In this document: one piece after another, positions 1 to 29,822 of the stretch
Position numbering within the stretch: the first letter of the stretch is position 1
Layout of the letters: each line of letters begins with the position of its first letter
Origin: Candidatus Zhuqueibacterota bacterium
Lineage (GTDB): Bacteria > BS750m-G25
DNA length: 29,822 nt
Assembly: GCA_016783505.1 (NCBI GenBank)
Contig: JADHWK010000026.1
Location: forward strand, 1-29,822
Reading direction: 5' to 3'
Translations under genes and position numbers: made by a program
Notes under the pieces: generated by a model
What the model was told of the DNA's origin: nothing
Seen by the model: only the letters and a program-made list of their open reading frames with translations
Databases searched by the model: none

Positions 1-76
1 CTTTCTTGCTCAGGTATATTTAACGAACAAAACCGTTTTAGAAAGGAAGTACCTTTATGGTCAGTAGCGCAAGTTA

Positions 77-775
77 TTAATGGAACATTTTGAGAAGAAA
101 TCTGTTACCATAGTGTAAACACCCTGACAAGCTATGACACTTTATATAAGTTAATACTAAGAATATTGAAAACGCAATAAACCCAAAACTTAATTGAATT
201 CGGTCAGTTTCAACAACAGCCTTAAAACCACCTACAACTATATAAATTAGTGCAACTACAACAAATATAAAAAACAACAACATAAATAAAGACTGACCTT
301 GAGTTGTGTTAACAGCTGAAATTATTATATTACTTGTAAATTCTGCTTCAAAAAATGCTGTACCAGATAGACCGAGCATAGAAGCAATAGCAGCAATTCT
401 GGCTACATTCCCACTTTTATATTTTTTAGCTAAAAAACCATGGATGGATAGAGTAGATTCACTTTGAATATATTTTTTTAAGAGATCATAATCATTTAAT
501 TTTTTTAATAAGAAAAATCCCAAAAACCAAAAGACTGCAACCCATATTGTCCAAAAACCATATATATAACCCCAAGATGCAAAGAGTGAAATGGCTGCAA
601 TCTGATAGGCATATGCAACAGTAGTGTTTAAGAATTCATTGTTATTTATTTTTTTATCAGCCAAGAAGAACTCTCTTGTTGTTTTAGCCCAAGAGATTTT
701 TCTTAATTTCCATAGGAAGATGAAGATTGGAAATGCGACGATTAAAGTTAACAAAATGTACCGAAACGCATTCAT
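77..775 (-). pseudogene. Truncated sodium:solute symporter (SSS family), N-terminal part
   Basis: The 232 residues from the ATG at 775 hold about five to six hydrophobic helices and the SSS layout: an N-terminal helix, a REFFLADKKI stretch like the family's FLAGR segment, a helix pair, LSIHGFLAKKYKSGN resembling the TLPDFLARRY loop, then two more helices. Members are normally 450-600 residues, so more than half is missing, and the last ~15 residues do not look like a transporter. No other frame clearly continues it to the window edge. I infer a truncated or frameshifted gene, although a cut by assembly error is possible. The ATG at 775 is preferred over the one at 787 because GGAGGG lies 4-5 nt before it. 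The gene is AT-rich, unlike the etf genes, and lies just downstream of an etfB 3' fragment. Confidence 0.6.
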
Positions 776-854
776 TTTTCCCTCCATTTAATTTTTTAAA
801 GATATTAATTTGATATTTAAATTATGCAGCTAACATATAATAGACTGCCCCATA

Positions 855-872
855 GCCGTGTTATAACACGGC
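855..872. repeat. Perfect 18-bp palindrome
   Basis: GCCGTGTTATAACACGGC is its own reverse complement. It lies between the symporter start and the first etfB 3' fragment. It could be a hairpin or an operator. It contains the GTTATAAC core also hinted at in the attC-like repeat near 18000. No T-tract follows, so it is not a classic terminator. Confidence 0.6.
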
Positions 873-891
873 GTTTCGGCAAGCATAAAAG

Positions 892-994
892 TTAGATCAC
901 CTTCGCCTCTTCCTTCAGCAGCCTCACCAGTTCGCAAGCAGCACCAGTCCCCTCCCCCACAATCCTTCCTGGCGGCCTGGAAGGAGGATACTCT
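892..994 (-). pseudogene. etfB 3'-end fragment, copy A
   Basis: Read on the minus strand in the etfB frame, this gives EYPPSRPPGRIVGEG, TGAACELVRLLKEEAKVI and then TAA. That matches the last ~33 residues of the intact EtfB ending at 2570 and stops at the same codon. By eye the DNA is roughly 85% identical to the intact gene end. Identity to copy B extends about 10 nt past the stop (AGCATAAAAG), so A and B are closer to each other than to the intact gene; both read AACEL where the intact gene reads AVPEL. It has no start codon or upstream gene body and is a remnant. An ORF crossing it in another frame (830-1072) is not considered real. Confidence 0.8.
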
Positions 995-1119
995 ACTGCT
1001 TAAGTGATTTGTTAGCTGACCTTCGACTGCTTTTGACATGACGACAATATCAACAAGGATACTGCTGATCACCGAAGAGGAAATCGGTAATTTTCGTCAG
1101 TAGTTTCTTAGGAGTCCAT

Positions 1120-1371
1120 TTATTTGATAATTCGTTCGTATTCCTCATGAGTGCCAATCCAGACCCAAGTGAAATCATCACCATCTTTGACGGCAAGTGC
1201 TCTATAGTCGAATCCTACTCTGGCAGACCATAACTTCCCAACCTTCTTAAAATGCAAGGAGGGATGCAACGGATTAGCCTTTAGAAGTTGAAAGTTGTTT
1301 TTAGAAATTTTCTGAACATAAGATGGAAGTTTCTCAAAGCATTTCCAGAAACGATTCGTTGTCCGATGCAT
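1120..1371 (-). CDS. RelE/ParE-type toxin of a type II toxin-antitoxin pair
   Basis: The 83-residue protein has the compact RelE/ParE fold pattern: an N-terminal helical hairpin (FWKCFEKLPSYVQKISKNNF), then LHFKKVGKLWSARVGFDYRAL and a C-terminal strand WVWIGTHEEYERII. The GKLWSARVGFDYRALA and WIGTHEEYE stretches are typical of the branch annotated as cytotoxic translational repressors; members cleave mRNA on the ribosome or poison gyrase, and sequence alone does not say which. Its ATG directly abuts the TAG stop of the antitoxin gene upstream, so translation is coupled. Downstream lies etfB 3' copy A. The start is supported by this junction and by an AAAGAG stretch before it. Confidence 0.8.
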   Translation of the reverse strand: MHRTTNRFWKCFEKLPSYVQKISKNNFQLLKANPLHPSLHFKKVGKLWSARVGFDYRALAVKDGDDFTWVWIGTHEEYERIIK

Positions 1372-1572
1372 CTAAAGCTCTTTCAAAGTACCAGCATTTT
1401 TTTCATCAATAGCTTCCCTGATCAAGAAATCCAGCTTTCCTGACTGTGAATCCTCCTCGATCTGTCTGTCCCATTTTTCCCAGTCCTTTTCGGTGAACCA
1501 CTTTCTCAGTTGAACAAAATCCTCCTCTGGAAGGGATTCAATGGTTGCCTTGATTTCGTCAACTTTCGACAT
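1372..1572 (-). CDS. Antitoxin of the 1120-1371 toxin
   Basis: A 66-residue acidic helical protein starting MSKVDEIKATIESLPEEDF, with the central KWDRQIEEDSQSGKLD stretch and a C-terminal EAIDEKNAGTLKEL. This is the pattern of the small antitoxins that precede RelE-like toxins: an N-terminal helix that dimerises, then a flexible tail that wraps the toxin. A GGGAG ribosome site lies about 8 nt before the ATG at 1572. It is encoded immediately before the toxin with no gap, which is the usual antitoxin-first order. It probably represses its own promoter with the toxin as co-repressor, but no operator was identified. Confidence 0.78.
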   Translation of the reverse strand: MSKVDEIKATIESLPEEDFVQLRKWFTEKDWEKWDRQIEEDSQSGKLDFLIREAIDEKNAGTLKEL

Positions 1573-1647
1573 TGATGTCTCCCTTCTATCCTCTTATTGA
1601 TTGTCTCGACTTAGGTCAAACTAATAAAACTCGCAGTTATTACCAAT

Positions 1648-1857
1648 TCAGAACATTACTGAAAAACCCTCTTTAACAAAAGACCCAGCAAAGGTGATAT
1701 AAACCTCTGTAATACCTTTCTCTGTTAATTCTTTATCAAATGCCCAACGGTCTTTATTATGGAGAATTACTTCCCCCTCTGGATTATCACTCTCATCGAA
1801 AGCCCGGAAGGCAATCCATTCACCTTCATATGTAGTTTTGGCTTCCTCAATCTTCAT
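1648..1857 (-). CDS. Small conserved-looking hypothetical protein
   Basis: I do not recognise the family with certainty. The 69 residues start with MKIEEAKTTYEGEWIAFRAF and include GEVILHNKDRWAFDKELTEKG and a final strand EVYITFAGSFVKEGFSVMF. The pattern (EGEWIAF..., a tolerant helix, then VYITFAG) resembles very small alpha/beta proteins found scattered among toxin-antitoxin cassettes. A strong GGGGGAG ribosome site ends about 5 nt before the ATG at 1857. It sits between etfB 3' copy B, 36 bp upstream, and the antitoxin at 1372-1572, 75 bp downstream, so it may travel with that cassette. It could be a cassette passenger or a third component. Confidence 0.6.
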   Translation of the reverse strand: MKIEEAKTTYEGEWIAFRAFDESDNPEGEVILHNKDRWAFDKELTEKGITEVYITFAGSFVKEGFSVMF

Positions 1858-1893
1858 TATCTCCCCCTTTTTTATGGGACAACAGCATAAAAG

Positions 1894-2007
1894 TTAGATC
1901 ACCTTCGCCTCTTCCTTCAACAACCTCACCAGTTCGCAAGCAGCATCGGTCCCCTCACCCACTATCCTTCCCGGCGGCCTTGGAAGTGGATACTCCATCT
2001 TTAACGT
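1894..2007 (-). pseudogene. etfB 3'-end fragment, copy B
   Basis: On the minus strand this reads LKMEYPLPRPPGRIVGEG, TDAACELVRLLKEEAKVI and then TAA, matching the final ~37 residues of the intact EtfB at 2570-3319. By eye about 15 of 113 positions differ from the intact gene. Similarity begins only 9-10 bp beyond the toxin stop at 2017, and runs slightly past the etfB stop on the other side only when compared with copy A. There is no upstream gene body, so this is a fragment. With copy A and the intact gene end it forms a set of three direct repeats that separate two toxin-antitoxin cassettes. Confidence 0.85.
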
Positions 2008-2016
2008 TTTATTGGT

Positions 2017-2322
2017 TTAATGATTAGCTTTGATCCTCGTTTTCCAATATCCAGGTTTCCTACGCAAATGCATTACTGCGATAATCTCAATACGCTCTTC
2101 TTTACATCTGTATATTAGACCATAAGGAAAACGGAGAACTCGACATTGCCGGATGTCATCTTCAAGAATGTGATAGAGAAGTGGATTTGCCTGGATCCGT
2201 TGGACTGCATCGCGTAAAGCTGCCATCAAGCGCTTGCCTAATCCCGATTGTTGGGATTCGTAATAGCGAATGGATTCGAACAATTCTGCCCTTGCCTCAG
2301 CATGGAATTGAACCGGTTTCAT
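2017..2322 (-). CDS. ParE/RelE-family toxin
   Basis: A 101-residue protein with the ParE toxin outline: VQFHAEARAELFESIRYYESQ at the start, a long helix (RLMAALRDAVQRIQANPLLY), then the strand block RQCRVLRFPYGLIYRCKEERIEIIAVMHLRRKPGYW. The RFPYGLIYR and AVMHLRRKPGYW segments are the most characteristic of the family; ParE proteins poison DNA gyrase, while related RelE proteins cleave mRNA. Its ATG at 2322 overlaps the antitoxin stop in an ATGA arrangement, giving coupled translation. The stop codon lies about 10 bp before etfB 3' copy B. Confidence 0.88.
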   Translation of the reverse strand: MKPVQFHAEARAELFESIRYYESQQSGLGKRLMAALRDAVQRIQANPLLYHILEDDIRQCRVLRFPYGLIYRCKEERIEIIAVMHLRRKPGYWKTRIKANH

Positions 2323-2549
2323 CCGGATTTCCTGCTAAGCTCTTTAAAAACCTGTTCTGCAGGAATTAATTCCACTACGCCTTCATCTATCTCTTTACAG
2401 CGACGCCGGATTTCATCCATCCACTCTGCGCTCACTTCAAAATCTTCCTCGTAATCAAGACTTTCAAGCAGTTTTTCTGCCAATAAAGCCCTTGTTTGCA
2501 GAGGAAGATGGAGTACCTCTCCCACAATTTTGTCAACATCTACTTTCAT
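2319..2549 (-). CDS. Addiction-module antitoxin (unstable antitoxin family)
   Basis: From the ATG at 2549 this encodes 76 residues (VDVDKIVGEVLHLPLQTRALL, AEKLLESLDYEEDFEVSAEW, MDEIRRRCKEIDEGVVELIPAEQVF). The LPLQTRALLAEKLLESL helix and the WMDEIRRRCKEIDEG core match the PF09720-type putative addiction module antitoxins that accompany ParE toxins. A longer reading from a TTG at 2573 would overlap the etfB stop and add eight residues (MTFLLFPN); the ATG is the more natural start, though no strong ribosome site precedes it. The gene lies 20 bp behind the etfB stop, so it may be read from the etf transcript as well as from its own promoter. Confidence 0.85.
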   Translation of the reverse strand: MKVDVDKIVGEVLHLPLQTRALLAEKLLESLDYEEDFEVSAEWMDEIRRRCKEIDEGVVELIPAEQVFKELSRKSG

Positions 2550-2569
2550 ATTGGGAAATAACAAAAAAG

Positions 2570-3319
2570 TCAAATCACCTTCGCCTCTTCCTTCAGCAAC
2601 CTCACCAGTTCGGGAACAGCATCGGTCCCCTCTCCCACGATCCTTCCCGGCGGCCTGGAGGGGGGATACTCCATCTTCAACACTTCGATGGAGGGTTCCA
2701 CTGGACAGGGTTCCAGCATGGAAATCTCTTTTTTCTTTGCCGTCATAATACCCCGTAGGGAGGGATAGCGGGGTTCGTTAAGTCCCTTCTGGGCCGTAAT
2801 TACGGCCGGCAGTGGAGTCTCCACCACCTCGATCCCTCCCTCTACTTCGCGGTGGGCCACTGCCTTGCGGGCCGAAATTTCCAATTTTACCACTACCGAT
2901 ACCGAGGGCAGGTTCAAAAGTTCAGCTACCATCACCCCAACCTGCCCCTGATCCACATCCATGGCTTGTTTGCCAAACAGGAGCAGGTCGAATTCCATAC
3001 CCTTCAAGGCATCGGCCAGCAGGGTCGCTGTGACCAGGGAATCCCCGTTGAACTTTTCCGTTTGGATCAAAGCCGCCTCATCAGCCCCCATGGCCAGGCC
3101 GGTGCGCAGGGCCTTGGTAGACCCTTCACCCCCCAGGCAAAGCAGACCCACCGTCCCCCCGAACTTTTCCTTAAGCCGGAGGGCCTCCTCAACAGCATAC
3201 TCATCATACGGGTTCAGGACGAAGTTAACGTCCTTTTCGTCAATGGATTTTCCATCGGAACTAATACGAATAGCCGCCTCCGTGTCCGGCACCAGCTTCA
3301 CACAAACCACACTTTTCAC
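2570..3319 (-). CDS. etfB: Electron transfer flavoprotein, beta subunit
   Basis: A 249-residue EtfB of normal length. It carries NPYDEYAVEEAL near residues 36-46, the ALRTGLAMGADEA segment at about 70-82, the nucleotide-binding GKQAMDVDQGQVGVMVAELL region at 116-135, and the family signature LNEPRYPSLRGIMTAKKK at 180-197. With an alpha subunit, EtfB accepts electrons from acyl-CoA dehydrogenase and passes them to the quinone pool or to another acceptor; the beta subunit binds AMP. The start is a GTG at 3319 with GAGG about 8 nt upstream. It is the last gene of the acyl-CoA dehydrogenase/etf group, 107 bp behind the EtfA-like gene. Its 3' end is the parent-type sequence of the two fragments at 892-994 and 1894-2007. 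Confidence 0.93.
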   Translation of the reverse strand: MKSVVCVKLVPDTEAAIRISSDGKSIDEKDVNFVLNPYDEYAVEEALRLKEKFGGTVGLLCLGGEGSTKALRTGLAMGADEAALIQTEKFNGDSLVTATLLADALKGMEFDLLLFGKQAMDVDQGQVGVMVAELLNLPSVSVVVKLEISARKAVAHREVEGGIEVVETPLPAVITAQKGLNEPRYPSLRGIMTAKKKEISMLEPCPVEPSIEVLKMEYPPSRPPGRIVGEGTDAVPELVRLLKEEAKVI

Positions 3320-3426
3320 GTTCCATCCTCAAAACAATGCGTCAATTATTCCAGAAAAACCCCTCCTCTTTCTGGTATCTAAAGTAAAACATTTTTTCCT
3401 AAAATGCAATAGTTTTTTGCGGGAAT

Positions 3427-4044
3427 TCAGGATTTTTTCGTCAACCTGATGATCTCTCCGCTTCGGCTTTCATCCTTCAAGGGAAGGGGGAAAGCTACCG
3501 GCCTGAGCGATGCTATCTGGGGACGGCCCCGGGGGCAGACCGAGCACTCCATGAGTTTACCCCCGTAGAGGGGACGGGTCATCAAAAGCAGGCGTTCCCC
3601 GGTATCAATCTCCAGAGCCGTGCATCCCCCCACCAACCCGGTCTTCAGCCGCTGGGCTAAACACCCGGCTAAACTTTTCCCATAAGGGGTGGCCGCCAGC
3701 AAAAGGACTTCGGGATTATGGGACTCCACAATAGCCGCCAGCCTCCTCACCCAATCCATCCAATCATACCCTTCCCCCTCGACAATCAACAACCGGTCGG
3801 CGCCGTAAAAAAACATCCCCCTGGCCAGCCCCTCATCTTCCCGGGGGAGGATGGCGCTCACATACACCCCCAGGGTGTCCGCCAGCTCCCGGGCTTTCCC
3901 TAAAGCCTCCAGGGAGGCATCCTTGACCCGATTCTCATCCACTTCCAGGAAAACAATCAAACCGCTGGGCTCCCCCCCTAATCCCTCCTCTTCCCCACCA
4001 AAGTAGCCAAACAATTGATCTTCAGGGACGGTTTCTTTCACCAT
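3427..4044 (-). CDS. etfA: EtfA-like protein with only the N-terminal domain
   Basis: This 205-residue protein matches domain I of ETF alpha: SGLIVFLEVDENRVKDASLEAL, KARELADTLGVYVSAILPRE, GMFFYGADRLLIVEGEG, PEVLLLAATPYGKSLAGCLA, GLVGGCTALEID, TRPLYGGKLMECSVCPRGRP and QIASLRPVAF. The usual EtfA is about 320 residues and ends in a ~120-residue FAD-binding domain. Here the protein stops right after domain I, and only 107 bp separate it from etfB, too little for the missing domain in any frame. It starts at the ATG at 4044 with GAAGGTGG upstream. Either FAD is held by another protein or this complex works without that FAD. The gene looks intact, so I treat it as a natural short form, though a deletion is possible. 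Confidence 0.85.
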   Translation of the reverse strand: MVKETVPEDQLFGYFGGEEEGLGGEPSGLIVFLEVDENRVKDASLEALGKARELADTLGVYVSAILPREDEGLARGMFFYGADRLLIVEGEGYDWMDWVRRLAAIVESHNPEVLLLAATPYGKSLAGCLAQRLKTGLVGGCTALEIDTGERLLLMTRPLYGGKLMECSVCPRGRPQIASLRPVAFPLPLKDESRSGEIIRLTKKS

Positions 4045-4152
4045 CTGTCCACCTTCTATTATCAGCAGGTCACAATGATGCTAAGAAGCTTGCAAGTTGC
4101 CAAAATTGCCATAAGTTCAAAAATTTCAAAAATTGTAACAGTTTACCCCGTT

Positions 4153-4258
4153 GTCATTCCTGTCCCAAGATCGTTTCCCAAGACCCTTCGGGCCGACAGT
4201 CTTTAAAGCAGGAATCCATACTTTCTGATTAGTCCCGAAGGTTCGGGACGGGAATGAC
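4153..4258. repeat. MITE-like imperfect inverted repeat
   Basis: The ends GTCATTCCTGTCCC (4153-4166) and GGGACGGGAATGAC (4245-4258) are reverse complements at 13 of 14 positions. The inside carries AAAGCAGGAATCCAT and the palindrome GTCCCGAAGGTTCGGGAC (4232-4249). Dispersed GTCATTCC...GGAATGAC elements are common in spacers of deltaproteobacteria-like genomes. No gene is inside. Confidence 0.6.
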
Positions 4259-4388
4259 AAGATGACTAACTTTTGAGGTTCTAAACAGGTTATTCTTGAC
4301 AGAGTGAACTGTTACCAAAAATTTTTATAATTTAGTTTGATTCCTTGGAAGTTCTGTATTAAGTTCAAAATAATTTTTGAAATTTTGG

Positions 4389-4404
4389 CCCCGAAGCTTC
4401 GGGG
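4389..4404. repeat. 16-bp palindrome of the CCCGAA/TTCGGG family
   Basis: CCCCGAAGCTTCGGGG is a perfect palindrome 30 bp downstream of the EtfB-paralogue stop at 4434. It may act as part of a weak terminator for that gene, although no clear T-run follows on the minus strand. It belongs to the recurring family described in the findings. Confidence 0.55.
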
Positions 4405-4433
4405 AACTTTTTGAAATTGGTGAGGTTGAGGAC

Positions 4434-5126
4434 TTATTCTGGCACAAAGGTCATCCGCACCTCGGTCATCGAGCCCTCCCGACCCACCTCGCCCGGGGAC
4501 AGGCTCAGATCGGCCACCCCCCAGACGGTGATGTCCTTTCTGAACGCTTGCATGATCCTCAGGGCACTGGGGATTCGGGGGGAATCGGCCCTGTCGGATA
4601 CCGTAACCAAGAAGGGGGCTTCAATCTTAATTTCCCTACTTTCATCATTGGACTGGCAAACCGCCCACACCCCTTCCCCCTCGACCCGAAGGCCCCTGAC
4701 GTAGCTTATCAGCGGAATTTCCAAAGCCTCTGCTAACCTGGATCCCGTCTGACCCGTTCCCCCAACCGTTGAGAAACTGCCAACGGAAACGAGATCATAG
4801 CCGCCAATCTTTTTTATTGCAGCGGAAAGCACACGAACATTGGCGGCCGCATCCCCCCCCGCAAACGCCGGGTCACAGAGATGAATTGCCCGGTCGGCCC
4901 CCAGGGCCAGCGCCTCCCTCAGAACATCCTTTGCCCCTTCCTCCCCCAGGGTAAGGGCAATAACTTCCCCGCCAGTCGCTTCTTTTAGTACCAAGACCAA
5001 TTCCAAAGCCTTCCCATCCACCGGATTCATAACCCTCTTTTCCGTCTCGATGACCTCGCCCCGGCTCCGGCTCACCTTCATGGCTTCAACATTGGGCACC
5101 TGTTTTATCAATGCAATAGTCTTCAT
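4434..5126 (-). CDS. EtfB-family paralogue
   Basis: A 230-residue protein from the ATG at 5126, chosen because GGAGGG stands about 10 nt upstream; a longer reading to 5168 has no such support. It follows EtfB throughout: KTIALIKQVPNVEAMKVSRS, NPVDGKALELVLVLKE, DVLREALALGADRAIHL, VGGTGQTGSRLAEALEIPLIS and a signature-like SPRIPSALRIMQAFRK in place of LNEPRYPSLRGIMTAKKK. The nucleotide-binding loop is altered (SFSTVGGTGQTG instead of KQAMDVDQGQVG), so its cofactor may differ from the 2570 gene product. It follows the acyl-CoA dehydrogenase by 205 bp and precedes the EtfA-like gene. Two EtfB-type proteins with one short EtfA is not the standard heterodimer set. Confidence 0.88.
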   Translation of the reverse strand: MKTIALIKQVPNVEAMKVSRSRGEVIETEKRVMNPVDGKALELVLVLKEATGGEVIALTLGEEGAKDVLREALALGADRAIHLCDPAFAGGDAAANVRVLSAAIKKIGGYDLVSVGSFSTVGGTGQTGSRLAEALEIPLISYVRGLRVEGEGVWAVCQSNDESREIKIEAPFLVTVSDRADSPRIPSALRIMQAFRKDITVWGVADLSLSPGEVGREGSMTEVRMTFVPE

Positions 5127-5179
5127 TTCTATCAATCCCTCCAAAGGGACAGGGTAGCATTTTTTCAAAACAGATTTTA

Positions 5180-5302
5180 ATCATTCAGCAACATTCCTTG
5201 ATGCTGAAGTTGTAGCCGCAGGTCACGCCATAGGCGGATCTGCCTCAGGCATGACTTTATGCCTGCGGTCAGTCAGGCTGGTCAGGCGCCCAACTGAATG
5301 AT
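5180..5302. repeat. Short element with 9-bp terminal inverted repeats
   Basis: ATCATTCAG at 5180-5188 is matched by CTGAATGAT at 5294-5302. Inside lies a second inverted pair, CCGCAGG near 5217 and CCTGCGG near 5263, and repeated CAGGC blocks. It fills nearly the whole spacer between the acyl-CoA dehydrogenase and the EtfB paralogue. It looks like a miniature repeat or a strong transcript hairpin. No gene is inside. Confidence 0.45.
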
Positions 5303-5331
5303 AACTCCACACCCATAAAGGGCGTTATGAT

Positions 5332-6489
5332 TTAATATCTTCCCTTTTTGATCACGTCCCGGGCGATGATCATCCGCTGGATCTCGTTAGTCCCCTCGAA
5401 GATGCGGTTGATTCGGGAGTCCCGGTACATCCTTTCGATGGGGTATTCCTGCATGTATCCCATTCCCCCGTGAATCTGAACCGCCTTGTCCACGATCCGA
5501 TCTAGGGCCTCTGTGCAATACATCTTGGCGATAGCGGCTTCCCGGGAATATCTCATTTTCTGGTCGCACATCCAGGCCGCCCGGTAGACCAGGCTTTCCA
5601 TGGCGTAGACCTCAGCAGCCATTTCGGCCAGCATCCATTGGATGGCCTCCTGTTCGGCAATGGGTTTTCCGAACTGGACCCGGGTCTTAGCGTGCTGGGT
5701 TGAAAGGTCAATCAATTCCTTCCCCGCCCCTACGCAGCCGGCGCCTAAGGAAAGCCGGCCCACATCCAGCGTCTTCATAGCGGTAAGAAAACCAGCACCG
5801 AAACGCCCTAGTACATTCTCCTTGGGGATCCGCATGTCTTCAAAGACTAAGGTTGAGGTCCGGGTCCCCCGGATTCCCATTTTATGATCGTCTTTTTCCG
5901 CTTTGAAGCCAGGGGTATCCGCCTCTACGATGAACGTCGTTACCCCGCCCCTGGCCCCCAGGGCCTTATCGGTTACCGCAAAGACGCTTACGATGTCGGC
6001 AATAGAACCATTGGTGATAAAAATCTTCTCTCCATTCAGGACATAATCATCCCTATCCCTCACCGCTGTCGTCTGAATGGCCGCCGCATCGGAGCCGGCA
6101 TTGGCCTCTGTCAGGGCGAAGGCGGCGATCTTCTCGCCCCTGGCTAATGGAACCAGATATTTTTTCCTCTGTTCTTCCGTCCCATCCAGGTAGATGGCCA
6201 TGGCCCCGATGGACTGGTGAGCACCGATCATCACCGTCGTGGAACCACACCCCCTGGCCACCTCCTCCATGAGGATACAGTATCCAATCTCCTCCATCCC
6301 CGCCCCCCCGTATTCCTCGGGAAAGACGATGCCGAAGAACCCCAGTTCTGCCATTTTCTTAATGAGATCCTCAGGAATTTCCTCCTCTTCATCAATCTGC
6401 CTGGCCAGCGGTCTCACCTCCTGATCCACGAACTTCCTGACCATATCCCGGAGCATATTCTGCTCCTCGGTAAACGTAAATTCAATCAT
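5332..6489 (-). CDS. Acyl-CoA dehydrogenase
   Basis: A full-length 385-residue acyl-CoA dehydrogenase catalysing the FAD-dependent first step of beta-oxidation. It shows FTEEQNMLRDMVRKFVDQEV at the N terminus, the FAD/substrate segments AFALTEANAGSDAAAIQTTA and YVLNGEKIFITNGSIAD, the RVQFGKPIAEQEAIQ region, the QIHGGMGYMQEYPIERMYRD signature, and the catalytic glutamate E365 in RIFEGTNEIQ. Substrate chain length cannot be read from the sequence; it resembles the butyryl/medium-chain branch. The ATG at 6489 has AAGGAGAGG a few nt upstream. It leads the dehydrogenase/etf group and has a good promoter candidate about 380 bp upstream. Electrons would go to the ETF proteins encoded next. Confidence 0.95.
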   Translation of the reverse strand: MIEFTFTEEQNMLRDMVRKFVDQEVRPLARQIDEEEEIPEDLIKKMAELGFFGIVFPEEYGGAGMEEIGYCILMEEVARGCGSTTVMIGAHQSIGAMAIYLDGTEEQRKKYLVPLARGEKIAAFALTEANAGSDAAAIQTTAVRDRDDYVLNGEKIFITNGSIADIVSVFAVTDKALGARGGVTTFIVEADTPGFKAEKDDHKMGIRGTRTSTLVFEDMRIPKENVLGRFGAGFLTAMKTLDVGRLSLGAGCVGAGKELIDLSTQHAKTRVQFGKPIAEQEAIQWMLAEMAAEVYAMESLVYRAAWMCDQKMRYSREAAIAKMYCTEALDRIVDKAVQIHGGMGYMQEYPIERMYRDSRINRIFEGTNEIQRMIIARDVIKKGRY

Positions 6490-6561
6490 ATCCTCTCCTT
6501 CTTTTAAACCCAGAGTTGTAAATTCTCACTACCTACCAGAGTTACCACTATGAAACCTCCA

Positions 6562-6577
6562 TCCCGAATCTTCGGGA
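6562..6577. repeat. TCCCGAA-TC-TTCGGGA palindrome
   Basis: Perfect 7-bp arms around a 2-nt centre, in the leader of the acyl-CoA dehydrogenase gene. It is one of five related palindromes in spacers of this locus. Confidence 0.55.
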
Positions 6578-6839
6578 CAAATGGGGATAAAAATACCCTT
6601 CTCTGCGTTCTCAGCGAACTCTGCGGTGAAAGTATTTTGGCAAAGAAAATAAAACCCGGAAATATCAGCGATTTTATTACATGAATTTAATTGACCAATA
6701 CGTGAATATTTACACACAATAATTGAAAAAACAATCTATTAATTTATGGCATTACTAAATTCAGGGGAAAAATCAATATATGCACAAAAAATGATTATGT
6801 GTTAAGCTACAAAAAAACAAGTAAAAATAAGCCCCCATA

Positions 6840-6900
6840 ATTTATTTGACCTTTTCGGGTTGTGTTAATATACGAATGTTCTTTATATTGTCAAATAAAT
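6840..6900 (-). promoter_or_regulatory. Candidate sigma-70 promoter for acyl-CoA dehydrogenase/etf genes
   Basis: On the minus strand there is TTGACA (6889-6894), a 16-nt spacer and TATATT (6867-6872). An 11-bp perfect inverted repeat brackets it: ATTTATTTGAC at 6840-6850 and GTCAAATAAAT at 6890-6900. One arm therefore covers the -35 box and the other the early transcribed region, a good layout for a repressor. The gene start is at 6489, giving a leader of about 370 nt. Confidence 0.5.
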
Positions 6901-7047
6901 ACCCCTAAAAAAATCGCTGAAATATCGGGATTAACTCCATTACTTTGAAATTGTTGGAGTTAAGGCGTCAGCCTTTTATAAAAAGTCTGTGTAATCTGTG
7001 GTCTATTTTCAGTTGAAAAATGATAATTGAAAAGACCAGAACCTATC

Positions 7048-7827
7048 TTATTTATCCTGAAACTTCGGCTGTCTCTTCTGGATGAATGCACCAATTCCCT
7101 CCCGCATGTCCTCGGTCTCGCAGATGAGGCCGAACAGATGGGCTTCCATCTTAAGGCCTTCCTCCAGACTAACCTTTAACCCCTCTTCAATGGCCTCCAT
7201 TACCCGGGCGATGGCCACCGCCCCCTTGGCGGCAATGCGCTTGGCAATTCCCTGGGCCTGCTTGACCACCTCCATCCCCGGCACCACCTTGTTCACCAGC
7301 CCGATGCGGTAGGCCTCCTGGGCGGTGATCATGTCCCCGGTGAGGATCATCTCTGCCGCTTTCGCCCTTCCAACAATCCTCGGCAGCCTCTGGGTTCCCC
7401 CAAAACCCGGCATAATGCCCAGGTTGATCTCCGGCTGACCGAACCGGGCCCTATCGGAGGCGATCCGGAGGTGACAGGCCATGGCCAGTTCGTTCCCCCC
7501 ACCCAGGCACATGCCGTTGATGGCGGCGATGACCGGCTTGCGGAGTTTCTCCAATTTGTTGATGATACCCTGCCCTTTTGAGCAGATGTCCTCGCCATCC
7601 TGGACCGTCTTCAGGGTGTTGATCTCGTTGATGTCGGCCCCGGCGATGAAAAACATCCCCGCCCCGGTGAGCACTGCGGCCTTGATTTCGTCGTTATTGG
7701 CCACCTCGTCAATGCATTTATCCAGATCTTCCATGGTCGGTGTATCCAGTGCATTAGCTGGTGGGTGGTCAATGACGATCAAGGCCACCCGGTCCTCCAC
7801 CGTAAATTTGACGTTCTGCAATTCCAT
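7048..7827 (-). CDS. Enoyl-CoA hydratase (crotonase family)
   Basis: A 259-residue crotonase, the normal length for a short-chain enoyl-CoA hydratase, which hydrates 2-enoyl-CoA to 3-hydroxyacyl-CoA. The oxyanion-hole parts are seen at FFIAGADINEI and MCLGGGNELAMACHL. Both catalytic glutamates are present, E113 in GGGNELAMAC and E133 in FGQPEINLGIMPGFGGTQRL, so hydratase activity is likely rather than another crotonase reaction. The ATG at 7827 has GGAGGG 5-6 nt upstream. It lies 373 bp behind the hydroxyacyl-CoA dehydrogenase and 558 bp before the acyl-CoA dehydrogenase, so it may be transcribed separately or as part of a long operon with repeat-filled gaps. Confidence 0.94.
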   Translation of the reverse strand: MELQNVKFTVEDRVALIVIDHPPANALDTPTMEDLDKCIDEVANNDEIKAAVLTGAGMFFIAGADINEINTLKTVQDGEDICSKGQGIINKLEKLRKPVIAAINGMCLGGGNELAMACHLRIASDRARFGQPEINLGIMPGFGGTQRLPRIVGRAKAAEMILTGDMITAQEAYRIGLVNKVVPGMEVVKQAQGIAKRIAAKGAVAIARVMEAIEEGLKVSLEEGLKMEAHLFGLICETEDMREGIGAFIQKRQPKFQDK

Positions 7828-8200
7828 TGTTCCCTCCTGATTACCTTTTTAATCTTTGTAACAATTCAGCCACCCCGAAATAGTCACTTCACGACAATTC
7901 ACCTCCGAAGGAATCCCTTCGGGAAAAGGCACAAAGAAAAACGAATATGATAATCTTTAAATTTGGCTCTAGGTCGTTTCCCCCTATTTTTAAAGGGGAA
8001 CTAAGGGGAATTTTAAAATTTTTCGTTCAAAGCATTTGTTTTCTTTTGAAAAAATCCCCCTAAATCCCCCCCAGCCCTCCTTTATTAAAGGGGGGAATAA
8101 GGGGGGATTCAAAGGGAGACTTTGAGAAAGAACAAGGGATTCATAAATAGGATTTAGTGGTGAACTGTTACTAATTTTTCTCCAGGTTTATTTTCAGAAA
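7828..8200. other. 373-bp spacer with G/C-run inverted repeats
   Basis: No gene is seen. The spacer contains the CCGAAGG-AATC-CCTTCGG hairpin (7905-7922), an inverted repeat of C- and G-runs (7979-8112), and the 12-mer GTGAACTGTTAC (8160-8171) shared exactly with the spacer at 4304. Confidence 0.6.
7979..8112. repeat. CCCCC/GGGGG inverted-repeat element in two copies
   Basis: The first copy (7979-8011) pairs CCCCTATTTTTAAAGGGG and ends in AAGGGGAATTTT. The second (8052-8109) pairs AATCCCCCTAAATCCCCCC with GGGGGGAATAAGGGGGGATT. AAATCCCCCT...AGGGGGATTT elements are widely dispersed in bacterial spacers and can form long hairpins. Confidence 0.6.
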
Positions 8201-9409
8201 TTAATGGGTGTAGAACCCTCGACCGGTCTTTTTCCCCAGCAGTCCCCCGGCCACCATTTTCTTCAACAACGGGGCTGGCCAGAAGCGAAAACCCAGTTCG
8301 CCCTTTAATTTTTCTAAACCCTTTAGGATGAAATCCAGTCCCAGCTCATCAGCATATTTCAGGGGACCTCCCTTGTCCTGGGGAAATCCCGTTCCCGCCA
8401 TCATAGCAATATCAATCTCCGAGACCGAGGAGATTTTCTCCTGAAGAGCCAGAATAGCCTCATTGACCATAGTATAAAACAGCCTTTCGGGGGAAAACTC
8501 TGTCTTTTTCAGTCCCTGTTCCTTTTGAATCTTAGCGATGATTTCCTGCAGACCTTTTTCAGAACCGTCCTCGTCATAATAGCCGGTCCCCGATTTCTGG
8601 CCGTATCGTCCCTCCTGGTAGAGACGTTCGATGATAATCGGCGGTGCCATCCGGTGGCCGTAGCCTTCCTCCATAATCTTGGAGACCTTATAGACAACGT
8701 CGTTCCCCAGCATATCACATAGGGTGAAGGGACCCATGGGCATGCCGAAATCCACCATCGCTTTGTCTATTTCGGTGGCGGTTGCTGCTCCCTCCTGAAG
8801 GGCCGTAGCGGCCTCCCCAAGATAGGGGGCCAATAGCCGATTTACCAGAAAGCCGGGGCATTCCTCTACCCGGACGGGAAGTTTTCGCAGGGATTCAGAG
8901 AAGGCCATCACATCGTTTACCGTCTCGTCGGAGGTCAGCACCCCGGGGATGACCTCCACCAGCTTCATCACGTGAGCCGGGTTGAAGAAGTGCATCCCCA
9001 CCACCTTCCCCAGCCTTTTGGTGACCGAAGCAATTTCGGAGATGAACAGGGCTGAGGTATTGGTGGCCAGTATGGTTGTCTCCGGGCAGGCCCTGTCCAG
9101 TTCAGCAAAGACCTTTTTCTTAACCCCCATATCTTCGGGCACCGCTTCGATGACCAGGTCCACATCGGCAAAGTCATCGTAGGTCAAAGTCCCCGTGGCC
9201 AGCATGATCTTGGGTTCGGCATCCTCGGGGGTCATCTTCCCCTTATTTATACGGGACTGATAAATGGAACGTACCTTGGCCAGCGCGTTATCCACCGCTC
9301 CCTGATCAATATCCTTCACCACCACCGGAATCCCGGCGTAGGTGATCACTTGGGCGATAGCCCCCCCCATGGTTCCCCCTCCCACTACAGCAGCTTTATA
9401 AATATACAT
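8201..9409 (-). CDS. 3-hydroxyacyl-CoA dehydrogenase
   Basis: A 402-residue protein that oxidises 3-hydroxyacyl-CoA to 3-ketoacyl-CoA with NAD. The Rossmann motif GGGTMGGAIAQ is at residues 10-20. The active site includes S119 in ATNTSAL, H140 in GMHFFNPAH and E152 in MKLVEVIPG. The C-terminal half has two dehydrogenase C-domains (GFLVNRLLAPYLGEA, then TMVNEAILALQEKI with GLLGKKTGRGFY at the end), the layout of the dehydrogenase part of FadB/FadJ without their hydratase domain. The hydratase is encoded separately just downstream. The ATG at 9409 has AGGAGGA upstream, and the thiolase stop is only 13 bp away, so the two genes form one transcript. Confidence 0.94.
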   Translation of the reverse strand: MYIYKAAVVGGGTMGGAIAQVITYAGIPVVVKDIDQGAVDNALAKVRSIYQSRINKGKMTPEDAEPKIMLATGTLTYDDFADVDLVIEAVPEDMGVKKKVFAELDRACPETTILATNTSALFISEIASVTKRLGKVVGMHFFNPAHVMKLVEVIPGVLTSDETVNDVMAFSESLRKLPVRVEECPGFLVNRLLAPYLGEAATALQEGAATATEIDKAMVDFGMPMGPFTLCDMLGNDVVYKVSKIMEEGYGHRMAPPIIIERLYQEGRYGQKSGTGYYDEDGSEKGLQEIIAKIQKEQGLKKTEFSPERLFYTMVNEAILALQEKISSVSEIDIAMMAGTGFPQDKGGPLKYADELGLDFILKGLEKLKGELGFRFWPAPLLKKMVAGGLLGKKTGRGFYTH

Positions 9410-9422
9410 TTATCCTCCTTTC

Positions 9423-10613
9423 CTATTTTCTCTCAATAATCATCGCCCCCCCCATCCCACCACCCACGCAGGCGGTGGCCAGTCCCAATTGGGCGTCGTT
9501 CTGTTTCATAATATTCATTAGGGTAACCAACAACCTGGCCCCGGTGGCCCCCACCGGATGCCCCAGGGCGATGGCCCCCCCGTGGATATTGAATTTCTCC
9601 TCGGGGATTTTAAGCTCCCTCATGCAGGGCAGGGCCTGGGCAGCGAAGGCCTCATTAAGCTCCACAAAATCAATATCGTCCATCTTCAATATTGCCCTGC
9701 CTAAGGCCTTGGGCACGGCGTGGATGGGCCCCTCCCCCATGAAGGCTGGGCTGAGGGCGGCGTAGGCATAAGAGCGCACATAAAATTCCGGGGTATAGCC
9801 CAGCCCTACCGATTTTTCCTTAGTCATTACCACCATCGCCGCCGCCCCATCGGAGATGGGGCAGGAGTTGCCCGGGGTTACCGTACCGTTCTCCTTGAAA
9901 ATGGTTGGATACAAAGCGAGAATCTGCTTGTTAAGGCCGATATTGATGGTCTCATCCTCGGAAACCGGCTCCGAGGCCACCTCCCGTCCGGCCATCTTTT
10001 TGGGGACCTGGATGGTGACGATCTCGTCCTTGAACTTCCCCTCCCGGGTGGCCCGGAAGGCCTTCTTATGGCTCCAGATGGCGAATTCGTCCTGTTCCTC
10101 CCGGCTGATCCCGTATTTTTCAGCCACGTTCTCAGCCGTTCCTCCCATGATCTGACCGACAACGGGATCCGTCAGCCCCTCCCAGATGCAATCCACCAGA
10201 TCACCCGATTGCAACCGGTAACCGAAACGGGCTTTCCGCAGAAGATAGGGGGCGTTGGACATACTCTCGGTTCCCCCAATCAGAAAAACCTCTCCATCCC
10301 CGCTCTGAATGGCTTGATAAGCACAGGTAACCGCCTGAATGCTGGAGACGCAGAGGCGCTGGATGGTTTGGGCAGGAACGTGTTCTGGGACCCCGGCCTG
10401 AAGTGCCGCCACCCGGGCGATGTTGGGGGCATCTGAGGACTGGATGATGCAGCCCACAATGACATCATCAATAATTCCCGGGTCCAACTCCAGCCTTTTA
10501 ATCTGCTCCTCAAAAAGGATCTTCATCAGTTCCTGGGCGGTGATATCCCTTAAGGCTCCCCCAAAGGCCCCCATTGGTGTTCTCACCCCACCCAGAATGA
10601 CCACTTCTTTCAT
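9423..10613 (-). CDS. Thiolase (acetyl-CoA C-acyltransferase)
   Basis: A 396-residue thiolase that cleaves 3-ketoacyl-CoA with CoA. The nucleophile C88 lies in QRLCVSSIQAV, H352 in GGAIALGHPVGATGARL and the base C382 in ATACVGGGMGGA, so all catalytic residues are present. ELNEAFAAQA is the usual NEAFA motif. The ATG at 10613 is chosen because GGAGGATACG directly precedes it; a TTG at 10625 would place that ribosome site inside the gene. Whether it prefers acetoacetyl-CoA or longer substrates is not visible. It is the first enzyme gene after the FadR-like regulator, 169 bp behind it, and is closely followed by the hydroxyacyl-CoA dehydrogenase. Confidence 0.94.
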   Translation of the reverse strand: MKEVVILGGVRTPMGAFGGALRDITAQELMKILFEEQIKRLELDPGIIDDVIVGCIIQSSDAPNIARVAALQAGVPEHVPAQTIQRLCVSSIQAVTCAYQAIQSGDGEVFLIGGTESMSNAPYLLRKARFGYRLQSGDLVDCIWEGLTDPVVGQIMGGTAENVAEKYGISREEQDEFAIWSHKKAFRATREGKFKDEIVTIQVPKKMAGREVASEPVSEDETINIGLNKQILALYPTIFKENGTVTPGNSCPISDGAAAMVVMTKEKSVGLGYTPEFYVRSYAYAALSPAFMGEGPIHAVPKALGRAILKMDDIDFVELNEAFAAQALPCMRELKIPEEKFNIHGGAIALGHPVGATGARLLVTLMNIMKQNDAQLGLATACVGGGMGGAMIIERK

Positions 10614-10659
10614 CGTATCCTCCAAAAATAGCGGTAAATTGTCACGCTATCTCAACGAA

Positions 10660-10737
10660 AGTCCCGAAACTTCGGGACTAATAACAGTATGTTTCAACAT
10701 ACTTTCTTAGAGTTAGCATAGGAATTTATTCCTATGC
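10660..10737. repeat. Three consecutive perfect inverted repeats
   Basis: AGTCCCGAA-AC-TTCGGGACT (10660-10679), AGTATGTT-TC-AACATACT (10686-10703) and GCATAGGAAT-TT-ATTCCTATGC (10716-10737) lie one after another in the spacer between the regulator and the thiolase. Arms are 9, 8 and 10 bp with 2-nt centres. They could form hairpins in the mRNA leader, attenuate read-through from the regulator gene, or bind proteins. The first belongs to the dispersed TCCCGAA family. Confidence 0.6.
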
Positions 10738-10782
10738 GGTAGTTCTGCAACAGGCCCGCCCGACTGATATAGTTTTGACTGC

Positions 10783-11370
10783 TTAGGTCCGAATCCCACC
10801 AATGAAAATATTGCCGATCTGCTCTACGGTCTCCATCAGGTCATAGCTTTTTTTCTTGGACAGCACCCAGAAGGTGGCCGTCTCATCGAGGGCGCCGAAG
10901 TAGCTGCGCTTAAAAACGATGGGTTTAATATCAGGTCGGATGACCCCTTCCCGCTGACCTTCTTCCACCAGCCCGCCGATAATCCGCAGATATTCCATGA
11001 ATTTTTCGTTCTGGTATTCTTTCATAAACTTATTGCTCTGTCTCAGTTCGATCTGGATCACTTCGGCCAGGTTCTGGTTTTCCAGCACCATCCGGGCATA
11101 GACCCGGGCAAAGCGTTTCAGCTTATTTAACACCCCATCTTCCTCGGCCAACTCCTGTCGGGTGCGGGCGATGATCTTGTCCATCTCCGTCTCAAAAAGG
11201 GAGATCAGGATGTCATCCTTATTTTTGAAGTACAGGTAAACAGTGCCATCGGCTACCCCTGCCTCTTTGGCAACATCGGCCACCCGGGTGTGGAAGAAGC
11301 CCTTCTGGGCGAACACCTTAACGGCTGCCCGAAGGATGCGGTCAAATTTGAGATTGTCCTTGGGTTTCAT
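10783..11370 (-). CDS. fadR: TetR-family repressor, FadR (Bacillus YsiA) type
   Basis: From the ATG at 11370 the protein has 195 residues. The N-terminal helix-turn-helix reads RILRAAVKVFAQKGFFHTRV, ADVAKEAGVADGTVYLYFKN, KDDILISLF, very close to Bacillus FadR, and the ligand domain shares ELRQSN and ALDETATFWV. That family represses beta-oxidation genes and is released by long-chain acyl-CoA. An ATG at 11397 opens the same frame nine codons earlier, but it falls inside the operator and slightly ahead of the start of transcription predicted from the promoter, so I prefer 11370 even though its ribosome site (AAAGAAA) is weak. It heads the beta-oxidation locus and the operator at its own promoter implies autoregulation. 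Confidence 0.9.
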   Translation of the reverse strand: MKPKDNLKFDRILRAAVKVFAQKGFFHTRVADVAKEAGVADGTVYLYFKNKDDILISLFETEMDKIIARTRQELAEEDGVLNKLKRFARVYARMVLENQNLAEVIQIELRQSNKFMKEYQNEKFMEYLRIIGGLVEEGQREGVIRPDIKPIVFKRSYFGALDETATFWVLSKKKSYDLMETVEQIGNIFIGGIRT

Positions 11371-11378
11371 TTTCTTTA

Positions 11379-11396
11379 TGAATGAATAGTCATTCA
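11379..11396. promoter_or_regulatory. FadR-type operator
   Basis: TGAATGAATAGTCATTCA fits the known Bacillus FadR box (TGAATGANTANTCATTCA). It overlaps the likely transcription start of the TetR gene, so bound repressor would block its own promoter. I saw no second full copy before the other beta-oxidation genes; half-site-like TCATTCA and TGAATGA occur around 5181 and 5295 only. Confidence 0.8.
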
Positions 11397-11401
11397 TTTA
11401 T

Positions 11402-11429
11402 AATATAACAAAAAAATCCTTAATGTCAA
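11402..11429 (-). promoter_or_regulatory. Sigma-70 promoter of the FadR-like gene
   Basis: TTGACA (11424-11429), 16-nt spacer and TATATT (11402-11407) on the minus strand. Predicted start is around 11395, inside the operator and about 25 nt before the ATG at 11370. The -35 box lies within the loop and arm of the hairpin at 11411-11438. The box sequences and spacing equal those of the candidate promoter at 6867-6894. Confidence 0.65.
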
Positions 11430-11438
11430 GGATTTTTT
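11411..11438. terminator. Bidirectional AT-rich hairpin terminator
   Basis: AAAAAATCCTT and AAGGATTTTTT form perfect 11-bp arms around AATGTC. Each strand ends in a T-run, so it can stop transcripts from the GGDEF-like gene that ends at 11465. It is GC-poor, hence moderate strength. It overlaps the -35 region of the next gene's promoter. Confidence 0.6.
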
Positions 11439-11464
11439 AATGAGTTTTCATTGTTTAGATTAGC

Positions 11465-12004
11465 TCACCCTTTATCAGGTTCCGTCATGTTTTTTGACTT
11501 TGGGGGTCCCCCAACAAATGGTATTTTCAAATCCTCCTCAGCCAGTGTGATCAACTTGGCCGGATCATTCACATCAATAGGATAGATAGCCACCCCCAGC
11601 CCCATCTTTCCCCATCCCTGTTCGGAGGCGATTCCCAAAAAGCGTTTTTTAATTACCGAAGGAACTTCAGCAGCGGTGACCCCGGGCAGGATCACCGAAT
11701 ACCGCCGCACCGCCGTCTGCATCACCACGTCATACTGCCGCACTCCTTTCTTAAGATGCTCCACGTAGACAGTCTTTCCGGGCAGGAACTTATGCACTCC
11801 CCGGGGAATAGCCTCATTTAATTCCAACATCAAGAAACCCACGTTATAATGAAACCGATCTGCCCGGCTCATCTCTACCGCCAGGGACCGCTCCATCAAC
11901 TTCCTCCGTTTGCGAAAGGTCCGCTTGAGGTTCCATCTGTCTAGAATCCAACCGACCAAGATGAAGACTGCTAAGGCGATAATTCCATAGATAAAATAAT
12001 TCAT
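11465..12004 (-). CDS. Membrane-anchored protein with degenerate GGDEF-like domain
   Basis: From the ATG at 12004, with AGGATG just upstream, this gives 179 residues. Residues 3-20 form one membrane helix (YFIYGIIALAVFILVGWI), followed by a basic KRTFRKRRK stretch, so the rest is cytoplasmic. The soluble part follows the GGDEF fold: EMSRADRFHYNVGFLMLELN, VRQYDVVMQTAVRRYSVILPGV, then GLGVAIYPID. The GGDEF signature itself is replaced by AVRRYSVILPG, and the metal-binding acidic residues are missing, so it should not make c-di-GMP. It could sense or scaffold, but no function can be assigned. It follows argF after about 200 bp; upstream in-frame codons to 12202 are low-complexity spacer. Confidence 0.6.
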   Translation of the reverse strand: MNYFIYGIIALAVFILVGWILDRWNLKRTFRKRRKLMERSLAVEMSRADRFHYNVGFLMLELNEAIPRGVHKFLPGKTVYVEHLKKGVRQYDVVMQTAVRRYSVILPGVTAAEVPSVIKKRFLGIASEQGWGKMGLGVAIYPIDVNDPAKLITLAEEDLKIPFVGGPPKSKNMTEPDKG

Positions 12005-12055
12005 ACCGCATCCTATTAGTTTAATCAATGGTAATTGTTTAGCTATCTGAAATTG

Positions 12056-12156
12056 AAAAACAGAAGAGGAGCAGAGGGGCTGGGGAGCAGGAGAGAGAAA
12101 AAATCCCTTTTCCCCCTTGCTCCTCCGCTCCCCTGCACCCCGGCTTTTCCATCCTG
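12056..12156. repeat. Purine/pyrimidine inverted-repeat spacer
   Basis: GGAGCAGAGGGGCTGGGGAG on one side and CTCCTCCGCTCCCCTG followed by CACCCC on the other form an imperfect inverted repeat between argF and the GGDEF-like gene. GGGGAGCAGG-type elements are commonly dispersed in spacers. The region is open in one frame but does not look coding. Confidence 0.4.
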
Positions 12157-12202
12157 ATACCTTCCCATTCGTTATTAACTTCCCATAGTTAAACTGATAC
12201 AA

Positions 12203-13114
12203 TCAATGAATCAATTTTATCAAAATAGCCTTCTGAATGTGAAGCCTGTTTTCCGCCTGATCAAAGACTACCGAATGGGGACCATCCATCACCAGGGCCG
12301 TGATCTCCTGACCCCGGTCAGCGGGCAGGCAGTGCATGACAATGCAGTCCGGGTGGGCGTGTCTCAACAGCCCCTCGTTGACCTGAAATTTCCTCAGCAG
12401 TTCGGCTCTCGCCTCCGCCAAGTGCTTCTGTCCCATCGAGGCCCAGACATCGGTGTAGACCACATCGGCACCCGAGATGGCTTTAAGGGGGTCATCGGTA
12501 ATTGTAATCTGGCTTATTCCGGCCTTTCGGGCCCGGGCCAAGACCTCCCCATCCGGCGGGGTATCAGGGGAAGTAGCAATCCGAAGATCAAAAGGCAATC
12601 GAGAGGCGGCGTTCAGCCAAGAGTTGGCCACGTTGTTACCATCACCGAGATAGGCCACCTTCATCCCCTCGATCTTACCCTTCTTCTCAACGATGGTTAA
12701 CATATCCCCCATCACCTGGCAGGGATGCAAAAGGTCGGTCAATCCATTAATAACGGGCACATCAGCAAAACGGGCCAGCTCCTCCAAGGCCGACTGGGCG
12801 AAGGTGCGGATCATGATCCCGTCCACATAGCGGGAGAGTACCTTGGCGGCATCGTGGATGGACTCCCGCACCCCCAGTTGAATCTCTTTATCCGTGATAT
12901 ACAAAGCCGTCCCCCCCAATTGGGCTACCCCTACCTCGAAGCTCACCCTGGTGCGCAGAGAGGGTTTATGGAAAATGAGGGCGATGGTCTTTCCGGCTAA
13001 AGGTTTGGGACATTCAGCCTTTTTTGTCTTTTCCTTTAATTGCCGGGCCAGCCGAAAGGTGTCGTCTATTTCTGAACCCGTAAAGTCAGGAATGGCTAAA
13101 AAATCCTTTTTCAT
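12203..13114 (-). CDS. argF: Ornithine carbamoyltransferase
   Basis: A 303-residue carbamoyltransferase that makes citrulline from ornithine and carbamoyl phosphate in arginine synthesis. The carbamoyl-phosphate loop reads KPSLRTRVSFE (residues 50-60, S-x-R-T-R at 52-56), HPCQ is at 130-133, and the catalytic HCLPA is at 261-265. ATNTS-like aspartate carbamoyltransferase features are absent, and HCLP supports ornithine as substrate. The ATG at 13114, behind AAGGAGAAGG, is favoured over upstream codons to 13180. Its first 29 bp overlap the end of the nucleotidyltransferase gene upstream, so the two are translated from one message. No other arg gene lies in the window. Confidence 0.94.
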   Translation of the reverse strand: MKKDFLAIPDFTGSEIDDTFRLARQLKEKTKKAECPKPLAGKTIALIFHKPSLRTRVSFEVGVAQLGGTALYITDKEIQLGVRESIHDAAKVLSRYVDGIMIRTFAQSALEELARFADVPVINGLTDLLHPCQVMGDMLTIVEKKGKIEGMKVAYLGDGNNVANSWLNAASRLPFDLRIATSPDTPPDGEVLARARKAGISQITITDDPLKAISGADVVYTDVWASMGQKHLAEARAELLRKFQVNEGLLRHAHPDCIVMHCLPADRGQEITALVMDGPHSVVFDQAENRLHIQKAILIKLIH

Positions 13115-14030
13115 CCTTCTCCTTGGTCTTACTCCGGTTCCGCCAAAGATTTTCCCCGATAGAAATATCCTCGAAAGCATCTATATCGAGTGCCGGAGAA
13201 GCGTCTTTTATTTCGATTAATTTAAACCGGGTTCCCAACAATTCACCAAGCTTAGTTTCCATCCCCTTTTTGGTCAATTTTTTCTGTAAATATTTTCTTA
13301 CTTCCCGGCGAGCAAATTTGATAACGGTTACTATCTTTGTAGGATTTCTTAATTTTCGAACCGAATAGGCAAGATTTATTAACTCCAAGTTCCTAATCCC
13401 TTGAGGGTTAGCAAAACCCAGATTGGCGATCCGAAAACCCTTCCTCCCATATTTATCGGCCCCCTCTTTCCCCCTAGAATTATCATCAATCATCCAAAAA
13501 TAAGGTCTTTTTCTGAACCACTTTGTTGTTGGTTTTAGGGTTCTCCGGCTGACTACGGCGAAAAGGAAATCAAAATCCCTTTGATAAGACTGGCATTCCC
13601 TAACAAAATAGTCTATATCGGCCGGGGCTATAAACGGGATATCGGATGGGACAAACAAGGCGTGATTGGTGGCGCTGCTATTTTCATAGCTCAGCAGAGC
13701 GTTTTCCAGAAAGGGTCCCATTTGTTGAACAACCTTTACCGGGGTCTCCATACGGTTTATTATACCGACTTTTTGCTCAATCCTTTTCTTCTCCCCGACA
13801 ATCACAACCTCTGCAATAGTCTTCGCTTTATCCAAAGAATGGAGCACATATTCCATCATAGGTCTTAATTTTATCACCCCATCAATATTGCCTTTAAAAT
13901 TCCTCAGGGGTTTGTATTCACCGAACAAATAAGTTTCGTTGTAGATGAAGCGATAAAGGACCTTACTTATCGAATCATACCAAGATTTCTTTACCTTCCC
14001 CCCTGCTAATAATATTGCGCTGACCATCAT
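13086..14030 (-). CDS. MobA-like NTP transferase
   Basis: A 314-residue protein starting MMVSAILLAGGKVKK, the nucleotide-binding LAGG motif of the MobA/GlmU-type transferases, followed by EYKPLRNFKGN, KLRPMMEYVLHSLDKAK, VVIVGEKKRIE and the metal-site segment ALFVPSDIPFIAPADIDYFV near residues 123-142. A long C-terminal half holds a basic helical region (KFARREVRKYLQKKLTKKG) and PALDIDAFEDI, the conserved end of this family. Substrate is unknown; relatives transfer nucleotides to sugars, phospholipid heads or cofactors. The start could be 14030 or 14027, and neither has a strong ribosome site. It overlaps argF by 29 bp. Confidence 0.75.
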   Translation of the reverse strand: MMVSAILLAGGKVKKSWYDSISKVLYRFIYNETYLFGEYKPLRNFKGNIDGVIKLRPMMEYVLHSLDKAKTIAEVVIVGEKKRIEQKVGIINRMETPVKVVQQMGPFLENALLSYENSSATNHALFVPSDIPFIAPADIDYFVRECQSYQRDFDFLFAVVSRRTLKPTTKWFRKRPYFWMIDDNSRGKEGADKYGRKGFRIANLGFANPQGIRNLELINLAYSVRKLRNPTKIVTVIKFARREVRKYLQKKLTKKGMETKLGELLGTRFKLIEIKDASPALDIDAFEDISIGENLWRNRSKTKEKDEKGFFSHS

Positions 14031-14068
14031 ATTATAAAATTAACCCATTCCTCATAGTTAATGTGGCA

Positions 14069-14088
14069 CAGGTTTCGTTAGAAACCTG
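14069..14088. repeat. Hairpin CAGGTTTC-GTTA-GAAACCTG
   Basis: Perfect 8-bp arms with a GTTA loop in the 189-bp spacer after the HEPN-like gene. On the minus strand it follows that gene's stop by about 130 bp. No strong T-run follows. GGCACAGGTTTC...GAAACCTG elements recur in spacers of many genomes. Confidence 0.45.
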
Positions 14089-14219
14089 CGTTCTTACAAA
14101 TTATGTAATCTCTATGCATGCATTGACATATTTAATGCAATTCAAACAATTTAGAAAAAATCGATTTTTACAATAATTTAGTTTTAGTTAAAATTTTACT
14201 CTAATTTAATATTCCTATT

Positions 14220-15050
14220 TCATTTTGTTACTATGGAAGTACCCATACTACCTGTTGGTAGGTTTTCAATTGTTGCTGTAGAATCGCCAGTAGAACATTC
14301 CTTTGCATAGGGTTCAATTTTTCTTTCAAATAGATGATTGGCAGTGAGATAAGCCTCAACTAATCTCTTTTCCAAAATTAAATTATAAACTTTTTCAAAC
14401 TCTTTTTCAAAGTAAATAATGATGTCTTCTACAGCATCTTTAACAGGTATAAGATCTTCAGAATTGCAGTCTTTTGGTGTCATACCCCTTTTAGGATTTG
14501 ATGGTAATTTAAATTCTTCTTTATTTGATATTGGAAAACGCCAATAATGAACAGAATGGTGGCGAAGGAGGATTTTTTGATTACAATTATTAAAAATATT
14601 CCAAAAAGAATCATCAACCATATTTTTTCTTTTCTTTAAATCACCCAATGTAAGCCCCTTCTCAGAATCAGATTTTGGCTTTTTTATAAATAGAGATTCA
14701 ACAAAATTTTCCAAGGCACACAAACCCGAATATAAATCACTGTAACAAGCTTCTACTTCTTCCCAAATATAGAAATAGCTGTATTCTTGCAATTCATCTC
14801 CTAAAAGTTTTTCAAGATTATTGAGATGATAATAAGCACCAAGAATATGAGTAGCTGCAGAGTGACTTTCTAAACCTGTTTTATAAAATGAGTCCAAAAT
14901 TTCATCTGCATTCGGTACATCGGAAAAAAATATAACATTATCTCGTGAAAAAGCACAACCCTTTTCCCTTACTGTCCAGTAGGTTTTTAAAAATTTTAAT
15001 TATTCTTCCATCTTTTTGTCAAGAGGATCTAAGGGATATTTATGCTTCAT
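14220..15050 (-). pseudogene. HEPN-like protein gene interrupted by an in-frame TAA
   Basis: A continuous frame runs from the ATG at 15050 (MKHKYPLDPLDKKMEE) to 14220, but codon 17 is TAA (15000-15002). After it the reading resumes without shift: LKFLKTYWTVREKGCAFSRD, NVIFFSDVPNADEILDSFYK. The residues after the stop look coding and join smoothly to the long open part (14220-14897), which suggests a nonsense mutation or base-call error. The protein is helical, and RHHSVH near the middle (R-x4-H) matches the catalytic motif of HEPN ribonucleases; the size and layout recall Cthe_2314-like HEPN proteins, a guess from memory. AAGG precedes the ATG at 15050. AT-rich, beside a defence-rich region. 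Confidence 0.6.
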
Positions 15051-15109
15051 GTTAAAACCTTAAAATGATACTATGGTAATCGTTCAATAACCTTTAAATT
15101 TATACATAA

Positions 15110-15141
15110 CCGGCGGGCGATGTGGCTGCACCGCCCGCCGG
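15110..15141 (-). terminator. GC-rich hairpin downstream of oligoendopeptidase F
   Basis: CCGGCGGGCG and CGCCCGCCGG form a perfect 10-bp stem with a 12-nt loop, 33 bp behind the stop at 15174. No proper T-run follows on the minus strand (GGTTATGTATAAATTT), so termination may be Rho-aided or the hairpin may protect the message end. Confidence 0.55.
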
Positions 15142-15173
15142 CTCAGCAGATTGGTTAATATAGCAAGACTGAT

Positions 15174-17081
15174 TTACTTCTCGGCCAAAATGGCTTCAAC
15201 CTGGTCAATCAGCTCGTCCATCTTTTTGGTGGTGGCCTCGATGGGCTCCGGGGTGGACATATCCACTCCAGCACCTTTCAGTAGGTCAATGGGGTAGGCC
15301 GAGCTCCCCCTGCTTAAGAAATTCAGGTACGCCTTCACCGCTGGCTCCCCTTCGGTCAGGATTTTCTGGGAGACAGCCTGGGAGGCGGCATACGAGGTGG
15401 CGTAGGTATAGACGTAGAAGTTATAATAGAAATGGGGTATGCGGGCCCAGGAGAGCTTCTCCTCGGGATCAACCACCATCTCCGGCCCCCAGTACTGCTG
15501 GTAGAGGTCACCGAAGAGCTGGTCCAGGACATCTGGGGTCAGGGCCTCTCCCCTTTCTGCCTTATCGTGCACCATTTTCTCAAAATCGGCAAACCGGGTC
15601 TGGCGGTAGAAAGTGGTCATAATGTTGCCGATGTACTTCTGGAGCAGGGCCAGCTTCTCATCCTTATCCTCAGTCTTTTTAAGCAGGTAGTCCATAAGAA
15701 GGGCCTCGTTGGTGGTAGAAGCCACCTCGGCCACGAAGGTGGCGTAATCGCTGTAGATGAAGGGCTGGGTATGAATTGTATAGTAGGTATGAATGGTATG
15801 CCCCATCTCATGGGCCAGGGTAAACACATCGTTGAGGGTGCCGTTATAATTTAAAAGGACATAGGGATGCACCCCGTAGGTTCCCGCCGAATAGGCCCCA
15901 CCCCGCTTGCCCACATTCTCGTAGACGTCAATCCAGCGATTTTCAAACCCCTCCTTCAGCACCTTGATATAATCTTCCCCTAAGGGCCTCAAGGCCTCTT
16001 TGACCATCTCTTTGGCCTCTTCGAACGTGTATTTTTTGGTGGACTCGGCGAACAGAGGGGCATAGGTGTCGTAGGGGTGCAGCTCATCTAACTCCATTAC
16101 CTTTTTCTTCAGCGCCGCCCAGCGGTGGAGGGGCCCCAGGTTGTTATGGATAGTGGTGATCAGATTATTGTACACCTCCACAGGAATATTGGGCCTATTC
16201 AAAGAGGCCTCCAAGCAGGTGTTATACTTCCGGTTCTTCATGTAGAAGATATCCGACTTGATATTGGCCGAGAAGAGGGCCCCCAGGGTATTCTTGTGAG
16301 CTTCATAGGGGACGTAAAACTCCTTGTAGGCGTCGTGCCGGACCCGCCTGTCAGGGGAATACATAAACATATAATACCTCCCCTTGGACATCTCCACCTC
16401 GTTATCCTCCTCGTCCTTGATAGAAGGCCAGCTAAAGTCGGCGTTATCCAGCATGCCGAAAACGGTATAGGGCGAGCCCATCACCTCCCCAGCCAAGGCT
16501 AAAATCTCCTCCTGCTCCTTGGGCAGGGTATGGGGCTTTGTGCGGGTAATGTCCCCCAGATAGTGCTCATAGACCGCTAATCCTTCCTCCTTTTTATGGA
16601 ACTTCCGCAGTCTTCGCTCGCTGATGGAAAGAATTTCCGGACGAATGAAGGCAGCGGCGCTGCTTAGCTGGGTGGCCAGACCCCGCACCCGGTCGGCCAG
16701 GGCCTGGTAGGTGGTATTGTTAAGGTCCTCGTCTTTCCGCCGGTAGGCGTACAAGAACAGCCTTCCTAGGGTCTCCCCCACCTCGTCCTGAAGCTTAAGA
16801 CACCCCAGAAGGTTTTGGGGAGATTTTCTCAATATGCCTTCGTACTCTTTAAACCGGGGGATAAATCCCTTCACCTTAGAAAAATCCTGCTCCCATAGAT
16901 CGTCGGAGGCGTAGATGTCCCCCAGATTCCACTTATACTGCTCCTCGATCTGGTCCCGGGTGGGGATTTTTCCCGCCTGCTCCTGGGCTAAAAGACCGGG
17001 TGCTCCCAAAAGGAACACCAGGCAGATCAGGCTGCCCAACACCCAACCCGCCTTCACTACCGCAAACAACTTCCGTCTCAT
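15174..17081 (-). CDS. pepF: Exported oligoendopeptidase F (M3B metallopeptidase)
   Basis: A 635-residue M3 family peptidase. The zinc site is FTLAHEMGHTIHTYYT with H424, E425 and H428, and the third ligand glutamate follows in TFVAEVASTTNEALLMDYLL. RIPHFYYNFYVYTYATSYAAS is the conserved PepF C-terminal motif. Relatives cut peptides of roughly 7-17 residues. Unlike ordinary cytoplasmic PepF, it starts with a signal peptide: MRRK, a hydrophobic stretch (AGWVLGSLICLVFLLGAP), then LLAQEQ where cleavage is expected, so it probably acts in the periplasm or outside. The ATG at 17081 has GGAGGAG upstream. GC-rich and codon-regular, in contrast to both neighbours, so it looks like resident chromosome between acquired genes. 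Confidence 0.93.
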   Translation of the reverse strand: MRRKLFAVVKAGWVLGSLICLVFLLGAPGLLAQEQAGKIPTRDQIEEQYKWNLGDIYASDDLWEQDFSKVKGFIPRFKEYEGILRKSPQNLLGCLKLQDEVGETLGRLFLYAYRRKDEDLNNTTYQALADRVRGLATQLSSAAAFIRPEILSISERRLRKFHKKEEGLAVYEHYLGDITRTKPHTLPKEQEEILALAGEVMGSPYTVFGMLDNADFSWPSIKDEEDNEVEMSKGRYYMFMYSPDRRVRHDAYKEFYVPYEAHKNTLGALFSANIKSDIFYMKNRKYNTCLEASLNRPNIPVEVYNNLITTIHNNLGPLHRWAALKKKVMELDELHPYDTYAPLFAESTKKYTFEEAKEMVKEALRPLGEDYIKVLKEGFENRWIDVYENVGKRGGAYSAGTYGVHPYVLLNYNGTLNDVFTLAHEMGHTIHTYYTIHTQPFIYSDYATFVAEVASTTNEALLMDYLLKKTEDKDEKLALLQKYIGNIMTTFYRQTRFADFEKMVHDKAERGEALTPDVLDQLFGDLYQQYWGPEMVVDPEEKLSWARIPHFYYNFYVYTYATSYAASQAVSQKILTEGEPAVKAYLNFLSRGSSAYPIDLLKGAGVDMSTPEPIEATTKKMDELIDQVEAILAEK

Positions 17082-17101
17082 GGTTCCACTCCTCCGTTTT
17101 T

Positions 17102-17389
17102 TTAACTGTTACTTTTTTTATTTCGTGACTTCTGGATACTATTTGCAATTTTCTGTAATTGCACAAGTATTTTTATCTTTTCCTCAAAAGGCAGTTTTGC
17201 CTGCTCTCTATGGAACTCTTCTTTTTTTTCAAACAAATCCCTTCGTGTTATTGTGCTATTCCCCTTCGTAATAATCTTTACCCCGTTAGAAATTCTATCA
17301 TATTTGGATTTATTTCTCTTCTGCTGTCTCATGCCTTCTTTTTGGCAATTTCTAACGGGGTTTATATCTTCAACCTTCTTATCAGCCAT
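17102..17389 (-). CDS. Small partner protein of the adjacent nucleotidyltransferase
   Basis: A 95-residue protein encoded 12 bp behind the nucleotidyltransferase gene, with GGAG 9 nt before the ATG at 17389. The C-terminal half (FEKKEEFHREQAKLPFEEKI, KILVQLQKIANSIQ) is the conserved part of small proteins usually found beside such nucleotidyltransferases. The N-terminal half (DINPVRNCQKEGMRQ, SKYDRISNGVKI) is encoded by a palindromic repeat: CCCCGTTAGAAATT at 17281-17294 and its reverse complement at 17347-17360. The repeat is in frame and adds about 30 residues without a stop. I infer an inserted repeat that the gene tolerates. Whether the protein is an antitoxin or a toxin is not known. Confidence 0.7.
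   Translation of the reverse strand: MADKKVEDINPVRNCQKEGMRQQKRNKSKYDRISNGVKIITKGNSTITRRDLFEKKEEFHREQAKLPFEEKIKILVQLQKIANSIQKSRNKKSNS
17281..17360. repeat. Palindromic repeat inside a coding sequence
   Basis: Perfect 14-bp arms, CCCCGTTAGAAATT and AATTTCTAACGGGG, 52 bp apart. On the minus strand they encode NPVRN and ISNGV peptides. Elements of this kind are abundant in genomes of several uncultured phyla (from memory). Here one sits in frame in the 95-residue gene. Confidence 0.75.
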
Positions 17390-17401
17390 AATAATTCTCC
17401 T

Positions 17402-17887
17402 TCATAAAGACTTGAGTTTCTCACTCAAGCCATACTTGTTTAAAATATCTTCGAGTTTTATCATATCTATTTTTGTTTGTTCCAAAAGTCTTTCTATTTT
17501 CTCTATATCCTTTTTCCTGCCAGCCCTTAATAATACGGATATCAGATATTCGGGGTTCATTACTTTTGTTTTAACTCCTTCATATTTTATTTCTTTTGCA
17601 TCGGTTACACCCTCTTCTTCCAGTTTATCAACTGGAATAAATTGAACAGGCATTCCCTCTATTATAATATGTTCTCCTTTCCATTGATAACCTTTATCTT
17701 TAAGATAATCGAATATAGGAGAAAGTAAAATTAGATTCTTCTCTTTTCCTTTAATTATAAACACATCTAAATCATAAGTAAGGAAAGGTTCAGTATAGAA
17801 TATTGTGGCAATTCCTCCGCCGATAGCATAATTTTTAATTAACCCCTCTTTCTGGAGTTCGTTTATAATTTCTATCGTCTTCTCCAT
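17402..17887 (-). CDS. Nucleotidyltransferase, AbiEii/Mnt-like
   Basis: A 161-residue minimal nucleotidyltransferase. NYAIGGGIATIFYTEPFLTYDLDVFI contains the G-G pattern followed by D-x-D (YDLDVF), the metal-binding core of the Pol-beta-type fold, and PVQFIPVDKLEEEGV supplies the third-strand segment. The rest is helical (EYLISVLLRAGRKKDIEKIERLLEQ). Stand-alone proteins of this type act in type IV or nucleotidyltransferase toxin systems by adding nucleotides to tRNA or to a partner protein. Its gene precedes the 95-residue gene in one operon; start at 17887. I read the pair as a putative toxin-antitoxin or phage-exclusion module, with the role of each protein open. Confidence 0.75.
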   Translation of the reverse strand: MEKTIEIINELQKEGLIKNYAIGGGIATIFYTEPFLTYDLDVFIIKGKEKNLILLSPIFDYLKDKGYQWKGEHIIIEGMPVQFIPVDKLEEEGVTDAKEIKYEGVKTKVMNPEYLISVLLRAGRKKDIEKIERLLEQTKIDMIKLEDILNKYGLSEKLKSL

Positions 17888-17920
17888 TGCTTATTTGTTG
17901 CTATTTGGGCTACCAATTCT

Positions 17921-18003
17921 GGCTAACGGTTTCGGTGTATGCGATTTTGTGCCGAAGGCACAATTTGGGTGAGCGAAGCGAACCGCATACACCGTGTTAT
18001 ACG
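17921..18003 (+). repeat. attC-like imperfect inverted repeat, left of the Dnd island
   Basis: GGCTAAC (17921-17927) and GTTATAC (17997-18003) form the outer boxes. Inside are perfect 11-bp arms CGGTGTATGCG (17933-17943) and CGCATACACCG (17984-17994), and a central hairpin GTGCC-GAA-GGCAC. The left arm has extra bases (GGTTT against a single T). This is the general plan of integron attC sites (83 nt), though both outer boxes deviate from consensus and no integrase is seen. It is followed by three loose GAGCG-AGCGA direct repeats at 17971, 18008 and 18027. Confidence 0.45.
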
Positions 18004-18182
18004 CTCCGAGCGTAGCGAGGACAAGGGAGCGACAGCGACCGAAGTGTCATAGGCAAAGGGCCATGTCTTTTGTTTTGTGATCGTTTTCGTTGGGATATGA
18101 ACACATTCCTTAATCGCTTCTCACATCTTCCTCAGCCCACCGAAACCGTCTCTTTTCGTTGAGCTTGCGACACGAACCCGTC

Positions 18183-18554
18183 TCATACCTTCATTAATAA
18201 CCAATCTTTATTTTTCCAATGTATTAAAATATACTTCCCTGAGACTTTCTTTCCATGAAGTAAAAATTCAATTCTCTTCTTCTCAAAATTTAAAAGATCA
18301 TATGCTCCTGTATCCCAAATAAATATTTTACCTGCTCCGTATTCTCCCTCTGAAATTTCCCCCTCAAAATGTAGAAAACCCAATGTGTGATCTTCAACTT
18401 GAACTGCTAATCTTTTCACTTTAGGATTTGTTGGGACACCCTTTGGAACTGCCCAGCTTTTAAGAAAGCCCTCCATCTCTAATCTGAGATCCCAATGAAG
18501 ATGAGAAGCGTGGTGTTCCTGCACTACAAAGCTTTTTAGGCTAGAAGACTTCAT
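18183..18554 (-). CDS. Stand-alone LigD-type 3'-phosphoesterase
   Basis: A 123-residue protein matching the PE domain of bacterial NHEJ ligase LigD, which trims 3'-phosphate and ribonucleotide ends of broken DNA. Conserved residues by alignment from memory with Pseudomonas LigD: H14, H20, D22 and R24 in QEHHASHLHWDLRLE, and H56 in VQVEDH. The tyrosine after that histidine is replaced by F60. SWAVPKGVP and EGEYGAGKIFIWDTGAYDLL complete the fold. No ligase or polymerase domain is attached. It begins 16 bp behind dndE with an AAGG ribosome site, so it is the last gene of the Dnd operon. I infer a role in processing breaks made during modification or defence. Confidence 0.88.
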   Translation of the reverse strand: MKSSSLKSFVVQEHHASHLHWDLRLEMEGFLKSWAVPKGVPTNPKVKRLAVQVEDHTLGFLHFEGEISEGEYGAGKIFIWDTGAYDLLNFEKKRIEFLLHGKKVSGKYILIHWKNKDWLLMKV

Positions 18555-18570
18555 GAGAACACCTTTTCTA

Positions 18571-18948
18571 TCATTTATCCGACTTAAACAAAACAGCGAA
18601 GAAATCTATTGGAGAATTAATTCTTTGGTATTCTATATATAAGAGTTGAATGCCCCTTTCAATATGGTTTCTAATAAATATAGAAATATACTCTCTATCA
18701 TCCATTCTTTTTCTTTCATGCTGATTAACTAAAGCTTTAAATATGTCATCATACTCACCTGTAAGGGTATATCTATTGAACTCATACCCAGCACTATCTT
18801 TTGGTCTTAGATTTTTTACAGATTTTTTTTCAGCTAACGAACGCCCTATGGCCAACCTACAGATTATGTTTCTTCTTTGGTCCAATCTATTTGAAAGATG
18901 GTCAAGTTGCTCAGACGCTTTTTTTGAAATCTTTAATCTACTTGACAT
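18571..18948 (-). CDS. dndE: DNA phosphorothioation protein DndE
   Basis: A 125-residue protein with the DndE pattern: SRLKISKKASEQLDHLSNRL, RRNIICRLAIGRSLAEKK at the start and EFNRYTLTGEYDDIFKALVN with IFIRNHIERGIQLL at the end. DndE is a small subunit of the sulfur-transfer complex with DndC and DndD, forms oligomers and binds nicked DNA. Length is usual for the family. The ATG at 18948 has AGGTGA upstream, 8 bp behind the dndD stop. It is downstream of dndC and dndD in the normal gene order. Confidence 0.87.
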   Translation of the reverse strand: MSSRLKISKKASEQLDHLSNRLDQRRNIICRLAIGRSLAEKKSVKNLRPKDSAGYEFNRYTLTGEYDDIFKALVNQHERKRMDDREYISIFIRNHIERGIQLLYIEYQRINSPIDFFAVLFKSDK

Positions 18949-18956
18949 AAGTTCAC

Positions 18957-20966
18957 CTACTCAAAGAAGTAGCCATTATTTATTTTATTTTCCTCACTAA
19001 GAGATAAACTGTAGGCTTTATTAATATGAGGTTTTAATTTTCTATATAATTCTTGGTCAATCTCTCGATCATGAGCTAAAATAATAACCTGGTCTCCTGC
19101 GATTGGAAAAAAGTTTTCAGTAATTTTTTCTACATGACTCTTATCTAATTTTGCCAATGGCGAATCGACTATCAATGGTAGCTTTCTATTCGATATTTCT
19201 GATAGACCCCAAAGAACAGAAAGAGCATATATTTCCTTCTCCCCTGCAGATATATTATCCTTATCTACAACCCCATCATCAAAATCAATCAAAGTAGTAG
19301 TAAATGTTTTATGATCAATTTTTATTTCTTTGACCATATCGTCTTTATTTGCAAGTTTGCGGTACATGTTTGTAATTATTTTTTCTAGTTCTTCAATTTT
19401 TGATGAGATAACTACATTAATGAATTCCTTTATTGAATCTTTAATTTTCATGAATACATCAATCTTCATAGCGTCCTTTTCGATACATACTATTTTCTCT
19501 TCTAATTCTCTTATAATTCCTTCAATTTTCGTTCTTTTTTCTTTTAGCGACTGACTCTCATTCTTTAATGTGTTAATGTCTTTCTCCATGAGTTCTATCT
19601 TTGTGCGTATAGATGTCAGTTCCTCCACGTATTCTTTTACAAAACACTCATCTGGAACTTGTTTTAATTTATCTTTAAGTTTTTTAGCCTGCAGAAGATT
19701 TTTTTCTCTGAGTTTAAGAATCTCATTAAGTTCTATTTTCACATACTCTTCAGTCTTATTCAAAAAATTCTCGATAAAATCCATTTCTGCACTTGTCAAA
19801 TCATGAATAAAAAATTCTTGAGATTCATTAACAATCTCTTCAAACATTTCCGAGAAGATATTATTAATCTCGGTTTTGATGATATTCAATTGATTTTTAG
19901 AGAGATCAGTAAGTTTTTTACTTGATTCCACCTTTTTCATAAACTTTTGATTTACTTCCTCCAGAATATGCTTACCTGCTATTAATTCTTTTAGTCGTCT
20001 CTCTTTCTTTAGCTGGTTTAATAGACTCTTACAAACATCCGATGCAATGACGAAAGGTAAAACCTCGCCGCATATTTGCCTTATTTTATTGTTGAGTTCG
20101 TCGAGTTCTCTTTTTAATCTTAACAGTGTATTTTCGTTCTTTTTTCTATCTCTAGCAAAAGCACCAGCCCTTCTTCTTAAATCCTTTTCAACATCTTTTC
20201 TTAGGTAATACATTTTAGCAACTTTATGAGAATTTGCGTCAATATCGTTTTCAATACAATCGATCTCTCTATTTATTTTTGAGATTTCATTTTCCTTCTC
20301 TATAATTTCCTCTTGAAGTTCAGAATGATTAATATTTCTACGTTTAATCTTATTAATTAGCGAGTCTAAGTCTGTAGCTAATGTTTCGTATAGTTTCAGC
20401 CCTATCAAATCTCTTATTGATTCTTTTAGAATTTCTTCTGCCTTATTTCCACTTGCTAGCTCTTTTACTCTTTCTCCATCAAAAAAGAAATGATCGGAGA
20501 CATATGGCGGTATGAGAGAAATAATATAATCCTCCCAGTAATCTCGGGGAATAATTTCTAGAGGCACACCACCTCGATATATTGTAAAATTTTCCTTATC
20601 TACTCTACCATCTTTAAACTCCCACTCTCTCTTCAAAGTTATTGAATATGTCGGATAAGTATCATCGATGTCTATTTCAATCTGAATGAAAAATCGGTTA
20701 TCGTTATCTTTAACAGAAGATTTGTTTTTTCCTAAAAGAAGATAATTAAAATAATTTTCCCTTGATAATGTGGAACCATTGAATATTCTACCGAACAAAC
20801 ATAGCTTTATAGCCTCTACAATCGTTGTCTTACCAGACCCATTAAATCCGCCGATTAATATAATATTTTTTTGCTTATTATCGCTAGGTAGCGTCGTATC
20901 TATTTTGTGGTCCCCTCTAAAGTTTTTGAAATTACATAAAGTAACATTGCGGATTTTCATTTTCAT
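18957..20966 (-). CDS. dndD: DNA phosphorothioation SMC-like ATPase DndD
   Basis: A 669-residue ATPase with an SMC/Rad50-like plan: N-terminal head with Walker A GGFNGSGKT (39-47), the DndD-type motif HFFFDGERVKELA, two long coiled-coil stretches, then signature ISAGEKE (572-578), Walker B LPLIVDSPLAKLD (from 596) and the H-loop AHD near 631. There is no CxxC zinc hook at mid-coil. DndD supplies ATP-driven DNA handling for sulfur insertion. Its ATG overlaps the dndC stop by four bases, so the two are coupled. AT-rich with lysine- and isoleucine-heavy codon use, unlike the beta-oxidation genes. Confidence 0.93.
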   Translation of the reverse strand: MKMKIRNVTLCNFKNFRGDHKIDTTLPSDNKQKNIILIGGFNGSGKTTIVEAIKLCLFGRIFNGSTLSRENYFNYLLLGKNKSSVKDNDNRFFIQIEIDIDDTYPTYSITLKREWEFKDGRVDKENFTIYRGGVPLEIIPRDYWEDYIISLIPPYVSDHFFFDGERVKELASGNKAEEILKESIRDLIGLKLYETLATDLDSLINKIKRRNINHSELQEEIIEKENEISKINREIDCIENDIDANSHKVAKMYYLRKDVEKDLRRRAGAFARDRKKNENTLLRLKRELDELNNKIRQICGEVLPFVIASDVCKSLLNQLKKERRLKELIAGKHILEEVNQKFMKKVESSKKLTDLSKNQLNIIKTEINNIFSEMFEEIVNESQEFFIHDLTSAEMDFIENFLNKTEEYVKIELNEILKLREKNLLQAKKLKDKLKQVPDECFVKEYVEELTSIRTKIELMEKDINTLKNESQSLKEKRTKIEGIIRELEEKIVCIEKDAMKIDVFMKIKDSIKEFINVVISSKIEELEKIITNMYRKLANKDDMVKEIKIDHKTFTTTLIDFDDGVVDKDNISAGEKEIYALSVLWGLSEISNRKLPLIVDSPLAKLDKSHVEKITENFFPIAGDQVIILAHDREIDQELYRKLKPHINKAYSLSLSEENKINNGYFFE

Positions 20967-22321
20967 ACACCGTTTTCAGCTGCCATTTCGTTTATTACAT
21001 GTTCCTCAATAACCTTTTCTAAACGGTCGTAAATTCCAGTTCTACGAGATAAAGATGAAAGATCCTTCTCAACAATCAAAAGTTGCTCTATCAAGCGTGC
21101 TGGGATCCTATTTTTATCACAAATTTTACTCAGTTGTTCCAGACCTAACATATTATTCCTGGGGGAATAGGCTGTAAAATCATTCATTTTAGGAAAATCT
21201 AAAACATCAGCTATGGAAGATATGTTATCTCCCTCATAAATCCATATGGTCTCAATAGCCTTAATTTCCTCGGGGGATATTAAAGGAATTTCTCTACCCA
21301 TGATTTGTTCTTGAAGTTTAATCAATCTTCTTAAAATTTCATGTCTTGTTTCAAACGTAAACGGGCCAAGAATCTTATGTCCTCGATGTTCTGGTAAGGT
21401 GTATTCTCTCCCCAATCTTTTGGCAACTACTTCCCTCTTTTTGCTATTTTTTCTTGTACCTTCTCGATAATTAGGATCGTTACGAATCTCTTTGAGCCAA
21501 TTTCTGAACTCTAAAAGGGGTCCTAACCATGCTTCCCCGTCTTCAATTAAGCCTTCTAGTGCTCTATCCCGTTCTACAACAGTACATACCCAACATCCGA
21601 ATCTGCTACCACCACAAGCGGGGGTACTTTTGTCAATAACCAACGGACACTCTCTATCAACCTTTCGGTAGAATGTTATCAAGTCCCTATTATTATCCCC
21701 CCAAGGTGATTGTACTTGTAGTAAATATGCCCAAACGTCTCTGTAGTCCCAATCTTCTATGGGAGTATAAATATAAGCACCGGGAATTGATGAGTGTTTT
21801 CTTAGTCCAAAATCTTCAATTTCATACTTCCCCATAGTCTGTGCTCGTGAGCCACTTTCGGTTTTTCTGGCTCCCAATAAAATTATTACCTCACCATTTT
21901 CTTTAACTTGTTCTATTATGTATTTAGTCATTGGGTATATTTTGAGTCGGTCCGTGCACCATCTAAACCATCTATTTGGTGATGGATACCCTCTTCCAAT
22001 TAGATTTACCCAGAAAGTATCATTTAACAGGGGACGCAATATTTTGACTGTAATTGGAAGTTCATCTTTTTTAGCTTGCTTTTCAATTTTTCTACATATG
22101 TTTTTTATTCTTAATTCTATAATTGGTGATTCTACTAACGTATCTGCAGATAGTACATGAACTTCTTTGTTACTTTTTTCTGGGTGTAAATTTTGGAGCA
22201 TATAGTAAACCATTTGAGTAACGCAAGTAGAGTCCTTACCGCCACTAAGACCAATTATCCAAGGTCTTTTATCATTTAGGTATAAATTTTCCATTTCTTT
22301 ATAAATCTCAGTAGGATTCAT
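20963..22321 (-). CDS. dndC: DNA phosphorothioation sulfurtransferase DndC
   Basis: A 452-residue member of the PAPS-reductase/PP-loop group. The ATP-binding loop is GLSGGKDSTCV (S26-G-G-K-D-S31). C122 in RWCTDRLKI and C236, C243 and C246 in TPACGGSRFGCWVC are the likely ligands of its [4Fe-4S] cluster. GARKTESGSRA and EDWDYRDVWAYLL are typical. DndC takes sulfur from a cysteine desulfurase and places it in the DNA backbone. No dndA desulfurase is in the window, so a housekeeping IscS/NifS must serve, or dndA lies elsewhere. The ATG at 22321 has GAAGG upstream. It follows the unknown gene by 19 bp and overlaps dndD. Confidence 0.95.
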   Translation of the reverse strand: MNPTEIYKEMENLYLNDKRPWIIGLSGGKDSTCVTQMVYYMLQNLHPEKSNKEVHVLSADTLVESPIIELRIKNICRKIEKQAKKDELPITVKILRPLLNDTFWVNLIGRGYPSPNRWFRWCTDRLKIYPMTKYIIEQVKENGEVIILLGARKTESGSRAQTMGKYEIEDFGLRKHSSIPGAYIYTPIEDWDYRDVWAYLLQVQSPWGDNNRDLITFYRKVDRECPLVIDKSTPACGGSRFGCWVCTVVERDRALEGLIEDGEAWLGPLLEFRNWLKEIRNDPNYREGTRKNSKKREVVAKRLGREYTLPEHRGHKILGPFTFETRHEILRRLIKLQEQIMGREIPLISPEEIKAIETIWIYEGDNISSIADVLDFPKMNDFTAYSPRNNMLGLEQLSKICDKNRIPARLIEQLLIVEKDLSSLSRRTGIYDRLEKVIEEHVINEMAAENGV

Positions 22322-22340
22322 TTTTTCAAACCTTCCCTAA

Positions 22341-22856
22341 TTAGTCAAATTCGTCTTGTAATTTTGATATTATCTCAGAGTCCTCCATCTTAAGTCTTTT
22401 ATGTTCATATTCTTCTTCCATTTCGCTTCTCATTTTATCTAAGTATTGTACAATTTCCTCAACATCATCTATTCTTATTCGGAAACCTTTGCCTGTCCAT
22501 CCTTCATAACTTCTAGTCCGAATAAATTCCCTTACATCGATCATTGGTTCAAATTTAGTATATTTATCTTTTATTCCTCTTATGACTATTTTTGAATCTC
22601 TGCCATTATCTATGACACCAATTTCTCCATTATGTTCTAGCTTATTTCTATTATTAGTTAGTATATCTCTTAATTTTTGTAGTTGATTTCTCGATAGAAT
22701 TATTCCTTTTTTAGTATAACCTGTATATCCTATTGATTGCCAATAATATCGTATCTGACCTAATTTATCAACATAATTTCTCACAGTAATCATAAAATGT
22801 AATGACTTATTTTCGTTAAGTCCTATCACTCCTACGATTTTATTTTCATAGCGCAT
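22341..22856 (-). CDS. Unrecognised protein of the Dnd operon
   Basis: I do not recognise this family. From the ATG at 22856 it has 171 residues; a GTG at 22868, directly after the upstream stop codon, would add four. It opens with strands (MRYENKIVGVIGLNENKSLH, FMITVRNYVDKLGQIRYYWQ), then GYTKKGIILSRNQLQKLRDIL, a second strand region (EIGVIDNGRDSKIVIRGIKD, TKFEPMIDVREFI), WTGKGFRIRIDDVEEIVQYL, and a charged acidic helix at the end. No catalytic motif, signal or membrane segment is seen. A repeated strand-helix layout suggests two copies of a small domain (each ending ...L-x-K-L-R or ...I-x-x-Y-L-D-K). It sits immediately upstream of dndC, so it probably serves modification or its control. 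Confidence 0.75.
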   Translation of the reverse strand: MRYENKIVGVIGLNENKSLHFMITVRNYVDKLGQIRYYWQSIGYTGYTKKGIILSRNQLQKLRDILTNNRNKLEHNGEIGVIDNGRDSKIVIRGIKDKYTKFEPMIDVREFIRTRSYEGWTGKGFRIRIDDVEEIVQYLDKMRSEMEEEYEHKRLKMEDSEIISKLQDEFD

Positions 22857-22868
22857 CCTATTCCCCAC

Positions 22869-23321
22869 TCAGATCTCGTGGTCAATTTTTTCCAATATTC
22901 CTTCTTCCTTTTTCTCTTTTACCTGATTAAAAATATAATTTATTAGATTATCTATTGGTTCACCCGGTTGGTCGAGTAACTTCTCTTTCAATATTTGAAT
23001 CCCCCCATTAGCATACTTTTCCAAAATCGTAATTTTCGTATCAAATGATTCTTCTGTGTCTAGCAATACGTTTAAATCATTTGTTTTTGATAAAGCAATT
23101 GCGTTTATTATAGCTACATCTGTAGCATTCCTTTCAAATACTTCCCAATGTATTTCTCCTTCCCCCGTTGCAGTAGATAAAATTTTTTCTTTACCTTTAT
23201 TATAACCAATACTAGCAGCTAACAGTAATATATCTTTACGAGTGGAAAAAATTTGCTCTTCAGATTCCATAAGTAGGTCATATATTTCCGTTTTTTTCTC
23301 GTAATAAATTCTTCTCGGCAT
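22869..23321 (-). CDS. Dnd-associated small protein (type 4-like)
   Basis: A 150-residue, mostly helical protein. The segment STRKDILLLAASIGYNKGKEKIL, then EIHWEVFERNATDVAIINAIALS and the late YANGGIQILKEKLLD resemble the small family called dnd system-associated protein 4, which turns up only beside phosphorothioation genes. That match is from memory and needs a profile search. Its ATG immediately follows the SMC gene's TAA with a GAGGTGG ribosome site inside the SMC gene end, so it is likely made in step with the SMC ATPase and may bind it. No catalytic motif is visible. Confidence 0.65.
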   Translation of the reverse strand: MPRRIYYEKKTEIYDLLMESEEQIFSTRKDILLLAASIGYNKGKEKILSTATGEGEIHWEVFERNATDVAIINAIALSKTNDLNVLLDTEESFDTKITILEKYANGGIQILKEKLLDQPGEPIDNLINYIFNQVKEKKEEGILEKIDHEI

Positions 23322-25334
23322 TTATTCCACCTCTCTTATCATTGTATGTTCATATTCTACATCGGGTATTTTTTGGGGGTCGTAATATTCCAAGTGGTAT
23401 TCCTTATCTGCCTTTTTTTTCATTGTTTTTTCTACTTCACCTTTCCATTGAGTGCTTGTCACAAGTACAATGACTTGTTCGGCCAACTTTGGCATACCCT
23501 CCCCAATTACTTCCCTATAGTCTTTATCTAAATATCCAAATGGAGCATCCATAATTATAGGATATATTCCCCCCTTAAAATAAACGGCATCTTTCTTCTT
23601 TTCAGATTGTTCCCTAGCAATATCTACCAACCCTCCGATAAAGGATAAACTCGCAATTTGCCGTTCTCCTGTTGACATACCCACAGGTATTTCTTGATCT
23701 TTTACCTTTTTGAATATCTTAAGTTCGTAATCATCTGTAATTTTCGCCCAATAGGGTTTGTGTATGAACTCAGAATATAGATCCCCAACCTTTGTTTGAG
23801 TTTTATCTCGGACTCTCTTTGCAAAATCTTGAAATAATCCCTCAATATATTTCTTTACCTTTTTACATACGATGAACCTCTCTTGTGCAATAGCCCCTCT
23901 AGCCTCTTTTGCTTTTGCTTTTTCTATATCTTTTTCAATATTATTAATCTCGGTTACAACTTTCTTGTTATCGCTTTTCTTAATTCCGATATTTATTTTA
24001 GTATCTTCTAGCTCTCCATCTATAACTCTTCTCTTATTTTCCAGTTCTTGGATCTCCTCGGTATCTTTTTCAAATTCGCTACCAATTTCGGAGATTTGTT
24101 CTTCTAAGTTGATTTTATTTTCAGATAATTCTTCTTTTTCCTTTAAAAGCTTTTTTAGTTGCTTTAGAAATTCGTCTCTTTTCTCAGAGAATTCTTTGAT
24201 AGAACCTGAAATTACAGTAACAGCTTCATCTAATCCTTCCGGACCTGCTTTTTCCCTCCATTGGGTAACTGCCCTATATGGATCAGTGCCCTCCTTTAAA
24301 GGTCTAGCGCAAATACATAAATGCACGTTCAATAAGTCATCTACAAATTGCTTTTTTATAGAGGAAGGTATTTCTCCCTTTTGTCTCTTCTCTTTGAGAA
24401 TCTCCATAGTCTTAGTAAAAGGTTCGTTTGCAAAAGCATAGTAAGCCTTTTTACCACAGAGCGTCTTTATTTCGTTATTTTTTTTATTTATCAACTCTTG
24501 AGTTTCATCCCTTTCATGTTCTAATTTTTCTCTTTTTTCTTGCCGCTCTTTTGCGCTTTCTAGTTTTTTAAGTTTTTCATTAACTTCCCATCTTTCCTCT
24601 TTTAGTGCATCTAAATTCTTATCTAAATTATTAAGATCATTTTTGAGGCCTTTAAGTTTTACTTCTTTTTCCTTCTTGTTTTGGATAAATTCTTTAAGTT
24701 CTTCGCTTCCGTATTTTTCCATTTCTTCTTCAAATCTTCTAGCGACACTATCAAGATGTGTAATAGATCTCTCCAAAATTGTTAGACCCATTATATTCCT
24801 TATAGAATCTTGAATTTCTCTTGAGCTTTCCGTTTTAGACATGCGGTCTATGTCTTCCCCGTGAAAGAAAAATAAGTTACTTAGACTTGGTGGCATTATT
24901 TGTTTAATTATATCTTGTGGGTTACCTGGCACCTTTGTCTTTCCAGTAATATCGATATATTCCAAATGGAATTCCTCATCAACTCTCTCCCCGGTAAAAT
25001 CATTTTCTGATCTCTTTCTTACTACATGTCTTCTCCAAATCGCATACCTTTTTTCATCGTGTTCAAATTTTAGTTGTACTTTGATTTCAATATCTTTGCC
25101 TACCTCAGCTTCTGCTATAGCCCGTTCATTTACAATTCTTTCAGGTCCAGGTAAATTGACCTCACCATAGAGTACCCAGAGAAAAGAATTTAGTAATGCC
25201 GTCTTGCCCGCTCCATTTTCTCCATGTATCACCGTTATATTATTCTCCTTAGATTTAGAAAACACAACCTTTTGTTCCTTTTCCCCACCGTAATATTGTC
25301 TAAAATTAGTCAGCGTTAGTGTATCAAATATCAT
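23322..25334 (-). CDS. Second DndD-like SMC ATPase
   Basis: A 670-residue ATPase of the same class as dndD but clearly different in sequence. Walker A is GENGAGKT (38-45), the DndD-type motif appears as LFFFHGEDIDRMS (about 154-166), followed by coiled coil, a mid-coil LCICARPL (C340, C342), more coiled coil, signature MSTGERQIASLSF (from 553) and Walker B YPIIMDAPFGYLD (from 591). The C-x-C is shorter than the C-x-x-C of Rad50 zinc hooks but lies where a hook would be, so it might bind metal in a dimer. The ATG at 25334 has GGAGGT upstream. It is encoded between the 52-residue ORF and the Dnd-associated protein. I infer a restriction or sensing ATPase working with the helicase-nuclease. Confidence 0.85.
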   Translation of the reverse strand: MIFDTLTLTNFRQYYGGEKEQKVVFSKSKENNITVIHGENGAGKTALLNSFLWVLYGEVNLPGPERIVNERAIAEAEVGKDIEIKVQLKFEHDEKRYAIWRRHVVRKRSENDFTGERVDEEFHLEYIDITGKTKVPGNPQDIIKQIMPPSLSNLFFFHGEDIDRMSKTESSREIQDSIRNIMGLTILERSITHLDSVARRFEEEMEKYGSEELKEFIQNKKEKEVKLKGLKNDLNNLDKNLDALKEERWEVNEKLKKLESAKERQEKREKLEHERDETQELINKKNNEIKTLCGKKAYYAFANEPFTKTMEILKEKRQKGEIPSSIKKQFVDDLLNVHLCICARPLKEGTDPYRAVTQWREKAGPEGLDEAVTVISGSIKEFSEKRDEFLKQLKKLLKEKEELSENKINLEEQISEIGSEFEKDTEEIQELENKRRVIDGELEDTKINIGIKKSDNKKVVTEINNIEKDIEKAKAKEARGAIAQERFIVCKKVKKYIEGLFQDFAKRVRDKTQTKVGDLYSEFIHKPYWAKITDDYELKIFKKVKDQEIPVGMSTGERQIASLSFIGGLVDIAREQSEKKKDAVYFKGGIYPIIMDAPFGYLDKDYREVIGEGMPKLAEQVIVLVTSTQWKGEVEKTMKKKADKEYHLEYYDPQKIPDVEYEHTMIREVE

Positions 25335-25350
25335 TTCAAGACCTCCGTCT

Positions 25351-25509
25351 CTACTGTTCTTTGATTATGTTCTTGATTATTTTCTCGATATCATTTATTA
25401 TATCTCTCGGTTTGTCCATATGAAGCTTTCTTTGCTCAGCTTCCAAGACTGCTTTGATTACCAACTTTACTTCATGTTCAATTTCTTTTGAGTTGTCTAT
25501 TTCCTCCAT
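25351..25509 (-). CDS. 52-residue charged helical protein of the Dnd operon
   Basis: A short gene not obvious at normal length cut-offs. ATG at 25509, TAG at 25353-25351, and an excellent GGAGGT ribosome site 8 nt before the start. It reads MEEIDNSKEIEHEVKLVIKA, VLEAEQRKLHMDKPRDIIND, IEKIIKNIIKEQ: helical and highly charged, with amphipathic spacing of I/L/V. It fills the 193-bp gap between the helicase-nuclease and the SMC ATPase with 16-18 bp on either side, and the frame is uninterrupted. No family is recognised. It is a candidate subunit or adaptor for the SMC protein or the helicase. Confidence 0.8.
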   Translation of the reverse strand: MEEIDNSKEIEHEVKLVIKAVLEAEQRKLHMDKPRDIINDIEKIIKNIIKEQ

Positions 25510-25527
25510 AACTCTACCTCCATTTTC

Positions 25528-27645
25528 TTATAGATGAAGAAGTGAATATTGTTTTTTCAGATTTAATAATTTCCTTTTAGCTTGTGGTCCATTTTCAGCG
25601 ATATCAGCAAACCATGAGACACGTTTTAGTTCTCTCATAATCATTCTTCGCTCAATGTTAAAACGTTTTGGATCAAGACGGTCCAATTCACCAATTGTTG
25701 GTGGAATAACTATGAAATCATAAATATACGAAAATTTCTTGTCTTTATGTTTTCGCAAAATTCTACCTCTCCTTTGGATAAACTGTCTCGGGTTTGTGCT
25801 GCTTGCTAATATATATGCAGTTTCAGTTGCAGGGACATCGACGCCTTCATCAAGGCAACGAATTGCAACTAGTACCTGTAATTCCCATTTTTCGAATCTT
25901 TTCAATAATTTTTCTCGTTCTTCTCGTTTTTCTTCCGCGGTAAATGGGTGTACCTTCATTCCCAAATCTCTTCCTAACATAGCTATAACTCTCTCAATTT
26001 GCCTGATACCTTCTATTTTTCCATCACCACAATATATCAGATTAAATTTGGAGTCTAACCTATCTTCCAAAAGCTCTCTCAATTTTTTTATTTTATTTTC
26101 TGCTCGCCCAATCAGCCTAGCTCTTCTAATTAATAGATTATTTAATGCTGAGTCCTCAGATAACTCAAAATCTTTATCTTTTGGAAATATACGTGCAATT
26201 TTTTTCGATAGTTGATGGTACTCTTCGCATTCATCATCTGTCAGTTCGACTAAATGTGGATAATAATAGTATTTCGTCAGCCAGCCATCGTTAATAGCAT
26301 CTTCAAGTTCATATTTATAAATTATTCCATTTTTAAAATATTTATTAATATATTCATTACCGACATTATCATACCATCTTTCAGGTGTAGCTGATAGTCC
26401 TAACCTAAAGGGAATATTATTTGGAAGGCAATCACGTAAATGCTTAGCTCCTAAGTGATGTACTTCATCCACAATCATTATCGTATCTCTATCATATAAT
26501 TTTGATAGAGTTTTTTGCATTACGTCCATTCCAAATGTTTTGTGTGTCGTAATTAATGAAAAACAATCAATTGCCTTTCCATTGAAGCCAGCTATTTTTG
26601 AGTTTAAACGTCCTTCCCATTTCCTACGAGATTCAAAACCTAAAATTGGGTTTAAATTAAAATTCTTAGCAACATTTTCCCATTGAACTACAAGATGTTT
26701 ATATGGGCATGTTATAATAATAGCTAACCTTTTATTACATCTTTTATATAACTTTGAAATTAATGCCAAAGCGGTAATGGTTTTACCCGCCCCTGTTGCC
26801 ATTTTAAAAATACCTTTTCCCTCATTTTTAAACCATTGTTCGATCGCTTCTTTCTGATATATTCTAAGTTCAATGGAAGAGGGGATTGTGGGGCCTTTTT
26901 CAGTAGACTTAAGTTTATATTCTAGATTTAGTTCATCAATGTCTCGTGGAGCAATTTTTATCAATTTTTCTTTTAATGCCTCAGGAATTTCAAGAATTTC
27001 TACTCTATCTGTTTCTCCATTCCAGTACTTGTTAAACTTGTAATAATCACTTTTAAAATGTTCATATTCTGCCTCAATACAGCTTCGAAATACTTTGATC
27101 TCTTCAATATTTTCGGTCCAAGCCCGTCTAGTTTCATTTACAGAGCCGCTGAAAGATATCCTATTACCATCACGGTCAGTAAGAACTCCTACTTTCATAT
27201 GGAATATACCCGTCTCCGAAATTGTTTGCATATCCATTGGGATGCCATTTTTATCTTTTACAATTGCAATACGAATCTCTAGCTTTTGTTTTGCAATCAG
27301 CCATCCGAGAGCCATAACGTGGTTCCTCACAAACTCATCCTCTATTGAATCAATATCATTTATAGTCGCTCGTTTAATCACTTCTTCCGGCTTTTCGAGA
27401 CCGACTCTTATTGCATCAATGTCCTCTTTTTTCAACATTGCACCAGCAACTATTTTCATCTTACCGTCATTCTTCAACAATCCTCGGATACCTCTAGCTG
27501 CAACTGCTAGAGCTGACGAGGAAAAGAACCCAGCGAGACGACAATATTCAACAGAATTATTGAGGACAGGGATATAAAAATCATTCAGAATGTCGTCATC
27601 ATCTGAATCATATGATGATTTAATTCCTATGTCTCCAAAGCTCAT
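25528..27645 (-). CDS. PLD-nuclease/SF2-helicase fusion, putative Dnd-linked restriction enzyme
   Basis: A 705-residue two-part protein. The N-terminal third has a phospholipase D-like nuclease core: HMKVGVLTDRDGNRISFSGSVN, giving H-x-K ... D and G-S-x-x-N. The rest is a helicase: Walker A MATGAGKT, motif II VDEVHHLG, motif III LSATPERW, motif VI QFIQRRGRILR near the end. This is the plan of the helicase-nuclease annotated as DNA phosphorothioation system restriction enzyme (from memory). It is the first gene of the operon. The ATG at 27645 is tentative: a TTG at 27660 and a GTG at 27654 are in frame, and none has a good ribosome site. I infer it degrades DNA lacking phosphorothioates. Confidence 0.85.
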   Translation of the reverse strand: MSFGDIGIKSSYDSDDDDILNDFYIPVLNNSVEYCRLAGFFSSSALAVAARGIRGLLKNDGKMKIVAGAMLKKEDIDAIRVGLEKPEEVIKRATINDIDSIEDEFVRNHVMALGWLIAKQKLEIRIAIVKDKNGIPMDMQTISETGIFHMKVGVLTDRDGNRISFSGSVNETRRAWTENIEEIKVFRSCIEAEYEHFKSDYYKFNKYWNGETDRVEILEIPEALKEKLIKIAPRDIDELNLEYKLKSTEKGPTIPSSIELRIYQKEAIEQWFKNEGKGIFKMATGAGKTITALALISKLYKRCNKRLAIIITCPYKHLVVQWENVAKNFNLNPILGFESRRKWEGRLNSKIAGFNGKAIDCFSLITTHKTFGMDVMQKTLSKLYDRDTIMIVDEVHHLGAKHLRDCLPNNIPFRLGLSATPERWYDNVGNEYINKYFKNGIIYKYELEDAINDGWLTKYYYYPHLVELTDDECEEYHQLSKKIARIFPKDKDFELSEDSALNNLLIRRARLIGRAENKIKKLRELLEDRLDSKFNLIYCGDGKIEGIRQIERVIAMLGRDLGMKVHPFTAEEKREEREKLLKRFEKWELQVLVAIRCLDEGVDVPATETAYILASSTNPRQFIQRRGRILRKHKDKKFSYIYDFIVIPPTIGELDRLDPKRFNIERRMIMRELKRVSWFADIAENGPQAKRKLLNLKKQYSLLHL

Positions 27646-27660
27646 TTTGTTCACATACAA

Positions 27661-28062
27661 TTCTTTGCTTAGTACCCATATTAAGTATGCTTAGATTGTA
27701 TTAACATTAATTGGATACATCAGATTTTCAATGGGTTGCGAGTTTTCTGCGTGCATATGCCTCTTTCCAATCATATCCTCCGTTGTTTTAAGCCTTTTGC
27801 CCACGATTGCGGATAACGTCCGTATTACCGAACCATGAGGTTCGTATTATCGGAACGACCTTGGGAACTGATTAATTAACGGTATATGCAAACTGGTTCG
27901 CCAATATTCACTCTGTCGGAGCCCGTTATTTTTCACTGCTAAATATCTTCTTTTGTACGTCCCTCTTTTCACATTGATTTTATCCAGCGCAGTTTGTGAA
28001 AGAACCCAATAGATATAACTTGAAGGATTTAATCTAACGTTGCTTTTCCACAAATTCTGTGG
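27661..28062. other. 402-bp spacer between hslU and the Dnd operon
   Basis: No convincing gene; an open frame at 27847-28053 is not protein-like. The spacer is expected to hold the Dnd operon promoter, but no canonical -35/-10 pair is clear. It contains the attC-like inverted repeat at 27811-27930, and a short CCACA-AATTC-TGTGG hairpin (28048-28062) directly behind hslU. Confidence 0.5.
27811..27930 (-). repeat. attC-like imperfect inverted repeat, right of the Dnd island
   Basis: On the plus strand ATAACG-TCCG (27813-27822) pairs with CGGA-gcc-CGTTAT (27917-27929), with a 3-nt bulge on one side. Within it, TCCG...CGAACC and GGTTCG...CGGA (about 27819-27855) form a second imperfect hairpin. 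On the minus strand GCGAACC, then GCATATACCG and TTAA recall GCGAACCGCATACACCG and TTAT of the 17921 site. Total 120 nt. No integrase gene is present, so the attC reading is tentative. Confidence 0.35.
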
Positions 28063-29418
28063 CTACAGAATAAACCGACTCAGATCCTCATCCTCCACGA
28101 TATCCTTCAGCGTATCCCGCACCCTCTCCCGGGTAATCTCGATCTTCTTAGTCTTCCGGTCCGGCACTTTATAGAGAATATCTTCGAGCAAAGTCGTCAT
28201 AACGGTGTGCAACCTCCGGGCGCCGATGTTCTCCATCCGGCGGTTTACTAGGTCAGCGGTGGCGGCGATCTCCTCAATAGCCCCCTTATCAAAGCCCAGC
28301 TCAACCCCTTCGGACTTCAAAAGGGCGGTATACTGTTTGATCAGAGCATTTCGGGGGCGGGTGAGAATTTTCACAAAATCCTTAGCCGTCAGACTGCTAA
28401 GCTCCACCCTGATGGGAAATCGGCCCTGGAGTTCCGGGATGAGATCGGATGGTTTGGAGACATGGAAAGCCCCAGAGGCGATGAACAGGACGTGATCGGT
28501 CTTCACGAGACCGTATTTGCTAACCACGGTGGTCCCCTCCACCACCGGCAGAATATCCCGCTGCACCCCCTCCCGGGACACGTCCGGGTTGCCAGTGGCC
28601 TCGCGGCCGGCGATCTTATCTATCTCATCAATAAACACGATCCCCGAATTTTCCACCCGACCGATGGCCTCCTTGATCACCTTATCCATGTCAATCAGCT
28701 TCTGGGTCTCCTCCTGGGTCAAAATCTTACGGGCCTCGGCCACGGACGTGCGGCGGCGCCTGCGCTTCTGGGGGAGCATCCCCCCGAACATCTCCTGGAT
28801 GTTCAGGCCCATCTCCTCAATCCCGATAGGGGAGAAAATTTGCATCATTGAGACGGCCTCTTCACGAACATCCAGTTCCACCTCGTTCTGCTCCAGCCCC
28901 CCGGCAGAGAGTTTTACCCGCATTTTCTCCCGGTTTCGTTCCCGCTTCTCCAGGGCATCGGCTTCCGGTGGGTTGATCATCCCCCCCCTGCGCACCGGCT
29001 TTAAGGGGGGAAGCAAAAGGTCAAGCAGCCTCTCTTCAGCCTGTATTTTAGCCCGGTTCTGGACCTGCTCGACATTTTCCTTCTTTACCATGGACACGGA
29101 CAGGTCGGTTAAGTCCCGAATCATGGACTCCACGTCCCGCCCCACATACCCCACCTCGGTGTATTTGGACGCCTCTACCTTGATAAAAGGGGCCTGGGCC
29201 AGGTTGGCCAACCGGCGGGCGATCTCGGTCTTGCCCACCCCGGTGGGGCCGATCATGATGATGTTATTGGGCATAATCTCTTCTTTCAGATCCTCCCCTA
29301 CCTGCTGCCTCCGCCAGCGATTGCGGAGTGCAATGGCCACCATCTTTTTTGCCTTATCCTGGCCGATGATGTATTTATCCAGCTCTTTGACGATCTGTTT
29401 TGGGGTCAATTCCTTCAT
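28063..29418 (-). CDS. hslU: HslU, ATPase subunit of the HslUV protease
   Basis: A 451-residue AAA+ unfoldase, standard length. Walker A GPTGVGKT is at 57-64, the pore loop GYVG at 90-93, the HslU insertion (I-domain) spans about 110-240, Walker [12 protein letters not shown] at 260-270, and the C terminus DEDLSRFIL ends in the hydrophobic tail that inserts into HslV. HslU hexamers unfold substrates and open the HslV peptidase chamber. The ATG at 29418 has GGAGG upstream. hslV lies directly upstream, 209 bp away. In many deltaproteobacteria hslVU is followed by arg genes, so the AT-rich island downstream may have split that order. Confidence 0.96.
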
Positions 29419-29496
29419 TCAAAGCCTCCGATCTAAAAAGTTATGATAATCCCAGATTCGGAAAACACTGAACAACACTGAAATGATCGCTGATTG

Positions 29497-29556
29497 CTGA
29501 TTGCTGCTGGAGTTTAGGTTTTAACAATCAGCAATCAACAATCAACAATCAACAAT
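29497..29556. repeat. CAATCAA tandem and inverted repeat
   Basis: TGATTGCTGATTGCTG is followed about 20 bp later by CAATCAGCAATCAACAATC and further CAACAATC units. Together they form a tandem array and an imperfect hairpin in the hslV-hslU spacer. It is not a CRISPR: units are 7-8 bp and there are no spacers. Confidence 0.6.
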
Positions 29557-29627
29557 TCAGCACTTTTTCGCCACTGCGAACCTTCGGTCGGTATTGAATT
29601 TCTGAATTTAGGGTAATCCCTGATGCT

Positions 29628-29822
29628 TTAGAGTTCCTTCACGGTAATGGAGTCATTCGTATAGATACAAATGGATGAAGCGATTTTCATGGCCTCCTCG
29701 GCGATCTCCCGGGCGGAAAGGTCGGTGTATTTCACCAACGCCCGGGCGGCGGCCAGGGCGTAAGGCCCGCCTGATCCGATGGCCACCACCTCATCATCGG
29801 GCTCGATAACCTCGCCTGTTCC
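29628..29822 (-). CDS. hslV: HslV, protease subunit (C-terminal part, cut by window edge)
   Basis: The last 64 residues of HslV run from the window edge to TAA at 29628: [62 protein letters not shown]. This is the conserved C-terminal half of the threonine peptidase; the N-terminal catalytic threonine lies outside the window. [15 protein letters not shown] is diagnostic. It forms the peptidase rings that dock on HslU, encoded just downstream on the same strand. Confidence 0.95.

Follow-up and report, generated by a model that had tools for sequence, protein, structure and literature searches.

A probable DndCDE-PbeABCD phosphorothioate defence operon with two additional genes in a Candidatus Zhuqueibacterota bacterium

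The window analysed here comprises 29,822 bp of Candidatus Zhuqueibacterota DNA and corresponds to the entire contig C23 of a MAG with a completeness of about 60%, the source phylum being represented by one genome only in the genome set searched. According to the ORF list of the contig, nine collinear ORFs occupy the minus strand from position 27660 to 18183 (Table 1), and the gaps between them, in gene order from pbeA to the phosphoesterase gene, measure 18, 16, 0, 0, 19, -4, 8 and 16 bp, in agreement with the original prediction of nine genes on a single strand with overlaps or gaps of at most 20 bp. The nearest downstream gene is separated from the operon by 295 bp and the end of hslU lies about 400 bp upstream. 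The operon is contained in a region with a GC content of 0.30-0.38, compared with 0.50-0.55 for most of the flanking kilobases. The GC3 of the genes in this region is mostly 0.21-0.30 (exceptions are the 52-aa ORF, 0.42, and a 95-aa ORF, 0.35), while that of four flanking host genes on the contig is 0.63-0.73. Based on this difference in base composition, the stretch from 17.1 to 28.0 kb is read as a putative acquired island.

Table 1. Genes of the nine-gene operon and the island in which it lies; positions refer to the 29,822-bp window.
Feature	Position	Strand	Description	Evidence or remarks
pbeA	25528..27660	-	HKD (PLD-family) nuclease and SF2 helicase fusion, 710 aa	TTG start as called
pbeB	25351..25509	-	Small protein, 52 aa	Location between pbeA and pbeC; size; weak similarity
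pbeC	23322..25334	-	CxC-clade ABC ATPase	PADLOC PbeC PDLC02714, 5.5e-208
pbeD (dnd_assoc_4)	22869..23321	-	150 aa	TIGR04062, 88.2 bits (cut-off 74.25)
X175	22341..22868	-	Probable tandem PC4-like nucleic-acid-binding protein, 175 aa	Between pbeD and dndC
dndC	20963..22321	-	Phosphorothioation sulfurtransferase	TIGR03183, 465.7 bits (cut-off 290.4)
dndD	18957..20966	-	Modification-complex ABC ATPase	TIGR03185, 426.5 bits (cut-off 245.85)
dndE	18571..18948	-		TIGR03184, 77.1 bits (cut-off 71.85); PF08870, 1.2e-24
Phosphoesterase gene	18183..18554	-	Stand-alone LigD-type 3'-phosphoesterase (PE) domain protein	Gap of 16 bp to dndE; PF13298, 1.7e-39
Low-GC island	17102..28062	.		Flanked by an M3-type peptidase gene and hslU

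The modification module is firmly assigned: dndC, dndD and dndE, as previously claimed, are adjacent and each one scores above its NCBIfam cut-off. DndC carries the SGGKDS PP-loop and the cysteines C225, C236, C243 and C246, and DndD, which is also matched by the PADLOC DndD model (5.9e-241), is devoid of the CxC motif. The modification cluster has been described as dndA/iscS-dndBCDE (PMC4611135). No dndA, dndB or dndFGH was found among the ORFs of the contig, and the reported lack of these genes holds for the window, with the MAG being about 60% complete. A profile search of the MAG with dnd_assoc_3 (TIGR03238) gave no match, but the search controls were likewise silent. Three NifS/IscS-type cysteine desulfurases are encoded in the MAG, all of them outside contig C23 and none reaching the DndA equivalog cut-off; since such desulfurases are available, the absence of dndA from the operon need not matter.

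The genes located upstream of X175 correspond to the effector module PbeABCD. PbeA matches the PADLOC PbeA model PDLC02707 over its full length (8e-244) and obtains 590 bits against TIGR04095, slightly below the cut-off of 600. The 52-aa ORF has no match in PADLOC, Pfam or NCBIfam models; it is assigned to PbeB by its position, its size and a weak similarity, which includes 38% identity (in a weak alignment) to a small ORF at the equivalent position in Halorhabdus tiamatea as well as phmmer matches to equivalently placed small ORFs of the loci L006, L030, L054 and others. The PADLOC score of PbeC for its own model is far above those for the DndD models, and its CIC motif at residue 340 aligns with the CIC of other PbeC proteins. 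As DndD lacks this motif, the two ATPases of the operon represent DndD and PbeC rather than duplicates of one gene, and the earlier proposal that one would serve modification and the other sensing or restriction agrees with DndD belonging to modification and PbeC to the effector. PbeD is encoded directly after pbeC, aligns with PbeD of other loci and belongs to the protein family (TIGR04062) that occupies the PbeD place in annotated loci; it has been classified as a DndE homologue of clade 2 with a DndE-like fold (PMC10853773). The PLD-helicase, the second DndD-like ATPase and the Dnd-associated protein of the original prediction were all confirmed by models, and the view of the locus as a Dnd modification operon whose partner module is not DndFGH was likewise correct. 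The suggestion that this combination might be undescribed did not stand: a PLD-helicase, a small ORF, a DndD-like ATPase and dnd_assoc_4 make up the known PbeABCD, and a novel effector module was rejected on the basis of the model matches, the PbeB alignment and the comparison of loci.

PbeABCD was described in 2019 (Xiong) as a phosphorothioate (PT)-dependent partner of DndCDEA in haloarchaea, where it blocks viral DNA replication; pbeB, pbeC and pbeD are required for this effect and pbeA partly (PMC6459918). The DndCDEA-PbeABCD system of Haloterrigena jeotgali A29 shows the same set and order of pbeA, pbeB, pbeC and pbeD together with dndC, dndD and dndE, also without dndB and dndFGH, and its PbeB and PbeD have 66 and 152 aa compared with 52 and 150 aa here (PMC6459918). 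In contrast to the haloarchaeal operon, that of Candidatus Zhuqueibacterota occurs in a bacterial host, does not contain dndA, has pbe upstream of dnd as a single unit and includes X175 and the LigD-type phosphoesterase as extra genes. The module was re-annotated and widely surveyed as the CxC ABC-ATPase-DndE system (Rakesh, 2024; PMC10853773), in which PbeA is taken to be an HKD nuclease-SF2 helicase and PbeB a small, mostly disordered protein. The operon shares with these systems the CxC ABC ATPase, the DndE-like partner, the HKD-SF2 helicase, the small protein and the coupling to DndD-DndE, while PC4 and LigD are absent from the main text of that survey (PMC10853773). The core operon is therefore largely explained already as a bacterial DndCDE-PbeABCD, and the two extra genes are its unusual points.

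The association of these genes was examined in 86 PbeA loci, 80 of them identified by searching bacterial and archaeal genomes with an alignment of PbeA and 6 taken from plasmids. PbeC was encoded within 2.5 kb downstream of PbeA in at least 72 loci, PbeD came next in at least 49 and DndC was in reach in at least 29, these counts being lower bounds since many contigs are short. The order pbeA-small ORF-pbeC-pbeD was found again in annotated plasmid loci. The pbe genes recur together, and repeatedly with dndCDE, and therefore belong together. The closest sequence relative found is the locus L054 of a Syntrophomonadaceae MAG (A05DMB-I-34), with 53% identity for PbeA, 477 bits for PbeC and a detectable PbeB; it is laid out as pbeABCD, an IS-like remnant and dndD-dndC-desulfurase-dndE and differs from the operon studied here in having neither X175 nor the phosphoesterase. 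A lack of co-occurrence with dndCDE elsewhere, which would count against the gene grouping originally proposed, is not what was observed for the four pbe genes; it largely is for X175 and the phosphoesterase.

Whether PbeABCD cuts DNA is a matter of dispute, as cutting of viral DNA was not seen despite the PLD domain (PMC6459918) and the authors of the later survey argue that DNA is cut (PMC10853773). The protein contains the motif H154-x-K156-x5-D162...G172-S173-x-N175, which is conserved without exception among 21 PbeA sequences at H154, K156, G172, S173 and N175 and nearly so at D162. The VIA-align rows cover almost exclusively the helicase part and are for this reason uninformative on the nuclease domain. 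The top PDB Foldseek match of the AF2 model of PbeA (mean pLDDT 82.7) is SauUSI (7clg; E 9e-22), with 654 columns, 16% identity and a low TM-score (0.29), possibly because the domains are arranged differently. SauUSI is a type IV modification-dependent endonuclease with a PLD-family nuclease fused to an SF2 ATPase, as in PbeA; unlike PbeABCD, it is a one-protein enzyme that has its own target recognition domain and cuts 5mC DNA (PMC7913695). Motif conservation and the likeness to SauUSI favour an intact nuclease in PbeA at the level of sequence and predicted structure.

The 175-aa protein X175 scores 23.1 bits with PF02229 (PC4), narrowly below the cut-off of 25, and its second half shows a weak repeat of the PC4 pattern. 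Its homologues L089 (E 1e-6) and L143 (1.9e-24 with a two-sequence profile) contain two PC4 stretches apiece, with totals above the PF02229 cut-off. Because of these homologues, the half-repeat of X175 itself being weak, it is read as a tandem PC4-like protein that likely binds single-stranded DNA; a single-sequence AF2 model (pLDDT 41.8) was unusable for judging the doubled beta-beta-beta-beta-alpha fold expected of such a protein. AcrIIA22 is a PC4-like nickase and PC4-like proteins occur in conflict settings (PMC8545432); no sequence link between AcrIIA22 and X175 was found. X175 homologues were detected in none of the 86 PbeA loci, no relatives were found in 20 genomes with Pbe loci, and plasmids, phages, viral contigs, PDB and PHROGs returned nothing usable. 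Elsewhere, its relatives adjoin a MORC-like GHKL ATPase or housekeeping genes and not Dnd loci, and X175 was rejected as a recurrent Dnd partner for the sampled loci.

The phosphoesterase gene, also predicted beforehand, was confirmed by PF13298 and TIGR02777 (149.7 bits, cut-off 144), both above cut-off, and encodes a complete PE domain standing alone. The catalytic residues of LigD PE domains are taken by us to be His/Asp/Arg plus Tyr. The nearest solved structure, 3p4h (E 3e-43), is, like 3p43, a stand-alone LigD 3'-phosphoesterase; it has about equal length and is highly similar across the entire chain, although the protein described here differs from both in being encoded in a dnd operon. 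The H, H, D and R residues and the His of EDH align with 3p4h, and the Tyr of its 'EDHxLxY' is replaced by Phe both here and in L024, a planctomycete Dnd-Pbe island where a dnd_rel_methyl gene (TIGR04096, 8e-186) and a LigD-PE gene are divergently oriented, 7 bp apart. This island is suggestive of an independent Dnd-LigD-PE link. Of 386 genomes, 71 contained LigD_N and 10 had a dndC above its cut-off, the two being close together only in this window and in none of the 9 other above-cut-off dndC loci; a general partnership of LigD-PE with Dnd is unsupported in this sample. LigD_N was found in 2 of the 26 genomes having a Pbe locus. No clear co-location of LigD and DndC on plasmids was evident among the matches listed (60 for LigD and 60 for DndC), and no literature combining PC4 or a LigD phosphoesterase with Dnd was found.

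X175 and the phosphoesterase are outside any described Pbe/Dnd set found, the L024 island also having a LigD-PE gene, and they may be accessory factors, as judged from position and base composition. The explanation that we favour somewhat is that both are unrelated cargo of a defence island that share a promoter with the operon and have no role in PT defence, since their co-occurrence with Pbe/Dnd is sporadic and the tandem-PC4 relatives have MORC-like ATPase or housekeeping genes as neighbours; the tight spacing within the operon and the location of X175 at the very junction of the effector half with the modification half speak against this. A more doubtful alternative is that they are working parts of this variant, with X175 possibly binding the single-stranded DNA opened by the PbeA helicase or present at stalled invader forks, and the phosphoesterase, just as tentatively, stripping 3'-phosphates at self-DNA nicks left by the effector or by oxidative breaks at PT sites. 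The spacing of 0 bp for X175 and 16 bp for the phosphoesterase inside one operon, their GC3, low like that of the core genes, and the second LigD-PE gene near dnd_rel_methyl in L024 are consistent with such roles, although few Pbe genomes have LigD_N; on the other side stand the absence of X175 from the PbeA loci, the placing of its relatives outside Dnd loci and that of LigD_N away from the other dndC loci, and operon position is by itself no proof of function. A chance juxtaposition of two independent systems, one pbe and one dnd, in which PbeABCD would use another mark such as methylation, is very improbable, as, even if dnd-less Pbe modules are common (DndC is in reach in 29 of the 86 loci, a lower bound, and 42% of PbeAC are near dndCD; PMC6459918), the genes form an apparent single transcription unit here with gaps below 20 bp, no methylase gene is seen among the ORFs of the island and pbe activity is PT-dependent in the haloarchaeal system tested (PMC6459918).

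The operon is best read as a horizontally acquired DndCDE-PbeABCD PT defence operon in which a host IscS/NifS replaces DndA, and this reading as a DndCDE-PbeABCD PT defence operon is given a probability of roughly 0.93. The identities of the genes, their motifs, the conserved order of pbeA, pbeB, pbeC and pbeD and the foreign base composition are observed directly, and we infer the active state of this copy, the division of labour within Pbe and what the two extra genes do. DndC, receiving sulfur via the host IscS/NifS, would act with DndD and DndE to put sulfur into the backbone of host DNA at specific sites, and PbeC and PbeD, as an ATPase and a DndE-like DNA-binding protein, would scan DNA for the same type of site. 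PbeA, through its helicase and HKD nuclease, would then act together with PbeB on unmarked DNA and halt the replication of the invader, with X175 and the phosphoesterase as cotranscribed passengers or as accessories for likely single-stranded DNA binding and 3'-end healing.

The core represents a further bacterial DndCDE-PbeABCD operon, in a lineage with a single genome in the set searched, and the joining of Pbe and dnd in an apparent single transcription unit supports Pbe as a working partner of PT modification in this organism. That the tandem-PC4 single-stranded DNA-binding protein and the 3'-phosphoesterase are functional parts of a variant PT-defence operon is considered rather unlikely. 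If true, the former would direct the helicase-nuclease effector to invader DNA that is single-stranded or forked. The latter would repair nicks with 3'-phosphates in the cell's own sulfur-marked genome and so provide PT defence with a self-repair arm. A co-encoded end-healing enzyme would also bear on the dispute about cleavage by Pbe, as its presence would be sensible if self-DNA gets nicked.

Several smaller features accompany the Dnd-Pbe operon in the window. The palindromic element has arms CGGTGTATGCGATT/AACCGCATACACCG and borders GTATAAC...GTTAGCC, and parts of it occur again on two further contigs, C36 and C33, where the borders are similar but the interiors differ. It resembles an integron attC site or another repeat element; no IntI match above the cut-off was found in the MAG, though tyrosine-integrase matches were present. 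The DUF2204 nucleotidyltransferase and its partner possibly constitute a toxin-antitoxin-like pair, and the 225-aa ORF, for which no family match was obtained, is possibly another acquired gene. Small ParE-type toxin modules are located between the copies of the etfB end, an arrangement that looks like the outcome of serial insertions into the 3' end of etfB, with the gene end restored at each one.

Features of the window and of comparison loci carrying Pbe or tandem-PC4 genes
Feature	Location	Remarks
DUF2204 nucleotidyltransferase (161 aa) and 95-aa partner	window 17102-17887	low-GC pair, after the operon
225-aa ORF	window 14220-14897	GC3 0.20; across the peptidase gene from the low-GC island
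etfB 3'-end copies (139 nt, n=3)	window 865-1003, 1867-2005, 2543-2681	75-100% identical
ParE-type toxin modules	window 1120-1371, 2017-2573	
Palindromic intergenic element	window 17895-18185	3' of the phosphoesterase gene
pbeA-pbeC-dndC-dndD-dndE run	L018 9980-20315	
Large proteins adjoining Pbe genes	L024 14899-17451, L004 5882-8935	sigma-70 region-4-like segment
Tandem-PC4 protein and GHKL ATPase	L089 1405-3328	

Further features were observed at comparison loci. At L018 the Pbe and Dnd genes form one run, after which come genes for DinD and a cysteine desulfurase; no pbeD was recognisable in this run, and the single DndE may be shared by PbeC. The proteins with a sigma-70 region-4-like segment beside Pbe genes belong to two unrelated bacteria. 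At L089, which encodes a homologue of the probable tandem PC4-like protein X175, a MORC-like GHKL ATPase (HATPase_c_3, Morc6_S5) directly follows the tandem-PC4 protein, and together they could represent an unnamed two-gene system.
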